Assembly (NCBI GenBank): GCA_002841695.1 | Contig: PHAN01000002.1 | Coordinates: 1-64,000, forward strand | Direction of reading: 5' to 3' | DNA: 64,000 nucleotides | Source: Elusimicrobia bacterium HGW-Elusimicrobia-1 | Lineage (GTDB): Bacteria; Elusimicrobiota; Endomicrobiia; PHAN01 | Shown: positions 1 to 64,000 of the stretch, one piece after another | Position numbering within the stretch: the stretch's first letter is position 1 | How the letters are laid out: the number at the start of each line of letters is the position of its first letter | Made by a program: the position numbers and the translations under genes | The notes under the pieces: model-generated | Databases searched by the model: none | What the model was told of the DNA's origin: nothing | The model's input: the letters and a program-made list of their open reading frames with translations, nothing else

Positions 1-3000
1 GTGCGCGCGCGGGACGGAGCGCAGAACGTGTCGGGCTATCCGTCGTATTATTCGGTTACCGTCGACACGACGCCGTCGCAGGTGGACAATCAACAGACCG
101 GCGACGACGAATGGCAAAGGGTGAGCGGCAAAACGTACAAGGTATTTTTTCAGGATTCCGGTTACGCCCAAAGCGAGCTTCACAGCATACAGTACGCCGT
201 ATCTACGACACCGATACTGGGAGCGCCACTTCGTATCGACTGGACAGACATAGAAATCCCGCCGATAGGCCAGCCCTCTTATCTGTCGGAGTGGCGTGTC
301 TCATTTACGCCCTTAATGGAGAACGTAACCAATTACGTCTCCGTGCGGGCGGTCGATCTTGCCGGTAATGCGACGACATACACGGACGCGTTTTATGTTA
401 AAAAGGATATAACATCGCCGGTTATAGACGACCAGCAATCCGGCGATTCTTCGTGGATAAAAGAATCCCGGGCGGCGGGATACTCCGTATATTTCCAGGA
501 CGACGGCGGATCCGCTCTGGCTTCGGCGCAGTACAGGCCGGCGCGCTATCTGGCCGGAGGCGCGACTTATTATCCCGCCGACTGGACGGATATATTTTCG
601 TCGTATCAGCAGAATTATTACGGATTAAACTGGGTCCCCGATTTCGGAACATTGACCGAGGGGGAGAATCACATACTCGTTCGCGTTTATGACGGCGCCG
701 GCAATGCGCAGAGTGTGACGCAGTATCCTCAGCCGTTTTACGTCCGCAAGGATACGACCCCGCCCGTCGCCCTTAATAATCAGTCGGGCGATAATACCTG
801 GCGCACATCCAACAGCGGATTCTATAACGTGGATTTCAGGGACGCCGCTTCCGGATCCGGCGTAATGAGATTCGACATCCGAGTGTCGACGACCGCCGGC
901 GGATTGCCGCCTTACGTTTCCGATTGGACCGCCGTTTTATCCACGTCGACGTATGAATACACTCAGGACTGGGCGCTGCCCGCTTCGGTGTGGAATCAGA
1001 TGAACTCCTCCTCGCGCCGCTATTACATATCCGCTCGCGCCGTTGATTTTGCCTATAACACGTCGACGGCGCTGACGGACGCTTTTTATGTTTTCAAAGA
1101 TACCGCGCCGCCCCGCGTTCTGAACAATCAAACGGGCGATGACGTGTGGCAGCGTTATGGCGGATCCGTTTATAATGTCGATTTTGAGGATAAGGAATCG
1201 CTTCTGCGAGGCGCTCAATATATCGTAAGGTCGGGTCCGTCTCCGTCGGATACCGCGTGGCCGCGCGGGTGGCTGAACATATTTACATCCACCGGAACTT
1301 CGGGATATTACAACGACTGGAGCGTGTCGTTCGCCGATTTATGGGAAGGGACGAACTATGTGTTCGTGCGCTCTTCCGACGGAGCGGGTCATTCTTTTGA
1401 GAGTTCGCAGCCGGTGTTCTACGTCAAAAAAGACGCCTCGGAGCCCTGGATTGAAAAGAGCCAGACGGGCGATTTGTCGTGGCGCTCGTCGAGCGGAACG
1501 CTTTACGGCGTGTTTTTCAACGATGCGGTGTCGGGTGTTACCACCGCGCAGTACCGGATTACCGATCCGTCCGGATCGACTATTTTTGACTGGACAAATA
1601 TTTTTTCCGGCACCGCATCTTATCAAAGCTACGCTTCTTCGTGGTCTGTTTCCTCGGCGGCTTTCGTCGTTCTCCCCGAAGGAACGACGAGCCACGTATT
1701 CGTAAGGTGTTACGACGCCGCGGGTTACGTAAAGACATTGAGCGAGGCGGCTTTCTTGATTCTCAAAGATACGACTCCTCCGTTTGCCGTCGTCAATAAC
1801 GACTACTACGAATACACCCATTCCGACTGGTTTGTCGACGCGGATTTGTTCGACGCAAAAACCCCGGGAAGGCAGCCGGGCGCATCGGGATTGTCCTCTG
1901 CCCGCTACGCGATATACACTTCGACGGGAATGACGGGAACAGAAAGGAAAGGATGGACGGGTATATCCGGTCTGACGGCGGGCGCGACATATTTTGACAC
2001 CCCGTGGAAAATCGATTTTACCGCTCTTCCCGTCGGAACGACTTGCTACGTGTCCGTGAATATCGCGGACCTGGCTCAAAATACGTCTACGCATATAGAC
2101 GCGTTCAGAGTGCTGCGCACAACCCCCACCGCGATGATAATTACCATAAACGAAACGGACACGTACGAATGGCACGGTTCTAGCGACGCTTTTCTGTCGA
2201 GATACTTCGACGTCGATTTCGCCGTTGGTCAGGATGCCTTTGTGTCGACGGCTGCGGTCGTGGTTTACGACGCGCCATACGGCGGCGGTAATCTTCTCGT
2301 GCCGGAAACAATCGTAATATCTACCGGCGATGTCGTGGAATACAACGATGACTGGCGCGTCATTCCCGCGACTTTCACGCCCGACTACGCCATTTGGGCG
2401 CAGTTAATCGAAGGTGTCAATTATGTCGCAATAAAGGCCTACGATTCCGAAGGCGCCACTTCAACACTCTACGACGTATTCGTTGTGCGCAAGGATACCA
2501 CCCAGCCGACGGTACCGCTGCTTTCCTCGCCGCTCGACGGCGGAGCCACCAATCAGAATTCGGTTGTGTTTTCGTGGCAGGCGTCGTCGGATTTGACGAG
2601 CGGCGTAACTTTTTATCAGTTCGAGGTCTCGGCAAGCGGTGATTTTTCACCGCCCGAAATATCCTCGCAGGTATATACGAATCTTGTCATAACCGCGCTT
2701 TCGGGCGAGACGACGCATTTCTGGCGGGTCCGCGCAGCCGACGCCGCCGGCAACTTTTCCGCGTGGTCGTCGGTATTTTCCGTCAGGAGAGACACGACGC
2801 CGCCGACTGCGCCGGTATTGCAGACGCCCGCGAATGTTTCGGCTGCCAATCAGAATACGGTGTCGTTCGGCTGGGTGTCGTCGGAAGATTCTTTCACCGG
2901 TGTCAGAAGATATGTCCTTGAAGTGTCCTCGTCGCAGAATTTCAGCCCGATAAATATTTCGTCGGTTACCTTATCGACGGCGGCCCCGCTTTTGCTTAAT

Positions 3001-6000
3001 CAGGCGACACACTACTGGCGGGTCGCCGCCGAGGATTGGGCCGGCAACCGCGCGACGAGCGCTTCTTACTTCAGTGTGCTTGTGGATACCACGCCGCCGT
3101 CGACGCCGGCTCTGTCGTCGCCGCTCGACGGTGAAACCACCGGACAGACGGCTATGTCTTTTTCGTGGGAGCCGTCCGATGATGGCGGTTCGCGCGGCGG
3201 CTCGGGCGTCGCGGCTTACGGGTTTTATCTTTCCACCTCGGCGGATTTTGCGATGACGGTTTCTTCGGAGCGCGTGACGTCGGCCGCCAACGCGATTGCC
3301 GTCGGCGAGGGAAAGTATTTCTGGAGAGTTCGCGCCGAGGATGCCGCGGGCAATTATTCCGGTTTCACGTCCGCCTATTCGCTTAATATCGACACCTCTC
3401 CGCCCGTAATCACGGTTAATCAGACCGGCGGCGGTCAGTGGATAAATAACACGGGCGCTCAATACGATGTCGATTTTTACGACGCCGTCGGAGGACTTGC
3501 CGCCGTGCAGTATGCGGTATACACGTCCAGTGAGCGCGCAGGCGGCACGCTTGTAAAGGATTGGACCGATATAACATCGCCCGCCGGCGCGGCGTACTTT
3601 ACAAACGACTGGCAGATAGATTTTAACGCGCTGCCGCAGGGCGCGACTTGCTTTGTGTCCGCCAGATCATGGGACACTCTTTTGCGGTATGCCACACACT
3701 ACAATGCGTTCACTGTTCTTAAAGACATAACGAACCCGTCGATATCCGACAATCAGCCGGGCGACGATTCGTGGAGAAAAACCGGCGCCGCCGTCTATTC
3801 CGTGGGATTTCAGGACGCTGGCGGAGCGGGACTCAGGGAATTTCAGATTAAGATAATGCGCGGCGCGCTTGGGTCGGGCGCTACTGTGCAGGACTGGACT
3901 TCATCGGGGACGTCCGTTGCGGGGACGACTTTCTATCACACGCCGTGGCCGTTATCCGCGGAGTCGTGGAACGCGCTGCCCGAAGGGCGCAACTATGTCT
4001 CCGCAAGAGTTTTCGACAATTCGTGGTCTCCGTCGCGGGGTTACAATTCCGACACACTCTCGGACGCTTTTTATGTCAGGAAGGACACCACGCCTCCCGT
4101 CGTCGTCAATAATCAAGCGGGAGACGATAATTGGCGAAACGCGAACAACGCTTTCTACAATGTCGATTTCCGCGACGCCGCGTCCGGTTCCGGCGTTCAA
4201 AGATTCGACGTAAGGACAGCCAGTTATCCGTCGGCCTCGGTGTTTCTTACCGATTGGATCGCGGTCATTTCCACGGCAACGCACGAGTACACGCCGAACT
4301 GGCAGTTGCCGTCCGCCGCGTGGACTTCCATAATATCGGGCTCGACGTCCTGCGTTTGGGTCAGAGTTGTCGACTTCGCCGATAATGAAACGCAGTCGGC
4401 CGATGTTTTTTACGTCCTGAAAGACACCGTCCCGCCGACCATAAATAATGCGCAATCCGGCGATGATGTATGGCGAAAAGACGGCGCTTCGGCGTATGCC
4501 GTAAGTTTTGAGGATACCGGCGGTTCCCGTCTCGGTAAATATCAAATCCGCGCGTCGAGCGTCGGTTATGCCGCGTCGCCCTATATATTCGACTGGACGG
4601 ACGGATCGACGGTGATTTCGGGAGCCACTTCATATGCGACTCCGTGGCAGTTGACGTCGCAGCAATGGACGATGCTTGCTTCCGGAACAAACTATATTTC
4701 AGTGCGCGTCGTCGACAAATCCTTTTCAACGACGACCGTCGATGCGGCGTTTTATATTTTGAAAGACACTCAGCCGCCGACGGCTTTCCTCGATGTCGCG
4801 GGTTTTTCGTCCTCGCTCGCCTTTGAAATACCCTACACAGTTTCCGACGGGGGATTCTCCGGAATAAGTCACGTCAAAATATATTACACTTCCCAGACGG
4901 AACCGCCCTACACTTACACGCTGTATGCTTCGACCACGGCGAATCCGGCGTGGTTTGAGGCGTCCGTCGAAGGAACTTACGGATTCAGGTTAGTGCCTTA
5001 TGATAACGCTCTTAACGCCGGAGCCGCCGACCCGCCGTCTTCGGCGACTGCGCCGGAGGCGACGGTTCTTGTGGACGCGACTCCGCCGTCGATAAATGAC
5101 CAGCAGGCGGGCGACGATTCATGGCGCGCCGCCGCCAAGCCCGACGGCTACGCGGTTTATTTCAATGACGCCGGTTCGGGACTGGACACCGCGCAGTACA
5201 TCGTGCGCGCCGGGCCGTCTCAGTATGACACCGTGGTCAAGGGGCATACCGACATATTCTCGGCGCTGGGGCAAAATTCATTCAACGATAAATGGCACCC
5301 GGATTTCGCCGCCCTTCAATCAAGCTGGAACTACGTATCGGTGCGCGCATGGGACGTGGCGGGAAAAACGTCTACCCTTGAAAACGTTTTTTACATCAAA
5401 AAGGATACTTCGTCTCCGGTGATTTCTTACAGTGATTACGCTTCCGGCGGCGACGAAATATGGCTTGCCGCCGCCCGCTCCGGCGGTTACAACGTGGATT
5501 TTTACGACGGACTGTCGATGATTTCCCGCGCCGATTACAGAATCGCGGCCTCCTCCGAGCCCTCGTCTCAGACAATATACGGGCCGCAAGCCATTGCCAC
5601 GGCTGTCTCTTCGCACGGCTACGTCGCCGACTGGACGGTCAATTTCGCGGCGTTGAGGGAAAACTCCACCAATTATGTCCACGTTATACTTACCGACATA
5701 GCGGGCAACTCCGCCACGCACTACGCTTTTTTCGTTCTTAAAGACACTACGCCGCCGACTATAACGAACCAGGAATCCGGCGGCGATTCCGTCTGGCGGC
5801 AGACCGGACGGAATTACAGCGTTTTTGCCGGCGACAGAATATCGGCGGGGCGCACCGATAAACTGAAATCGCTGGAATACACGGCGCGCACGGCGCCGGC
5901 TTTGGGAGGAACCGCCCTTGTGTCGTGGACCACGCCTCAGGCGTCGGCCGTCAACATCGGGGCCACGTATTACGCCTCGCCGTGGCCTGCCGCGTTTGAT

Positions 6001-9000
6001 TTGCTTCAAAACGGAACCAACTATATTTCCGTGCGCGCGGCGGATATGGCCGGCAACACAACCGCGTGGGTTGACGCCTTCCGCGTGCTTAAAGACACTC
6101 TGCCGCCGGTTATAGACGATAACCAGTCGGGCGATACCGCCTGGCGTAAGGCCAACAACGGGTCATACTCCGTTTCGTTCCGCGATGAACATTCCGGCGT
6201 AAAGTATTTCCGGACGTCCGTGCGCTCCGCTCCGTCGGGCGGAGGCGATTTGCTCGACGGGTGGCGCACGATTCTCGACAATATCAACGCCACTTACTAT
6301 ATGACGCCGTGGCAATTGAGCGCCGATGCCTTTCTGAATATGTCCGAGGGCGCCGGCAATTATGTTTCGGTCGCCTGTTACGACGCGCTCGGCAATTATT
6401 CGGTTTTGGAGGACGCGTTTTATGTCCGCAAGGATACCACCCCTCCCGTAATAACGGATAATGAGACCGATGACGAAACGTGGTATTCATCGTCGAGAAA
6501 TTACAGCGTGAGCTTCAGAGACGCGGTTTCTCTGCTGGATTCAGCCCAGTACTATGTTTCGACCGGGCCTGCCCGCACGGGCCAACTTGTAAAGGGCTGG
6601 ACCGCCATATTCTCCGGACTGAATCTTGATGAATACACATCCGCGCATCAGCCGGACTTCTCCGCGCTCTCTCAGGGATACAACTATGTTTCCGTTCGCG
6701 CGTTCGACGCGGCGGGAAACGTAACCTCTCTCGACGATGTTTATTTCGTCAAGAAGGACACTGTCCCTCCGTCGGTCATAACGGATATTTCGCAAGAGAC
6801 GGGCGCCGGCGAAGGCCGGATAAACCTTTCATGGACGTCGCCGCTCGATCCCGCGCCCGGCGGCGGAATTTCTTACTACACGGTAAAATACGCCACATTC
6901 CAGATCACTGAATCCGGCTTCGACGGAAATCCCGCCGTCGGGACGTTTCTGCAGAATTGGAGCCCCGCTTTCTCCGGCGGCACGGAATACAGGACTTTGA
7001 CGGGATTAAGCCAGGGACGTTACTACTATACCGCCGTAAAGAGTGTCGACGCGGTCGGCAATATTTCGCCCGCCGCCTTTTCGCCGCAGCAAACAATGGC
7101 CGCTGCGGATTCCTTGTCGCCTTACGCAGTGACCACGCTCGCCGCATCCGCGGGCGATTACGCCGGGCAGATACGACTCTCGTGGCTTGCGCCCGGCGAT
7201 AACGGTCTCGACGGTAATTTGGCCGGAACCTATGTCGAGGGCGACGCTTATTCCGGATGGTACAGAATCCGCCGCTGGGAAAATACAAATCCCGTGTCAA
7301 ATTTCGATACGGGCGGATATACCCAAATCGACAATCCGTTTGCGCCCGGAGTTGCCGGAAGCCGCGAGAACTACCTCGTCGAGGGTCTGAATCAGGGATC
7401 GACTTATTATTTTATGGCGCGCGCCGTCGATAAAGCCGGTAATTTTTCCACTTCAAACGCGGCATCATCCTTGCCCGCTCCGCCGGGCGCGGCTGCGGGC
7501 CATATGTTATGGGGATCGGGAGCGCTAAGCACTCCGAAAGTCAGCCGGTGGACACCTCCCGATTGGAGCGTTTCGGCCAACGCCGCCTCGGCCGCTTCGA
7601 CGGTAAGGTGGACGCGAGTCGCGGCGTGTCCTGTTCTCAGAAATGAGAAAATAGTCGGTGTCCTGGCGGGTAACGCCGCCGCGGGAAGCGGAAAAATTTA
7701 TTTGCAGAGGTTCGACGGCTCGTCGTGGACGGACATGCTCGGCCAGGTTAACTCCACGCTTATCGACGACAGATACAGAGCGTTCGACGTGGCTTATGAG
7801 CGGAACTCCGGACGGGCGCTGGTGACTTATTACAACGGAACTACCGGCGCCGTCGGTTATCGCGTATGGTCTTCCACGGCCGCCGACTGGGTAGTCGGAA
7901 AGGCCGCGCCTGTTTCATATGCGATGAGCGGAATGAGCGGCGCCGTGCAGTGGCTGCGTCTTGCGTCCCGTCCTTCGTCCAATCAGATAATTATGGCTGC
8001 GCTTGATTCCAATTCTTATATCTTCAGCGCCGTATGGGACGGCGCGAGCAATAAGTTTCTGTCGGTATCCACTATGGTGCATACGACGGCCGCGGAATCG
8101 AATATTTACGAAAGTTTCGACGTTGCGTGGGAAAGAAACTCCGGCCGCGCCATGGTTATGTGGGGGCAGCCGACCAGCACAATACGCTATTCGCTCTGGT
8201 CGTCGACGGCGTCCGTATGGGCCACGGTTTCCGCGGGCGGTCCCGCTTTCGGCGACGATATATACTGGGTTAAACTCGCCGCCGACCCGACGTCCGACCG
8301 GCTTGCGGTCACGGCGGTGGGAAGAACGCCGCCCCCCAGAAATCCTTCGTGGAACGTAAGCATTTGGGACGGCTCGTCGGCGTGGTCGGCGCCGCCGGCC
8401 AAAGATGCAGCCATTGAAACCAACGCCTCCCGCGCTGCGGACATCGCTTGGGAAAAAGATTCGGGACGTTGTGTTTCCGTCGCGGGAGACCTTAACTCGC
8501 GCGAGATTTCTTATCTGTTCTGGTCGCCGTCCGACGGGTGGCACGACCCCGTCTCGCAGACGGGAGCCCTCACGCCCAACACCGCGCCCAAGACGTCCGC
8601 CGGAACAATGAATCTTTCCGGAGACATCAACACCATAGGACTGCTCGGCGACCCGAATCAGAATAAAATTATGTGCTATGTTCTCGACCAGTCGGGAGCG
8701 TTGAGCGTGGTTAATTGGACGGGCTCGGCGTGGGCGGGGAAATCCGTAAGAGACACGGCCGTTTCCGACGGTACGCGCGAACCGTCACATATGGCGCTCG
8801 ACCGTCACGACATAGTGCCGCCGACAATGGCGAACAATCAGACGGGCGACGACGTATGGCGCAAGGCAAACGACGGCGCATATTCCGTTACTTTCAACGA
8901 TTCCGGCGGTTCAAATCTTTCAAAATTCCAGGTTAAAGCCACCACCGGTACGGCACAATCGTCGCAGATGATTCTGGATTGGACCGACAATATGACCTTC

Positions 9001-12000
9001 GCCGCTGCGCTTGATTCCTACGCGACTCCGTGGCAATTATCTTCGAGTGTGTGGAACGGTATCAGGGATGGAACCAATAGAATTCACGTTAAAGTATTCG
9101 ACGGCGCCGGCGGTTCCGCCGTCGGCGAAAATCTTTTCTATATTAAAAAGGACACGACCGCGCCCACCGCGCCGTCTTTGTCATACCCGCTGACCGGCGC
9201 GGCAACCAACCAGACGCCGCTCTCATTCGGCTGGAACGCGTCGAGCGATTCGGCGTCGGGCGTCGCCGGCTATGAGTTTTACGTTTCGACCGCGTCCAAC
9301 TTTTCGGTGTTTACGTCGTCGGAGTTCGCCGCGGGGCAGTCGGTCTCGCGCCCGCTCGCGTCCGCGTTGTATTACTGGAGAGTCCGCGCTCGGGACGCGG
9401 CGGGAAACGTGTCGGTTTATTCTTCGAGTTATTCCGTCGTTATGGATACCGCAGTTCCTTCGCGCATATCAAACGTCGACGGAGATTACGTCTGGAAAAA
9501 ATCATCGGGGACAGCTTACGACGTAAGATTTTACGACGCCCTCGCCGGTCTGACGAGCGCTTATTACAGGGTCTGGAATTCCACCGGACAAAGCGGAACC
9601 ATGATTTTCAACTGGACGCCGATAAACTCGCTTCCGATCGGCGCGACATATTACGAACAACCCTGGCCTCTGACGGCCCAGAGATGGGGCTTGCTCCCGA
9701 ACGGCACGAACTATGTTTCGTTGAGGGTGTTCGATTCTGCGGCGAACTTCGCGGATTTTACCGACGAGTTCTTTATCCGCAAGGACGTCCTTGCTCCTTC
9801 GGCGCCCTCGCTTTCGTCTCCCGCTGACGGGAGCACGGGAAACAATACACAGGTCGCTTTCGACTGGTCACAGGCGACAGACGCGCATTCGGGAGTCGCC
9901 GGTTACGAATTCTACGTATCGACGGATTCCGCGTTTGCTGTGTTTGCGTCTTCGGAGTACGCATCGGCGCCTCCGGTCGAACGCAATCTTGGTTCCGGCG
10001 GCTATTACTGGCGCGTCCGCGCCGTCGACGGAGCGGGCAATTATTCAGCGTATTCGTCAAGCTTTACCCTGACGATTTCGACGTCGCCGCCTACGCCGCC
10101 CGTGCCGCTGAGTCCCGCCGACGGCCTGGCGTCCTCAAATCCGCTCCCGGTATTCGACTGGAGCGATTCCTCGTCGGAAAGCGCGGCTATCGCGTCCTAC
10201 GAATTACACATCTCTACCGACATATTTTTCACGGTTAACGAGCTTTCGGCGCAGAGCGCCACGTCGTATTATGAAACCGTCGACCCGCTGGATTCGGGAC
10301 GCTACTACTGGCGCGCCCGCGCCGTCGACGGAGCGGACAACTACTCGGAATGGTCGTCTACGCGGAGCATTGTTATCGACACGATATCGCCCTCGATAGA
10401 CAACAAAGAGGCCGGCGGCGATTCGGTATGGCGAAACGACATAAAGTCCGGCGGGTACGACGCCGATTTCGCCGACGGCGGACTGTCCGGTCTCAATGAT
10501 GTCGTCTATAAGGTGCACGCTTCTCCGTCGGAAGGCGGAGCCGTCGTAGTGTCGTGGGAAACGATAAGAAGCACTTATTCGCCATACGCGGCGGCATTCA
10601 CGCCTCCGTGGACGGCCTCTTCGATGGAAAATAACATCGGAGTCGATTTCGCCGTTTTGCCGAACGGGACTAATTACATATCTTTGAGGGCATCCGACCT
10701 CGCCGGCAATGTGACGACTTGGATAGACGCTTTCAGAATAATGAAAGACGTGATTCATCCCACCGTTACAAATCTGATTCAGGGCGGCGATTTTACCTGG
10801 CGCAATTCGTCGGGCACGACCTATGGCGTGCAGTTCAATGATTCCGGCGGCTCGAATCTTTTGAAGTTTCAGGTCCGGCTTTCCACCTCGCCGGAACCGA
10901 ATGCGGCGACTCTGCTGGATTGGACGGATCGCGTCGCGTCCATAAACGCGGCGGCGTATACGTCGCCGTGGCCGCTGACGGCTTCGCAGTTCGCGCTGCT
11001 GCCCGACGGAGCCACTTCCTACGTTTCGGTTCGCGCGCACGATTTGGCGGGCAATACCACAACGTGGTTCGCCGCATTTGCGGTTCTCAAAGACACCACG
11101 CTTCCGCACTGTGTAATAAACGAGCCGCCCGACCGAGGATGGCTGGTTTCAAACCCCGGAGCGATATGGGACGTGGACTTTTTCGACACTCCGGCTGCCG
11201 GCCGATTGCCCGGGTCGTCGGGGCTGAATAATATTTTGTACCGCGCGATAAGTTCCACGGGAGGCACGGTTATCGATTGGAGCGCGACGGCTACGTCGGT
11301 CGGCACGACATATTACGTCACGAACTTTGCGGTGGACTTCGCGAAACTTCCGGGGGGAATAAGCCGCGTCGACGTGAGGGCGGTCGACCTTGCCGGCAAC
11401 GTCACGACTTACGTCGGAGCGTTTAATGTCAAAAAAGATACCGCCGCGCCGGTAATCGAAGTGGCCTTCGACACCGCGACGGTGACATGGATAAATACGT
11501 CGCGGAATTATAACGTAAATTTTTACGCGACGGGCGTCACCAATCTTGAGGCGGTTCAGTATACCGTCCGCGACGCTCCGTCGGGCGGCGGAAATTCGCG
11601 GGTTGATTGGACGAATATAGTCGCTCCGCCGGTGGGCGCGCCGTCGTACACCGCCGACTGGCAGGCGGCTTTTGCCGCTCTTCTTGAGGGCGGCACTAAT
11701 TATGTGTCGGTAAGATGCTGGAACGCCGCGGGTTCGACGGTGACACTGACGGACGCTTTCAGAATATTCAAGGACGTCTCCGTACCGTCGATAGTCGACC
11801 GCGTCTCCGGCGACGACACTGTATGGCGAAGCACGCCGACGGCTCAGTATGACGTGGACTTCTACGACACGCCGTCGTCCGGCTCCGGCCTCGACAGATT
11901 CCTGCTGAAGGCCGCCACGGGACAGTCGCAAAGCGGGGAAATCGTGCGCGACTGGCAGGACGAGAAAATTCTTTCAGGGGCGACTTTTTACACCGCCAAC

Positions 12001-15000
12001 TGGCCGCTTTCATGGGGCACTTGGAATTCTTTAAGGCAGGGAGCCAATTATATTTCCGCAAGGGTTCTCGACGGAGCGGGCAACGAAAGCGAACTCTCGG
12101 ACATATTTTATGTCAGAAAAGACACGACCGCGCCGACGATAAACGACCAGCAGACGGGCGACACCGCGTGGCGCAAAACCAACTCCACCGCCGCCTACAA
12201 AGTATATTTTGCGGACAGCGGCGGCTCCAAGCTTTCCCGTTTTGAAGTCGCGGCGGCGACATCCGGCGTTTGGGGCGCGTCGGCTCTTCTTGCCGGATGG
12301 ACGACGGCGCAGTCGTCAATAAATGCGGATGTTTATTCTTCGAGCTGGGCATTGCCTTCTTCCGTCTGGACCGCGCTCGAATCCCGCGCCACGAATTATA
12401 TTTTCGTAAGAGCGTTCGATAACGCCTTGCCCGCCAATTCCACCTCGTCGGCGAGTTCGGTTTTCTATGTGCTCAAAGATACCGTTGCGCCGCGAATCAT
12501 CGACAACGAGAACGTATCGCGCGGATGGATGAAAACCGATCCCGGAGCCGTTTGGAATGCAGCTTTTGAAGACGTCTTCGCGCATAATTCGGGGCTTGAT
12601 ACGGCTCAGTGGTCGGCTCGCGCCGCGCCCGACGGCGGCGGTTCTCTTGTCGTCGGATGGACGGATATATTCTCTTCGCTCGGGCAGTCGTCGTATTCGG
12701 ACGCGGTAAACGCGGGCTTTAATATGCTCGGCGCGGGCACAAACTATATCACCCTGAGAGTTTGGGACGTGGCCGGCTCCACGACTTCTCTGGCCGACGC
12801 GTTCATCGTGCTCAAAGACACCTTCGGCCCGTCGATAACCGACACTCAGGCCGGTTACGACACATGGCTTGCCGCCGACCCGGGCGCCATATGGACCGCG
12901 GCTTTTTACGACGGACTATCGGGGCTCTCATCGGCATATTACTTCGTCAACTCGGCGGCAGGTTTCGGCGGGGAACAAGTGGCCGGGCCTTCGACGCTGT
13001 TTGAAGGCGTCGCCTCGCCGTCGCACGATGAAACGTTTGCTTTTGCGGCGGGCGATTTTGAACTGCTGGGCGAAGGGACATCGTATGTGACGGTGACGGC
13101 TTACGACGCGTTGGGCAACCGGACGACGTTTTACGATTTGTTCTACGTGCGCAAAGACGTGACTCCGCCGGTATGCGCGGACGAACAACCCGACGTGACG
13201 GCCCACTCGCAGAATGATGTGGCCGCCGTCGCGGTGAAATTCTACGACAACGGCGGTTCGGGTCTCGACCGCGTTCAGTACCGCGCCGCGCCGTCGGCGG
13301 GAAATCCCGCCGAGTACATAATCAACTGGACGGACATCGCGCTTCCGTCCGGGGCCACACATTACACGGAGGCGTGGTCTCTTCCGTTTGCGCAGCTGCC
13401 GAACCAGGCCACAAGCTACATCTCCGCGAGGGCTTACGACCTTGCCGGCCTCTCCACCGTTTACGTCGACGTCATGAGTGTCTATAAAAACGCTACCGGC
13501 CCGGGCATCACGGATAATCAGCCCGGCGACGATAACTGGCGCAATACCCTCTCGGGCGTATACTTCAATGTCGACTTCCAGTCGAATTCCGGTCTTCATC
13601 TCGACAAGTTTGAAATATCCGTCACCAGTTCCTCCGACGGAGGAGGCGTGCAGATAACCACGTGGTCGGTCATCGCGGCGAATATCGGCGCTGTCGGTTA
13701 CACTCAAAACTGGCAGATTCAGCCGGATTCGTATTTCTTCAACCGGTGGCCGCAGGGGCTATCCTACGCGCACGTGAGGGTGACCGATCTGGTGCCGACA
13801 TCCGCGGTTTTGTACAACGCTTTTTATGTCAGGAAAGACACGGCTCCTCCGTCGATAGTTTCCGCGCAGGAAGGCGACGCCGTATGGCGGGCGTCGTCGG
13901 GCACGCTGTACAATGTGGCGTTTTACGACTACGGTGTCGGACTTTCGTCGGCGCAGTATCTGGTGAGCCGTTCTTCGACCGATGTTTTGGGAACGGCTCT
14001 TAGCGGGTGGACGACAGTATTCGCGTTGAGCGTGCCGTCGACGGGCGGGCAGGCCGCCTACGTCACTCCGTGGGCGCCGGCGTTCTCGTTTCTGGCGGAG
14101 GCGGTCACGAACTATGTTTCCGTGCGCGCGTTCGACGGATTCGGCCACGCCTCATCGAGCTGGGCGGTGTTCTACGTTCTTAAAGATACGACGCCTCCGA
14201 GCGTTCCATCCGCGAGTATTCCGGAAGACGCGTCGCTCATTTCGTCCGCCGACGTTACATTTGAATGGGGCGTCTCGTCGGACTCGGCCTCGGGCGTGGC
14301 GGGATATGATTTTGAGGTCTCGACTTCCGCCGATTTCGGCGTACTCTCGTCCGCGTTTTATACAACGGAAACATCCACGCAGATTGCGCATAATTCGGGC
14401 GGATACCGATGGAGAATCCGCTCCGTCGACGTCGCCGGCAATCGCTCGGCATATTCGGCGTCGAGAGAGTTTCTGGTCGATACATCGTCCCCGTCCGTAG
14501 AAAATCTTGAGGCCGGCGGTTACGGAGTGTGGCTGTCGTCGAATCCGGGCGCGATATGGCGCGTATTTTTCTTGGATATCGGCATCGGGCTTACCACCGC
14601 GGAATACAGAATATGTTCCGCCGGAGGCAACGCGGACGAGGATGAATTGACTCCGTGGAGGGCTATATACGCGGGGACGCCTCTGAGTGTCTACGATTCG
14701 TCGTGGGCGATAAGCGGCGACGACTGGGCGAATATTCCTGCGGGAACGGCTTACGTGTCGGTTCGCGTATACGACGCGGTGGGGCTGTCGTTTATACTTG
14801 CGGACGCTTTCTTCGTAAAGAAGGACACCTCTCCTCCGTCGATATCCGGAGCCGATGCAATGCAAGGCACGGACAACGTCTGGCGTTCGGCGGCAAAATC
14901 CGGCGGCTACGACGTTAAATTCAACGATGGACATTCTCTGCTCAAAGACGCATGGTATGCGGTGTCTACGAACACGGCCGCTTCAGGGCCGCTTGCGGGC

Positions 15001-18000
15001 GACGGTTGGGTTTCGATATTCTCCAATCTGAACGATTCCGATTATGCCGTATCGTGGGCGCCGGCCTTCGCGTTTCTGTCGGAGGGCGTAACCAATTACG
15101 TAAGCGTGTCCGTCAGAGATTCGCTTATGAACCACGCGACATATTACGATGTTTTTTACGTTTTAAAGGATGTGACAAAACCCTCTGTCGTCAATAACCA
15201 CGCGGCGGGCTTCGATACGCTGTGGCGCAAAGAAGACCCCGGCGCAATTTATGATGTCGACTTTTTCGACTTGGGCGGCTCGAAACTTTCTAAATTCCGG
15301 ACACGCGTGACGACCGCCTCCGCCGGTTCGGGCGCCGTAGTGTGGGGTTGGACCGACCACAGCGACTTGTCGGGTCTGAATACCACGCATTACACTTCCG
15401 TGTGGTCGATGGATTTCCAAAATCTTTTGGAAGGATTCAACCGCGTTTCGGTCAGAGTATTCGACGCCGCCGGCAACGAAGAAACCCTTGCCGACGCTTT
15501 CATAGTCAGGAAAGATACTACGCCTCCGTCGATTACGAAAAACTCGACGTGGGACGAGGCGGCCTGGCGTTCGACTCCTCCGACGGTGGACGTGGATTTT
15601 GCCGATTCCGCCGGCGGCTCCGGAATAGCGGGCTTCGACATTATGGTGTCGACGGACTACGACGGGGCTTCCGAACTGGTCGGATGGACGCTGGTGGCTG
15701 CGACGGCGACTTATTCGTATTCGGCGGACTATCAGGTGCCGCAAGCGGTGTTTGATTTGATGTCGTCGGCGTCCACGAATTATTGCTTTATGAGAGTTTA
15801 CGACGCGGCCGGCAACACGACCACCGCCGCCGGATACGTTTTTGTCGTCAATAAGGACACGGCTCCCGCCTCAATCGTCAACAATGAATCCGGCGGCGAC
15901 CAATTCTGGCGGACGGGTTCCACGGCGAGAACTTACGACGTAAACGTTTACGCCGCCGGTTTGTCGCGCCTCTCATTCGTTGAATATAACGCTTTCAAAG
16001 ACGGGGCGCAGACGCTCGGATGGGCTCCCGTGCCGGGTTTCTCCGCCGGCGTCGATTTATTTGAGGACGATTGGGCTATTGACCGCTTCGACGAACTTGT
16101 CGACGGCGGAACGCATTATATATCGGTGCGCGCCCAAACGGAATCGGGTCGGACGGTGACGCTCGAAAACGCTTTTATCGTCAAGAAAGATACGACCCCG
16201 CCGTCCGTGCCGTCCCTGTATTCGCCGCTCGACGGCTCGGCGACGTCGCAGGCCGCTCTGTCGCTGTCGTGGCAAATTGCGGCCGACCTCGGCGGAGGCA
16301 CGACTGTTTATGAACTCTCGGTGTCGTCCTCGGATGACTTCGCCGTGATTCTGTTTTCGTCGTCCGCGCCGGCGTCGCAGTGGCCGTCGGTGACGCTGTC
16401 TCTGACGGAGGCCACGTATTACTGGAAAGTGCGCGCTCAGGACGCCGCGTCGAATTACTCCGGCTACTCCGCCGCGTATTCAGTCGCCGTAGACACAACT
16501 CCGCCTTCGCAGGCAAATCTTGCCTCTCCCGCCGACGGTTTCGCGACGAATTATCATCTGCCGGTTTTCTCGTGGAGTTCCTCGGAAGATTCGGGACCAG
16601 CGGGTATCAAAGGATATCGTCTGGAAATATCCACCTCGGCGGGATTCGTTCCTGTGTCGCACTCTTCTTATGTTTACGCGTTGCAAGCGTCCGCGGCGCT
16701 TGCACAGTCGGCCACTTATTACTGGCGCACTGTTTCGATAGACAGGGCGGAAAACTATTCGGAGTCGGTTTCAGCATACGCGCTGGTTTACGACACGTCG
16801 CCGCCTTCGGCGCCCGCGTTGATGGCGCCGTCCGATAATCACGCGACGAACTACGCTTCGGTTAATTTCGCGTGGACGGCGCAGGACGTCGGCCCGTCGG
16901 GAATCGGCGGATATGTCGTGGAGACGTCGACGTCGGCGGACTTCGCAAACATTGAATATTCGTCGGCGACCGGAGCGCCTTCTCATACCGCGGCGTTCGG
17001 CGAAGGTCTCTACCGGTGGCGCGTCCGCGCCTCGGACAGAGCGGGAAATCTTTCGGCTTATTCTTCTACGAGGACATTCGCCGTGGACACGACGTCGCCT
17101 TCGGCGGTTGCAATGACAGTGCCGGGGTCAGGCGCGAGGTTATCGTCGGCGACCGTGGTATTTGAGTGGCTGCCGTCGCAGGACTTCGGCCCGTCGGGTA
17201 TCGCGGGTTATGTTCTTCGCGTGGCGACTTCTTCCGATTTTACGACGGTAGCGTATTCGTCCGCGGTCGGAGCCGACCGGATATACGCCGCCGTATCTCC
17301 CGCCGGAGGCATTTATTTCTGGCAGGTAAGAACTCTTGACCGCGCCGGCAACTATTCCGTTTCAGCGTCGTCGGAAATTACAATCGACACCCAAAGACCC
17401 CGCGCGGCGGTAAATCAGTCGGGCGACGTCGCATGGCGGTCCGCGTCCGGAACAGTTTACGATGTCGACTTCTTCGACGAGCCGCCGTCGTCCGGAGCGG
17501 GTCTTCGGGATGCGTATTACAGAGTTTACGCGTCCACCACGTCCGCCGGCCTGCCGTCGGGTCAGGAACTTGCGGGATGGTCTCAAATATTCTCCAAGAC
17601 GCTTCCCGAAAAAACGACGCACTATACGTCGGATTGGAATATTGACGCTTCGTGGGGAAATCTGGCGCAGGGTTACAATTTCATATTTATTCAGGCAACA
17701 GATTTGGCGGGCAATTCCACGGATTATTCCTCGTATGCTTTTTACGTTAAAAAGGACACAGCCCCGCCATATTTCACCTCGGGCGAATCCGCGTATCCTT
17801 CGTGGGAAAACGCCGACAGAAACAGAGACGTGGGTTTCTTCGACGGCGGTTCGGGAGTAAAAACCGCGTCCTGCACGGTACGGTCCGCTCCGAACTTCGG
17901 CGGCAACGAACTTATACCGTGGACCACGGTATTCTATACGGAAACTCCGGCGGGGTCTTTCAGCGGCGGATGGAGTCCGGATTTCGGCCTTCTGGCGCCC

Positions 18001-21000
18001 GGCACCAACTATGTGTCCGTGCGGGCGGCCGACGACCTCGGTAATGTTGCGGTCTCAACCGATATATTCCGAATTCTCAAAGATACCGTTCCGCCTTCGG
18101 CCGTGACCGATTTGTCGGCCTCGCAGGGCGCGGTATCCGCTACCGTCGGGCTGATGTGGACGGCTCCGTCGGACGACGTCATCAGCGCGCCATCCGACCT
18201 GCGCGCGAAATCATATCTCGTCAAGTATAAAACTTCGCCGTTTTCGTCGACGGCGGACTTTCTGGCGTCGGGAACGACTTTCCAGTATGCTCCGCCTCCG
18301 GGTCTTCCGGGTTCGACTGAAAACCTCACGGTGACCGGTCTGACCGAGGGCGCCACTTATTGGACGGGGATACTCCCGTCGGACAAGGCCGGCAGTTATG
18401 CTTCGGCGATTTCCACGTCTTCGGCATGGGCCAAACGTGTGGCTCCGTCGAAGATTACGGGGCTCGCTGCGTCCGCGCCCGAAACGCTCAATCCCGGCGA
18501 AGTCCGCCTTTCGTGGACGGCGACCGGCAACGACGATTACTCCGGTACGGCGGCGGGCTACGCGGTCAGGTACGCCACCTACGCGTTTTCCGACGCGCAG
18601 TGGTCTTGGGTAAACTCGTATTCTCAGTCGTGGTCTCCTCTGCCGGCGGGTTCGCTCGAAGAGCGCGTGCTCTCGATGCCTCAGCAGGGAGCTACTTACT
18701 ACTTCGCCGTAAAGGCCTACGACGGAGCGGCCTCCGGCGCGAACTATTCCGTTATGTCCGACACCGTTTCCGTCGTGTCGGCGCCGCGCGGCCCCGCCGA
18801 CGGAATGGCCGTTTATGCGCAGGGGACTTCCGCGACACCGCAGTATTACACTATGACGGCCGCGGGCGCGTCGTGGGCGGGGCCTTATCCGGCGCAGGCC
18901 GCCGCGGGCACTATTTACTGGTCGTCGCTGAAGGGCTGTCCCGTACTGCGCAACGAAAAACTTCTTGCCACTTTGTCGTCGGGCGGGCAAATATACTTCC
19001 AAAGATTCGACGGAATATCGGAGCAGTGGCAGACGCCCGTTCTGCTCGACACCATCGCGTCGGCCGACGCCGTCGTAAAACCTTTCGACGTCGCCTACGA
19101 GCAGACGAGCGGGCGCGCTCTTGTGGTGTGGCGGTCTGGCACGGCCGGCCGCGTTTATTACAGAATCTGGTCGTCGACCGCCGCTTCCTGGGCCAACGAC
19201 TCCACGGAAATTATTATCGGCGGAACCGGACTCATCAGGTGGGCGCGTCTTGAGCCGCGTCCCGGAACCGACGAGATAATGCTTGTGACGATGGACGCTA
19301 ACCGCAAAATATACGCTTACCGCTGGAACGGCTCGGCGTGGTCGGACAACGCTCTTCTTACGACGGGCGCCAACGTCGCATACACGGCGAATTATCAATG
19401 CGTGGATTTGGCGTGGGAGGGTTCGCGCGGAAACTGTCTGATAATGTGGGGCCAGGCCGCGACGGTAAAATACGCGATGTGGTCGTCTACGGACTCCGTA
19501 TGGGGAGCGGTGGACGTTGCCGGACCGGCTTTAAGCGGAGTGGCTACCGGCATTAACTGGGTGCGTATGGCATACGACAGATCGTCCGGCTCCGACAGAA
19601 TAGCCGCCTCGATAATCAGCGCCGACAATCTGGGCGCGGTCGACTGGCTGGTCTCCGTATGGAACGGCACGGCCTGGCCCGACGCCACCGCTTTAAGTTC
19701 AAACCTCGACGAGCGGCTCACGCGTCTTTCGGATGTGGCTTGGGAGAAGGACACCGGCAAGTGTCTTGCGGTCGGAGCCGTGAGCGCGGCGCCGGCGCAG
19801 TACGTTTCGTATTCCGTCTGGACGGACGCAGGGGGTTGGTCCGCCGCGTCTCTCTACGACGCCTACAATCTGGGCAATTCCGTCGATATAAGATGGATGA
19901 GATTGTCGCCGGATCCCAACTCCAACAAAATAATTCTGTCGGCTTCCAACGCGGGTTCCGCCGGGGCCGTGTCTCTTAGAACACTGGTCTGGTCGGGCGA
20001 TTTATGGTCTGGCGACGCAGCCCTCACGGCGCTCGGTTCAAACGCCTCCTACGAATTTTTCTCATCCGATTACGACAGACACGATAACGTGTCTCCGACG
20101 ATATCCGATAACCAGTCCGACGACGACACGTGGAGAAACACCGCCTCGGCTTTCTACGATATGGAGTTTTACGATTCCGGCGGCTCCCGCCTCTCGAAGC
20201 TTCAGACGCGCCTTGCTTCGGGCGCCGGCGGCATAGGCGTTTACAGGGATTTTGCCGATGAAATAACGGGCATCAACTCCGATTCTCTGACGGAACCGTG
20301 GCGGTTCTGCGCCCAGACATGGTCGGAACTGAGACGCGGACAGACGCACGTGTCGGTAAAGATTTTCGACGGAGCCGGCAATACGGCCTCTCTGGCGGAC
20401 GCTTTTTACGTCAGAAAGGATACGGAGCCCCCGACGATAACCAATAATTCCGCGGGCGAATCGTCCGTGTGGCGCAACGCAAATCCCGGCGCCGTCATAA
20501 ATGTGGATTTTGCCGATCAAACCGGCCTTTCGCTATTGTCGAGCGCGACGTATGTCTCCGGCGCGGTTTCGCAGAATATTTTCGAGTATGCGCCCGCCCG
20601 CCTGAGTTACGAAACAAACTGGGGGCTGTCCGGCTCGTCGTGGGAACTGCTGCCGTCGGGCACGAATTATCTGAATATATCCGCTTACGACGTGGCGGGG
20701 AACACTTCGTCGATTGCGGCGGCTTACAAAGTGCTTAAGGACACGACGCCGCCGGCCTCGATAACGGATTTGTCGGCGGCGGCGGGACCTTTCAAGGGGA
20801 GCGTGGATCTGACCTGGACGTCGCCCCGCGACGCGGAAAGCGGCGCCAATCTTTACACGGTAAAATACGCGTCCTACCAGATAACCGATACCGCGCTTTT
20901 CGACGCGGCGACGTCATGGACGACGAATATGTCCGCGAAATCGTTCGCTCAGACGGAAAATCTGACCATTACGGGTCTTGCCGTTTCGGCGACGTATTAT

Positions 21001-23994
21001 TTCTGCGTGAGAACTCGCGACTTCGTCGAATCCCCGCCCAACCCGTCGCACAACCGGTCGGCTCTTTCGGGGTCGCCGTCCACGCGGCCGAGAGGGGAGA
21101 ATGTTCACATAAACGAGGTGTATCCTCAGTCGGGCGGATGGGTGGAACTGTTCAGCAACCTTCCGTCGGAACAGTTGCTCGACGGATGGACTCTGGTTTA
21201 CAATCAGGGCACGATCGATAATCCAGCGTCCGAAGCGGTGATTTGGACCGGCAGCGCTTCGGATACTATGTCTTCCCTGTCGTTTCTTACCGTCGACGGC
21301 CTGACGCTTTCGGCCTCGCAGAGCCGTCACATAAAACTTCTCGACAATCTGGGAAGACAGGTTGATGCGGTGCAGTGGCCCGCGATGTCCTCCGGACGTT
21401 CTTTCGCGCGGATACGCGACGGCTCGGATTATTTCGAGGTCGACCCCGGCACGACGCAGAACATCGCGAACGCTGTTTATAATTCGCCCGTCAAAATTAA
21501 CGAAATCGACTATTCGTCGGCCGAAGAATTCGTCGAACTCTACAATACTTCCGAATCAACCCTGACGCTTTCGGGATGGAACATCAGGAATTCCGGCGGA
21601 TACCTTTTCAGTTTCGGCCGCAAGCTGCATCCCGCGTCATTCGCCGTAGTCGATTTCTCTTCCGTCGACGATAGCGGCGCGGGTTACGCCGCGGCTTTCG
21701 GCGCGTCCGGACTCGCCGCGTCGTCGGATTTCATCGCGCTTGAAAACGCTCAGGGACAGGTCGTAGACCGCGTGACATGGCAGTACGCTTACAAAAATTA
21801 CAAGTCGGAATCTCTCGCCTATATTCAGGGCGCTCCGGCAGGAGCCGTTCATTCGATAGGCAGATATCAGACGGACGGAACGGACAGCGGTTCCAATGCC
21901 GTCGACTTTCAAGCGCTTGAAGCCAAAACTTACGCGGCGCGGAATTACAATCCCGTGCCGGCCGCCTCAAGTCAAATTCACTATCCGACGGCGGGAGCGT
22001 ATATGCCGCGGCTCGGAAAAATATCGGTTACCCTCGGCGAGGACTTCTCGGAAGGGCGTTACAATTCCGTGTGGTTTGTAAGAACCCACGGCGCGCCCGA
22101 CCCCAATTCGCCGCACAGGTATCGTTTTGCCGATTTGGCGCTGGATTCGTCATATACGACGGCGCAGTCCACGTCGGTTTTGTGGGTGAATTACCCCGAC
22201 GCCGACGGCCTGCCGCTGGTGGACGGCTCCGGTTACAGGATGATTCTTGCGGCGGATAACGGTTCGGCCGCCTCGAGCGCCGTTACCGTCGACGGTCTTT
22301 ACTGCGATGCCGCCGTGCACTCGGCGTCGGCGACAGCGATAGCGTCGTCGGCGGCGCGGTTTAATAATTCGCAGAAGGCGCTGTTGTTTGCCGTGCGGAT
22401 AAACAATAAGTCACCCTCCGGCTCCGCGGGTATCGAGGCCGAAACTCTTGTAATAAAACTTCTTGAGCCCGACGGCGCGGCGCTTTCCACCGCGCGCGCG
22501 GCCGCAATGTTCAAAAGAATTATGTTCGTGGCCGACGTCGGCGGCGACGGAACTTATTATTCGGGGCTCGACACCGAAACAGTCGGAGAAATCCTCGCGG
22601 AGGATTTCAATTTGGCGGGCGGTTCGCAGACGCTGTATATCTCGCTGCCGAACGAGACGTCCGCCGTGATTATGTCGACGTCGCCCAAAACATATTTTGT
22701 CGTCGTGGAGATATCGTCTTGGGCTCATCAGGCGACGCCCGCGGGATTCAAGGCGTTTTTCGATCCGTCCGCGATAGTCCTGCGCGAAGCGCTGTCCGAC
22801 GAGAGACAATCCGCCGCGGCTTCCGCTCCGGTGACAACTTCGAGCGCGGCCATAATATCGCCCGCGCCCACTCCCGCGGGGACTTCGTATCCCGTCGCGG
22901 TCGCGCCGGCGGGAGACGAAGCCAACGAGCAGGTACAGCTGGCGGTGAACGCAGCCGGAACCGTCACAACGTCTTTCTCCGGCGGCGCCGACGGTATTCT
23001 CCGGGCATTCAACGCTTCGGGCGGCGCGAAGTGGACTTTCGACGCGCAAAGCCCCGTCACGGAGGTTTATTCTCCGTCGAGGATGGGGTTTGAGGCGTCC
23101 ACCGTGGCCTATGTCGCCACAGCGAACGGAAATCTGATAAAAATTAAGGATAACGTAACATCGGCGGAAATCCTATGGAGCAGAAATCTCAATGCTTCGC
23201 GCGTGACGGCCATTTCGCCTACCGGCTCTCTGCCTCCGTATTATCTGGCGGCGACCCAGGAGGGGAGATTCTATAAGATATATCATGACGGAAACGACGC
23301 CGCTCCCGACGGCGGATGGCAAAACTCGCCCGGCATTTCCGGCGCCCAGGTGAAAACGCCCGTGGTCGACGACTGGACTCCCGACGTCAACGCGATATGG
23401 TTCGGCACGTCGGGCGGAGGGATGTACAGGATAGAAAACGTAAACGGTACCAAGGTCACGGAACTGACGGGACTCTCCGGAGTTTTCACATCGCCATATC
23501 TCGTCTCCGGAAAATACGACTCTAATCTGAACACTCATCACGTCTTTTTCGGATCCGACGACGGCAAGCTCAGAAAGCGGCTGTCGTCGAACCTGACGTC
23601 ATCGCCCGACGGCTGGACGGATGTCGCGCTTTCTTCCGCGGTCAGGTCTTCCCCCTGGTACGATTGGGAGTCGCCTGCCAATGTTTATTTCGGCTGCGAC
23701 GACGGCAAACTTTACAAGATTAACGCTTTGACCGGCGAACATATATGGAGTTTTGCCACGGGCGGACCCATAAGGACGGATCCTGTGGTGCTTTCATGGC
23801 TCGGACCCGGCAAAGTATTCTTCGGTTCCGACGACGGATATTTCTACGGATTGAACATGACCGACGGTTCTATGCTGCCAGGATTCCCCGTGGCTACCGG
23901 CGGCAAAGTCAGGACGTCTCCGGTATACGACGGAGCTGTCGGCAGATTATATTTCGGTTCCACCGACGGAAAAATGTATTGCGTGCAACCGTAA
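1..23994 (+). CDS. Giant modular secreted/surface protein (Ig-like, FN3, propeller and LTD modules), 5'-truncated by window edge
   Basis: This open frame fills the first 24 kb (7997 residues visible) and ends in TAA. The GTG at position 1 is not a real start: the first ~22 residues (VRARDGAQN...) are the tail of an FN3-like module, so the gene begins outside the window. Splitting at the recurrent (K/V)DTTPP linkers gives about 38 Ig-like modules of ~95-115 aa (motifs QTGDDxWR, DWTxI, GTNYVSVRAxDxAGN), about 11 FN3-like modules (SPLDGxATNQ ... YYWRVRAxDxAGN), five classical FN3 modules and two ~430-aa propeller-like modules (7495-8812, 18800-20090). Two lamin-tail-like domains follow (about 21091-21960), then a beta-rich region of unknown type and a PQQ-like propeller (about 22918-23991). 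It ends in CVQP with no sorting domain. The modules point to an extracellular structural or adhesive role; the substrate is unknown. Confidence 0.9.
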   Translation: MRARDGAQNVSGYPSYYSVTVDTTPSQVDNQQTGDDEWQRVSGKTYKVFFQDSGYAQSELHSIQYAVSTTPILGAPLRIDWTDIEIPPIGQPSYLSEWRVSFTPLMENVTNYVSVRAVDLAGNATTYTDAFYVKKDITSPVIDDQQSGDSSWIKESRAAGYSVYFQDDGGSALASAQYRPARYLAGGATYYPADWTDIFSSYQQNYYGLNWVPDFGTLTEGENHILVRVYDGAGNAQSVTQYPQPFYVRKDTTPPVALNNQSGDNTWRTSNSGFYNVDFRDAASGSGVMRFDIRVSTTAGGLPPYVSDWTAVLSTSTYEYTQDWALPASVWNQMNSSSRRYYISARAVDFAYNTSTALTDAFYVFKDTAPPRVLNNQTGDDVWQRYGGSVYNVDFEDKESLLRGAQYIVRSGPSPSDTAWPRGWLNIFTSTGTSGYYNDWSVSFADLWEGTNYVFVRSSDGAGHSFESSQPVFYVKKDASEPWIEKSQTGDLSWRSSSGTLYGVFFNDAVSGVTTAQYRITDPSGSTIFDWTNIFSGTASYQSYASSWSVSSAAFVVLPEGTTSHVFVRCYDAAGYVKTLSEAAFLILKDTTPPFAVVNNDYYEYTHSDWFVDADLFDAKTPGRQPGASGLSSARYAIYTSTGMTGTERKGWTGISGLTAGATYFDTPWKIDFTALPVGTTCYVSVNIADLAQNTSTHIDAFRVLRTTPTAMIITINETDTYEWHGSSDAFLSRYFDVDFAVGQDAFVSTAAVVVYDAPYGGGNLLVPETIVISTGDVVEYNDDWRVIPATFTPDYAIWAQLIEGVNYVAIKAYDSEGATSTLYDVFVVRKDTTQPTVPLLSSPLDGGATNQNSVVFSWQASSDLTSGVTFYQFEVSASGDFSPPEISSQVYTNLVITALSGETTHFWRVRAADAAGNFSAWSSVFSVRRDTTPPTAPVLQTPANVSAANQNTVSFGWVSSEDSFTGVRRYVLEVSSSQNFSPINISSVTLSTAAPLLLNQATHYWRVAAEDWAGNRATSASYFSVLVDTTPPSTPALSSPLDGETTGQTAMSFSWEPSDDGGSRGGSGVAAYGFYLSTSADFAMTVSSERVTSAANAIAVGEGKYFWRVRAEDAAGNYSGFTSAYSLNIDTSPPVITVNQTGGGQWINNTGAQYDVDFYDAVGGLAAVQYAVYTSSERAGGTLVKDWTDITSPAGAAYFTNDWQIDFNALPQGATCFVSARSWDTLLRYATHYNAFTVLKDITNPSISDNQPGDDSWRKTGAAVYSVGFQDAGGAGLREFQIKIMRGALGSGATVQDWTSSGTSVAGTTFYHTPWPLSAESWNALPEGRNYVSARVFDNSWSPSRGYNSDTLSDAFYVRKDTTPPVVVNNQAGDDNWRNANNAFYNVDFRDAASGSGVQRFDVRTASYPSASVFLTDWIAVISTATHEYTPNWQLPSAAWTSIISGSTSCVWVRVVDFADNETQSADVFYVLKDTVPPTINNAQSGDDVWRKDGASAYAVSFEDTGGSRLGKYQIRASSVGYAASPYIFDWTDGSTVISGATSYATPWQLTSQQWTMLASGTNYISVRVVDKSFSTTTVDAAFYILKDTQPPTAFLDVAGFSSSLAFEIPYTVSDGGFSGISHVKIYYTSQTEPPYTYTLYASTTANPAWFEASVEGTYGFRLVPYDNALNAGAADPPSSATAPEATVLVDATPPSINDQQAGDDSWRAAAKPDGYAVYFNDAGSGLDTAQYIVRAGPSQYDTVVKGHTDIFSALGQNSFNDKWHPDFAALQSSWNYVSVRAWDVAGKTSTLENVFYIKKDTSSPVISYSDYASGGDEIWLAAARSGGYNVDFYDGLSMISRADYRIAASSEPSSQTIYGPQAIATAVSSHGYVADWTVNFAALRENSTNYVHVILTDIAGNSATHYAFFVLKDTTPPTITNQESGGDSVWRQTGRNYSVFAGDRISAGRTDKLKSLEYTARTAPALGGTALVSWTTPQASAVNIGATYYASPWPAAFDLLQNGTNYISVRAADMAGNTTAWVDAFRVLKDTLPPVIDDNQSGDTAWRKANNGSYSVSFRDEHSGVKYFRTSVRSAPSGGGDLLDGWRTILDNINATYYMTPWQLSADAFLNMSEGAGNYVSVACYDALGNYSVLEDAFYVRKDTTPPVITDNETDDETWYSSSRNYSVSFRDAVSLLDSAQYYVSTGPARTGQLVKGWTAIFSGLNLDEYTSAHQPDFSALSQGYNYVSVRAFDAAGNVTSLDDVYFVKKDTVPPSVITDISQETGAGEGRINLSWTSPLDPAPGGGISYYTVKYATFQITESGFDGNPAVGTFLQNWSPAFSGGTEYRTLTGLSQGRYYYTAVKSVDAVGNISPAAFSPQQTMAAADSLSPYAVTTLAASAGDYAGQIRLSWLAPGDNGLDGNLAGTYVEGDAYSGWYRIRRWENTNPVSNFDTGGYTQIDNPFAPGVAGSRENYLVEGLNQGSTYYFMARAVDKAGNFSTSNAASSLPAPPGAAAGHMLWGSGALSTPKVSRWTPPDWSVSANAASAASTVRWTRVAACPVLRNEKIVGVLAGNAAAGSGKIYLQRFDGSSWTDMLGQVNSTLIDDRYRAFDVAYERNSGRALVTYYNGTTGAVGYRVWSSTAADWVVGKAAPVSYAMSGMSGAVQWLRLASRPSSNQIIMAALDSNSYIFSAVWDGASNKFLSVSTMVHTTAAESNIYESFDVAWERNSGRAMVMWGQPTSTIRYSLWSSTASVWATVSAGGPAFGDDIYWVKLAADPTSDRLAVTAVGRTPPPRNPSWNVSIWDGSSAWSAPPAKDAAIETNASRAADIAWEKDSGRCVSVAGDLNSREISYLFWSPSDGWHDPVSQTGALTPNTAPKTSAGTMNLSGDINTIGLLGDPNQNKIMCYVLDQSGALSVVNWTGSAWAGKSVRDTAVSDGTREPSHMALDRHDIVPPTMANNQTGDDVWRKANDGAYSVTFNDSGGSNLSKFQVKATTGTAQSSQMILDWTDNMTFAAALDSYATPWQLSSSVWNGIRDGTNRIHVKVFDGAGGSAVGENLFYIKKDTTAPTAPSLSYPLTGAATNQTPLSFGWNASSDSASGVAGYEFYVSTASNFSVFTSSEFAAGQSVSRPLASALYYWRVRARDAAGNVSVYSSSYSVVMDTAVPSRISNVDGDYVWKKSSGTAYDVRFYDALAGLTSAYYRVWNSTGQSGTMIFNWTPINSLPIGATYYEQPWPLTAQRWGLLPNGTNYVSLRVFDSAANFADFTDEFFIRKDVLAPSAPSLSSPADGSTGNNTQVAFDWSQATDAHSGVAGYEFYVSTDSAFAVFASSEYASAPPVERNLGSGGYYWRVRAVDGAGNYSAYSSSFTLTISTSPPTPPVPLSPADGLASSNPLPVFDWSDSSSESAAIASYELHISTDIFFTVNELSAQSATSYYETVDPLDSGRYYWRARAVDGADNYSEWSSTRSIVIDTISPSIDNKEAGGDSVWRNDIKSGGYDADFADGGLSGLNDVVYKVHASPSEGGAVVVSWETIRSTYSPYAAAFTPPWTASSMENNIGVDFAVLPNGTNYISLRASDLAGNVTTWIDAFRIMKDVIHPTVTNLIQGGDFTWRNSSGTTYGVQFNDSGGSNLLKFQVRLSTSPEPNAATLLDWTDRVASINAAAYTSPWPLTASQFALLPDGATSYVSVRAHDLAGNTTTWFAAFAVLKDTTLPHCVINEPPDRGWLVSNPGAIWDVDFFDTPAAGRLPGSSGLNNILYRAISSTGGTVIDWSATATSVGTTYYVTNFAVDFAKLPGGISRVDVRAVDLAGNVTTYVGAFNVKKDTAAPVIEVAFDTATVTWINTSRNYNVNFYATGVTNLEAVQYTVRDAPSGGGNSRVDWTNIVAPPVGAPSYTADWQAAFAALLEGGTNYVSVRCWNAAGSTVTLTDAFRIFKDVSVPSIVDRVSGDDTVWRSTPTAQYDVDFYDTPSSGSGLDRFLLKAATGQSQSGEIVRDWQDEKILSGATFYTANWPLSWGTWNSLRQGANYISARVLDGAGNESELSDIFYVRKDTTAPTINDQQTGDTAWRKTNSTAAYKVYFADSGGSKLSRFEVAAATSGVWGASALLAGWTTAQSSINADVYSSSWALPSSVWTALESRATNYIFVRAFDNALPANSTSSASSVFYVLKDTVAPRIIDNENVSRGWMKTDPGAVWNAAFEDVFAHNSGLDTAQWSARAAPDGGGSLVVGWTDIFSSLGQSSYSDAVNAGFNMLGAGTNYITLRVWDVAGSTTSLADAFIVLKDTFGPSITDTQAGYDTWLAADPGAIWTAAFYDGLSGLSSAYYFVNSAAGFGGEQVAGPSTLFEGVASPSHDETFAFAAGDFELLGEGTSYVTVTAYDALGNRTTFYDLFYVRKDVTPPVCADEQPDVTAHSQNDVAAVAVKFYDNGGSGLDRVQYRAAPSAGNPAEYIINWTDIALPSGATHYTEAWSLPFAQLPNQATSYISARAYDLAGLSTVYVDVMSVYKNATGPGITDNQPGDDNWRNTLSGVYFNVDFQSNSGLHLDKFEISVTSSSDGGGVQITTWSVIAANIGAVGYTQNWQIQPDSYFFNRWPQGLSYAHVRVTDLVPTSAVLYNAFYVRKDTAPPSIVSAQEGDAVWRASSGTLYNVAFYDYGVGLSSAQYLVSRSSTDVLGTALSGWTTVFALSVPSTGGQAAYVTPWAPAFSFLAEAVTNYVSVRAFDGFGHASSSWAVFYVLKDTTPPSVPSASIPEDASLISSADVTFEWGVSSDSASGVAGYDFEVSTSADFGVLSSAFYTTETSTQIAHNSGGYRWRIRSVDVAGNRSAYSASREFLVDTSSPSVENLEAGGYGVWLSSNPGAIWRVFFLDIGIGLTTAEYRICSAGGNADEDELTPWRAIYAGTPLSVYDSSWAISGDDWANIPAGTAYVSVRVYDAVGLSFILADAFFVKKDTSPPSISGADAMQGTDNVWRSAAKSGGYDVKFNDGHSLLKDAWYAVSTNTAASGPLAGDGWVSIFSNLNDSDYAVSWAPAFAFLSEGVTNYVSVSVRDSLMNHATYYDVFYVLKDVTKPSVVNNHAAGFDTLWRKEDPGAIYDVDFFDLGGSKLSKFRTRVTTASAGSGAVVWGWTDHSDLSGLNTTHYTSVWSMDFQNLLEGFNRVSVRVFDAAGNEETLADAFIVRKDTTPPSITKNSTWDEAAWRSTPPTVDVDFADSAGGSGIAGFDIMVSTDYDGASELVGWTLVAATATYSYSADYQVPQAVFDLMSSASTNYCFMRVYDAAGNTTTAAGYVFVVNKDTAPASIVNNESGGDQFWRTGSTARTYDVNVYAAGLSRLSFVEYNAFKDGAQTLGWAPVPGFSAGVDLFEDDWAIDRFDELVDGGTHYISVRAQTESGRTVTLENAFIVKKDTTPPSVPSLYSPLDGSATSQAALSLSWQIAADLGGGTTVYELSVSSSDDFAVILFSSSAPASQWPSVTLSLTEATYYWKVRAQDAASNYSGYSAAYSVAVDTTPPSQANLASPADGFATNYHLPVFSWSSSEDSGPAGIKGYRLEISTSAGFVPVSHSSYVYALQASAALAQSATYYWRTVSIDRAENYSESVSAYALVYDTSPPSAPALMAPSDNHATNYASVNFAWTAQDVGPSGIGGYVVETSTSADFANIEYSSATGAPSHTAAFGEGLYRWRVRASDRAGNLSAYSSTRTFAVDTTSPSAVAMTVPGSGARLSSATVVFEWLPSQDFGPSGIAGYVLRVATSSDFTTVAYSSAVGADRIYAAVSPAGGIYFWQVRTLDRAGNYSVSASSEITIDTQRPRAAVNQSGDVAWRSASGTVYDVDFFDEPPSSGAGLRDAYYRVYASTTSAGLPSGQELAGWSQIFSKTLPEKTTHYTSDWNIDASWGNLAQGYNFIFIQATDLAGNSTDYSSYAFYVKKDTAPPYFTSGESAYPSWENADRNRDVGFFDGGSGVKTASCTVRSAPNFGGNELIPWTTVFYTETPAGSFSGGWSPDFGLLAPGTNYVSVRAADDLGNVAVSTDIFRILKDTVPPSAVTDLSASQGAVSATVGLMWTAPSDDVISAPSDLRAKSYLVKYKTSPFSSTADFLASGTTFQYAPPPGLPGSTENLTVTGLTEGATYWTGILPSDKAGSYASAISTSSAWAKRVAPSKITGLAASAPETLNPGEVRLSWTATGNDDYSGTAAGYAVRYATYAFSDAQWSWVNSYSQSWSPLPAGSLEERVLSMPQQGATYYFAVKAYDGAASGANYSVMSDTVSVVSAPRGPADGMAVYAQGTSATPQYYTMTAAGASWAGPYPAQAAAGTIYWSSLKGCPVLRNEKLLATLSSGGQIYFQRFDGISEQWQTPVLLDTIASADAVVKPFDVAYEQTSGRALVVWRSGTAGRVYYRIWSSTAASWANDSTEIIIGGTGLIRWARLEPRPGTDEIMLVTMDANRKIYAYRWNGSAWSDNALLTTGANVAYTANYQCVDLAWEGSRGNCLIMWGQAATVKYAMWSSTDSVWGAVDVAGPALSGVATGINWVRMAYDRSSGSDRIAASIISADNLGAVDWLVSVWNGTAWPDATALSSNLDERLTRLSDVAWEKDTGKCLAVGAVSAAPAQYVSYSVWTDAGGWSAASLYDAYNLGNSVDIRWMRLSPDPNSNKIILSASNAGSAGAVSLRTLVWSGDLWSGDAALTALGSNASYEFFSSDYDRHDNVSPTISDNQSDDDTWRNTASAFYDMEFYDSGGSRLSKLQTRLASGAGGIGVYRDFADEITGINSDSLTEPWRFCAQTWSELRRGQTHVSVKIFDGAGNTASLADAFYVRKDTEPPTITNNSAGESSVWRNANPGAVINVDFADQTGLSLLSSATYVSGAVSQNIFEYAPARLSYETNWGLSGSSWELLPSGTNYLNISAYDVAGNTSSIAAAYKVLKDTTPPASITDLSAAAGPFKGSVDLTWTSPRDAESGANLYTVKYASYQITDTALFDAATSWTTNMSAKSFAQTENLTITGLAVSATYYFCVRTRDFVESPPNPSHNRSALSGSPSTRPRGENVHINEVYPQSGGWVELFSNLPSEQLLDGWTLVYNQGTIDNPASEAVIWTGSASDTMSSLSFLTVDGLTLSASQSRHIKLLDNLGRQVDAVQWPAMSSGRSFARIRDGSDYFEVDPGTTQNIANAVYNSPVKINEIDYSSAEEFVELYNTSESTLTLSGWNIRNSGGYLFSFGRKLHPASFAVVDFSSVDDSGAGYAAAFGASGLAASSDFIALENAQGQVVDRVTWQYAYKNYKSESLAYIQGAPAGAVHSIGRYQTDGTDSGSNAVDFQALEAKTYAARNYNPVPAASSQIHYPTAGAYMPRLGKISVTLGEDFSEGRYNSVWFVRTHGAPDPNSPHRYRFADLALDSSYTTAQSTSVLWVNYPDADGLPLVDGSGYRMILAADNGSAASSAVTVDGLYCDAAVHSASATAIASSAARFNNSQKALLFAVRINNKSPSGSAGIEAETLVIKLLEPDGAALSTARAAAMFKRIMFVADVGGDGTYYSGLDTETVGEILAEDFNLAGGSQTLYISLPNETSAVIMSTSPKTYFVVVEISSWAHQATPAGFKAFFDPSAIVLREALSDERQSAAASAPVTTSSAAIISPAPTPAGTSYPVAVAPAGDEANEQVQLAVNAAGTVTTSFSGGADGILRAFNASGGAKWTFDAQSPVTEVYSPSRMGFEASTVAYVATANGNLIKIKDNVTSAEILWSRNLNASRVTAISPTGSLPPYYLAATQEGRFYKIYHDGNDAAPDGGWQNSPGISGAQVKTPVVDDWTPDVNAIWFGTSGGGMYRIENVNGTKVTELTGLSGVFTSPYLVSGKYDSNLNTHHVFFGSDDGKLRKRLSSNLTSSPDGWTDVALSSAVRSSPWYDWESPANVYFGCDDGKLYKINALTGEHIWSFATGGPIRTDPVVLSWLGPGKVFFGSDDGYFYGLNMTDGSMLPGFPVATGGKVRTSPVYDGAVGRLYFGSTDGKMYCVQP
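6760..9150 (+). repeat. Intragenic block duplication, copy 1 (FN3-FN3-propeller-Ig)
   Basis: Inside the giant gene, two classical FN3 modules (starting VITDIS and VTTLAAS) are followed by a ~430-aa module containing CPVLRNEK, FDVAYE, WSSTA and DIAWEKDSG motifs and ending in DRHD, then by an Ig-like module. The same order of modules recurs at 18082-20430. The copies are clearly related at protein level but diverged, so the duplication is old. Confidence 0.75.
18082..20430 (+). repeat. Intragenic block duplication, copy 2 (FN3-FN3-propeller-Ig)
   Basis: This is the second occurrence of the four-module block seen at 6760-9150: two FN3 modules (VTDLSAS, ITGLAAS), a ~430-aa module with CPVLRNEK, FDVAYE, WSSTA and DVAWEKDTG motifs that again ends in DRHD, and an Ig-like module (ISDNQSDDDTWR). 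The two blocks lie about 11.3 kb apart within the same reading frame. Confidence 0.75.
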
Positions 23995-24041
23995 AAGTTA
24001 TAGGTAAAGTTATGGAAAAACCATACGCTGTTTCCATTAAG

Positions 24042-24148
24042 GTCATTGCGAGGAGGAATCAAGTGTTCACACTTGATGACGACGCGGCAATCTTACAACG
24101 GCGAGATTGCTTCGTCCCCCGCATCAAGTGCGGGGTCATCGCAATGAC
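24042..24148. repeat. Repeat A: 107-bp element with perfect 10-bp terminal inverted repeats
   Basis: The left end GTCATTGCGA (24042-24051) is the exact reverse complement of the right end TCGCAATGAC (24139-24148). Internal inverted segments (ATCAAGTGTTCACACTTGAT and CAATCTT...AGATTG) make it strongly hairpin-forming. Similar GTCATTGCGAGGAG...GCAATGAC strings recur between genes in many unrelated bacteria (from memory). It carries AGGAGG at 24051-24056 followed by an in-frame GTG at 24063, and so forms the 5' end of the next gene. Confidence 0.8.
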
Positions 24149-26615
24149 AATGTTTTTTGGTTTGTTGTTTTCAGCTGCTCCGGCTCGCGCCGCATCGTGG
24201 ACTTCCTATCGCAAAAACGCCTCCAGAACCGGAGACGCTATGGAATACGCCCGCCCGAAACTGACGCCGTTGTGGAGTTATACCGTGCAAGGAGCGTTCT
24301 TTGCTTCTCCGGTGGTTTACGGTGACACGGTTTATGCCGGTTCCCGCGATGGCTCCGTGTGGGCGTGGCGCGCCTCGGACGGCGAAGTCCTCTGGCAGCA
24401 GTCCACGTCGGGTTGGGTCGATTCGACCCCCTGTGTGTGGAAAGATTATCTCATAGCCCTTTCTAAGGACGGCGTGGTCTACTGTTTTAATCGCGCGACC
24501 GGCGAGCCGGTGTGGACATTGTCGACCGGAAGAAGCAACGTCTCGTCGCCGATTGTTTACCGGGACACGCTGTATTTTATGTCCGGCGCTCCGGGCTCGG
24601 CGCTGGTCAAAATTAATCCTGCCACGGGCGCGCTGCTCGGAGAAATTCAGCTTTCGCTCTACGGTTTTTCCTCGCCTGCCGTCGACGGGGGGATACTCGC
24701 CGTGGGAACCAACGACGGCAAAATAAACATAATCGACCTTGATTCTTCGCAGACCGTCCCAATTCAGACCTTCGGCGGAATCAAGTACATAACGCCGACC
24801 ATAAAGGACGGGAAAATATACGCGGCCACCGACGGCGACGAACGCCGCGTGATGGCTTTCGACATTCACGGCGACGAAATATGGAAAACGCCGCCGCTGG
24901 CGCGCGTCCCTATGAGCGCTTCCTCGCTGGCCATAGGCGATTCCTACGGTTACGTAGCCGTGAGCTCCGACTCCTCCCGACTGACGCTGCTGAAATTTTC
25001 TCTGGCCGACGGAACCACGATTTGGGCGCGCAATACCGGAACTCCGCCTTCGGGCGGGCGCATGCCCTCTCCTGTCTTAGTCAACGATCTTGTCTTTATA
25101 GTGTCCGGCGACGGATACCTGATGGTGCTGACTTCTTCGGGTTCTTTTGTCGAGCCGTTTACCGGCGCCGCGGTGGAGCAGAGCACGGGCGTGTGGCTCG
25201 GCTCCGGTTCCGCCGGATCCTGTGTCGTTTCCGGCGGAAGAGTTTTTGCCGGAACTCTGGGCGGAAGGTTTTGGGCGTTCGACTGTGAAAAGAAAATATC
25301 CCTGACTTACCCCGACGATTACGACGTTGCGGTAAACTCCGTGACTGTTACCGCTGCCATCACGGACAAGTCAGTGAACGATTATACGCTTGAGTACAGA
25401 AAGGAGACGGATTCCGTCTGGGCGTCCGTATCCGAGGGCTCCGCCGCCTCGGGGGAAAATATTGCCGTGGCGCAGTGGAACGCTTCGGGCGTCGCCGACG
25501 GAGCTTATGTGTTGCGGCTTACCGCCAATTCTTCGGTATCGCGGCGGGCTTTCAGTCGTTTTACCCTGAATAATTCGCCGGCCCCGCCGACTAATCCGTC
25601 CGCATCGGACAAACCTTTCGACGGCGGTGGGCGCATAATCCTGCGGTGGTCGAAATCCGCCGACGACGGCGCGGGCAATAACGACGTGGCGGGCTACAAG
25701 ATTTACAGAAGCACTTTTTCGGGCGGAGGATTCGTCCGGATTGCGACGGCTTTCGCCGGTTCGACTTCATACGAGGATGCCTCGACGGTGGACCACACCA
25801 CTTACTATTACCGTCTCAAGGCCTACGATTCTTTGAGCGATTCTACGGAGTTTTCCGCGGAGGCGTCGGCTTTTTCGATACTCGACGGCAAAGAAGTCGC
25901 GCCTGGCGCGGCGGCGGAAATTTTACTGTCCCTGCCCGACGGCACGGTGGTTGAGGCGCATATACCCGCCGGCGCGACGGATGAGACCATTTTCGTGGGC
26001 ATACGCATTCCTTCGTCGATACCCGATGGCGGGGTTCCGCGCTGGGCGAAAAAGACATCGAGGATTTATGAATTCGGCGCCACTAAAGCCAACGGCGAAA
26101 AACTCTTGCGTTTTCTTGTCCCCGTCACCATCAAAATTCCCTACTCCGCCGCCGACATATCCGGAATGAATGCGGACAATCTGAGAATTTACAGATATTC
26201 CGAGGATAAATCCGAGTGGCGGGCGGTCAACACTTCTTTTGTCGACACGTCCGCCCGGAAAGTCGGCGCCGAAATCCCGGGCTTTTCACTTTACGCCATT
26301 ATGGAATATCTGCCCGGGCGGGAAGAACTTATCTCATTCGACGGCACTTATGTGTATCCCAACCCGACTCGCGGCTCGAAAGCTCATTTTAAGTATTATC
26401 TCGGCGACAAAGCGGACGTTACCATTGAGATTTACAACGTGGCGGGTGAAATCGTGGCGCGTCTGGAACGCGCGGATAATCCGGCGGGCATCGCCTCGGA
26501 ATTGGAATGGGACGCGTCGCGCGTCGCCAGCGGAGTTTATATTTGGAGAATAGAGGCGCGCTCGGTTTCGGGAGCCGTAAAGTCGCTAAAGAAAAAGCTG
26601 GCCGTCATAAATTGA
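24063..26615 (+). CDS. Secreted PQQ-propeller/FN3/ZU5-like protein with T9SS-type C-terminal domain
   Basis: About 850 residues from GTG 24063. The order is: signal peptide (h-region MFFGLLFS, cleavage near ARA-A), PQQ-type propeller repeats (DGSVWAWRASDGEVLW), an Ig-like stretch (~25290-25570), an FN3 module (~25580-25870), a ZU5-like region (DGTVVEAHIPAGATDETIF; ~25890-26300), and a ~90-aa FlgD/Por-secretion-tail-like domain (YVYPNPTRG ... GVYIWRIEA) at the C-terminus. Start choice: AGGAGG lies 6 nt before GTG 24063, but both are inside repeat A. ATG 24012 (weak AGGT) and ATG 24144/24150 are alternatives. The propeller resembles the C-terminus of the giant protein upstream. Together with the PorV/PorQ gene downstream, the C-terminal domain suggests T9SS-like export and surface anchoring (inference). 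Confidence 0.85.
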   Translation: MFTLDDDAAILQRRDCFVPRIKCGVIAMTMFFGLLFSAAPARAASWTSYRKNASRTGDAMEYARPKLTPLWSYTVQGAFFASPVVYGDTVYAGSRDGSVWAWRASDGEVLWQQSTSGWVDSTPCVWKDYLIALSKDGVVYCFNRATGEPVWTLSTGRSNVSSPIVYRDTLYFMSGAPGSALVKINPATGALLGEIQLSLYGFSSPAVDGGILAVGTNDGKINIIDLDSSQTVPIQTFGGIKYITPTIKDGKIYAATDGDERRVMAFDIHGDEIWKTPPLARVPMSASSLAIGDSYGYVAVSSDSSRLTLLKFSLADGTTIWARNTGTPPSGGRMPSPVLVNDLVFIVSGDGYLMVLTSSGSFVEPFTGAAVEQSTGVWLGSGSAGSCVVSGGRVFAGTLGGRFWAFDCEKKISLTYPDDYDVAVNSVTVTAAITDKSVNDYTLEYRKETDSVWASVSEGSAASGENIAVAQWNASGVADGAYVLRLTANSSVSRRAFSRFTLNNSPAPPTNPSASDKPFDGGGRIILRWSKSADDGAGNNDVAGYKIYRSTFSGGGFVRIATAFAGSTSYEDASTVDHTTYYYRLKAYDSLSDSTEFSAEASAFSILDGKEVAPGAAAEILLSLPDGTVVEAHIPAGATDETIFVGIRIPSSIPDGGVPRWAKKTSRIYEFGATKANGEKLLRFLVPVTIKIPYSAADISGMNADNLRIYRYSEDKSEWRAVNTSFVDTSARKVGAEIPGFSLYAIMEYLPGREELISFDGTYVYPNPTRGSKAHFKYYLGDKADVTIEIYNVAGEIVARLERADNPAGIASELEWDASRVASGVYIWRIEARSVSGAVKSLKKKLAVIN

Positions 26616-26619
26616 GTCA

Positions 26620-26715
26620 GTTGAAAAACCCTTGTTATGTCATTCCCGCGAAAGCGGGAATCCAGATTTTCCGTCGTAGTATGGATTCGTCCCCGAATGT
26701 CTTTATCGGGGATAA
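26620..26715. repeat. Repeat B copy 1 (96 bp, core hairpin ATTCCCGC-GAAA-GCGGGAAT)
   Basis: It runs from GTTGAAAAA to GGGGATAA. The core is the perfect hairpin ATTCCCGCGAAAGCGGGAAT, followed by a second hairpin (CCCCGAATG...ATCGGGG). It matches the copy at 56643-56738 at 94 of 96 positions by direct comparison. It lies between the end of the propeller gene and the PorV-like gene, and stays open in the frame of the latter. The encoded strings (VIPAKAGIQ, SFPRKRESR) are familiar spurious peptides in many genomes (from memory). Confidence 0.85.
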
Positions 26716-26728
26716 ACTGATTTTTTCG

Positions 26729-28231
26729 ATGGTCCGTCCGTCTTTCTGCGCCGTGTCCATACATCCCGACGCGGGTACTACGGCGGCGGCGTTTCTCAAG
26801 CTTGGCGCCGGCGCGCGCGCGTCGTCAATGGCCGGAGCGTTCACAAGTATCGCCGACGACGCTACGGCCGTCTACTGGAATCCGGCGGGACTTATGTCGG
26901 TTCCGCGCAGAGAGGTTGTGGCGGCTCATAACGAATCTTTTGAAGGCATAAGACACGATTACGTCGGATACGTCGGAGGACTGAAAGGAAAATACCGGTG
27001 GGGCGCCGCGTTTTACGGGCTTTATACGCCCGCGGATATCGAGAGGCGCGGCGGTCTCAACGAGGACGACCCGTTTGAACCATTGTCGCCGGTGGAGGGA
27101 TATTTCGCGGCTTACGACGCGGCATTGTCCGTGGCGGCCGCGCGAAGATTCGGCGCGAAGTTGTCGGCCGGCGCCGCCGTAAAAGTCATAAATCAGACCA
27201 TCGACGACAGAACCGGCCGGGCAGTCGCCTCGGATATCGGCGTTTTGTACGAATATTCGGATGAAATATCGCTTGCCGGAACGATTAAAAACGCGGGCAC
27301 TTCCCTTGCCGTCGGGGAAAAAAGCTATCCGCTTCCGCTGTCCGCGAATCTCGGCGCCGCGTGGTCTAAAAAATTCCCGTCGTCGGGATTTTTAAGAAGC
27401 GCCGTCGAAATCTCGTTTCCGAACGATAATTATCCGTCGCTGCGCGCGGGCGCGGAATACTTTCCCGTCGAAATGTTCGCCGTGCGCGCGGGTTACCGTT
27501 ACCGTTTCAACGGCCCTGAACTCGATGATTTGAGCGGTCTTGCCGTCGGCGCCGGGGTAAAAATATCCGACCTGCGGCTGGATTATTCCTTCAACCCGTA
27601 CGGCGCGCTCGGGAATTCCCACAAAATAACATTGAGCGCGGTTTTCGGACCGCGTATCGCGGGCGTCGACGAAAAAATCGCCCCCCGCGGGGAACCGTCC
27701 GCATCGGGTTCCGCGCCGCGGACGATACCGCGGATTGATGTGGCGCTGCCCCGGGGCGGGCCGTTGCCCGCCGCAGAATCCCGGACGCCGCCGGATTCAG
27801 AATTTTCTTCATCCACGATTATTTTTACGCCCGGCATAGTTTCCGCGACGGGAGTTACGGGATCGATATTCTCCGAGCCGTCCCGCGACGGCATCAAATC
27901 TTTCAGAGCGTCGATCTCCGCGCGCGGTGTTTTCTCCGGCGCGGCATTGCGCACGGCGGTGCGCCGCGCGCCGGACGATTCTTCGTCGGAGTATTATTTC
28001 AGGATGGACGCGCCGGGGCGGTTAAGCGATGTGACAGTGGTAATCGAGACATCCGGAAAAATCAAATCCGCGAGGGCTCTGATGCCCCCGTCGGCCGTCG
28101 GTGTCCCGCCGAAAGTATCTGTCGTTGAGGCGCCGCGGCAGGCGGCTTCCGCCGGAGGGACTTCTAATGGACGTTTTGTATACGAGATAAAGTCGGAGCA
28201 ACCCGTTGATTTTCAAGCAGTGTATGAATAG
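26729..28231 (+). CDS. PorV/PorQ-family outer-membrane beta-barrel protein
   Basis: About 500 aa from ATG 26729. The opening DAGTTAAAFLKLGAGARASSMAGAFTSIADD...YWNPAGL is the hallmark of the PorV/PorQ (FadL-like) family, whose PorV member shuttles T9SS cargo to the attachment complex. The barrel covers roughly residues 15-310. A Pro/Ser-rich linker and a ~110-aa beta-rich extension follow, which the family normally lacks. The N-terminus is odd: only MVRPSFCAVSIHP precedes the conserved block, which is a poor signal peptide, and repeat B ends 13 bp upstream. The frame is open back to TTG 26612, which overlaps the upstream stop as TTGA, so translation through the repeat is possible. No convincing Shine-Dalgarno precedes 26729. 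The link with the CTD-bearing protein upstream is inferred from adjacency. Confidence 0.85.
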   Translation: MVRPSFCAVSIHPDAGTTAAAFLKLGAGARASSMAGAFTSIADDATAVYWNPAGLMSVPRREVVAAHNESFEGIRHDYVGYVGGLKGKYRWGAAFYGLYTPADIERRGGLNEDDPFEPLSPVEGYFAAYDAALSVAAARRFGAKLSAGAAVKVINQTIDDRTGRAVASDIGVLYEYSDEISLAGTIKNAGTSLAVGEKSYPLPLSANLGAAWSKKFPSSGFLRSAVEISFPNDNYPSLRAGAEYFPVEMFAVRAGYRYRFNGPELDDLSGLAVGAGVKISDLRLDYSFNPYGALGNSHKITLSAVFGPRIAGVDEKIAPRGEPSASGSAPRTIPRIDVALPRGGPLPAAESRTPPDSEFSSSTIIFTPGIVSATGVTGSIFSEPSRDGIKSFRASISARGVFSGAALRTAVRRAPDDSSSEYYFRMDAPGRLSDVTVVIETSGKIKSARALMPPSAVGVPPKVSVVEAPRQAASAGGTSNGRFVYEIKSEQPVDFQAVYE

Positions 28232-29030
28232 AATCCTTTACGACAATATCAGGGCTATGTCCGCCGTCGACGAACTCGCAAGGTCGGTCTCGCCGGCGGC
28301 AATATATTTATTGAAGGGCGCGGCTATAATAAATATAAGCCCCGAAGCCGTCGCAACCCGCCTGATGGAAGATACCGACATCCTTGTCGACGACTATGCC
28401 GCCGTCTCCGCGGTTTTGATCCGTATGGGTTTTGCCAAAAGAACAGGGGATTCCCAGACCTTTGAGAGCGTTTCGGGAACCGTCAGACCCTTCGACGTGC
28501 ACACGAATTTATGGTACGCTTCATCCCGCGACCTCGCGCGCATAAAGTCCGAATCCGCCTCCGCCGACGGCATTCCGCCGAACGCGCGGATATTTTCAGC
28601 GGCGGATTTATGCGCCGACATAATCATACACGCGGCGCAGCACGGCGGGCTCGACGGCAGATGGCGAGGGGATCTGGAAGTTATAGAAAATCGTTTCGGC
28701 CCGTCCGCCGTCCGCGAAGGCCGCGCGAGAGCGGAAGAGTTATGCCCCGGCCTGCTTAATCCGGCTTCCGCGTTTTTCGTCGACGGGGCTGTCCCGTCGG
28801 CGGGTTTTGTAAGACGGTTCGGTTTGATGGGCTCGCCCAAAAAAAAAGCGGCCTATGCCGCCGGAGTTTTATTTCCTTCCGAAGATTTTATAGCCCGTAG
28901 GTACGACGCCTCGTCGCGGGCGGGTGTGATGCTTAGAAGATTCGTCCGCCCTTTTGCCATACTCGCCGCCGCGGCCGGTTCGTTGGTTTGCGCAGCGGCA
29001 TCGTCAATTATTCCCGCTCGCCGTCAATAA
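28206..29030 (+). CDS. Uncharacterised-family nucleotidyltransferase (NTP_transf_5-like)
   Basis: This 274-aa protein carries YLLKGAAII, the metal-binding pair in MEDTDILVDD (about residues 55-62) and the downstream acidic motif VRPFDVHTNLW, matching the uncharacterised nucleotidyltransferase family (PF14907). Such proteins are predicted to move a nucleotidyl group to an unknown acceptor and often occur near envelope or polysaccharide genes. The start is either TTG 28206 (GGAG 8 nt upstream, 26-bp overlap with the upstream gene) or ATG 28224. The C-terminus ends in a hydrophobic stretch (FAILAAAAGSLVCAAAS), possibly a membrane anchor. Its 3' end overlaps the convergent permease gene by 7 bp. 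Confidence 0.75.
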   Translation: MIFKQCMNRILYDNIRAMSAVDELARSVSPAAIYLLKGAAIINISPEAVATRLMEDTDILVDDYAAVSAVLIRMGFAKRTGDSQTFESVSGTVRPFDVHTNLWYASSRDLARIKSESASADGIPPNARIFSAADLCADIIIHAAQHGGLDGRWRGDLEVIENRFGPSAVREGRARAEELCPGLLNPASAFFVDGAVPSAGFVRRFGLMGSPKKKAAYAAGVLFPSEDFIARRYDASSRAGVMLRRFVRPFAILAAAAGSLVCAAASSIIPARRQ

Positions 29031-29791
29031 ATCGAAGCGTCGCCCCGTTTCATTGCCCTGCGCAGGGCTCCCCTGAAATAAAAATCCGCCGCCGATAACG
29101 ATAGCGCCGCGGCCGCCGCGGCCAGCGCGACGGGAACAAATCCGTTACCCTCTCCGGACAGCGCCGCCCGCCACATATCCAGAAGTATCGTCGTCGGCAG
29201 ACGCGAAGCTATCCCGCGCAGCGCCGGCGGAAGCGCCTCGGTCGGGAAATAAACTCCGCTGAGTATCTCTACCAGCGAAGCGAAGAGCCATCCGGATTGT
29301 TCGCTCCTTTTTACGTCGAAGGCCAACCCCGCGAATGTCACTCCAATCGCCGCAAAAAAAACCGATGTGATAACCGCCGCCGCCGCTATAGCCGGTGTCG
29401 ACGATATTTTCGCGCCCAAGCCGAGCGCCGCTCCGGCGGCGGCCAGCGCGGATATTTCCAGTATGAAACGCGGAAGTCCCGCCGCCACGGCGGCGTAGGC
29501 CGCCGTCGGCACGCCGGCGGGCGAGGCCGCAATCATATCCATAGTCCCGCGGTGCTGTTCGTGTTTTATGAAATTCGTGAACGCCGAGGAGAAATAGTGG
29601 AAAAATCTTCCGAAAACTATGCCTGCAAAAACATAGGCGAAGTAAGCCGGCGACAAATGCCGTCCTATGAAATAGAATATGACTGCCTTTGTCAGACCGT
29701 CCGCCGCCGATATAAAAAAACGGAACTTGTAAGCCCTCTCGATGGCCATATCCCTCAAGAAAAAAGTTTTGAGAAGTTTCAGCGTTCGCAT
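29024..29791 (-). CDS. ABC-2-type transporter permease
   Basis: This 255-aa integral membrane protein has about six hydrophobic segments (FRFFISAADGLTKAVIFYFI, YFAYVFAGIVFGRFF, and others) and the ABC-2 permease layout. The phrase IKHEQHRGTMDMIAASP matches the cytoplasmic helix common in ABC-2 proteins. Its start overlaps the ATPase gene upstream on the minus strand by 13 bp, so the two are translationally coupled and form one exporter. The substrate is unknown. The position next to an EPS locus suggests a lipid or glycan, but the EPS locus has its own flippase. Confidence 0.8.
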   Translation of the reverse strand: MRTLKLLKTFFLRDMAIERAYKFRFFISAADGLTKAVIFYFIGRHLSPAYFAYVFAGIVFGRFFHYFSSAFTNFIKHEQHRGTMDMIAASPAGVPTAAYAAVAAGLPRFILEISALAAAGAALGLGAKISSTPAIAAAAVITSVFFAAIGVTFAGLAFDVKRSEQSGWLFASLVEILSGVYFPTEALPPALRGIASRLPTTILLDMWRAALSGEGNGFVPVALAAAAAALSLSAADFYFRGALRRAMKRGDASIY

Positions 29792-30417
29792 TCGGTCAAC
29801 CTTCCGTTTTCAATCAAATATCGTTTTGCGGCGAATCCGGCCCTGCCCTTGCCGACGCACAGGATTATGCCGCCGTTGCCGGCGAATTCGGACAGCATAT
29901 CATCGGCTTTTTTTTGCGAAGCGGGATCCATTGCGTCGGTCTCGTCGGCGAAAATCGCTTTGGGCTCTCCCATAAACGCCCTCAGGAATGAAAATTTCTG
30001 TTTAGTTCCCTTTGAAAGAAACGCGAAAGTTGTGTCAAGAAATCCCGACACATCCAGCATTTCCGCCCGCTCCAGAACGGCATCGGGAATTTTATTAAGA
30101 CCGCGCAGTCCGGCGAAAAAATCCAGATTTTGCTTCGCGGTGAGCATACCATAAAAAGAATTATCGTCGGATGAAACGTATCCGGCAAGTTCTCTGTAAG
30201 CGCGCGACGAATACCCGCCGCGGCATTCCGTTCCGCAAAGACGGACGTCGCCGGCGTCGGGCGGAAGAATTCCGGCCGCTATGCGCAGCAGCGTTGTCTT
30301 GCCGGCTCCGTTGGCGCCCGTCAATACGACGGCTTCGCCGCGGGCCGCGCGGAGCGATGCGTCGTCGAAGACGGCCCGCCCGCGAAATCCCTTGGATATC
30401 TTTGAAATTAGCAGCAT
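29779..30417 (-). CDS. ABC transporter ATP-binding protein with degenerate catalytic motifs
   Basis: About 212 aa from ATG 30417. The Walker A motif is intact (GANGAGKTT). The signature is LSKGTKQK instead of LSGGQ, Walker B reads AIFADETD (E present, the usual P replaced by T), the Q-loop region is YVSSDDNSFYG without the glutamine, and the H-loop position reads LCVGKGRAG without histidine. It pairs with the overlapping ABC-2 permease gene. The start is uncertain: no Shine-Dalgarno precedes 30417, and an in-frame ATG at 30471 would add 18 residues unlike the family. The missing H-loop histidine implies slow or altered ATP hydrolysis, or dependence on another ATPase subunit (inference). Confidence 0.8.
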   Translation of the reverse strand: MLLISKISKGFRGRAVFDDASLRAARGEAVVLTGANGAGKTTLLRIAAGILPPDAGDVRLCGTECRGGYSSRAYRELAGYVSSDDNSFYGMLTAKQNLDFFAGLRGLNKIPDAVLERAEMLDVSGFLDTTFAFLSKGTKQKFSFLRAFMGEPKAIFADETDAMDPASQKKADDMLSEFAGNGGIILCVGKGRAGFAAKRYLIENGRLTECER

Positions 30418-30492
30418 ATTTTTTTGAATCGGCTGTGCGCGCGGTAATCGGACATCGCGGCCGCGCCGCATCCGTTTCAGAGTATATATTTT

Positions 30493-30522
30493 TTGTCGAT
30501 TAACCTGAATATTTTGTATAAT
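30493..30522 (+). promoter_or_regulatory. Sigma70-like promoter of the EPS operon
   Basis: TTGTCG (30493-30498) and a perfect TATAAT (30517-30522) are separated by 18 nt, in an AT-rich stretch unusual for this window. The predicted transcription start near 30529 leaves a ~70-nt leader before ATG 30599. This is the only gap longer than 100 bp in the window without repeat DNA, and it separates the minus-strand ABC genes from the plus-strand EPS locus. Confidence 0.6.
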
Positions 30523-30598
30523 TTCGCGGTTGTTTTGACCGATGATGTCACGGGTAGTTTTTGGCGATTTTCGGCGGGCGAATAATAAGAGGGTTCAA

Positions 30599-30967
30599 AT
30601 GGGATTCATAGTATCTGATACGATAAAAGACCCTGTTTTCCAACTGGCGGCAGTCGTTTTTATTTCGGCGCTGTCGATATGCCTCTGGATGCTGGTATCG
30701 GCTCTTAAAGACAGGGGCGCCTCGCGCGCCGCCAATCGTGATTCCGCCGGTGAAGCGCATGATGCCACCGTCAATCTGTCGCAGGACGCCAAATTCCAGC
30801 TTCTCCTTGAAAATATCATAGCCATCAGCAAGCGTCTCGATGAATTGGACGCAAAAATACAGACGGGCGGCTCTCCGGCGGACACGACCGTGCGCGGAGA
30901 CATTGCCGTCAAACTCGACGCCATGTATAAAATACTGGCGGGTTTGTCGGGCTCGGAGCAGAAGTGA
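30599..30967 (+). CDS. Small single-pass membrane protein with coiled coil, first gene of the EPS operon
   Basis: This is a 122-aa protein of no family I recognise. One transmembrane segment (about residues 12-34, VFQLAAVVFISALSICLWML) is followed by a polar linker and an amphipathic helix likely to be a coiled coil (LLLENIIAISKRLDELDAKI, about 70-90) and a second short helix near the C-terminus. The start was chosen at ATG 30599 because AAGAGGG sits about 6 nt upstream; an earlier ATG at 30542 would add a basic, unlikely leader. Its stop overlaps the GTG start of the CBM48 gene (GTGA), which implies coupled translation and perhaps a physical partnership. Confidence 0.6.
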   Translation: MGFIVSDTIKDPVFQLAAVVFISALSICLWMLVSALKDRGASRAANRDSAGEAHDATVNLSQDAKFQLLLENIIAISKRLDELDAKIQTGGSPADTTVRGDIAVKLDAMYKILAGLSGSEQK

Positions 30968-31443
30968 AAAAAAATATTTTCAGTTTCGATTTTTTTGTGG
31001 TGCTTCTTACATTGGCGGCAAGCGCATACGTCATGTATTCCCGCGCGGCCTACCATGCCCGTCAGTCCGAGCTTAAGGAACGCTATGAAGTCAGCAGAAA
31101 AGATATTTTGAAGCGCGCCGCGGTTCCCCCTGCGAATGCGTCGCTTCCGTCGATTCCGTCGGAAACCGGGCTCAGAAATATTCTTTTTGCGGTAAAATCA
31201 TCCGCCGCAAAAAAGGTTTCCATCGTCGGAGATTTTAACGACTGGACACCTCAGGGTATGACGAAGGACGCTTCCGGCATGTGGACGGTAGCTCTTAAAA
31301 TCGTTCCCGGCGATTACGCCTATAATTTTATAGTCGACGGCCGTCCGGTCAGGGATTTTAATAATCCCAAGACCAAGGATACAGGCCGCGGGTTCGTAAG
31401 TTCGTCCCTGGAAGTCAAACCTTTCACGCCCGACGACAAATGA
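30964..31443 (+). CDS. Membrane-anchored CBM48/AMPK-type glycogen-binding domain protein
   Basis: This 159-aa protein starts at GTG 30964. An N-terminal hydrophobic helix (about residues 8-27) has no evident cleavage site and probably acts as a membrane anchor. A basic/helical linker follows, then one CBM48-like domain (about 68-155) with the family motifs VSIVGDFNDW, W(T)VALKIVPGDYAYNFIVDG and DFNNPKTKDTGRG. CBM48 domains bind alpha-glucans in branching enzymes and AMPK; no catalytic domain is attached here. It overlaps both neighbours by 4 bp (GTGA, ATGA), so it belongs to the export operon. It could sense or hold nascent polysaccharide at the membrane (inference). Confidence 0.8.
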   Translation: MKKNIFSFDFFVVLLTLAASAYVMYSRAAYHARQSELKERYEVSRKDILKRAAVPPANASLPSIPSETGLRNILFAVKSSAAKKVSIVGDFNDWTPQGMTKDASGMWTVALKIVPGDYAYNFIVDGRPVRDFNNPKTKDTGRGFVSSSLEVKPFTPDDK

Positions 31444-33152
31444 AAAAAATCGCGGCAGTCCTATCGGCCGTATTTGCCTGCGTTTTTCTGGCATACGCCG
31501 TTCCCTGCGCCGTATTCGCCGCTTCGGATTCCGCCCCGAAACTCACCGCGAAAGACCTCGACGCATCGCTTAAGTACTACGAAAAAACTTCAACTTCCGA
31601 AAAACTCAACAACAACGACCGACTTGCCATATTGCTCCGTATCAGAGAAAAATACGAGGCCGCCGGTCTGGACATCGGCAGGATTGACAAGGAAATAGCC
31701 CGCCGGCGCGCCATACGCGACAGCGAGCGGGCGCCCTCGTCCGAGTCCGTAACGGTTTCTGCCTCGACGGCATCGGTTAAGGCCGAACCGTCCAAGCCGA
31801 AGTCCCCGTCGCGGCGGCGATTGTCGTCCGTTCAGGTCACGGAAAAGGCCGACGTCGTGGAAATACTCGTAGTTTCCGATAATCCCGACAGCCGCAACGT
31901 TTTTGTGCTCAAAGATCCCGATCCGAAAGTTCCGCCTAAAATCGTGGCCGATTTCTATGGACTTACGGAGGCGCTGCCGTCGGCGGATAAGGATATCGCC
32001 GTGGGCGGCGCGACTATCGAGCGGATAAGAACGGCGCAGTTCGACAAAGAACCGTCGCCGGTTGCCAGAATGGTCGTATATCTCAAAAAAAACGTCCGCC
32101 ACACGTTCAAGGACTCGACGTCGGGTTTTTTGCTGATTGTCGCCAAGGACGATTCTGAAAAGGGAAAGATGGTCACGGCTTTCGCCGCCGCGATTTCTTC
32201 GACCTCGTCGGCGGCGCCCGTCGCCGCATTGCCCGTAACTGTCACCGCGCCGTCGGTCTTGGCATCGACGCCTATTGCCGTCGCCGCGACGTCTTCATCT
32301 TTCGACCCCCGGGCCGCGGCGCGGGCGGCGTATAAAATCGAGCCCGGCGACGTGCTTTATGTGACCGTTACGCCCGCCGAGGAAATAACCCGCGAAGTTA
32401 CCGTCAATCCCGGCGGAGAAATATCTCTTCCGCTGGCGGGAATCGTCCGCGCCGCCGGAATCACTCCCGCGCAACTTGCCGAGGACATAAAAATCGCGCT
32501 TTCAAAATACATTACCAATCCCGAAGTTTCCGTCACGGTCAGACAGTACGCCCGCCGCACGATTTTCATCACGGGCGAACTTAAATCCACGGGCGGCTAC
32601 CCCTACAAAGAAGGCATGCGCCTTTTGGAGCTGATTTCGCAGGCGGGCGGATTTACCGACCGCGCCGACCGTAAAAACGTAAAGGTGTTGCGCGGCGAAG
32701 GCGCCGTCCGCAAAACGTTTATCGTCGACGTCGAAGATTTAATGCGTTCCGGCGATTTTACAAAAGATTTCGCGCTGGAGCCGCAGGATATAGTCGAAGT
32801 GCCGGCCGGCTTTAAAAAAATATCCGTGCTCGGCGATGTCAGAACGCCCGGATATTACGATTACAAAGATGGGATGAAAGTCGTCGAAATCGTCTCGATG
32901 TCGGGCGGTTTTCTGGACACGGCCCGCGTAAAGGAAGTCACCATACTGCGAAAGCAGGGAGCCGACACAAAGTCCATAAAGGTCGACCTTGACGCCGTAC
33001 TCAAAGGACACACAAGCGACGTGCCGCTTGCGCCGGAAGACACGGTTTATATCCCCAGAAAATCCATATCGACCGCGAATTGGTGGGCGTCCAGCGCGCT
33101 GCCCTGGCTGACTCTTATTTCGCTCATTCTGGTTATACGGGGCGGGTTATGA
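31440..33152 (+). CDS. Polysaccharide export protein (Wza-like) with AMIN and two SLBB domains
   Basis: The 570-aa protein has a signal peptide (1-28), a helical Lys/Glu-rich region, an AMIN-like domain (about 128-235), a low-complexity Ala/Val/Ser linker, the Poly_export domain (296-370; YKIEPGDVLYVTV ... PEVSVTVRQY), two SLBB domains (about 372-455 and 460-545) and a hydrophobic C-terminal helix (WLTLISLILVI). Wza-family proteins form the outer-membrane conduit for EPS and capsule export. Unlike Wza there is no lipobox cysteine, and AMIN domains in other proteins bind peptidoglycan or cell-wall partners. The start overlaps the CBM48 gene by ATGA. It precedes the Wzc-like kinase, the usual pairing. 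Confidence 0.9.
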   Translation: MKKIAAVLSAVFACVFLAYAVPCAVFAASDSAPKLTAKDLDASLKYYEKTSTSEKLNNNDRLAILLRIREKYEAAGLDIGRIDKEIARRRAIRDSERAPSSESVTVSASTASVKAEPSKPKSPSRRRLSSVQVTEKADVVEILVVSDNPDSRNVFVLKDPDPKVPPKIVADFYGLTEALPSADKDIAVGGATIERIRTAQFDKEPSPVARMVVYLKKNVRHTFKDSTSGFLLIVAKDDSEKGKMVTAFAAAISSTSSAAPVAALPVTVTAPSVLASTPIAVAATSSSFDPRAAARAAYKIEPGDVLYVTVTPAEEITREVTVNPGGEISLPLAGIVRAAGITPAQLAEDIKIALSKYITNPEVSVTVRQYARRTIFITGELKSTGGYPYKEGMRLLELISQAGGFTDRADRKNVKVLRGEGAVRKTFIVDVEDLMRSGDFTKDFALEPQDIVEVPAGFKKISVLGDVRTPGYYDYKDGMKVVEIVSMSGGFLDTARVKEVTILRKQGADTKSIKVDLDAVLKGHTSDVPLAPEDTVYIPRKSISTANWWASSALPWLTLISLILVIRGGL

Positions 33153-33253
33153 AGGCAGTGGCGAGTGTAAAAGGCAGTGGCGAGTGGTTAGTGGCGAGTG
33201 AATAGCAGAAAAATACTAACCACTAACCACTAACCACTAACCACTAACCACTT
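33153..33253. repeat. Repeat D copy 1: heptad-periodic sequence (five ACTAACC units)
   Basis: After two AGGCAGTGGCGAGTG-like units comes AGTGGTTAGTGG, then a spacer CAGAAAAAT and five exact tandem heptads ACTAACC (33215-33249). The left half is complementary to the heptads, so a long hairpin is possible. It fills the whole gap between the Wza-like and Wzc-like genes and ends 6 bp before the latter's ATG. A related element lies at 59331-59420. Confidence 0.75.
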
Positions 33254-33259
33254 AAATAT

Positions 33260-35107
33260 ATGACTCAATACACCCTGGGCATTCACGATTACTGGCGCAT
33301 TCTCCGCAGAAAGAGATGGGTCATTATTTTTGTTGCGGTCGCCACCGTGTTTTCGACCTACGTATACACGGATATGCAAACGCCTTTATACAGGGCCACG
33401 GCGGAAGTCAAAGTCGAGCAGCCCAAAGCGATTCCCGGCGTGGCTGTGGACCAGTCCGGCTGGGATATGTATATGGCGCTCAACACCGAGGTCAAGGTCA
33501 TCAAAAGCGCGGTGGTCGCTGAACGCACCGCCCGCAAACTCGGAATGCTCGACGACAAAATGAGCGAATCCGAGAGGCAGGCGATTATTCTGTCTCTGCA
33601 AAATATGGTGGACGCCGAGCGCGTGGGCGATTCAAATCTCATAAGAATAAACGCCGCCTCGTCCGATCCGCGCAACACGGCGATCGTAGCCAACGCCACG
33701 GCCGACACCTATATAGAAAAAGGCATAGAAGACCGTTCGCGCCGCGCGCGCGAGCTCAAAGAGTTCATAGAACGGCAGATGGACGAATCCCACTCGCGCC
33801 TTAAGTCCGCCGAGGAAAGTTTAAGAAAATTCACCGAAATGTCGGGAGCCAAGGGGACGGGCGGATTTCTGGCCTCGCGCATGGTCGATCTTGAGACGAG
33901 AAAAAGCGAACTTCTGAAAAAATACACAGGGCAGCATCCCGAAGTCAGGCAACTCTCCGATCAGATAAACGCCGTCGAACTCCAGATGAGAGATTTACCC
34001 AAAGAGGAACTCGAATACGCGCGCTTCACCCGCGAAGTAAAAATCAACGAAGAACTCTACACCCTCCTGGCCAAGCGTTACAAAGAGGCCGAAATCGCCG
34101 AGGCCGACCGCGAGCGGACCGCCTCGATAGTCACTCCGGCGGTCGAGCCGTCGAGTCCGGTGAAACCCAACCGCGCCATGAATATGACGGTCGGCGTTTT
34201 CATAGGGATATTCTTCGGCTTTCTGATGGCTCTGTTTTTCGAGAATCTCGACACGTCCATAGGCACGATAGAAGACGTGGAACAATTTCTGGGCATACCC
34301 GTCATAGGGATTATCCCGCACGAGTCGCCGACGAAACTCAAGACGTCCAAGAAAAGCGACAGAATATCGGCGCAGCGCTCGCTGATGATAATTTTCCACT
34401 CCGGCAAGTCGCCGTTTGTGGAGGCGTATCACACGATGCGCACGAACCTGCAGTTTACGGCTTTCAAAGAAAAAGGAAACGTCATTAATTTTACCAGCGC
34501 GGGCGTTTCCGAGGGAAAAACCATCACCGCGATAAACTTCGCGCTGGCGGCGGCGCAGTCGGGGACAAAGACGGTCATTGTCGAAATGGATCTTCGCCGG
34601 CCGCTGCTTCATAAAATTCTCGGTCTGCCGAGGATACCGGGGATTACCGAGGGCGTCATAGGCAAACCTCCGGCTGATATCGTCAAAGGGACGGCGGACT
34701 TGATGCTCGGCGAATTGTCGGTGGAACATATTATCGACGTGCCCGGCATAGAAAATCTTAAAATTGTCACCTGCGGCGAAATACCCACCAATCCCATTGA
34801 TTTTCTTAATTCCGCCTCGACTAAAACTTTCATCAAGTCGCTTTCCCAGAGTTTCGAGCTTGTGATACTCGATTGCCCGCCGGTGCTTCTGTTCGCCGAC
34901 CCTCTGATAATATCGAGTATCGCCGACGCCACAATTCTGGTCTATCAGGTCGGAAAGATGTCTCGCAACGCTCTTAAAAGAGCCAAGGATCAACTCGCCG
35001 GAGTAAAGGCAAATCTGGTCGGCGTGGTTCTTAATGACATTAAGGCCTCCGATATGCAGCACCGCTACGGTTATTACTACACCTACAAGTATTACCACAA
35101 GGGATGA
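33260..35107 (+). CDS. Polysaccharide co-polymerase / tyrosine autokinase (Wzc-like)
   Basis: The 615-aa protein combines an N-terminal Wzz domain with the first transmembrane helix (about residues 18-36), a periplasmic coiled-coil and GNVR-like region to about residue 300, a second transmembrane helix (MTVGVFIGIFFGFLMALFF), and a cytoplasmic BY-kinase domain. The kinase has Walker A SAGVSEGKT, Walker A' VIVEMDLRRP and Walker B LVILDCPP. The tail RYGYYYTYKYYHKG is the tyrosine cluster that such kinases autophosphorylate. It controls chain length and export together with Wza. The ATG at 33260 has no Shine-Dalgarno because repeat D runs up to it. Confidence 0.92.
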   Translation: MTQYTLGIHDYWRILRRKRWVIIFVAVATVFSTYVYTDMQTPLYRATAEVKVEQPKAIPGVAVDQSGWDMYMALNTEVKVIKSAVVAERTARKLGMLDDKMSESERQAIILSLQNMVDAERVGDSNLIRINAASSDPRNTAIVANATADTYIEKGIEDRSRRARELKEFIERQMDESHSRLKSAEESLRKFTEMSGAKGTGGFLASRMVDLETRKSELLKKYTGQHPEVRQLSDQINAVELQMRDLPKEELEYARFTREVKINEELYTLLAKRYKEAEIAEADRERTASIVTPAVEPSSPVKPNRAMNMTVGVFIGIFFGFLMALFFENLDTSIGTIEDVEQFLGIPVIGIIPHESPTKLKTSKKSDRISAQRSLMIIFHSGKSPFVEAYHTMRTNLQFTAFKEKGNVINFTSAGVSEGKTITAINFALAAAQSGTKTVIVEMDLRRPLLHKILGLPRIPGITEGVIGKPPADIVKGTADLMLGELSVEHIIDVPGIENLKIVTCGEIPTNPIDFLNSASTKTFIKSLSQSFELVILDCPPVLLFADPLIISSIADATILVYQVGKMSRNALKRAKDQLAGVKANLVGVVLNDIKASDMQHRYGYYYTYKYYHKG

Positions 35108-35180
35108 CAACCTGCCGTCGTAAATCCCTTAGCCGTTTTCAAATCCGTCCCTATTATGCGAAGCTCAATAAGGACCGCCG

Positions 35181-36566
35181 ATGCCCGCCAATAACTTTAT
35201 AAAAGCCGTATCCGCCGCGATTGCTCTTGTCCTCATTTTGGTTTTCGGACGGCTCATTTCGGGCGGGGAAATGTTTTTTGTGACGGGACTGGTTCTGGCT
35301 CTTGCGGCGGGCGCCGTCACTTTTTTGAATCCGGAGCACGGTCTTATCCTGCTGGTTTTTTCGATGATGCTTTCTCCCGAAATCGAGCTCGCCCAGATAC
35401 CCGGACGTTCCATAACCGTACGCATAGACGATTTTCTGCTGATAGCCGTTTTTATATCTTACGTCACCTACCACGCGGTCAACCCGCACGCAAGAAAGTT
35501 TGTCCGCACTCCCATCGACAGGCCTCTTATCGCCATGATAATCGTATATTTTCTCTCGACGGCCATAGGCAACATAGAGGGCCGGCTCAAGCCGCTCGCT
35601 TCGATGTTCTTCGTTTTTAAATATGTGCAGTATTTTATTTTATTTTGGATCGCTTCAAACTTGATAACTTCCCGCGAAACCCTGAAGCGCGTGATAATTG
35701 CCGGAGTCGTGACGGCGATTATCGTTTGCATTTACGCGTATTCTCTTTTCCCGACCGTCGAGAGAGTTTATTCGCCGTTTGATCACGAGGCGACGGGGAG
35801 AACCGGAGAGTCGGCCACTCTCGGAGGGTATCTTATTATCATAATGTCGCTGGCGTTGGCGTTTTTCGCTAATTCCGAGGCGATGCCTGTCAGGTTGCTG
35901 TCGCTGGGGCTTTTTCTTTTCGCTCTGCCTCCTTTCGTAAGGACACTTTCCCGCGCGTCGTATTATGCCATTGCCGTCGCGCTCCCGTCGCTTGTGATAT
36001 TTTCTCCGAAAAGGAAGTTGACTCTTATTCTGGGGATGCTTGCATTCCTTGTCGGCGCGCCCGTGCTGGCGCCCGGCCTTACCGGAGACGCGGTAAAACG
36101 TTTACAGGAAACTTTTACGGGTCCCCGAACCGAGTTCGGGATGGATTTGGAACTCTCGGCCGCGGCTCGCCTCGACAGTTGGAAGAGGATTTTCTCGCAA
36201 TGGCTGCCGACACGTCCGCTTTTGGGATACGGCGCCACGGGCGTGGGACTGGTGGATACTCAGTATCCGAGAATTTTGGGGGAATTCGGACTTATCGGAT
36301 TCGGTATTTTCGCGTGGCTCATGGCTTCAATTTTTATGGAGGTAAAGCGGGCGATTAAAAATGCCGACGATATTCTGGTCCGCTCGGTCGCGGCGGGTTT
36401 TCTGGCGGCCTTTGCGGGACTGCTGGTGCAGGGTATCGGAGTGAATACTTTCATAATCGTAAGAATTATGACGCCGTTTTGGTTCCTGCTGGGAGCCATA
36501 GTGGCCGCGCGGTGGCGCCGCGAATCCGGCGCGGACGGCCCGACGGAAAAAGCGGAGGCAAGTTGA
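35181..36566 (+). CDS. O-antigen ligase/polymerase-family membrane protein (Wzy/WaaL-like)
   Basis: The 461-aa protein has about a dozen hydrophobic segments and a larger periplasmic loop in the C-terminal half (GLTGDAVKRLQETFTGPRTEFG ... SRWKRIFSQ region), with the typical WKRIFSQWLPTRPLLGYGATGVG and later HTFI-like stretches of the Wzy_C family. It is predicted to polymerise or ligate lipid-linked repeat units in the periplasm. The start at ATG 35181 has AAGGA about 7 nt upstream. Its stop overlaps the flippase TTG start (TTGA). In this locus a polymerase role is more likely than an LPS ligase role. Confidence 0.85.
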   Translation: MPANNFIKAVSAAIALVLILVFGRLISGGEMFFVTGLVLALAAGAVTFLNPEHGLILLVFSMMLSPEIELAQIPGRSITVRIDDFLLIAVFISYVTYHAVNPHARKFVRTPIDRPLIAMIIVYFLSTAIGNIEGRLKPLASMFFVFKYVQYFILFWIASNLITSRETLKRVIIAGVVTAIIVCIYAYSLFPTVERVYSPFDHEATGRTGESATLGGYLIIIMSLALAFFANSEAMPVRLLSLGLFLFALPPFVRTLSRASYYAIAVALPSLVIFSPKRKLTLILGMLAFLVGAPVLAPGLTGDAVKRLQETFTGPRTEFGMDLELSAAARLDSWKRIFSQWLPTRPLLGYGATGVGLVDTQYPRILGEFGLIGFGIFAWLMASIFMEVKRAIKNADDILVRSVAAGFLAAFAGLLVQGIGVNTFIIVRIMTPFWFLLGAIVAARWRRESGADGPTEKAEAS

Positions 36567-38095
36567 GCGGACATAGCGCGCAGAAGATGATAGGCAATAC
36601 CATCTGGAACTTCGTCGGTTACGGCTGGATGTTGGTAATATCTTTTTTTGCGATGCCGTACATCGTGCGCGAATTGAAAGCCGAACTCTACGGGGTTTAC
36701 GCGCTGGTGGGCGTTGTGGTGGGATATTTTGCCTTTCTGCAGCTGGGAATCGGCAGCGCGTCGGTAAAATATATTTCGGAGCACCTTGCAAAAAAGGATG
36801 AAGCCGGAGCGCGCGCCGTTTTTTGGTCGTGCGTGTACGTGTATTTTTTCATGGGGACGCTTGCCGCGGCGATGATATGGTTTTTGTCGCCCGCCATAGT
36901 GTCCCGTGTTTTAAAGATGCCGGAAACTCTGGCGCCTGCGGCTACATTCGCTTTGCGCGCCGCGGGAGTGGGATTCGGCGTGTCCATGATAACGGTTGTG
37001 GTCAGCGGTGTTCTTAAAGCCGCGGGGAGATTCGGACCGCTCAATCGTATCGGCATGGTTTTGGGAACGCTTCAAACGCTTGGCGCGGTCGTTTTACTGA
37101 AACTCGGGTTTTCTCTTAAAGAGATAGTTGTTGCCAACGTGGCTACGCAATTTCTCGGAGCGGGTCTCTACTGGAGATATGCCGCGCTGGCCGTGCCCGC
37201 GTTGAGTGTCCCGTCGCGATGGGACACGGCTGTTTTCGTGAAAATGTTGAAATACGGGGGGTTTATCACCGTTACGACGGTAATAGGGCCTTTTTTGTCG
37301 AACGCCGAAAAGCTGTTTCTTACGGCGCTGAGGTCGTCGGCGGCTCTGACATACTATTACGTGCCGTTTTCGGTGGTGAAATATTTAAGCGTTATCCCGT
37401 CTTCCCTTGCTTCCGTTTTATTTCCTGCGTACAGTTTCTACCAGTGCGCGGACAGCGGCGATGTCGTTAACAGGGAGCTTCATTTTAAAAGTACCGTCTA
37501 TGTTTTTTTTATCAGTTGGTTCCCCGCGCTGTTTTTTATTTTTTTCGGGGAACGGTTTTTGGGACTTTGGATGGGCGAGGACTTTGCGGTTAAGTCGGCA
37601 GGGGTTCTTTCGATGCTTTCTCTTGCGGGCGTAATAAACGCCACCGCCTATCCTTCCATCACGGCCATTCAGGGTTACGGCAAACCCGCGATTCCCGCGC
37701 TTTTTCATGCGGCGCAGGCGGTGGTGTACCTGCCCTTGGCGTATTTTTTTGTAGCCCGCTTCGGCGCCAGGGGCGCCGCCGCGGTATGGCTCGGTCGTGT
37801 CGCGGTGGACGCCATGCTTCTTCAGGCGGCTTCCTGCAGGTTGTTGGGCGTCGGCCTGGGCGAATGGTATCTGCGGATGGCCCGCAGAATCTTTTTGCCG
37901 TCGGCCGCGGTCGCTTCGGCTCTTGGCTTATTGAGGATAATGAATCCGCAGTTTTTAAGTGTTTCCGGCATCGGCGGGATTCTGTCGATATTCACTGCGT
38001 ACGCGGTTATGGTCTGGTTCTTCGGTCTGGATTCAAACGACAAAAGAAGAGCCCGTTTTTTTATTTTGAATTTCAGGGGAGAACGCCTGTCATGA
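36563..38095 (+). CDS. Polysaccharide flippase (Wzx-like, MATE/MVF superfamily)
   Basis: About 510 aa with 12-14 predicted transmembrane helices, starting with NTIWNFVGYGWMLVISFFAMPYIVREL, the usual opening of O-antigen/teichoic-acid flippases (Polysacc_synt family). It moves undecaprenyl-linked units across the inner membrane. The start is TTG 36563: GGAGG lies 4 nt upstream and the TTGA overlap couples it to the polymerase gene. The frame extends further upstream but only as a shadow of that gene. The downstream methyltransferase starts in a 4-bp ATGA overlap. Confidence 0.9.
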   Translation: MSGHSAQKMIGNTIWNFVGYGWMLVISFFAMPYIVRELKAELYGVYALVGVVVGYFAFLQLGIGSASVKYISEHLAKKDEAGARAVFWSCVYVYFFMGTLAAAMIWFLSPAIVSRVLKMPETLAPAATFALRAAGVGFGVSMITVVVSGVLKAAGRFGPLNRIGMVLGTLQTLGAVVLLKLGFSLKEIVVANVATQFLGAGLYWRYAALAVPALSVPSRWDTAVFVKMLKYGGFITVTTVIGPFLSNAEKLFLTALRSSAALTYYYVPFSVVKYLSVIPSSLASVLFPAYSFYQCADSGDVVNRELHFKSTVYVFFISWFPALFFIFFGERFLGLWMGEDFAVKSAGVLSMLSLAGVINATAYPSITAIQGYGKPAIPALFHAAQAVVYLPLAYFFVARFGARGAAAVWLGRVAVDAMLLQAASCRLLGVGLGEWYLRMARRIFLPSAAVASALGLLRIMNPQFLSVSGIGGILSIFTAYAVMVWFFGLDSNDKRRARFFILNFRGERLS

Positions 38096-39123
38096 GATTC
38101 AATGCCGTTCCCGTATGTCCGATTTGCGGAAGCGCGGGATCTGTGTTGTACGCCGGACTTCCCGACCGACTTTTCGGAGTTCAGGGACAATTCGGTTTCA
38201 AAAAGTGCCGCGCCTGCGGTCTTTTGTGGATTGACCCGCGTCCTGCGGAATCCGACCTTCCCAAGTGTTACACAGAATATTATACCCACCGCGCTGCGCC
38301 CGAACACATCTCTGCGACCGCGGGATTCAGGCCGTTGGGGGGGCTTCGCGACGCTTTTCGGGAAGCCATACTCTGCGGACGTTACGGATATAAGCATTTG
38401 CATACGAATCACGGTATTTGTCGTCTCGGCCCCGCGCTGTCGTTTATTCCCTTGCTTGACCGACGCGCGAAATACGATCTCGCAGAACGCCTGCCTGTAT
38501 TTATTCCGGGCGGGATTATAGTGGATGTCGGTTGCGGCAACGGCGTTTATCTCAATAAGATGAAATCCTTGGGATGGCGCGTATATGGCGTAGAACCGGA
38601 TTCGGCCGCCTCGGAGCCGGCCATTCGGTCGGGCCTGGATGTTTTTCGCGGAGTGCTCAAAGACGCCCCCATAAAAAACGACTCATCCGATCAGGTTACA
38701 ATGATTCACGTATTGGAGCATCTGCCGAACCCGCTCGAAGATTTATCCGAGTGCCTGCGGATACTTAAAAAGGGAGGCAGAATGGTAATATACACGCCCA
38801 ATGCCGAAAGTTTGGCGCACGGACATTTCGGGCGGAATTTCTTTGCGCTCGACCCGCCGAGACATTTGAATATTTTTACGGCGCGGAGTATAAGAAAAAT
38901 TTTGCGCGACGCCGGTTTCACGCGGATGTCGGTTCGCACTACGCCTTATTCGGCGCCCGGCATATATGACGCGAGCGCGGCCATCTCCTCGGACGGGAAA
39001 ATAACCGATCTGGACGCGATTAAACGTCGACGGTGCCGACGGATATTCGGAGCCATCGAGTCGGCGATGTGCCGGTTCGGTCTGAACGTCGGCGAAGAAA
39101 TAGAAGCGGTGGCATTCAAGTAA
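38092..39123 (+). CDS. Zinc-ribbon class I SAM-dependent methyltransferase
   Basis: This 343-aa protein has an N-terminal zinc ribbon (CPICG at about 9-13, CRACG at about 38-42) and a Rossmann methyltransferase core with the SAM motif VDVGCGNGVYL (about 143-153), the acidic strand end GVEPD, and MIHVLEHLPNP as motif IV. The family (Methyltransf_23/11 with zinc ribbon) is common in EPS loci, where it methylates sugars or lipid-linked intermediates. The start at ATG 38092 overlaps the flippase stop. Two other domains of the same type occur at 43365 and 46472, so the glycan may be methylated at several positions (inference). Confidence 0.85.
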   Translation: MRFNAVPVCPICGSAGSVLYAGLPDRLFGVQGQFGFKKCRACGLLWIDPRPAESDLPKCYTEYYTHRAAPEHISATAGFRPLGGLRDAFREAILCGRYGYKHLHTNHGICRLGPALSFIPLLDRRAKYDLAERLPVFIPGGIIVDVGCGNGVYLNKMKSLGWRVYGVEPDSAASEPAIRSGLDVFRGVLKDAPIKNDSSDQVTMIHVLEHLPNPLEDLSECLRILKKGGRMVIYTPNAESLAHGHFGRNFFALDPPRHLNIFTARSIRKILRDAGFTRMSVRTTPYSAPGIYDASAAISSDGKITDLDAIKRRRCRRIFGAIESAMCRFGLNVGEEIEAVAFK

Positions 39124-39124
39124 T

Positions 39125-40102
39125 ATGGATATGAGAGTGTCGGCCATAGTGTTGAACTGGAACGGCGGAGATATGCTTGACTCGTGTCTGGGCTCTCTTC
39201 TGTCCACGGATTATGCCGCGTTGCGGATTATACTGGTCGACAACGGCTCTACCGACGGGTCGGCCGACCGCGCGGCGGTGCGATATCCGGCTGTGGAAGT
39301 GGTCCGGAACCGGCGCAACATCGGATACCCCGCCGGTAACAACGTCGGTATAAAATATGCTTTGCGGCGTCATAATCCGGACTTTGTGGCGCTTTTAAAC
39401 AACGATACGCGATTTGACGACCCCGGATGGCTTGCGAAAATGGTATCCGCGGCCGCGCAGCGCGACCGTACCGGCATAACCGGATGCCGTCTGGTTTTCC
39501 CCGACGGAAGACCGCAACACGCGGGTTCCATGGCGACGTCATCCGGATTTCGCGGTATATCGGAGGAAAACTTCGGCGGATCGCCGTCCGATCCTTACGA
39601 AGTGGACGCCGTCATCGGAGCGGTGTTTATGATAAAGAGGGAAGTCATCGAAAGAATCGGATTGCTCGATGAAGGTTTTTATCCTTATCTCGGCGAAGAT
39701 ATGGACTATTGCGCCCGCGCCCGACGGGCGGGATATAAGATAATCGTGGCGCCATCCGCCGAAGTTGTACACCTTGTAAGCAAGTCCATAGAAAAAAATA
39801 ATTCCGTTTCGACGCTTGTCATCCATAAGAAAAACGAAATCAGGTATCGACTTCTTAATTCGTCCGCAAGCGAACTCGCCAGGTTTGCGGTTTTGGACGC
39901 GGCGCACGCCGCTTCGGCGGTTTTTGAGAGGAAAGACAGAACCCGGCGGGCATTGCCTTTTAATTTTCGTGTAAGAAAAAACGGTTCGGCGCCCGCAAGA
40001 ATATACGCTATTCTGGCCGGTTACATTCTCAACGCGGCCGGAATATTCGGAATAATTGCGTTAAGAATCAGGCGTTCGCACATCCGGAGCGTCGCGGAAT
40101 GA
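39125..40102 (+). CDS. Glycosyltransferase family 2 (WbbL/rhamnosyltransferase-like)
   Basis: The 325-aa GT-A protein has VSAIVLNWNGGDML at the start, ILVDNGSTDGSAD, a DXD-equivalent LLNNDTRF, and the acceptor-side GEDMDYCARARRAGYK motif typical of rhamnosyltransferase-like GT2 enzymes. It adds one sugar from a nucleotide donor to the lipid-linked intermediate at the cytoplasmic face. The C-terminus carries a hydrophobic helix (ILAGYILNAAGIFGIIALR). ATG 39125 lies 1 bp after the upstream stop; ATG 39131 is an alternative. It ends in an ATGA overlap with the next gene. Confidence 0.9.
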   Translation: MDMRVSAIVLNWNGGDMLDSCLGSLLSTDYAALRIILVDNGSTDGSADRAAVRYPAVEVVRNRRNIGYPAGNNVGIKYALRRHNPDFVALLNNDTRFDDPGWLAKMVSAAAQRDRTGITGCRLVFPDGRPQHAGSMATSSGFRGISEENFGGSPSDPYEVDAVIGAVFMIKREVIERIGLLDEGFYPYLGEDMDYCARARRAGYKIIVAPSAEVVHLVSKSIEKNNSVSTLVIHKKNEIRYRLLNSSASELARFAVLDAAHAASAVFERKDRTRRALPFNFRVRKNGSAPARIYAILAGYILNAAGIFGIIALRIRRSHIRSVAE

Positions 40103-41118
40103 AATCAATCCTTTTAGCGGGCTATCATAATCCGCGATACCCCACGATAACCGAATATGTCGAAAAAGCCGTGCGCGAATCGGGTTTCGGATTGACCTCT
40201 TTCGACGACAGGAGTTACGGCGTTCCCGGTTTTTTGCGCTCGGCGTGGAAAAAAATCGACAACGCGGCGTTATCCGCGATGAACGAGAGGTTTTGCCGTC
40301 TGGCCGAGGCATCCCGTCCCGACTTGTGCATAGTCACGGGAGGGCATCGAATATCGCCCCGCTCGATAGAGCGCATCAAGTCGTACGGCATAAAAACGGT
40401 TCTCTGGACTATAGACGCGCCGTCCGCGGATTTTGAATATATCATTGCCGCCGCGAGAGTATACGACAAGGTTTTTTGCGGCGGTACCGAAGCCGTGAAA
40501 ATCCTTGAGCGCGCCGGCGTAAAAAACCCCGCGTGGCTGCCGTTCGCCTGCTCGCCAGATGACCACAAACCCGCTCCGCTCGACGATAAAGAAAAAAAGA
40601 CATTATCCCGCGACGTTGTTTTTGTGGGAACCGTAAATCCGCTCATATATCCTTTCCGCTCAGCCGTTTTAGAGAGTATCGCCGACTACAATTTGGGAGT
40701 TTGGGGGCCGGGAGTCCGGCGGATTCCGTCTTCATACGCGCTGCGCTCCCGCATTGTCGCGGAGCATACCCCGCCGTCGGTATGGACAAAGATATACTCG
40801 GCGGCAAAAATAGTCCTGTGTATGCATTACGCCGACCCTGCGGGCGGTTTTCCGTGCCGGCAGGCGAGTCCTCGCGTTTATGAGGCGCTGGCCTGCGGAG
40901 CGTTTGTTCTCTGCGATGCGCAGCCGGATGCCGCGGCCTTATTTTCCGACGGCGAGCATCTCGTCTATTTTAAAAACCCCTACGACCTCCGCGTAAAACT
41001 GGATTATTACCTTGCGCATCCCGACGACCGTTTGCGCATAGCGTCCGCAGGCCGGAAGCTCGCGCTGGCGGAGCATACCTATCTGCGGCGCCTGGAAACT
41101 ATTTTGCGAACTTATTGA
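40099..41118 (+). CDS. CgeB-like GT-B glycosyltransferase
   Basis: This 339-aa protein begins MKSILLAGYHNPRYPT and carries TVLWTIDAPSAD and VFCGGTEAVKIL in the N-terminal half. The C-terminal half (QASPRVYEALACGAFVLCDAQPD ... GEHLVYFKNPYDL) matches the Glyco_trans_1_2 domain of CgeB/DUF3880-type proteins. It is a predicted glycosyltransferase of unknown donor. GGAG stands upstream of ATG 40099, which overlaps the GT2 stop. CgeB relatives act on spore coats and EPS; here the EPS role comes from context. Confidence 0.8.
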   Translation: MKSILLAGYHNPRYPTITEYVEKAVRESGFGLTSFDDRSYGVPGFLRSAWKKIDNAALSAMNERFCRLAEASRPDLCIVTGGHRISPRSIERIKSYGIKTVLWTIDAPSADFEYIIAAARVYDKVFCGGTEAVKILERAGVKNPAWLPFACSPDDHKPAPLDDKEKKTLSRDVVFVGTVNPLIYPFRSAVLESIADYNLGVWGPGVRRIPSSYALRSRIVAEHTPPSVWTKIYSAAKIVLCMHYADPAGGFPCRQASPRVYEALACGAFVLCDAQPDAAALFSDGEHLVYFKNPYDLRVKLDYYLAHPDDRLRIASAGRKLALAEHTYLRRLETILRTY

Positions 41119-41143
41119 GCTTCACCTGATTATGTGAACAGCC

Positions 41144-43375
41144 ATGAGAGACAAAAAATTGAGCATAGTGCACGTTGCCGAGGACCTTAAAACCGGAGGT
41201 ATGGAAAAAGTCATCAAATCGCTGGCATTGGGATTCGCTGCAGCCGGACACGACGTATCGGTTCTTTGTTTAATGGCAGGCGGAGACATGGCGGACGAAC
41301 TGCGCGGCGCCGGTATTGCCGTCGATATTCTGCCGGCCTCGTCGCCAAAAAATCCTTTGTTTATCAATAAAATCCGAAAGTATTTTATCGCGCGAAAGGC
41401 ATCCGTAGTGCACGCGCACGGCTATCCGGCTTCGGTGCCGGCGCGTCTTGCCGCCATTGCCGCCCGCGTCCCTTCGATATTTTATCACGTTCATACGGCC
41501 GGCGGTCCGACGGGGCTGAGGCGGCGCGTTAAAGAAAGCATTCTGCTAAAGTTCACCGACGGGGTGATATGCTGTTCGCGCGCCGTCGCGGATTTCGCCG
41601 CTTCTTCGGGCGCGCCGAGTCGCAAGATACAAGTCGTATACAACGGCGTTTCGCGTTTCGGCGCGGCGGGACTTCGCGGCCCGGCCAGAAAAGAGTTTGG
41701 TTTCGACGACGATGCGTTCGTTTTCGGAACCGTGTGCCGCCTGGAGCCGCTCAAGGGCGTGGACGTTATGATCGCCGCCGCCCGCCTCCTCGCCGCCGAT
41801 CCGTCCGCCGAAAAAATACGCTGGCTGATAGTCGGCGACGGCTCCCGCGCCGATGAACTCAAAAATATGGCCGCCCGTTCGGGCATCGCCGACAGAGTGG
41901 TTTTCGCCGGATTCCGGAAAGATATTTCCGGCGCTCTGGCCGCTATGGATGCCGCCGCGCTGGCATCTCGTGAAAGGGAGGGCTTTTCGCTTTTTCTGGC
42001 GGAGGCGATGTCGGCCGGAAAACCTTTGATAGGAACCGCCGTGGGGGGAATACCGGAGGTAATTGTCGACGGCGTTAACGGTCTTGTCGTGCCGTCCGAA
42101 GCCCCTTCCGCGCTGGCGGCCGCTATGCTGCGCGTGGCCGGAGACGAGGCGTTCCGGCGCGCGTCGTCGGAAGCATCATTGCGGATTTACGCCGGACAAT
42201 TTACGGAAGATCGCATGATATCATCCGTGGAAAGTTTATACCGCAGTCGTTTCGCCGCCGGCATTCTCTATATCCACACTTACTCCGGCCTCGTCGGTGG
42301 AGGAGAGATTAGTTTCCTGAATTTTCTGGATATCGCGGACCGGCGCAGGTTCAGATTCGCCTCGTTGCTGCCTCGGGCCGGAGAGTTATCCGGCAGGTTG
42401 GAGAAATCGGCCGCCACGCGGGTTTTTTATTCACTCGAAGCGCCGACTTATTCGGCGGCAGGATTCCTGAGGGCGCCGTTTTATCAACTTGCGATTATGC
42501 GCGCGATACTTTTGTCGCGTCCTGAAATTCTTTATTGCGATACGCCCCGCGCCGGTTTTTTTTGCGGGTTGGCCTCCCGACTGAGCGGTATACCTATGAT
42601 ATTCCACGCCAGGACATCGGAGTCCGGCGGCCGGCTCGACAGAATACTCCACTTTTTTTCCCGACGCATTATATGCTCTTCATCCGCCGCCGCCGCAAGA
42701 TTCAAAAGGTTTGACGGATTTGAAAGTACCGCCCCTAAAATACGCATAATCTACAACGGTGTAGACATCGACAAGTTCACCGACGCAAACGTTGAGTCGG
42801 CGGCGCGAACCAGAACCGCGTTAAATATCCCGTCCTCGGCGCCTTTGATGGGTTACTGCGGACAGTTGGTGGAGGGCAAGGGTGTCGATATTCTGCTGAA
42901 AGCGTTCTCCATTGTCAGAAATAAAATACCCTCGGCAGTTTTGGCTATAGCGGGTTCGGGCGCCGCCTCAAGCGACCTGCGCGCGCGGGCGGATAACATC
43001 GGCGGTGTCGTTTTCTGCGGTTTTTTGGATGACCCTCGCGGCTTCTACGCCGCCGTGGATGTCGTCGTCGTGCCGACTATGATGAAAGAGGGCTTTTCGC
43101 GTTCCGTCATAGAGGGGATGTCTTCCGGTAAAGCCGTGGTGGCTTCCGCTATCGGCGGCAATCCTGAGGCAATAACTCACGGCGAGACAGGACTGCTTGT
43201 TCCGCCCGGCGACGAAAATGCCCTTGCCGCCGCCCTGATTCGCCTTCTGGAAAATGATTCGGAACGTTTTATCCTGGGCAAGGCCGCCCGTTCGCGCGCC
43301 ATCGCCGATTTTTCAATCTTGAAACATGCCGAAGAGATTATGAAAGTATACGCGGAGATACTCGATGAACAATGA
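41144..43375 (+). CDS. Tandem glycosyltransferase family 4 fusion (two GT-B units)
   Basis: The 743-aa protein contains two complete GT4 units. Unit 1 (about 1-368) has GGMEKVIKSLALGF, VVYNGVSRFG, the EREGFSLFLAEAMSAGKPLIGT acceptor-site motif and GGIPEVI. Unit 2 (about 369-743) has GLVGGGEISFLNFLD, IIYNGVDIDKF, MKEGFSRSVIEGMSSGKAVVAS and GGNPEAI. Both keep the E-x7-E-type motif, so both may be active, adding successive sugars from one polypeptide. The start at ATG 41144 lacks a clear Shine-Dalgarno. The 3' end overlaps the next methyltransferase gene by 11 bp. Confidence 0.88.
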   Translation: MRDKKLSIVHVAEDLKTGGMEKVIKSLALGFAAAGHDVSVLCLMAGGDMADELRGAGIAVDILPASSPKNPLFINKIRKYFIARKASVVHAHGYPASVPARLAAIAARVPSIFYHVHTAGGPTGLRRRVKESILLKFTDGVICCSRAVADFAASSGAPSRKIQVVYNGVSRFGAAGLRGPARKEFGFDDDAFVFGTVCRLEPLKGVDVMIAAARLLAADPSAEKIRWLIVGDGSRADELKNMAARSGIADRVVFAGFRKDISGALAAMDAAALASREREGFSLFLAEAMSAGKPLIGTAVGGIPEVIVDGVNGLVVPSEAPSALAAAMLRVAGDEAFRRASSEASLRIYAGQFTEDRMISSVESLYRSRFAAGILYIHTYSGLVGGGEISFLNFLDIADRRRFRFASLLPRAGELSGRLEKSAATRVFYSLEAPTYSAAGFLRAPFYQLAIMRAILLSRPEILYCDTPRAGFFCGLASRLSGIPMIFHARTSESGGRLDRILHFFSRRIICSSSAAAARFKRFDGFESTAPKIRIIYNGVDIDKFTDANVESAARTRTALNIPSSAPLMGYCGQLVEGKGVDILLKAFSIVRNKIPSAVLAIAGSGAASSDLRARADNIGGVVFCGFLDDPRGFYAAVDVVVVPTMMKEGFSRSVIEGMSSGKAVVASAIGGNPEAITHGETGLLVPPGDENALAAALIRLLENDSERFILGKAARSRAIADFSILKHAEEIMKVYAEILDEQ

Positions 43376-44186
43376 GCCGGTTCGCTGCGCTCTGTGCGGC
43401 GGCGTCGATTTCAGAGAGGTCGTTCCCGGCGGGCGGGGAGCCCGGGTGCTCAGATGCGGGGGATGCGGACTTGTAAGAACAATTTTTCCGACGGGCAAAG
43501 CGCCGTCCGCCGGACATTACGATAAGGATTATTACGCTCCATGGCTCGGAGAGCAGAGCGCTGCCCGCGAAAAAATATGGAACAGACGACTTAAGTCGAT
43601 AGAGCGTTTCGTCCCCGCCGGTCGTATTTTCGATGTCGGCTGCGGCGACGGGATGTTCCTTGAAGTGGCGGCGAAGGCGGGTTGGGAAACCGAAGGGTCG
43701 GATATATCGGAATGGGCGGCGCAATACGCGCGCGAAAACCGGCGCCTTCGCGTGCGGGCCGGAGAATTGCAAAATATGGATCTGCCGTCGGACTATTATG
43801 ACGCGGTGACAATGTGGCACGTGCTTGAGCACGTCGCCTCACCTCTTGTTCTTCTTGAAAAAGTCCGCGGGATGCTTAAAACCGGCGGCCTTGCCGTAGC
43901 CGCCGTTCCGAACGCTTCGGCAATAATCTATCGCGCGGTTTACAGGATATTTAAATTCAGGAGTTCGCTTTCCGTGGTCGACAGGGAGCCGCATATTCAT
44001 CATTTCGATCCATCGACTCTTCGAATGATATTCGACAAGGCCGGATTTCGCGTGACAGAAATAATTCCGGATGCGGGATACGCCGGAGCTCTCAGAAAGA
44101 CGCTCGATGCGTTTCCCGTGGCGCTGGCGGCGGTTTCCGGAATAAATATCTCCACGGCAATCGAAATCAGGGCGATAAAAAAATGA
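43365..44186 (+). CDS. Zinc-ribbon class I SAM-dependent methyltransferase
   Basis: The 273-aa protein has zinc-ribbon cysteines CALCG (about 8-12) and CGGCG (about 31-35), the SAM-binding IFDVGCGDGMFL, EGSDIS as the acidic loop, and MWHVLEHVASP as motif IV. It is smaller than the 38092 protein but has the same architecture. GGAG precedes ATG 43365 by about 8 nt, and it overlaps the tandem GT gene by 11 bp and the GT9 gene by 4 bp. It likely methylates a sugar or sugar-lipid intermediate of the EPS; the target is unknown. Confidence 0.87.
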   Translation: MNNEPVRCALCGGVDFREVVPGGRGARVLRCGGCGLVRTIFPTGKAPSAGHYDKDYYAPWLGEQSAAREKIWNRRLKSIERFVPAGRIFDVGCGDGMFLEVAAKAGWETEGSDISEWAAQYARENRRLRVRAGELQNMDLPSDYYDAVTMWHVLEHVASPLVLLEKVRGMLKTGGLAVAAVPNASAIIYRAVYRIFKFRSSLSVVDREPHIHHFDPSTLRMIFDKAGFRVTEIIPDAGYAGALRKTLDAFPVALAAVSGINISTAIEIRAIKK

Positions 44187-45319
44187 GATTCAGGCGTTTT
44201 TTGCTGTCATCCTATTTGTCGCTCAGAAAATTCCTGTTGATTATTCCTGCCGCTGTCCTGCGCTTTGCGTATGCCCGCCCCGCCGACGGAAAAGCGCCTC
44301 GAAACATACTTGTGATAAGGGCCGACCGTATAGGCGATTTGGTTCTTACAATGGGCGCTTTCCGCTCGCTGAAAAAACGATTTCCCGAAGCGCGGCTTAC
44401 GGTTGCGGTTTCGCCCGTGACACGGCCTCTTGCCGATTCGGAGCCCGCCGTCGATGAGACGATTGCTCTGTCCCTCGGCCGGTTTTTGCCGGCGGCGCGC
44501 TTTATAAAAAATATCCGCCGACGGAACTTTGATATCGCTGTGGACCTTACCTGCGACTGGCGGCTTGAAACCGCGATTATGACTTTGCTGTCGGGCGCGC
44601 CCGCGCGTATCGGATGGGATTCCGGCGGAGGCCGCGGATTGTTTTTTACGGATGCGGTTTACGGCGATTTTTCTTCCCTGAGCGTTCCGGCGGCCAATGA
44701 CAGGGCGCTTTCGGCATTGGGCGTGTCGCCTTCGGCGGAGGAACCGCCGAAGCTCAATATAAGCAAAGACGCCGCTTATCAAGCCGCCGAGATTTTCCGT
44801 CGGAACGGTTTTGCGGATTCGGACATTAAGGCCGCCGTTCATCCCGGAGGGCATTATCCGTCGCAGAGGTGGCGCCCCGATGGATTCGCGGCGGTAATAA
44901 AATATTTGGCCTCACGCCGCGTCAAGATATGCCTCATATGCTCTTCCGATGAAAAACGGCTTGTCGACCGCATTCTTTCGCCAAACGGAGAGCGTCTGTC
45001 TTCCGACGGTATAATGGAATTATGCGGCGCGGATCTCGACGTTTTGGCCGCTGTTGTCGCCCGTTGCGACATATTTTTCGGCAACAACTCAGGGCCGCTT
45101 CACATCGCCGCCGCCCTGAACGTCCCCACGGTCTCCGTGGCCGGTCCCACGAATCCCAAGTGGTTTCCCGACGGTAACAGGCACAAGGTCTTGCGCGGCG
45201 ACCTCAAATGTTCGCCGTGTTCGAGGGGCGAGTGCCGGAGCCACGAATGTATGAAGGCGGTATCCGACTCGGAAGCCGTCGCCGCGATAGCGGCAACTCT
45301 GGATAATTTGGACTTATGA
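44183..45319 (+). CDS. Glycosyltransferase family 9 (heptosyltransferase-like)
   Basis: This 378-aa GT9 protein has NILVIRADRIGDLVLTMGAFRSL (N-terminal donor/acceptor fold), VHPGGHYPSQRWRPDGFA (the conserved region after the domain linker) and FFGNNSGPLHIAAALNVPTVSVAGPTNP at the C-terminal nucleotide-sugar site. An N-terminal hydrophobic stretch (about 14-28) may associate it with the membrane. Heptosyltransferases transfer ADP-heptose to LPS core, but GT9 members also serve EPS loci. The C-terminus has a cysteine cluster (CSPCSRGECRSHEC), common in this family. It overlaps both neighbours by ATGA. Confidence 0.88.
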   Translation: MRFRRFLLSSYLSLRKFLLIIPAAVLRFAYARPADGKAPRNILVIRADRIGDLVLTMGAFRSLKKRFPEARLTVAVSPVTRPLADSEPAVDETIALSLGRFLPAARFIKNIRRRNFDIAVDLTCDWRLETAIMTLLSGAPARIGWDSGGGRGLFFTDAVYGDFSSLSVPAANDRALSALGVSPSAEEPPKLNISKDAAYQAAEIFRRNGFADSDIKAAVHPGGHYPSQRWRPDGFAAVIKYLASRRVKICLICSSDEKRLVDRILSPNGERLSSDGIMELCGADLDVLAAVVARCDIFFGNNSGPLHIAAALNVPTVSVAGPTNPKWFPDGNRHKVLRGDLKCSPCSRGECRSHECMKAVSDSEAVAAIAATLDNLDL

Positions 45320-46494
45320 CCGACAAAAAACTCTCCATTCTTTCCGCAGCCGACCTTATATCGCCCGACGAGGCGGGCGGCTCGGGACGCGCCGCCTGGG
45401 AGATATCGGCGGAACTTTCGCGCATGGGGCACGCGGTTTCCGTGGTGACGCGGGGCGTTCGCGGCAAGTCGGCGCGGGAGAATATCGGTGGGATAGAGGT
45501 TTTTCGGCATTTTTCTAATCCCGCCGCGCTGATACGCCTGGCTTCTTCCGTCGGTAAAGACATCCCGGCCGATGTTATGATATTTCATCAACCGTTTACG
45601 TCCCGATGGTTTTTGCGCGTCGCGCGGCGGATTCCGGCTATTGCTTTCCACTATTCGCCCTGGCACGAAGAATACGAAATACGCTGCGATGATCTGGGCA
45701 GGGGTTTTGCCCGTCGGACGGCGGGGTCTTTCCTGAGGAAAATGACCGAGCGCGCGGTTCTGAAATCAGCATCGACGGTTTTTACGAACAGTAATTTTAT
45801 GCGCGCGCGTCTCCGCCAAAATCACGGAATCGAATCCGAAGTCCTTCATCTGGGCGTAGATACGGTAAAATTTTCGCCGTCGGCCGAAGGCGACACGCGC
45901 GTCGCGGCCGTCAGAAAATCCTCGGGAGTTCCGACGGGCGGCATAATGATTTTTACTCTGCGGAATCTCGTATCGAGAATGGGCCTCGAAAACCTCATAG
46001 AGGCCTTCGCCGCGGTTGCGAAGGAATTTCCGTCGGCGCGTCTTGTAATAGGCGGCGACGGTTATCTGAAAGATAAACTTACGGCGCTTACCGCCGATAG
46101 ATGTCCCGCCGGTTCGGTTACATTCGCCGGACGTATACCGGACAACGAACTCCCCGACTATTACCGCGCGTCCGATTTTTTCGTCCTGCCGACCAGAATG
46201 CTCGAAGGTTTCGGTCTGGTGACGATAGAGGCGCTCTCGTCGGGCGTTCCGGTTTTGGCCACACCCGTGGGTTCTAACGAGGAAATACTGGGGCCGCTGG
46301 GCGGCGAGTTCATATTTAAGAGCGCCGAGGCGGCTTCGATTGCCGAAGGTATGGCGCGATTTATTCAATCGGAAGATTATAAGCCGCCGTCGCTGCGGAA
46401 CAAATGCAGGGAATATGCGCTGAGTAACTTTTCGTGGAGCGCGTGCGCGAAGGCGGTAGAAAAAAAATTATATGAAATCACCGGAATTAAATAA
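45316..46494 (+). CDS. Glycosyltransferase family 4
   Basis: The 392-aa GT-B protein has GGSGRAAWEISAELSRMGH in the N-terminal domain, VLHLGVDTVKF at the domain junction, LVIGGDGYLKDKL, and PTRMLEGFGLVTIEALSSGVPVLATPVGSNEEIL in the C-terminal donor site. The start at ATG 45316 is coupled to the GT9 gene by ATGA. Its 3' end overlaps the next start by 23 bp. The donor sugar cannot be read from sequence. Confidence 0.9.
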   Translation: MTDKKLSILSAADLISPDEAGGSGRAAWEISAELSRMGHAVSVVTRGVRGKSARENIGGIEVFRHFSNPAALIRLASSVGKDIPADVMIFHQPFTSRWFLRVARRIPAIAFHYSPWHEEYEIRCDDLGRGFARRTAGSFLRKMTERAVLKSASTVFTNSNFMRARLRQNHGIESEVLHLGVDTVKFSPSAEGDTRVAAVRKSSGVPTGGIMIFTLRNLVSRMGLENLIEAFAAVAKEFPSARLVIGGDGYLKDKLTALTADRCPAGSVTFAGRIPDNELPDYYRASDFFVLPTRMLEGFGLVTIEALSSGVPVLATPVGSNEEILGPLGGEFIFKSAEAASIAEGMARFIQSEDYKPPSLRNKCREYALSNFSWSACAKAVEKKLYEITGIK

Positions 46495-48535
46495 TCCCGT
46501 TTGCGCGGCGTGCGGCGGAAACACCCGCCGCGCGGAGCGCCCCGACGGACTTGTCTGCGGCGATTGCGGATTATTCGCGTCTTCCTCTGCGGCTTCTTCC
46601 TCCCGTCCCGCCAAACAGCCCGCGCCTCAGTCGGAAAATAATGAGAAGGTCTATCTGCATTCAAAAAAGAATCTGTTTGCGCGCGCACTTAAAAAAATGA
46701 ACGCTCTTGCGCCGTCGCGCGGACGGCTCCTCGACGTCGGATGCGGCTTCGGCTACTTCATTAAGGCCGCCGCGACCGACGGATGGACGTGCGAGGGCAT
46801 CGAGATTTCGCACGCCGCAATAGAGCACGCGCGCGGCCGGCTTGACCTTAAAATATACGACAAACCGCTGACGGAACTCGGACTTCCGTCGGAAAGTTAC
46901 AACGCGGTCACAATGTGGGGCGTGCTCGACGTGCTGCCCGATCCGGCCGCGGATCTCAAAGAAGTCGCGCGGATACTCCAACCGGGGGGCATTCTTTTTA
47001 TAAGGGTAAATAATTTTACGTATCATCGCAACGCTTTCCGGCTCGCCTCGACGGCAATTCCGCGTTTTCTGCGCGTTTCTCCCGCGGTTATTCACAACTA
47101 CGGTTTCAGCGGGGCGTCGCTTGCGGCTATTCTTTCCCGCGCCGGTTTTGAGTCGATAAAAATAGCGAACGCCCGCCCGACTTCCGGAGACCCTTACGGC
47201 ACCGGCGGACGGCTCGGCGGATTGTTTGTGGGCGTGTTCAAGCAAGTTTATTACGCAATCGCGCAGGTTGTATCCGCCGTTACAGGCGGCCGAATTCTGG
47301 TTTCATCGGCCATAGAGGCGCGGGCAGTGAAGAAAAATCCGCGCGCGAAAATTCTTCACATAATAACGCGGCTCGATATGGGCGGTTCGTCCCGCGCCTT
47401 GCGCGATATCTGCGCGGGCCTCGACCCGCGAAAGTTCGAAAATGTTCTGCTCTACGGACGCACGTCCGAGGCGGATAGGAATGTGGCGGCTCCGTCGGGC
47501 GCGTGCGCCAAAATCATATATCTGCCTCAACTTATCCGCGAAATCTCCCCGCTCGACGACGCGCTTGCTTTTGCTGACCTCGTAAAAATAATTTTGCGGG
47601 AGCGTCCGCGGATAGTGCATACTCATTCTTCAAAGGCCGGTACGCTCGGCCGATTGGCGGCATTCGCGGCGAAAATCGTCTCACCCGCGCTGAAGGAGAC
47701 AAAAATAGTCCATACGCCGCACGGACATATATTTTACGGATATTACGGCGGATTGAAGACGGCGTTTTTCACGGCGGCGGAACGGTTGACCGCGTTTGCG
47801 ACCGATTGTCTCGCGGCTCTTACCGAGGGCGAGAAAAACGAGTCGCTTGCGCGCGGCCTCGGAAAGGCCGGACAATGGACGGTGATACCGTCGGGCGTGG
47901 AGGCAGTGGAGCCGTCGCGTTCCGCGCCTGATGTCAGGAAAGAATTGAGTGTACCCGACGGAGCCGTCGTCGTCGGGACCGTCGCGCGTTTGGAGAAAGT
48001 CAAGGGAGTGGAATATTTTGTCCGTGCCGCCGCGCGGATTGTCGGGGACAAGTCCGCCAATTCCGGCGGCATCCGCTTTCTTGTCGTCGGCGACGGTTCG
48101 CTGCGCGGGGCGCTTGAGGACATCGCCTCGGAGCTGAATGTCGCCGATAAAATTATTTTCGCGGGATACAGACAGGACGTGTCCGACCTGATAAACGTTA
48201 TGGATATTTACGTCCAGCCGTCGCTCAACGAAGGCATGGGCCGCACGATAGTCGAGGCGATGTATCTGTCCAAGCCGATAGTCGCAACCAACGTGCAGGG
48301 AATTCCCGATCTTATATCCGACGGCCGCACGGGTCTGCTTGTGCCGCCGTCCGATTCGGAGGCCATCGCCGACGCGGTAGAAAAACTCGTCGGAGATCCG
48401 TCCGCGGCGGGGCGTCTGGGCAAAGCGGCTTACGCTTATGCCACGGAGGAAATCGAAGGCGGCCCGCGTTTCGGCGCTCGCAGAATGATGTATCTGCATG
48501 AGAAACTTTATGAAAAAATCATCGGAAATAATTAG
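46472..48535 (+). CDS. Fusion of zinc-ribbon methyltransferase and GT4 glycosyltransferase
   Basis: The 687-aa protein carries zinc-ribbon cysteines (CAACG, CGDCG) at about 11-35, then a Ser/Pro-rich linker, a class I methyltransferase core (LLDVGCGFGYFI, GIEIS, MWGVLDVLPDP; to about residue 285) and a full GT4 unit (about 288-687). The GT4 part has ILHIITRLDMGGSSRALRDI, HTHSSKAGTLGRLAA, VIPSGVEAVEPS and SLNEGMGRTIVEAMYLSKPIVATNVQGIPDLI. The methyltransferase opening motifs differ from the two stand-alone proteins, as MWGVLDV replaces MxHVLEH. The fusion suggests coupled glycosyl transfer and methylation of one residue. It overlaps the upstream GT4 by 23 bp and the PHP gene by about 38 bp. 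Confidence 0.87.
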   Translation: MKSPELNNPVCAACGGNTRRAERPDGLVCGDCGLFASSSAASSSRPAKQPAPQSENNEKVYLHSKKNLFARALKKMNALAPSRGRLLDVGCGFGYFIKAAATDGWTCEGIEISHAAIEHARGRLDLKIYDKPLTELGLPSESYNAVTMWGVLDVLPDPAADLKEVARILQPGGILFIRVNNFTYHRNAFRLASTAIPRFLRVSPAVIHNYGFSGASLAAILSRAGFESIKIANARPTSGDPYGTGGRLGGLFVGVFKQVYYAIAQVVSAVTGGRILVSSAIEARAVKKNPRAKILHIITRLDMGGSSRALRDICAGLDPRKFENVLLYGRTSEADRNVAAPSGACAKIIYLPQLIREISPLDDALAFADLVKIILRERPRIVHTHSSKAGTLGRLAAFAAKIVSPALKETKIVHTPHGHIFYGYYGGLKTAFFTAAERLTAFATDCLAALTEGEKNESLARGLGKAGQWTVIPSGVEAVEPSRSAPDVRKELSVPDGAVVVGTVARLEKVKGVEYFVRAAARIVGDKSANSGGIRFLVVGDGSLRGALEDIASELNVADKIIFAGYRQDVSDLINVMDIYVQPSLNEGMGRTIVEAMYLSKPIVATNVQGIPDLISDGRTGLLVPPSDSEAIADAVEKLVGDPSAAGRLGKAAYAYATEEIEGGPRFGARRMMYLHEKLYEKIIGNN

Positions 48536-50039
48536 CACTTACGGAATTCGCGCGCGCGCATTACTGCTTGCGGCTCTTTCTCTTTTGATTCCTTCCGTCG
48601 TTGCTGCCGCTCTCGGCGCCCGTCCTCGAACCGAAATTCGCTGCGTCATGCATCTTCACAGCAATTACACAAGAGTCGGAAACGATACCCTTGAAGAGTT
48701 GGTGATTAAAGCCCGCGCCGCGGGAATCCGGGCGATTATTCCTACCGACCACGCCGCCGCGCGATTCGACTACCGGCCTTTCCCGTTTATCGCGCTATTG
48801 TCGGTAAAAAAAGAATTTCCGTCGATAATGTATTTCTCTCCGGAAAAATATCTTACCGACATCGCGCTGCTCGAAAACAAATATCCGGACATGATAATCA
48901 TTCCGGGCGCGGAGGTCGCGGCCGATTATTCGTGGTCGGGGTCGTTTCTTGCGCGCGACATGACAGTAAGGGGCTGGCACCGGCACATGCTCGTCGTGGG
49001 GATGGAAGATCCCGACGATTACAGGAACCTGCCGGCGGTCGGAATAAAACCCGGGGGTTCTTTTAATCCATTGATGCTGTGGCCGATATTTCTGATTATA
49101 GCGGGCTATGGCTCCCTCAGGTATCATCCGCGCAGCGGCCTGACCCTTTTTCTGGCCGGAGTAATTTTGATGGCCGGTAATTATCCTTTCGCGGGCCGGC
49201 ATCCGTACGGCGGCGGGTCGTTAAAATATTCACCTTTGGATTCGGGAAACTTTTCGCGTCCCTATCAGATACTTGCCGACTATGTCCGCTCGCGCGAGGC
49301 GCTGTCTTTCTGGGCGCATCCGGAAGCGGCCAACCGCGAAGAATTTCCCGCGGCAATGAAAATATCCGCTGTCACGGAGCCGTATCCGGAACTTCTGCGC
49401 GCCATAAGCTCTTACACGGGCTTTGCGGTATTCGCCGAGGGATACAGAAGAGCCGGCGCTCCGGGCGGGGTCTGGGATTTTGTCCTTACGGAATACTGCG
49501 ACGGGAAAAGAAAATCGCCCGTCTGGGCGGCGAGCGAATTGGATTACGGCGGAGAGCTTTTCGGAGCGCCCGTAGATATTCTTCAAAATGTAATTTGGAT
49601 TGAGAGAACGTCATCCGCGCTGCCGTCGAAAAAAGACGTGCTGACGGCGCTCGAAAGGGGAACTTTCTACGCGCTTTGGAAAGGAAAAGACGGCGGGATA
49701 CGCCTTAAAGATTTTTATGTGGAAGGTCTCGGCGGGGAGCGCGCGATATTCGGCGGCAAGATCAAGGCCGCCGGCGAGTTGGCCGTTTATGCGGACATCG
49801 AAACTATCGACGGTAAAACACGTCCCGCCGTCATAACGATTGTCGCCGACGGCAAAGCCGTTCAGATAATAGAAACTTCCGCGCCGTCGCGGATACGTCA
49901 TAAGTTTACGCCTCCCCGACTGTCCGGCTCCGGGACAAATTCGCCGGTTCGCGGTTACGTCAGGTTGATGATAGATGCGGGATACCCGGATTATATAGCC
50001 GCCAACCCCGTATTTTACGAGCGCGGAGATACAAAATGA
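48498..50039 (+). CDS. PHP-like (CehA/McbA-type) metallohydrolase with membrane segments inside the fold
   Basis: The 513-aa protein has an N-terminal hydrophobic helix (21-40), then PHP motifs H52-x-H54 (MHLHSNYT), D84-H85 (IPTDHA), E139 (GAEV), H163 (HRHMLVVGM) and H274 (FWAHPEA). The expected final D-x-H near residues 344-349 reads ASELDY and lacks the histidine. Two hydrophobic segments (about 192-206 and 212-227) are inserted between H163 and H274. The C-terminal region (VLTALERGTFYALW, then a beta-rich domain) fits the CehA/McbA group. It may be an inner-membrane phosphoesterase or deacylase with altered activity, or an inactive relative. The start is ATG 48498 or 48510, both inside the upstream gene. 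It ends in an ATGA overlap with wbqC. Confidence 0.7.
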   Translation: MRNFMKKSSEIISTYGIRARALLLAALSLLIPSVVAAALGARPRTEIRCVMHLHSNYTRVGNDTLEELVIKARAAGIRAIIPTDHAAARFDYRPFPFIALLSVKKEFPSIMYFSPEKYLTDIALLENKYPDMIIIPGAEVAADYSWSGSFLARDMTVRGWHRHMLVVGMEDPDDYRNLPAVGIKPGGSFNPLMLWPIFLIIAGYGSLRYHPRSGLTLFLAGVILMAGNYPFAGRHPYGGGSLKYSPLDSGNFSRPYQILADYVRSREALSFWAHPEAANREEFPAAMKISAVTEPYPELLRAISSYTGFAVFAEGYRRAGAPGGVWDFVLTEYCDGKRKSPVWAASELDYGGELFGAPVDILQNVIWIERTSSALPSKKDVLTALERGTFYALWKGKDGGIRLKDFYVEGLGGERAIFGGKIKAAGELAVYADIETIDGKTRPAVITIVADGKAVQIIETSAPSRIRHKFTPPRLSGSGTNSPVRGYVRLMIDAGYPDYIAANPVFYERGDTK

Positions 50040-50728
50040 GAATAGCCGTCCATCAGCCGCAATATATGCCGTGGCTCGGATATTTTCATAAGATGGCGTC
50101 CTGCGACCTGTTCGTTTATCTCGACGACGTTCAGTATAAAAAACGGGAGTTTCAGAACCGCAATAAAATCCGCTCGCCCGACGGATTTATCTGGCTTACG
50201 GTCCCCGTTCTGACCCGCGGGCTTTATGAGCAAAAAATATCCGAAGTTCGCATAGAACCGGAAAGCAACTGGCGGCGGGAACATTTAAAAAGCATACGCG
50301 CAAATTACGCCCGATCCGCGCATTTCGAACGTTACGCCGAATATTGCGGAAATTTATATAATACTCAGTGGCAAAAACTCGCCGATTTGAACGTGGAGAC
50401 GGCGCGGTTCATAGCCGGGGAACTCGGCGTTAAGACGCCCGTGCGTTTCTCGGGCGAGTTGGCGCTGGAAACATCCTCCACCCGCCGCATCGTCGACATT
50501 TGTCTGCGGCTGGGCGCCGACGAATATTTGTCCGGAGCCGGCGGACGGGATTATCTCGACGAAAAACTTTTCGAGGACAACGGTATACGGCTTGTATACC
50601 AGAAGTTCGAGCATCCCGTCTACAAGCAGGCATTCGACGGATTTGAGCCGTATATGTCGGCCATAGACCTGCTTTTCAACGCTGGCCCGGCGGCAGCCGC
50701 AAAACTCTTGGGCATTCAGGATAAATAA
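50036..50728 (+). CDS. WbqC-family protein
   Basis: The 230-aa protein starts MRIAVHQPQYMPWLGYFHKM and carries FVYLDDVQYKKREFQNRNKI, both diagnostic of the WbqC family (PF08889), and LGADEYLSGAGGRDYLDEKLF near the C-terminus. WbqC proteins occur in O-antigen and EPS loci and are suspected to take part in amino-sugar modification or glycan decoration; the reaction is not established. GGAG lies about 7 nt before ATG 50036, which overlaps the PHP gene. The length is typical for the family. Confidence 0.87.
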   Translation: MRIAVHQPQYMPWLGYFHKMASCDLFVYLDDVQYKKREFQNRNKIRSPDGFIWLTVPVLTRGLYEQKISEVRIEPESNWRREHLKSIRANYARSAHFERYAEYCGNLYNTQWQKLADLNVETARFIAGELGVKTPVRFSGELALETSSTRRIVDICLRLGADEYLSGAGGRDYLDEKLFEDNGIRLVYQKFEHPVYKQAFDGFEPYMSAIDLLFNAGPAAAAKLLGIQDK

Positions 50729-50730
50729 TA

Positions 50731-51531
50731 ATGTACGAAAAACACTGGGGACTTAAAGAAAAACCGTTTGAAAACACTCCCGACCCCAAGTATCTCTATT
50801 ATTCATCGGAGCACGAAGAAGGGCTTAACCGGCTGCTTTACGTCGTAAAAGAGGGAAAAGGCGCCGGACTTCTTACCGGAGTTTACGGTTGCGGCAAAAC
50901 CCTTCTTGCGCGCGCGCTGATGAAAGAGCTGGAAAATTCCATTTACAAAGTCGCCCTCGTCACGAATCCCCGTCTCGACGACATCGAAATGCTCAGGATG
51001 ATTTCTTACTCGCTTGGTTCGGCGTCCCCGCCCGCGCGCAAAGCCGACGTGCTTATAGAACTTGAAAATATTCTTAAGAATAACGCGGCCGACGGCAAGA
51101 AAACGGTCGTTGTCGTCGACGAGGCGCATACCATCGAGGATAAAAATATATTCGAAGAGCTGCGTCTGCTGCTCAACTATCAGCGCGACGACAAGTTTCT
51201 GCTGTCGCTTCTTATCGTCGGTCAGCCGGAGCTCAGAGAAAAAATCGAAAGCAACAAACAACTCAACCAGCGCATCGCGATGAGATTTTTTCTGGAGCCG
51301 CTCTCCGTCGGAGAAGTGTCCAAATATATGGCTCACCGCCTTGAAATAGCCGAAGCCCGCGCCGGCATATTTACCGACGACGCCATAGCTCTTATCGCCG
51401 AGCGTTCCGGCGGCATTCCGCGCAGGATAAATTTACTCTGCGATTCCGCGCTTCTTACCGGCTTCGGCAAAGGGCTGCAAGAAATAGACGCGGAGACCGT
51501 CGTCGAGACGGTTCAGAGTTTGCAGGTCTGA
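50731..51531 (+). CDS. ExeA-like AAA ATPase of EPS loci
   Basis: The 266-aa AAA protein opens MYEKHWGLKEKPFENTPDP, as in ExeA/GspA-type and XrtA-associated ATPases. The Walker A motif is GVYGCGKT (50-57), Walker B is VVVVDEAH (about 126-133), and the sensor-like GGIPRRINLLC is near the C-terminus. It stops there: the peptidoglycan-binding C-terminal domain of longer ExeA proteins is absent. AGGA precedes the ATG. Such ATPases accompany exosortase-type EPS clusters, but no exosortase is visible here. A role in assembling the export machinery is possible (inference). Confidence 0.87.
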   Translation: MYEKHWGLKEKPFENTPDPKYLYYSSEHEEGLNRLLYVVKEGKGAGLLTGVYGCGKTLLARALMKELENSIYKVALVTNPRLDDIEMLRMISYSLGSASPPARKADVLIELENILKNNAADGKKTVVVVDEAHTIEDKNIFEELRLLLNYQRDDKFLLSLLIVGQPELREKIESNKQLNQRIAMRFFLEPLSVGEVSKYMAHRLEIAEARAGIFTDDAIALIAERSGGIPRRINLLCDSALLTGFGKGLQEIDAETVVETVQSLQV

Positions 51532-51556
51532 GGATTCACTGATCACGGAGACGACC

Positions 51557-52180
51557 ATGAAAATTCTTGCGATAGGCGCCCATCCCGACGATATCGAGTT
51601 CGGCTGCGGCGGCGCACTGGCCAAATTCGCGGACACTTTCAAGATATCCATGCTGGTGATGACGCGCGGCGACAGAGGCGGAAAGACATCGGTGAGGTGG
51701 CGCGAGCAGAAACGCTCGGCGTCCATACTGGGCGCAAAACTTTTCTGCGGCGGTTTCAAGGATACCGAAGTTCCTATGTCGCGCGGAGTTATTACACTTG
51801 TGGAAAAAATAATCAAGCGCGAAAAACCCGATATAATTTTCGTCCACCATCCGTCGGACACTCATCAGGATCACAGAAACACCGCGCAGGCGGCGATCAC
51901 GGCCGCGCGCTATATCAAAAATGTGCTTTTTTACGAAGTGCCCACCACGTCGGATTTTTCTCCGGCGAACGTTTTTGTGGATATATCATCGAGCATCAAG
52001 GACAAACTGCGGCTGCTCGACGCCCATAAGTCGCAGGCGTATGCCACAAGAATAGCGTCGCTTTCCATTTTTGACGCGGCCAAAGCGACCGCGACTTTTC
52101 GCGGTTACCAGAATCGCGCGCGCTACGCCGAGGTGTTCGCGCCGCTGAGATTATCCATAGATTGCTTTGTCGCCAAATAA
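51557..52180 (+). CDS. PIG-L/LmbE-family deacetylase
   Basis: The 207-aa protein has AHPDDIEFGCGG (H9, D11, D12) and HHPSDTHQDHRNTAQA (H103, H106), the zinc ligands and catalytic acids of PIG-L N-acetylglucosaminyl deacetylases. It probably removes acetyl groups from an N-acetylated sugar in the nucleotide- or lipid-linked precursor of this EPS. GGAG sits about 6 nt before ATG 51557. It lies just before the WecA-like gene, so a GlcNAc-type primer is a plausible substrate (inference). Confidence 0.9.
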   Translation: MKILAIGAHPDDIEFGCGGALAKFADTFKISMLVMTRGDRGGKTSVRWREQKRSASILGAKLFCGGFKDTEVPMSRGVITLVEKIIKREKPDIIFVHHPSDTHQDHRNTAQAAITAARYIKNVLFYEVPTTSDFSPANVFVDISSSIKDKLRLLDAHKSQAYATRIASLSIFDAAKATATFRGYQNRARYAEVFAPLRLSIDCFVAK

Positions 52181-52197
52181 ATCGATAAATACGCACG

Positions 52198-53304
52198 ATG
52201 AATAAAATAAAACTCATACTGCTTTTAGTGGCCGCCGCGCTGCTGCTGCATCCGGCGGGTGGGAGATGGGCGTGGCTTCTTGGCGTCCGATGGCTTTATG
52301 TGTTCGTCGTCGCGCTTCTGACATCATATTCTCTTACGGAAATACTTGTCCCCGTAGGTCACGGACTCAAAATTCTGGATCAACCCGCCGAAAGAAAAAT
52401 GCACGCGTTTCCCGTCCCGAGAATAGGCGGCTTCGCCGTTTTTGCGGCGGTTATCCTCTCTATTTTCCGCAATCTTCAGTTCTCGCCGGCGCTTACTTCG
52501 CTTATCGCCGGCTCGTCGATAATTTATGTTGTGGGACTTATAGACGATATACGTCCCCAGCGGGCGAGCGTTCGCCTTCTGGCGCAACTGGCCGCGGCGC
52601 TGGTGGTGCTTCTGGGAGGTGTGAGAATAACGTCCCTGCCCGCGGGTTTTCCCGCCAAACTTGCGATAGAATATGTCATAACGATAATCTGGCTTATAGG
52701 AATAGCCAACGCCGTCAATTTTCTCGACGGCATCAACGGCCTCGCTTCCGGAATGACCGCCCTCTGCGCCCTGCTTTTTTTTCTGGTGGCTTTTCCGACG
52801 AGACAAAGTTATCTGGCCTATACCACAATGGCTTTGGCGGGCGGCTGCATAGGTTTTATGCCGGCGAATCTGCGGGGGCGCATCTTCCTGGGCGACGCCG
52901 GCGCAACATTCATCGGGTTTCTTGCGGCCGGTATTGCCGTTATGGGTTCGTGGGCGCACAAAAATCCGCTGGTGTCCGTATCGACGCCCCTTTTGATTTT
53001 GAGCATACCCATATTCGACATGATTTATACGACCGTCTCCAGAATCAAAAACGGACGTGTCAAAAGTGTGAAGCAGTGGCTTGAGTACACCGACAAGGAT
53101 CATCTGCATCATCGTCTTATAACAATGGGTTTCGGAGCCAACGGCGCTCTCGTTTTTATACTGCTGTTGAATCTGCTTATCGGATTCGGCGCCATGGTAA
53201 TCCGTTTTGCCGGCCCCGTGGGCGCTCAGTTTTTGCTTGTTCAGACGGTGCTTTTGTTCGTGGTAGTGGTCATGCTTATGCTGGCCGGCAGGACAATTTC
53301 ATAG
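52198..53304 (+). CDS. WecA/MraY-family polyprenyl-phosphate sugar-1-phosphate transferase
   Basis: The 368-aa polytopic protein has the family motifs DQPAERKMHAFPVPRIGG, GLIDDI (metal-binding aspartates), NAVNFLDGINGLASG, IFLGDAGATFIGF and DHLHHRL. It transfers a HexNAc-1-phosphate from UDP-sugar to undecaprenyl phosphate, the first membrane step, and is the only initiating transferase in the locus. About eleven hydrophobic helices are evident. The sequence does not separate WecA from other GT4-type phosphotransferases for certain. The start at ATG 52198 has no strong Shine-Dalgarno, 17 bp after the PIG-L gene. Confidence 0.9.
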   Translation: MNKIKLILLLVAAALLLHPAGGRWAWLLGVRWLYVFVVALLTSYSLTEILVPVGHGLKILDQPAERKMHAFPVPRIGGFAVFAAVILSIFRNLQFSPALTSLIAGSSIIYVVGLIDDIRPQRASVRLLAQLAAALVVLLGGVRITSLPAGFPAKLAIEYVITIIWLIGIANAVNFLDGINGLASGMTALCALLFFLVAFPTRQSYLAYTTMALAGGCIGFMPANLRGRIFLGDAGATFIGFLAAGIAVMGSWAHKNPLVSVSTPLLILSIPIFDMIYTTVSRIKNGRVKSVKQWLEYTDKDHLHHRLITMGFGANGALVFILLLNLLIGFGAMVIRFAGPVGAQFLLVQTVLLFVVVVMLMLAGRTIS

Positions 53305-53321
53305 ATAACCGGAGAAACGAA

Positions 53322-54062
53322 ATGTGTAACGGAGTAAAAAGAGTTTTTTTGCGCTCGGCGGTTCTGGTGGCCGCATTTGCGTCTATGAGCGCGGCTTCCG
53401 TCATAGAACCCTGGCGTAACGATATTTCACCGGCGGCCACGCCGCGATCGGAACATTCGTTCGGCGCCTCCGTGCTGCTTGCCGACGGATATATTGAAAC
53501 GCCGTTTAAGATTTTTTACGGGATTTCCGACAACGCGGAGCTTGCGACGCGCTGGGGCGCCATTTTCGCCGACGGCCAGGCGGGCATATCCGACCTGAAG
53601 TTCGCGGTTAAATACAATTTGACAAAAATCGCCGGCGATGTTCCCGCCATATTTATTGAGGGCGGTGTTTCTCTGCCGACGGCCGACCACACAAGAGGCC
53701 TTGGCGCCGGCGGGGTGGGATTGTCCGCCGGATGGAACATCATAAAAGAAATGAAGCCCTTGCGCGTTTTCGCGGCGCTGGCCGGCGAATTCAACGACAA
53801 CGACGTCCTTGCCGGAGCGAGGCCGCCGCGGGTATTTTCATTTAAGGCGGGCGCCCGTTACGACTACAAAAAGGACATTGTTCTGACGGGCGAGCTCAAG
53901 GGCTTCAATAATTACCGGCGGAATCCCGACGCTTTCAAACAGGAGCTTTATCTGTCGCCGGGAGTTCATTATTCCGGCAGTTTTCCGTTCTCGGCCGCCG
54001 TTCTTTTGGGCATGAGCGGCGATTCCCGGCGGTTTGCGATTTATTTGGAGAAAAATTTCTAA
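53322..54062 (+). CDS. Predicted small outer-membrane beta-barrel protein
   Basis: The 246-aa protein has a signal peptide (basic start, hydrophobic 12-24, cut near SMSAA) and alternating strands such as GYIETPFKIFYGISDNAELATRWG and KFAVKYNLTKIAGDVPAIFIEGGVSLP. It ends in an aromatic residue (IYLEKNF), as outer-membrane barrels do. I do not recognise a specific family; it resembles putative transporter-like barrels with 10-12 strands. A Shine-Dalgarno GGAG lies about 7 nt before ATG 53322. In this operon it may assist EPS export or be a passenger. Confidence 0.65.
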   Translation: MCNGVKRVFLRSAVLVAAFASMSAASVIEPWRNDISPAATPRSEHSFGASVLLADGYIETPFKIFYGISDNAELATRWGAIFADGQAGISDLKFAVKYNLTKIAGDVPAIFIEGGVSLPTADHTRGLGAGGVGLSAGWNIIKEMKPLRVFAALAGEFNDNDVLAGARPPRVFSFKAGARYDYKKDIVLTGELKGFNNYRRNPDAFKQELYLSPGVHYSGSFPFSAAVLLGMSGDSRRFAIYLEKNF

Positions 54063-54073
54063 AGGAGCGCCTG

Positions 54074-55375
54074 ATGAAAATATTCGTACTCGACACTAAC
54101 GTCCTGATTCACGACCCCGACGCCTTTTTATCTTTCAAGAATTCCGAAGTCGTGATACCCATCACCGTCATAGAAGAACTCGACGGATTTAAGCGCGCCA
54201 ACGACGAGCGCGGCAGGGCTGCCAGGGCCATCAGCAGGAATCTTAACGCGCTGCGAACCGGCGGAAAATTGTCCGAGGGGGTAAAGCTTTCAAACGGCTC
54301 CATTCTCAAGATTATTCTCGGCTCCGAGTCGGAAAAACATCTTCCTTTCGCGGCGTCTTTGGCCGACAACAGAATTTTGTCCATAGTTCTCGACGTTCAG
54401 AGCCGCAAAAAGGGCGAAAAAGTCGTATTCATAACCAAGGACATAAATCTTAGAATCAAGGCCGAGGTGCTGGGCATAGACGCGCAGGATTACGAGAAGG
54501 AAAAAGTGCGCGTGGAGGATCTTTACAACGGCTGGCAGGAAGTGGAAGTGCCCGACGCGGATATCGACGCGTTTTACGCGGGCAAAAAAGCGGCCGCTCC
54601 GTCGGATTTGCTGGCTAACGAATGCGTTATCCTCAAGGGAAAAAACTCCGGCAAAAGCGCCATCGCAAAATATAACGCCCGCCAGATGCGCCTCCAGCCG
54701 CTTTTCCATCAGAACGCCACTCCGTGGGGGCTCAAACCGCTTAACGTGCACCAGAAATTCGCGTTCGAGCTGCTTCTGTGCAACGAAATAAATCTGGTTA
54801 CGCTGATAGGCGTTCCCGGCGCGGGGAAGACACTGATTGCTCTGGCCTGCGGAATGCAGAAGGTGCTCGAAGAAAAAAACTATACGAAACTTTTTATCGC
54901 GCGTCCCGTCGTTCCCATGGGCAGGGACATAGGTTATCTGCCCGGAACCAAAGAAGAAAAACTGACCTCGTGGATGGGAGCCGTTTACGACAACTTTGAG
55001 TTTTTGCTTGAAAAAAAGAATCCGGGCGCGGACATCAGTTCCAAAGTGTCGTATCTTTTCGACACGGGCGCGCTTGAAATCGAGGCGCTTACATATATAA
55101 GAGGCCGCTCGCTGCCGAATCAGTATATCGTCATAGACGACGCGCAAAATCTGACTCCCCACGAAGTCAAGACCATAATTTCCCGCGCCGGCGCGGGAAC
55201 GAAAATAATACTCACCGGCGACCCGCACCAGATAGACAACCCGTATCTCGACGCTTCGTCTAACGGATTGACGAATCTCGTGGAAAGATTCAAGGGACAG
55301 GAAATGTACGGGCACATCACTTTCAACAAATCGGAAAGAAGCGCGTTGGCTGCGCTGGCCTCCGACCTGCTTTGA
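54074..55375 (+). CDS. PhoH-family ATPase with N-terminal PIN domain
   Basis: The 433-aa protein has an N-terminal PIN nuclease domain (VLDTNVLIHDP with D7; E34/E35; D98; TKDINLR with D123) and a C-terminal PhoH helicase-like ATPase domain (Walker A GVPGAGKT at 246-253, YIVIDDAQNLTPHEVK, and LTGDPHQIDNPYLD). PIN-PhoH (PhoH2/YlaK-type) proteins act as RNA-unwinding ribonucleases. AAGGAG precedes the ATG by 6 nt. It is the last gene before repeat C and has no obvious connection to EPS; it may be cotranscribed by position only. Confidence 0.93.
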   Translation: MKIFVLDTNVLIHDPDAFLSFKNSEVVIPITVIEELDGFKRANDERGRAARAISRNLNALRTGGKLSEGVKLSNGSILKIILGSESEKHLPFAASLADNRILSIVLDVQSRKKGEKVVFITKDINLRIKAEVLGIDAQDYEKEKVRVEDLYNGWQEVEVPDADIDAFYAGKKAAAPSDLLANECVILKGKNSGKSAIAKYNARQMRLQPLFHQNATPWGLKPLNVHQKFAFELLLCNEINLVTLIGVPGAGKTLIALACGMQKVLEEKNYTKLFIARPVVPMGRDIGYLPGTKEEKLTSWMGAVYDNFEFLLEKKNPGADISSKVSYLFDTGALEIEALTYIRGRSLPNQYIVIDDAQNLTPHEVKTIISRAGAGTKIILTGDPHQIDNPYLDASSNGLTNLVERFKGQEMYGHITFNKSERSALAALASDLL

Positions 55376-55415
55376 GGACAGGATTAAAAGGCAGGGTTAA
55401 GGATTAAGCAGTAAG

Positions 55416-55472
55416 TTTGTAGCGGGCGAATTGCTATTCGCCGAATTTGTGGGATAGCAATCCCACCGCTAC
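55416..55472. repeat. Repeat C copy 1 (57 bp, triple-hairpin palindrome)
   Basis: The ends GTAGCGG and CCGCTAC are exact inverted repeats. Inside lie two hairpins, GCGAA-TTGCTA-TTCGC and GGGAT-AGCA-ATCCC. It occupies most of the 115-bp gap between the phoH-like and PHP genes. A 57-bp relative stands at 61491-61547. Confidence 0.85.
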
Positions 55473-55490
55473 CGGTGATGCTGAATTATT

Positions 55491-56363
55491 ATGGAACGAC
55501 TTTTCGCGGATCTTCACTTGCATACGGCCTACTCCGACGGAACTTTTAGTCCGGTGGAATTGGTGCGCTATGCTCAGAAGGCCGGTTTATCGGCGATAAG
55601 CATTACCGATCACGATATAACGGATGGCATAACCGAGGGCTTAAAAGAGGGAGCCAAGCGCGGCGTGGAGGTGATTCCCGGCATAGAACTTTCGGCAGAA
55701 CTCAAGACGTCGGGCGAGCACGAGATGCATATACTCGGATACTATCTTAACTGGGAAAGCGTGAAATTCCAGGAAGAACTTAAACTTTTCCGTCAAGCGC
55801 GAGAAAGACGCGCGTTTCATATCCTCGACAAACTTGCCCAGATAGGCATTAAGCTCAACGAAGAGAGGCTTTTCAAAATCGCGGGCATAGGAAGCATAGG
55901 CCGCCTGCACTTCGCGAAGGCCATGCTGGAAGAAAAAATCGTCTCGCACACTCAGGAGGCCTTTGAAAAATATCTCGGCGAAGGACGTCCCGCGTACGTG
56001 CCCAAACTTCGTCTTCAGCCGGAGGACGCCATAAGGATGATTCATCGCGTGGGGGGACTTCCCGTGCTGGCGCATCCGTTCTACGGCGGAATAAACAAGG
56101 CGACCGTAAAATCGCTCGTCAACAAAGGGCTTATGGGCATAGAAGTATGGCACATAAAACATCCGCCGGAGGCCGCCGCGAATTTCAAGAAGTGGGCGGA
56201 AGACCTCGGCATATTTATGACGGGCGGAACAGATTGTCACGGCAAACTTATGGAGGAAACCGTGCCGCTTCTGGGCCGTCTGAAAATAGATTATAAATAT
56301 GTGGTCGACATGAAGCTGGCCAAGGCGCGTCTCGATAAAAACCGCGCCAGAATAATGGAATGA
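55491..56363 (+). CDS. PHP-domain phosphoesterase (3',5'-nucleoside bisphosphatase/RNase AM-like)
   Basis: The 290-aa protein has all classic PHP motifs in order: DLHLHTAYSDG (HxH), ITDHD, E66 (PGIELSAE), HILGY, VLAHP and GGTDCHG. The layout and length match YciV/RNase AM-type enzymes that hydrolyse nucleoside bisphosphates and 5' ends of short RNAs using a trinuclear metal site. The start ATG 55491 follows repeat C by 18 bp with only a weak Shine-Dalgarno. It is probably expressed from read-through or from a promoter within the repeat region; none is obvious. Confidence 0.9.
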   Translation: MERLFADLHLHTAYSDGTFSPVELVRYAQKAGLSAISITDHDITDGITEGLKEGAKRGVEVIPGIELSAELKTSGEHEMHILGYYLNWESVKFQEELKLFRQARERRAFHILDKLAQIGIKLNEERLFKIAGIGSIGRLHFAKAMLEEKIVSHTQEAFEKYLGEGRPAYVPKLRLQPEDAIRMIHRVGGLPVLAHPFYGGINKATVKSLVNKGLMGIEVWHIKHPPEAAANFKKWAEDLGIFMTGGTDCHGKLMEETVPLLGRLKIDYKYVVDMKLAKARLDKNRARIME

Positions 56364-56377
56364 CACCGCGGCCGCAC

Positions 56378-56407
56378 TTGACAGCCGCTTGTATTTTTTG
56401 ATATAGT
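56378..56407 (+). promoter_or_regulatory. Sigma70-like promoter of the btu locus
   Basis: A perfect TTGACA (56378-56383) and TATAGT (56402-56407) are 18 nt apart, just before the cobalamin riboswitch. Transcription would begin near 56414. Confidence 0.7.
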
Positions 56408-56417
56408 CCCGCCCGCA

Positions 56418-56580
56418 GTAAAAATCCGCGCGAAGGAAGTCCGGTAAAATCCCGGCGCTGCCCCGCAACGGTAAATCCAGCATGTCTGGATGAGCCCGGT
56501 CTATCGCGCGTTCACGGCGAACGTCGTTTCCGACGAGGATTCAGACGAGCGCCGCGACTTCGAGGGAAGAAAACCGCGAT
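56418..56580 (+). promoter_or_regulatory. Cobalamin (AdoCbl) riboswitch
   Basis: The stretch AGGAAGTCCGGTAAAATCCC (from 56434), followed by GGCGCTGCCCCGCAACGGTAA (to 56474), closely follows the conserved core of cobalamin riboswitches (GGGAA...CCGGTGAAAATCCGG...GCTGCCCCCGCAACTGTAA). GATGAGCCCGGTCTATCGCG downstream agrees with the later helices. It is followed at once by an intrinsic terminator and the btuFCD genes, so cobalamin should prevent read-through. The exact 5' and 3' edges are estimates. Confidence 0.88.
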
Positions 56581-56620
56581 AACCTCGCTTTCTCTTCTTG
56601 AAGGCGGGGTTTTTTATTTT
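56581..56620 (+). terminator. Intrinsic terminator/attenuator downstream of the cobalamin riboswitch
   Basis: AACCTCGCTTT and AAGGCGGGGTT form an 11-bp stem (two G-T pairs) around a 9-nt loop, followed by a TTTTATTTT tract. Its position directly after the riboswitch makes it the likely expression platform. Confidence 0.8.
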
Positions 56621-56642
56621 GGGCATCGAGGTATTTGAAACC

Positions 56643-56738
56643 GTTGAAAAATCCTTGTCATGTCATTCCCGCGAAAGCGGGAATCCAGATTTTCCGTCGT
56701 AGTATGGATTCGTCCCCGAATGTCTTTATCGGGGATAA
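56643..56738. repeat. Repeat B copy 2 (96 bp)
   Basis: It is identical to the 26620-26715 copy except at two positions near its left end. It sits between the attenuator and the btuF start, so riboswitch read-through transcripts include its hairpins. The small ORFs across it (containing SFPRKRESR or VIPAKAGIQ) are spurious. Confidence 0.85.
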
Positions 56739-56776
56739 TACGGAAAAAAGGGGGTGTTTTTCAATCGGCTCAAGTT

Positions 56777-57610
56777 ATGAAAAGCATATTTCTGAAATTA
56801 TCGCTGTTGACGGTTTTCTTGGCTTCCGCGGCCTTCGCTGTCCGCGCGGAGACGCCGGCCCCGCGCATAATTTCTCTGGCGCCCTCTTTGACGGAGATAC
56901 TTTTTGAACTGGGGCTTTCCGAGACCGTGGTCGGAGTGACATCTTACTGCGACTGGCCGCCCGAGGCGGCGCGGAAAGAGAAAGTGGGCGATTATCTTAC
57001 TCCGGCCATAGAAAAAATCGTCTCGCTTAAACCCGCGATGGTGTTCTCTCTGTCCGACGGAAAGACCGCGCGCATATTGCGGAATATGGGGATAAAGGTT
57101 TATGTTTCCGATCCGCAGGATTTTTCGTCGCTGAAACAAACGGTAACGGATATCGGACGCATTACGGGTAAACCCGCCGCTGCCTCTGGGCTTGTCGCCG
57201 AACTGGATTCGGTTGTTCGCGGCGAAAAAAAACGCGCAGCCGCGCGGCCTGTCTCGGAGAAGCCGCGCTTGTACATAGAGACGAACTATCCGCCGCCGTG
57301 GAGCTGTTCCGACAAGAGCTTTCTGGGCGAAGCGGCCGGATTCATCGGATGCCGGAACATATTCTCCGTCGCGCGAAAAGGTTTTTTTCCGGTGTCTTCC
57401 GAGACGATAATAAGAGAAAATCCCGATGTCATTCTGGTTTTAAGCGGCGATGAAAACATCGCCTCGCGGACGGGTTTTGCCGGAATAAAAGCCATCAAAA
57501 ATTCGAACGTCATAATCTGGTCCGATCGCGGCGCGCTGGTCAGAGCGTCGCCGAGGATGATACGCAATTTGCCCGCGTTGCGCAAAAGGATATTCACAGA
57601 TGAAGAATAA
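56777..57610 (+). CDS. btuF: Vitamin B12 ABC transporter substrate-binding protein
   Basis: The 277-aa protein has a signal peptide (MKSIFLKLSLLTVFLASAAF, cut near VRA-E) and the BtuF/FecB-type fold: RIISLAPSLTEILFELGL, GVTSYCDWPPEA, KIVSLKPAMVFSL, and IETNYPPPWSC later. It captures cobalamin in the periplasm for BtuCD. The start was set at ATG 56777 because upstream codons are in repeat B. The cobalamin riboswitch fits the function. It overlaps btuC by 11 bp. Confidence 0.87.
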   Translation: MKSIFLKLSLLTVFLASAAFAVRAETPAPRIISLAPSLTEILFELGLSETVVGVTSYCDWPPEAARKEKVGDYLTPAIEKIVSLKPAMVFSLSDGKTARILRNMGIKVYVSDPQDFSSLKQTVTDIGRITGKPAAASGLVAELDSVVRGEKKRAAARPVSEKPRLYIETNYPPPWSCSDKSFLGEAAGFIGCRNIFSVARKGFFPVSSETIIRENPDVILVLSGDENIASRTGFAGIKAIKNSNVIIWSDRGALVRASPRMIRNLPALRKRIFTDEE

Positions 57611-58532
57611 GAATGCGGCGCTGATGGTCGTTGCGCTTGCCGCTGTCGCGGCCGCGTCGCTGTTTGTCGGAAGCGCCGGCGGATTCGACCCCGAAATTGT
57701 TTTGCGGCTGCGTTTGCCCAGAGTGATTCTGGGAGTGCTTGTCGGCGGCGCTCTGGCGTCGTCGGGCGCGGTGTATCAGAATATACTCAGAAATCCTCTG
57801 GCCGACCCTTACATACTCGGATCGGCTTCGGGCGCGGCTCTCGGCGTGGCTATGGCGGAGGCCTTCGGCGCGAGATATATGGCGCCGCTTTTTTCGTTCG
57901 TTTTCTCCTTCGCCGCGACGGCCTTCGTGTTTGCGGCCGCGAACGGTTTCGGGCGCGGCGTGTCGGCGTCGCCGTCGTCGGGTCGGCTGATTCTGGTGGG
58001 CGTCGCGGTTAACGTGTTTATCTCCGGCGCGATAATACTTTTTTACTATGTTTCGGCCAGAGACGCCCACACCCTCGTAATGTTTTTGTTCGGCAATCTG
58101 CAGGAAAATAATCCGCGGCTCATAGCCGTGGCCGCGCTGGCGTCGGCGCCCTGCATCTGGCTGCTTGTAAAGTCCGCGCCGTCTCTGGACACGTTCGCGC
58201 TGGGAGAAGAAAAATCCGCCACAATCGGAACGAATGTCGCAGGACGTCGCCTTGCGGCGGCGGCGCTTGTGTCCGTGCTGACGGGCGTCAGCGTTTCATT
58301 GGCGGGAGTGATCGGTTTCGTGGGACTTGTGGCGCCGCACGCGGCCCGTATTTTTGTGGGGCCGTCATTGAAAAAACTGATACCGTCGGCTTTTGTCGTC
58401 GGAGCGATATATCTGGTTATCTCCGACGCGGCGGCGCGCTCGCTGTTTGCGCCCGTGGAGCTTCCCGTCGGCGTGGTAAGCGCGATATTGGGCGCGCCGT
58501 ATTTCATATACATACTGTCGCGCGGAGAATGA
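57600..58532 (+). CDS. btuC: Vitamin B12 ABC transporter permease (FecCD family)
   Basis: The 310-aa polytopic protein has the FecCD signatures LRLPRVILGVLVGGALASSGAVYQ, NPLADPYILGSASGAALG, AGVIGFVGLVAPHAAR and PVELPVGVVSAILGAPYFIYIL. It forms the membrane channel of the cobalamin importer. AGGA precedes ATG 57600, inside the end of btuF. It ends by overlapping the btuD start region. The N-terminus is slightly shorter than typical (~330 aa). Confidence 0.88.
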   Translation: MKNKNAALMVVALAAVAAASLFVGSAGGFDPEIVLRLRLPRVILGVLVGGALASSGAVYQNILRNPLADPYILGSASGAALGVAMAEAFGARYMAPLFSFVFSFAATAFVFAAANGFGRGVSASPSSGRLILVGVAVNVFISGAIILFYYVSARDAHTLVMFLFGNLQENNPRLIAVAALASAPCIWLLVKSAPSLDTFALGEEKSATIGTNVAGRRLAAAALVSVLTGVSVSLAGVIGFVGLVAPHAARIFVGPSLKKLIPSAFVVGAIYLVISDAAARSLFAPVELPVGVVSAILGAPYFIYILSRGE

Positions 58533-58534
58533 TA

Positions 58535-59323
58535 ATGAACAGGCCGGCAATGGAACTTTTCGACGTGCGTCGCAGCTTCGGCGCAAAAGAAGTGTTGCGC
58601 GGCGTTACGCTTGAAGTTCCCCGAGGCGAGTTTCTCGGGATAATAGGCCCCAACGGCGCGGGCAAAACCACTCTGATAAAGTGCGTGCTGGGTTTATGCG
58701 ATTACGAGGGGGAAATAAATATCGGCGGTGAATCCGTCCGCGGGTTATCCCGCCGCAAAATGGCTCGAAGAACGGCATATCTTCCGTCGGAAATAAACGC
58801 TATTTACGACTACACAGTTACGGAAATACTCAGGATGAGCAGATATTCTCTGGGTAATTTTTGGGGCGATGCGGACGTCCATGGCGACGCCGCCTGCCGC
58901 GAATATGCGCGCCTGGCCGCGATAGAACATCTGCTGGACAGAAAAATAAATTCGCTTTCCAGCGGCGAAAAGCAAATGGTTTATCTGGCGCAGGCCCTCG
59001 CGCAGGAATCGGAGGCGCTTGTGCTCGACGAGCCGACGTCTCATCTGGATTTGAATCACGCATCGATGTTTTTCGATTTGCTCGCGCGTCTCAACCGCGA
59101 GCGCGGCCTTACCATAATGTTCGTTAATCACGATATAAATCTCTCGGCGCAGTACGCCTCGCGGATTGCGTTGATGAAAGACGGGATTCTGTTTTGCGCG
59201 GGCATTCCGGACGATGTAATAACCGAAAAAAACATAAGGGCGGTTTACGGAATTGAGAATTTTTCCGTGCTGCAAAGCGCGGAAGGCCGCCCGCTTGTTT
59301 ACATACGAAGTAAGATTCGGTGA
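58535..59323 (+). CDS. btuD: Vitamin B12 ABC transporter ATP-binding protein
   Basis: About 262 aa with complete ABC ATPase motifs: Walker A GPNGAGKTT, signature LSSGEKQMV, Walker B ALVLDEPTS and H-loop FVNHD. GGAG (58524-58527) is 7 nt before ATG 58535, which is preferred over ATG 58529 two codons earlier. It powers cobalamin or corrinoid import with BtuC and BtuF. The C-terminal domain (VYGIENFSVLQSAEGRPLVYI) is that of FepC/BtuD-like proteins. Confidence 0.87.
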   Translation: MNRPAMELFDVRRSFGAKEVLRGVTLEVPRGEFLGIIGPNGAGKTTLIKCVLGLCDYEGEINIGGESVRGLSRRKMARRTAYLPSEINAIYDYTVTEILRMSRYSLGNFWGDADVHGDAACREYARLAAIEHLLDRKINSLSSGEKQMVYLAQALAQESEALVLDEPTSHLDLNHASMFFDLLARLNRERGLTIMFVNHDINLSAQYASRIALMKDGILFCAGIPDDVITEKNIRAVYGIENFSVLQSAEGRPLVYIRSKIR

Positions 59324-59330
59324 AATAATA

Positions 59331-59420
59331 AGGAAGTGGATAGTGAAGTAAAAAGAAGTGAATAGTGATTAGTGGACAGAAAAAAATACTATTCACCATC
59401 CACTATTCACTAATCACTTT
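59331..59420. repeat. Repeat D copy 2: heptad-periodic sequence upstream of btuB
   Basis: AGTGGATAGTGAAG and GTGAATAGTGATTAGTGGACAG lead into an A-rich spacer (CAGAAAAAAATACT), then four heptads ACTATTC, ACCATCC, ACTATTC, ACTAATC (59388-59415). The arms are partly complementary. It fills the gap between the btuD and btuB genes, as copy 1 fills the wza-wzc gap; the CAGAAAAA spacer is shared. Confidence 0.7.
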
Positions 59421-59438
59421 CTTTACAAAGGAGGCAGT

Positions 59439-61472
59439 ATGTTTAAGAAATCAATCGTTTGTCTTGTTTCAACGGTTCTCTGCGCGGTGCTCGCGCTACC
59501 GGTCTTGCTTTCGGCTCAGATCGCAGATGTGAATTATGCCGGCGGAGGAGACGCGTATCTTGCGATTGAGCGTACCAACGTTACGTCGCGCAAGGGTTTA
59601 CCGTCGGATTCTTTCCGCTCGGCCGGTAACGTCACCGTCATAGAAAAAGCCGACATAGAGAAACTCGGCGCCTCAACTCTCACGGATGTTTTGCGGCTCC
59701 AGCAGGGGATAATAGTAAGGGATTTTACCGGAAGCGGCAAAACCGTCGGCATTGATTTGAGGGGATTCGGCGAAACGGGAGCATCCAATGTTCTGGTGCT
59801 CGTCAACGGCCGCCGCACGAACAACATAGATATGTCGAATGTGGACTGGGCGCAAATTCCTCTGTCCGCCGTCGAAAGAATAGAGATAATCCGCGGACCC
59901 TCGGCGGTGCTTTACGGCGACAACGCGACGGGCGGTGTCATAAACATCATCACCGCATTTTCGCCCGAAGATAAGACGAGCATCTCGGCGGAAAGCGGCT
60001 CTTTCGGGCGCGGCGCGGCGCGTCTGGATTTTTCGGGGCGCAGGGGTGAAACGTCGTTCAGAGTGTCAGCCGGCAGGGAATCCGTCGGAGGTTACAGGGA
60101 AAACTCCGGCATCGGAAGCTCGGACATTAACGCGTTCATCGCGCGCAAAATCGCCAAGACGAAGTTGTCGATAGATTTCGGTTTTCACGGCGACAGGTAC
60201 GGAATGCCCGGCGCTTTAAGCGAGGCGGACTGGGACAAGGGAAATCTTACGAAGGCGGCCTCGACGAGAAACGAGGCGGGAACGAATGATTCCTACGCGC
60301 AGATTTCTTTGGGAGCGACAGTAACTCCGCGATTCGACAACGAAGTCATCCTGTCGTTCAGGAGCCGCACAGCGGCATCGTACTGGAGAGATTACTACGA
60401 CCCTATATGGTTTCCGAATCCCGGCGAACAGCGCAAGACCGAAACTTTCGGAGCGCTCAATAAGGCGTTATTCGCGGATGCGCCCGTCGGCAGCGTCACT
60501 TGCGGTGTGGAGGCGTATTTCGCGGGTCAGACGGTTGTTGACCTCGATGTAAACGACGTGCCTGTGCCCGGCTCGACGGCTCTCAGGAAAAACACACTGT
60601 CCGTTTATGCCGAGGACGAAATAAAACTTCTGGGCGATGATCTCAGAATTATCGGCGGCGCAAGATACGAAATGGCCGCGTTTTCCTTTGAGACGGCCGG
60701 TTCGGACGAAATGAAAATATCTTCGCCTGTGGCGGCATATTCTCTCGGAGCGAATTATCTTGTCGACGAGAAAACTTCGGTCTACGCCAAATGGGCGACG
60801 GCGTTCCGCGCCCCGACCGTGGACGAATACTACAGCGTATGGGGCGGTCTCAACGCATCGCTGGTCAATCAGGCGACCAAATCCGTCGAGCTGGGAGTAA
60901 AAAAGATTTTCGGACGGACGGTGTCGGGAAATCTTTCCGTTTTTCAAACGGATACCGAGAATGAAATATATTTCAATCCCTTCGACCCTGTTACATTTAC
61001 AGGCGGAGCCAACGAAAACTATCCGGCAACGCGCCGCACAGGCGCCGAACTGGGCGCAGTGTATTCGCCGTCGAAAATATACTCGCTGAAAGCGAATTAC
61101 ACCTACACCGACGCGAAAATCACCGGCGGAGATTACAAGGATTCCGTTGTGCCCGCAGTTCCGGCGCATTCCGCATCTTTGATAAACACTCTGACATCGG
61201 GAAGATACGTCGTGAGTATGTCGGGTAATTACGTCGGTGAAAGATATTTCATCAGCGACCAGAAAAACGTTTCCCCGCAACTGCCGGCCCACGTTCGCGC
61301 CGACGTCAAGGCGTCTTACTCTCTTGACGGCGTAAAGATATTCGCAGGCGTCAATAATATTCTTGACGCGAAATATTCCGAGTACGGAGTGTCCAACATT
61401 GCCGGCACGGCGAGAAATTACTATCCTTCGCCCGCCAGAAACTTCTTCGGCGGAATAGAGGTGGTATTTTAA
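59439..61472 (+). CDS. btuB: TonB-dependent receptor, BtuB-like
   Basis: The 677-aa protein has a signal peptide (1-27, cut after LLSA), a plug domain (about 50-165: VIEKADIEKLGASTLTDVLR, GIDLRGFG, ILVNGRR-like VLVLVNGRRTNNID, IEIIRGPSAVLYGDNATGGVINI), a 22-strand barrel and a terminal phenylalanine (GGIEVVF). It is an outer-membrane importer, assigned to corrinoids because it follows riboswitch-controlled btuFCD; its own sequence could equally fit another ligand. AAGGAGG gives a very strong Shine-Dalgarno. No TonB/ExbBD genes are in the window. Repeat D separates it from btuD. Confidence 0.82.
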   Translation: MFKKSIVCLVSTVLCAVLALPVLLSAQIADVNYAGGGDAYLAIERTNVTSRKGLPSDSFRSAGNVTVIEKADIEKLGASTLTDVLRLQQGIIVRDFTGSGKTVGIDLRGFGETGASNVLVLVNGRRTNNIDMSNVDWAQIPLSAVERIEIIRGPSAVLYGDNATGGVINIITAFSPEDKTSISAESGSFGRGAARLDFSGRRGETSFRVSAGRESVGGYRENSGIGSSDINAFIARKIAKTKLSIDFGFHGDRYGMPGALSEADWDKGNLTKAASTRNEAGTNDSYAQISLGATVTPRFDNEVILSFRSRTAASYWRDYYDPIWFPNPGEQRKTETFGALNKALFADAPVGSVTCGVEAYFAGQTVVDLDVNDVPVPGSTALRKNTLSVYAEDEIKLLGDDLRIIGGARYEMAAFSFETAGSDEMKISSPVAAYSLGANYLVDEKTSVYAKWATAFRAPTVDEYYSVWGGLNASLVNQATKSVELGVKKIFGRTVSGNLSVFQTDTENEIYFNPFDPVTFTGGANENYPATRRTGAELGAVYSPSKIYSLKANYTYTDAKITGGDYKDSVVPAVPAHSASLINTLTSGRYVVSMSGNYVGERYFISDQKNVSPQLPAHVRADVKASYSLDGVKIFAGVNNILDAKYSEYGVSNIAGTARNYYPSPARNFFGGIEVVF

Positions 61473-61490
61473 GTTTCATATATCAGTGAT

Positions 61491-61547
61491 TTTGTAGCGG
61501 GCGCATTGCTATGCGCCACTATTGCGGGATAGCAATCCCACCGCTAC
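61491..61547. repeat. Repeat C copy 2 (57 bp, triple-hairpin palindrome)
   Basis: It shares the ends and general sequence of the 55416-55472 copy. The inner hairpin is GCGCA-TTGCTA-TGCGC, against GCGAA-TTGCTA-TTCGC in copy 1: both stem positions changed together and pairing is kept. Confidence 0.85.
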
Positions 61548-61800
61548 ATAGCGGTAAAAAAATCCCCCTGTATCCCCCTTTATAAAGGGGGAATGAACAA
61601 CAGGTATAAAAACATCACCTTTTGGAGGAGAGGGTTGAGAGGGAAATCTGATTCCTTCTTTGAAAAAGGGAGCTGAGAGAAAAATCGGCTTCCCCCTTAG
61701 AAAAGGGGGCAAGGGGGTTGTGTTTTTCTCGGCGATTTTACAACCCCCGTACCCCCTCCGATGCCTTCGGATACGGAGTCTGCGACTTTGTTAAGGGGGA
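61548..61800. repeat. Repeat cluster E: CCCCCTTT/AAAGGGGG palindromes
   Basis: It contains a perfect 20-bp palindrome TCCCCCTTTATAAAGGGGGA (61573-61592), a hairpin CCCCCTT-AGAA-AAGGGGG (61692-61709), ACCCCCTCC near 61750 and AAGGGGGAA at the right end. AAATCCCCCTG...AAGGGGGA strings of this type recur between genes in many bacteria (from memory). No gene is seen; minus-strand ORFs here encode repeat-derived peptides (SPFIKGDTGGF). Confidence 0.7.
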
Positions 61801-61819
61801 ATTAACTATTGTCCGACGA

Positions 61820-61860
61820 CCCCGCCGTAGTCTGGCGGGGCGGCGGAGTTTGAAACCGCC
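61820..61860. repeat. Pair of adjacent hairpins (CCCCGCC/GGCGGGG; GGCG..GTTTGAAAC..CGCC)
   Basis: CCCCGCC-GTAGTCT-GGCGGGG (61820-61840) is a perfect 7-bp-stem hairpin, followed at once by GGCGGAGTTTGAAACCGCC (61842-61860). No T tract follows. The remaining ~125 bp to the next ATG are A-rich with no gene. Confidence 0.6.
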
Positions 61861-61987
61861 TCAAAAATCCTGACTCATAGGCAGCGGGGTTTGGGGAAAT
61901 AGACAAGAAAAAGAAACAAGAAAAGAAAGTTTGTGGTTTTGAGGAAAACAGACAAAAAAAATACGTTTGTGTCAGAGAGGTATCATT

Positions 61988-62527
61988 ATGCACAAAGAAA
62001 TTCCCAAAGAAGAATTTTACCGCCTCATCAACCACGGCCCCTGCGTCATAATATCGTCGGGCGATGACAAAAAAGCCAATATCGCTCCGGTGGCCTGGAA
62101 AATGCCGCTTAACGACGACCCGCCTCTTGTCGCCGTGGCCTTGTCCGAAGACGGATATACCGCCGAATTAATTTCGGCGACCGGAACATTTGTCGTCAAC
62201 GTTCCGGATTCGGATTTGCTTGCCTCTCTTCTGGGCGCGGGCAAGGTGTCGGGCCGCGATACCGATAAAATAAAGCGGTTCGGCGCGCGAATGGCCAATG
62301 GGGAAAAAATAAAAACGCCCCATCTCGCCGACGCCGTCGGATGGATTGAGTGCGAGACACGCGACAAAAGGATTTACGAAGGAGTGGCGCTTTTTACGGC
62401 GAAGGTCTTATACGCCGCCGTCGACGACGGGGCATACGACGGCTATCTGGATCCCTCGAAGCGTCCGACGGTTCACCACTTGGGCGGCGGATGGTTCGCG
62501 CAGGCGACAAAAAGAATAAAGCTTTAA
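61988..62527 (+). CDS. Flavin reductase-like (FMN-binding split barrel) protein
   Basis: About 179 aa. CVIISSGDDKKANIAPVAWKMPL, VAVALSEDGYTAELISATGTFVVNVP and the later GWIECETRDKRIYEGVALFTAKV fit the flavin reductase-like split-barrel family, which binds FMN and either reduces it or acts in flavin-linked oxidoreduction. The start is ATG 61988 with AGAGAGG about 7 nt upstream; seven upstream codons are dropped. Partner and pathway are not evident. The 3' end overlaps the convergent PAP2 gene by 4 bp (TTAA). Confidence 0.85.
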   Translation: MHKEIPKEEFYRLINHGPCVIISSGDDKKANIAPVAWKMPLNDDPPLVAVALSEDGYTAELISATGTFVVNVPDSDLLASLLGAGKVSGRDTDKIKRFGARMANGEKIKTPHLADAVGWIECETRDKRIYEGVALFTAKVLYAAVDDGAYDGYLDPSKRPTVHHLGGGWFAQATKRIKL

Positions 62528-63084
62528 GCGCCGCGTTTTTTGCGGATAGACAGGACGGATATCGCCGCGATGTATCCCAGCAGCGAACCGGCTGCGACAT
62601 CGGTGGGGAAGTGGACTCCGGTGTAGACGCGCGAAACGGCTATGAGCGCGGCGACGCAGTAGAAAAGCGGGCGAAATCTGCCGATTTTTGCCGACAGATA
62701 CGTCGCCGCGGCGAAGGCCGTCGCCGAATGTCCCGACGGAAACGAGCGCCAGTGAAGGTCGGCGCCAAGGACGTTGCGCAGCTGCGGAAGATTGCTTATG
62801 CCGCCCAGCGGACGCGGACGGTTGAAGAAAAATTTTATCACTTGCGCGACGGCTCCCGCCGCGATGACCGCCGCCATCGCCCAGAAAAAATCCTTCCAAA
62901 AATTCCTGCCGGCGGTCTCGCGGTTCAGATATAACGCCAGCGCGATAAGGCCGGCCGCCGCAAAGCCGTTGCCCAGATGAGTTATCACGGTCATCACGAC
63001 GTCGGCGGCATCGGAACCCATCCGGACGTTCAGAAAAACCGTGACGGCGTCGTCGAAACGCTGTATCGCGCCGAAAATATTCAT
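62524..63084 (-). CDS. PAP2-family membrane phosphatase
   Basis: The 186-aa protein has the three PAP2 motifs KFFFNRPRP, SFPSGH and SRVYTGVHFPTD, with about five to six transmembrane helices. It probably dephosphorylates undecaprenyl pyrophosphate or another lipid phosphate and so could recycle the carrier used by the EPS pathway. It is adjacent to a DPM1-like gene on the same strand, 9 bp downstream of that gene's stop, so the pair likely forms an operon. Confidence 0.9.
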   Translation of the reverse strand: MNIFGAIQRFDDAVTVFLNVRMGSDAADVVMTVITHLGNGFAAAGLIALALYLNRETAGRNFWKDFFWAMAAVIAAGAVAQVIKFFFNRPRPLGGISNLPQLRNVLGADLHWRSFPSGHSATAFAAATYLSAKIGRFRPLFYCVAALIAVSRVYTGVHFPTDVAAGSLLGYIAAISVLSIRKKRGA

Positions 63085-63093
63085 CGCTAAACC

Positions 63094-63813
63094 TCAGTCG
63101 TACCTGCCCAGCATATAATTAATCCTGATTCTTACGAGTTCGACAAGCATTTTGACGGAATCCCTCACGGCGCTCACCCGCGTGTTGGGATTGTTTATCC
63201 ATCTTACCGGGACCTCGACTACGCCGAAGCCCTTTTTCTGCGCCAGAAATATTATTTCCGCGTCGAAGGCGAAACCGTCGATGCGAGAGAGCGCGAAAAG
63301 TTTTTTGGCGGCATTTTTGCGAAAAAGTTTGAAGCCGCACTGAGAGTCCTTTATCCTTCCGAACGTCAGCGTTCTGGCTATTTTATTAAAGACCTTTCCC
63401 ATCATCTCTCTGTAAAAGGGCTGATGCAGCGCCACGTCGGCTCCCGTCGCGGCGCGCGAACCGGCGGCCATATCGGCGTCCGCGCCGTCGAGCGATGATT
63501 TAAGTTTGGATAATTCCTCTATGGGAGTGGAAAGGTCGGCGTCGGAAAAAAGTATAAACTCCATCCGCGCTTCCTCGACTCCGCGCTTTACGGAAAAGCC
63601 CTTGCCTCGGTTTACGTCACTTCTTATGAGACGCACTTTCCCGCGCGCGGCGAAACTTTCGGCCACGGCGGCGGTGCCGTCGGCGGAGCCGTCGTCCACA
63701 ACCAGAATTTCAAAGTCGCCGCCGTCGGCGGCAAGATAGGCGAGCATCCGCTCTATCGTCGGTCCGAGACGTTTTTCTTCGTTAAACGCGGGTATTATTA
63801 CGGAGATGTTCAT
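63094..63813 (-). CDS. Glycosyltransferase family 2, dolichyl-phosphate mannosyltransferase (DPM1)-like
   Basis: The 239-aa protein has MNISVIIPAFNEEKRL, ILVVDDGSADGT, FSDADLSTP (DXD-type), KDSQCGFKLFRKNAAKKLF and VPVRWINNP, the profile of polyprenyl-phosphate glycosyltransferases. No C-terminal membrane helices follow, so it is a DPM1-type rather than GtrB-type protein. It probably charges undecaprenyl phosphate with a sugar used for later transfer outside. The start ATG is at 63813. Repeat F lies upstream. Confidence 0.87.
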   Translation of the reverse strand: MNISVIIPAFNEEKRLGPTIERMLAYLAADGGDFEILVVDDGSADGTAAVAESFAARGKVRLIRSDVNRGKGFSVKRGVEEARMEFILFSDADLSTPIEELSKLKSSLDGADADMAAGSRAATGADVALHQPFYREMMGKVFNKIARTLTFGRIKDSQCGFKLFRKNAAKKLFALSRIDGFAFDAEIIFLAQKKGFGVVEVPVRWINNPNTRVSAVRDSVKMLVELVRIRINYMLGRYD

Positions 63814-63837
63814 ATATTTGAAGCCGTCGAAAAAGTA

Positions 63838-63990
63838 CCCAAAATGTCACCCTGAACCATTCGCTTTTGTCACCCTGAGTGAAACGAAGGGTCTCGCTTT
63901 GGCTCAGGATAAACTCCGTGAAGGGTCTCCACCCGAAGGGTGGTCGTCGGAAAACGAGATTCTTCGCGGAGTTTATCCTGAGGCATTATG
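63838..63990. repeat. Repeat F: GTCACCCTGA-type element with 27-bp arms
   Basis: Two GTCACCCTGA units start it. CTCAGGATAAACTCCG (63903-63918) and CGGAGTTTATCCTGAG (63967-63982) are exact inverted repeats, and the pairing extends to 27 bp with three positions that become G-T wobbles. An inner ACCC-GAA-GGGT hairpin lies in the loop. The 63806-63991 ORF across it is spurious. The element may continue beyond the window. Confidence 0.75.
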
Positions 63991-64000
63991 AGCGAGGTTT

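Follow-up and report, generated by a model that had tools for sequence, protein, structure and literature searches.

A palindromic MITE-like element most likely read through in frame as part of a surface-protein signal peptide in an Elusimicrobia genome

The Yersinia repeat known as RU-2 or Yersinia palindromic sequence forms part of the predicted signal peptide of YPO1552, and the homologues of this protein in other genera carry unrelated signal peptides (Delihas 2007, PMC2759123; PMC2229807). Rickettsia palindromic elements are read in frame inside the bodies of unrelated protein genes (PMC10969869). GTAG/CGTC REPs are single hairpins of 20-40 bp with end tags; many of those at predicted N-termini reflect mis-called starts, and the repeat may be extragenic, with the true start downstream (PMC3733652). 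That warning is the main caution for the case described here.

In a 64-kb stretch of the genome of Elusimicrobia bacterium HGW-Elusimicrobia-1 (contig PHAN01000002.1, positions 1 to 64,000; hereafter the window), a palindromic element with terminal inverted repeats (TIRs) lies at the 5' end of a surface-protein gene (Table 1). We propose that it was inserted in the signal peptide, that the frame was kept, and that the element is read through from ATG 24012; comparison of sequences gives this reading a probability of about 0.7. As with Yersinia RU-2, a short TIR-bounded repeat would be fused in frame and contribute to a predicted signal peptide; the repeat itself differs, and the insertion in the window splits the n-region from the core. 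Further differences are the distinct variant that a sister species carries at the site and the recurrence of the fusion on several surface-protein genes. The Rickettsia elements are likewise palindromes read in frame within protein genes (here predicted, the frame being open in two species); unlike them, none of the 50 complete elements that we surveyed in sampled stretches of the window's own genome (G000) and of its same-genus sister (G001) lies inside a gene body with coding signal on both sides, and fusions are found at signal peptides only. GTAG/CGTC REPs share the dispersed palindromes, partly at N-termini of predicted proteins, but the elements here are multi-arm structures of 77-120 bp with TIRs, and we rejected REP identity for the 107-bp element.

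The host gene lies between the gene of a giant repeat protein and that of a PorV/PorQ family protein (NF033709), and its product matches PF13360 (BamB-like beta-propeller) as well as PF18962 and TIGR04183 (type IX-type sorting). Since it combines a beta-propeller with a type IX-type sorting domain and has a PorV/PorQ family neighbour, it is expected to need a Sec signal peptide. Upstream, window positions 1-23994 form a single open frame of ~8000 codons with repeated Ig-like units and, near its end, fn3, lamin-tail and beta-propeller domains.

Table 1. Features at the 5' end of the surface-protein gene (window positions)
Feature	Position	Strand	Basis or remark
SD-like AGGT + ATG 24012, most likely translation start	24002..24014	+	Sequence; ATG and spacing conserved in G001; lowest opening cost
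Old n-region MEKPYAVSIK	24012..24041	+	Codon-by-codon alignment with MKKIYAATIN of G001
Palindromic MITE-like element	24042..24148	.	107 bp; in-frame translation VIARRNQVFTLDDDAAILQRRDCFVPRIKCGVIAMT
Left TIR GTCATTGCGA	24042..24051	+	Perfect over 10 bp
AGGAGG + GTG 24063, start proposed earlier	24051..24065	+	Judged unused: absent in G001, buried in fold
Right TIR TCGCAATGAC	24139..24148	-	Perfect over 10 bp; ATG 24144 inside
Pre-existing part of hydrophobic core + c-region MFFGLLFSAAPARA	24149..24191	+	Aligned with VVFISLFSAVTLHA of G001
Surface protein gene, 867 aa	24012..26615	+	Signal peptide, BamB-like beta-propeller, fibronectin-like part, type IX-type C-terminal sorting domain

An earlier, sequence-only reading of the window had described a 107-bp element with perfect 10-bp TIRs and an ATG within the right one, and these features hold as placed in Table 1. 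Folded as RNA, the element forms a cloverleaf (MFE -56.9 kcal/mol, z = -8.0 against shuffled sequence), a fold beyond chance. It had also been called an interspersed repeat, which is true of the genome, where the family is dispersed, and not of the 64-kb window, which holds no second copy. The own genome contains 21 matches, namely the element itself and 20 partial or diverged ones, with no near-identical full-length copy elsewhere in it; the 10-bp TIR occurs 106 times there and 75 times in G001 (reversed control, 4 and 0). The family's right TIR includes an ATG, and AGGAG or GGAGG falls within the first 22 nt of 23 of 100 element ends (AGGAGG itself in 2/100); a Shine-Dalgarno (SD)-like sequence is thus a trait of the whole repeat family and not peculiar to the window copy.

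Complete copies in the sampled stretches of the two genomes (48, of 77-221 bp) have no gene inside. Their lengths are skewed to 2 mod 3 (26:15:7). With its TIRs, short length and many copies, and without a transposase of its own, the element has the features of prokaryotic MITEs, which it also resembles in size (~80-120 bp), in the lack of own coding capacity, in dispersal and in the nested insertions that occur in the family; the flanks of the 48 copies are mostly T[..]A, with no clear pattern of target-site duplication. Rfam gave no match in 23900-24400 up to E = 1, and the papers listed by a literature search with the TIR sequence were all unrelated. In another genome, G095 (e.g. L215, L228), the TIR is present in ~200 copies per strand at a regular spacing near 83 bp, which suggests a recent expansion of the element there.

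Starting at ATG 24012, the frame stays open across the element and on into MFFGLLFSAAPARA, in agreement with the sequence-only reading, so that the whole leader would read MEKPYAVSIK-VIARRNQVFTLDDDAAILQRRDCFVPRIKCGVIAMT-MFFGLLFSAAPARA, the element-encoded stretch including the peptide QVFTLDDDAAILQR. Because such an element is open by chance ~29% of the time, openness alone is weak evidence, and the comparison between genomes carries the case. The sister genome G001, the sole other genome of the order compared, has an orthologue of 65-69% identity, whose N-terminal part is on contig C277, preceded by the same gene as in the window. Exactly 10 codons past the equivalent ATG (30 nt after its A) stands a different element of 77 bp with the same TIRs, again in frame and open: MKKIYAATIN-VIASPERAKQSYLRGDCFGALPLAMT-VVFISLFSAVTLHA. 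Position, TIRs and frame agree between the two elements; the arms differ, and the lengths are 30 bp apart. Lengths that differ by multiples of three are supportive of coding selection and go no further, since element lengths generally skew to 2 mod 3. Each species has an SD-like sequence before the upstream ATG, AGGT in the window and GGTGAT in the sister genome. Between the codons of MEKPYAVSIK and MKKIYAATIN, 6 of 11 differences fall at third positions; a stretch of 30 nt does not allow coding constraint to be tested strongly.

A search in related genomes for a version free of the insertion, which had been suggested as a check, found one: the distant orthologue in G090, a genome of the same class, is element-free and has an ordinary signal peptide of 30 residues, MNERFIKTAVKNIIACTAVFLLSATHIHSA. 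In G091, also of this class, an element at the same junction follows the upstream stop but precedes the ATG and so stays out of the coding part. By inspection, the signal peptide cores in G094, G095 and G006, likewise of the class, consist of further short repeats, of which inverted copies stand ahead of the ATG.

The start codon can be judged from accessibility and from the quality of the resulting signal peptide. In the sequence-only reading, the element would supply both the Shine-Dalgarno sequence and the start, the repeat thereby becoming a translation start; indeed, AGGAGG (24051-24056) lies 6 nt before an in-frame GTG at 24063. However, neither AGGAGG nor an in-frame GTG is present inside the 77-bp element of G001, in which the upstream ATG is conserved, and in the window both lie within the fold, where opening the region from -15 to +12 costs 18.4 kcal/mol compared with 8.3 kcal/mol at ATG 24012. 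With SD-like sequences common across the family as well, initiation at GTG 24063 is very improbable, and the sister genome and the accessibility led us to reject it. The postulated rescue of the frame by a new start is also unneeded, because the original start kept its frame across the insertion. A somewhat better, still unlikely alternative is that the element is an untranslated leader, that translation starts at ATG 24144 or 24150, that the open frame upstream is due to chance, and that any role of the element would be that of an mRNA hairpin. Most family members are plainly intergenic with a normal start downstream, the G091 element precedes the ATG at this very junction, and the right TIR brings its own ATG, all of which fit an untranslated leader, the first two also counting against read-through. 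Yet opening costs 20.0 kcal/mol at ATG 24144 (11.6 at ATG 24150) and 24.6 kcal/mol at the TIR ATG of G001, against 8.8 kcal/mol at the upstream ATG of that genome, and no SD sequence precedes the TIR ATG in G001. A start at 24144 would give MTMFFGLLFSAAPARA, a peptide that lacks basic residues and whose core, at 15.5, is weaker than in any orthologue tested (18.6-26.9 in four insertion-free ones). In addition, ATG 24012 and its n-region are conserved in G001, and in the cassette genes described below the right TIR is read in a frame that has no ATG. Both downstream ATGs are thus disfavoured by opening cost and signal peptide quality. Read-through from ATG 24012 gives an n-region charge of +4, a core CGVIAMTMFFGLLFSAA scoring 25.6 and the end ARA, that is, the basic n-region, uncharged hydrophobic core and AXA-type end of a Sec signal peptide by a simple measure; the score is a Kyte-Doolittle sum and not a trained predictor, and this crude version of the proposed check on the start choices is to be read as such. 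Translation most likely begins at ATG 24012, ahead of the repeat, and the element, read through, most likely supplies in-frame codons for basic residues and for the beginning of the core. The earlier suggestion that the element split a signal peptide is borne out as far as the element is located between the h-region and the old n-region and, most plausibly, forms an in-frame part of the signal peptide, with translation and export predicted from sequence.

It is also possible, though unlikely, that the elements are in frame in both species but arrived by two independent insertions at one target. The differing arms and lengths would fit this, the elements at two other junctions shared by G000 and G001 differ too, and chance alone should produce a few shared junctions when each genome has ~50 elements. 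The identical nucleotide position and phase and the similar element centre, GCAATCTTAC..GATTGCTTCG, speak against it. We infer a single ancestral insertion, translation from ATG 24012 and a working signal peptide whose n-region and core start include residues from the element. In this preferred scenario, a MITE-like palindrome would have entered the gene after codon 10 of the n-region and ahead of the hydrophobic core, probably already in the ancestor shared by the two known species of the genus. Both lengths, 107 and 77, leave a remainder of 2 on division by 3, which requires one more base, gained at the insertion or afterwards; the net reading frame would thereby be kept, with translation still starting at the original ATG 24012 and running through the element. 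The result would be a long n-region in which element codons give basic residues (QRRDCFVPRIK) and then the first residues of the core (GVIAMT). The arms would later have diverged or been exchanged, while TIRs, position and frame were retained. Exchange of arms between dispersed copies by recombination is supported by the nearly identical arms of G000 L155 and G001 L127 at unrelated places, and by the right-arm palindrome of the window element, which recurs at three other sites in its own genome.

For six of the 50 surveyed elements, the best reading is an in-frame fusion to the signal peptide of the gene that follows, namely the window gene, G001 L024, L127, L130 and L135, and G000 L149 (=L158). 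There is no in-frame ATG, GTG or TTG between element and mature protein in L127 and L130, and the only in-frame start past the element in L149 is a TTG inside the core; in the window gene, L024 and L135, the sole ATG at or just past the element end is one at a right TIR. A common right flank, the cassette RND-N(N/S)GF(A/V)xR..AA followed by the core, is shared by L127, L130, L135 and L149, which reduces the six to few independent events, perhaps three: the window/L024 site, the cassette ancestor and a second element nested in L135. The same cassette, with the right TIR alone visible, stands at G000 contig ends (L164, L166, L169, L171, L177); contigs of this genome often end in it, and the arrangement of element right end, N(N/S)GF(A/V)xR..AA and core is common to the surface-protein genes L158, L160, L164, L166, L169, L171 and L177. 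In L160, the right arm has decayed and the frame is still open, as expected if the coding and not the palindrome is maintained. The G000 orthologues of L127 and L135 (L034 and L150, respectively) are element-free, with compact signal peptides. A count test of open fusions (5/5 vs 5/41, 1.8e-4, by hand) is given little weight, because deciding that no plausible start follows the element is to some extent subjective and because the cassette genes are mutual copies. Element copies sampled from other families of the class yielded no further clear signal peptide fusion and one doubtful open frame, in G091.

The PorV-like gene next to the 867-aa gene carries in its signal peptide region an unrelated repeat of the VIPAKAGIQ type (26612-26715; LKNPCYVIPAKAGIQIFRRSMDSSPNVFIGDKLIFSMVRPSFCAVSIHPDAG), with a 95% identical second copy at 56635-56738; the G001 orthologue is insertion-free (MKKFSVSAAIIVLMSAPSVFCAVKIHPDAG; MKKFSVSAAIIVLMSAPSVFCA). 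Across this repeat (window 26566-26780), the frame is open and, by hydropathy sum, the hydrophobic core is largely lost; the insertion may be damaging. Repeats therefore do land in signal peptides here, and being in frame is no proof of function.

Arrays of 7-base units such as CTATTCA are also frequent in these genomes (G000, 180 hits vs 11 in the control; G001, 60 vs 1), for example at L106 630-669, L150 1760-1792, L174 1528-1560, L175 1531-1563, L188 1873-1905 and window 59385-59417. Since 7 is 1 mod 3, the heptamer yields the same stop-free hydrophobic heptapeptide, LFTIHYS, whichever of the three sense frames is read. Among 88 distinct arrays, 42 open into a frame of at least 90 aa; roughly half of these 42 look like signal peptide cores, and an inverted array frequently precedes their start. 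In L201 (G001 C316), arrays at 1494-1533 and 2430-2462 are in frame within Ig-like repeats (GNYSLFTIHYSLIVDTAPP), and thus within a folded domain of a surface protein. The leader and signal peptide arrays of L034, L150, L127 and L135, which are inverted copies, are more alike within a species than across species, as though one arm had been the template for the other. A literature search on such arrays found no report, and heptamer arrays that form signal peptide cores in any frame may be the more original lead.

Repeat-derived signal peptides are already known from Yersinia RU-2, and the present case extends this role to a new repeat family. Beyond that, one site holds different variants in two species, both in the same frame, and the pattern recurs in the surface-protein signal peptides of one genus. 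Signal peptides are a natural place for the domestication of selfish repeats, as they are constrained mainly in composition. We tentatively suggest, as a possibility that falls a little short of even odds, that this lineage uses dispersed repeats as recurrent raw material for signal peptides, palindromes becoming n-regions and heptamer arrays becoming cores, with the modules copied between unrelated surface-protein genes and turned over between species while the frame is kept. There is also a practical warning for annotation: a gene caller that places the start beyond such a repeat would cut off part of a real signal peptide, and one that takes every open repeat as coding would create extensions that do not exist. 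The variants in two species, the gene pairs with and without the insertion, and the cassette common to unrelated surface proteins make domestication directly testable.
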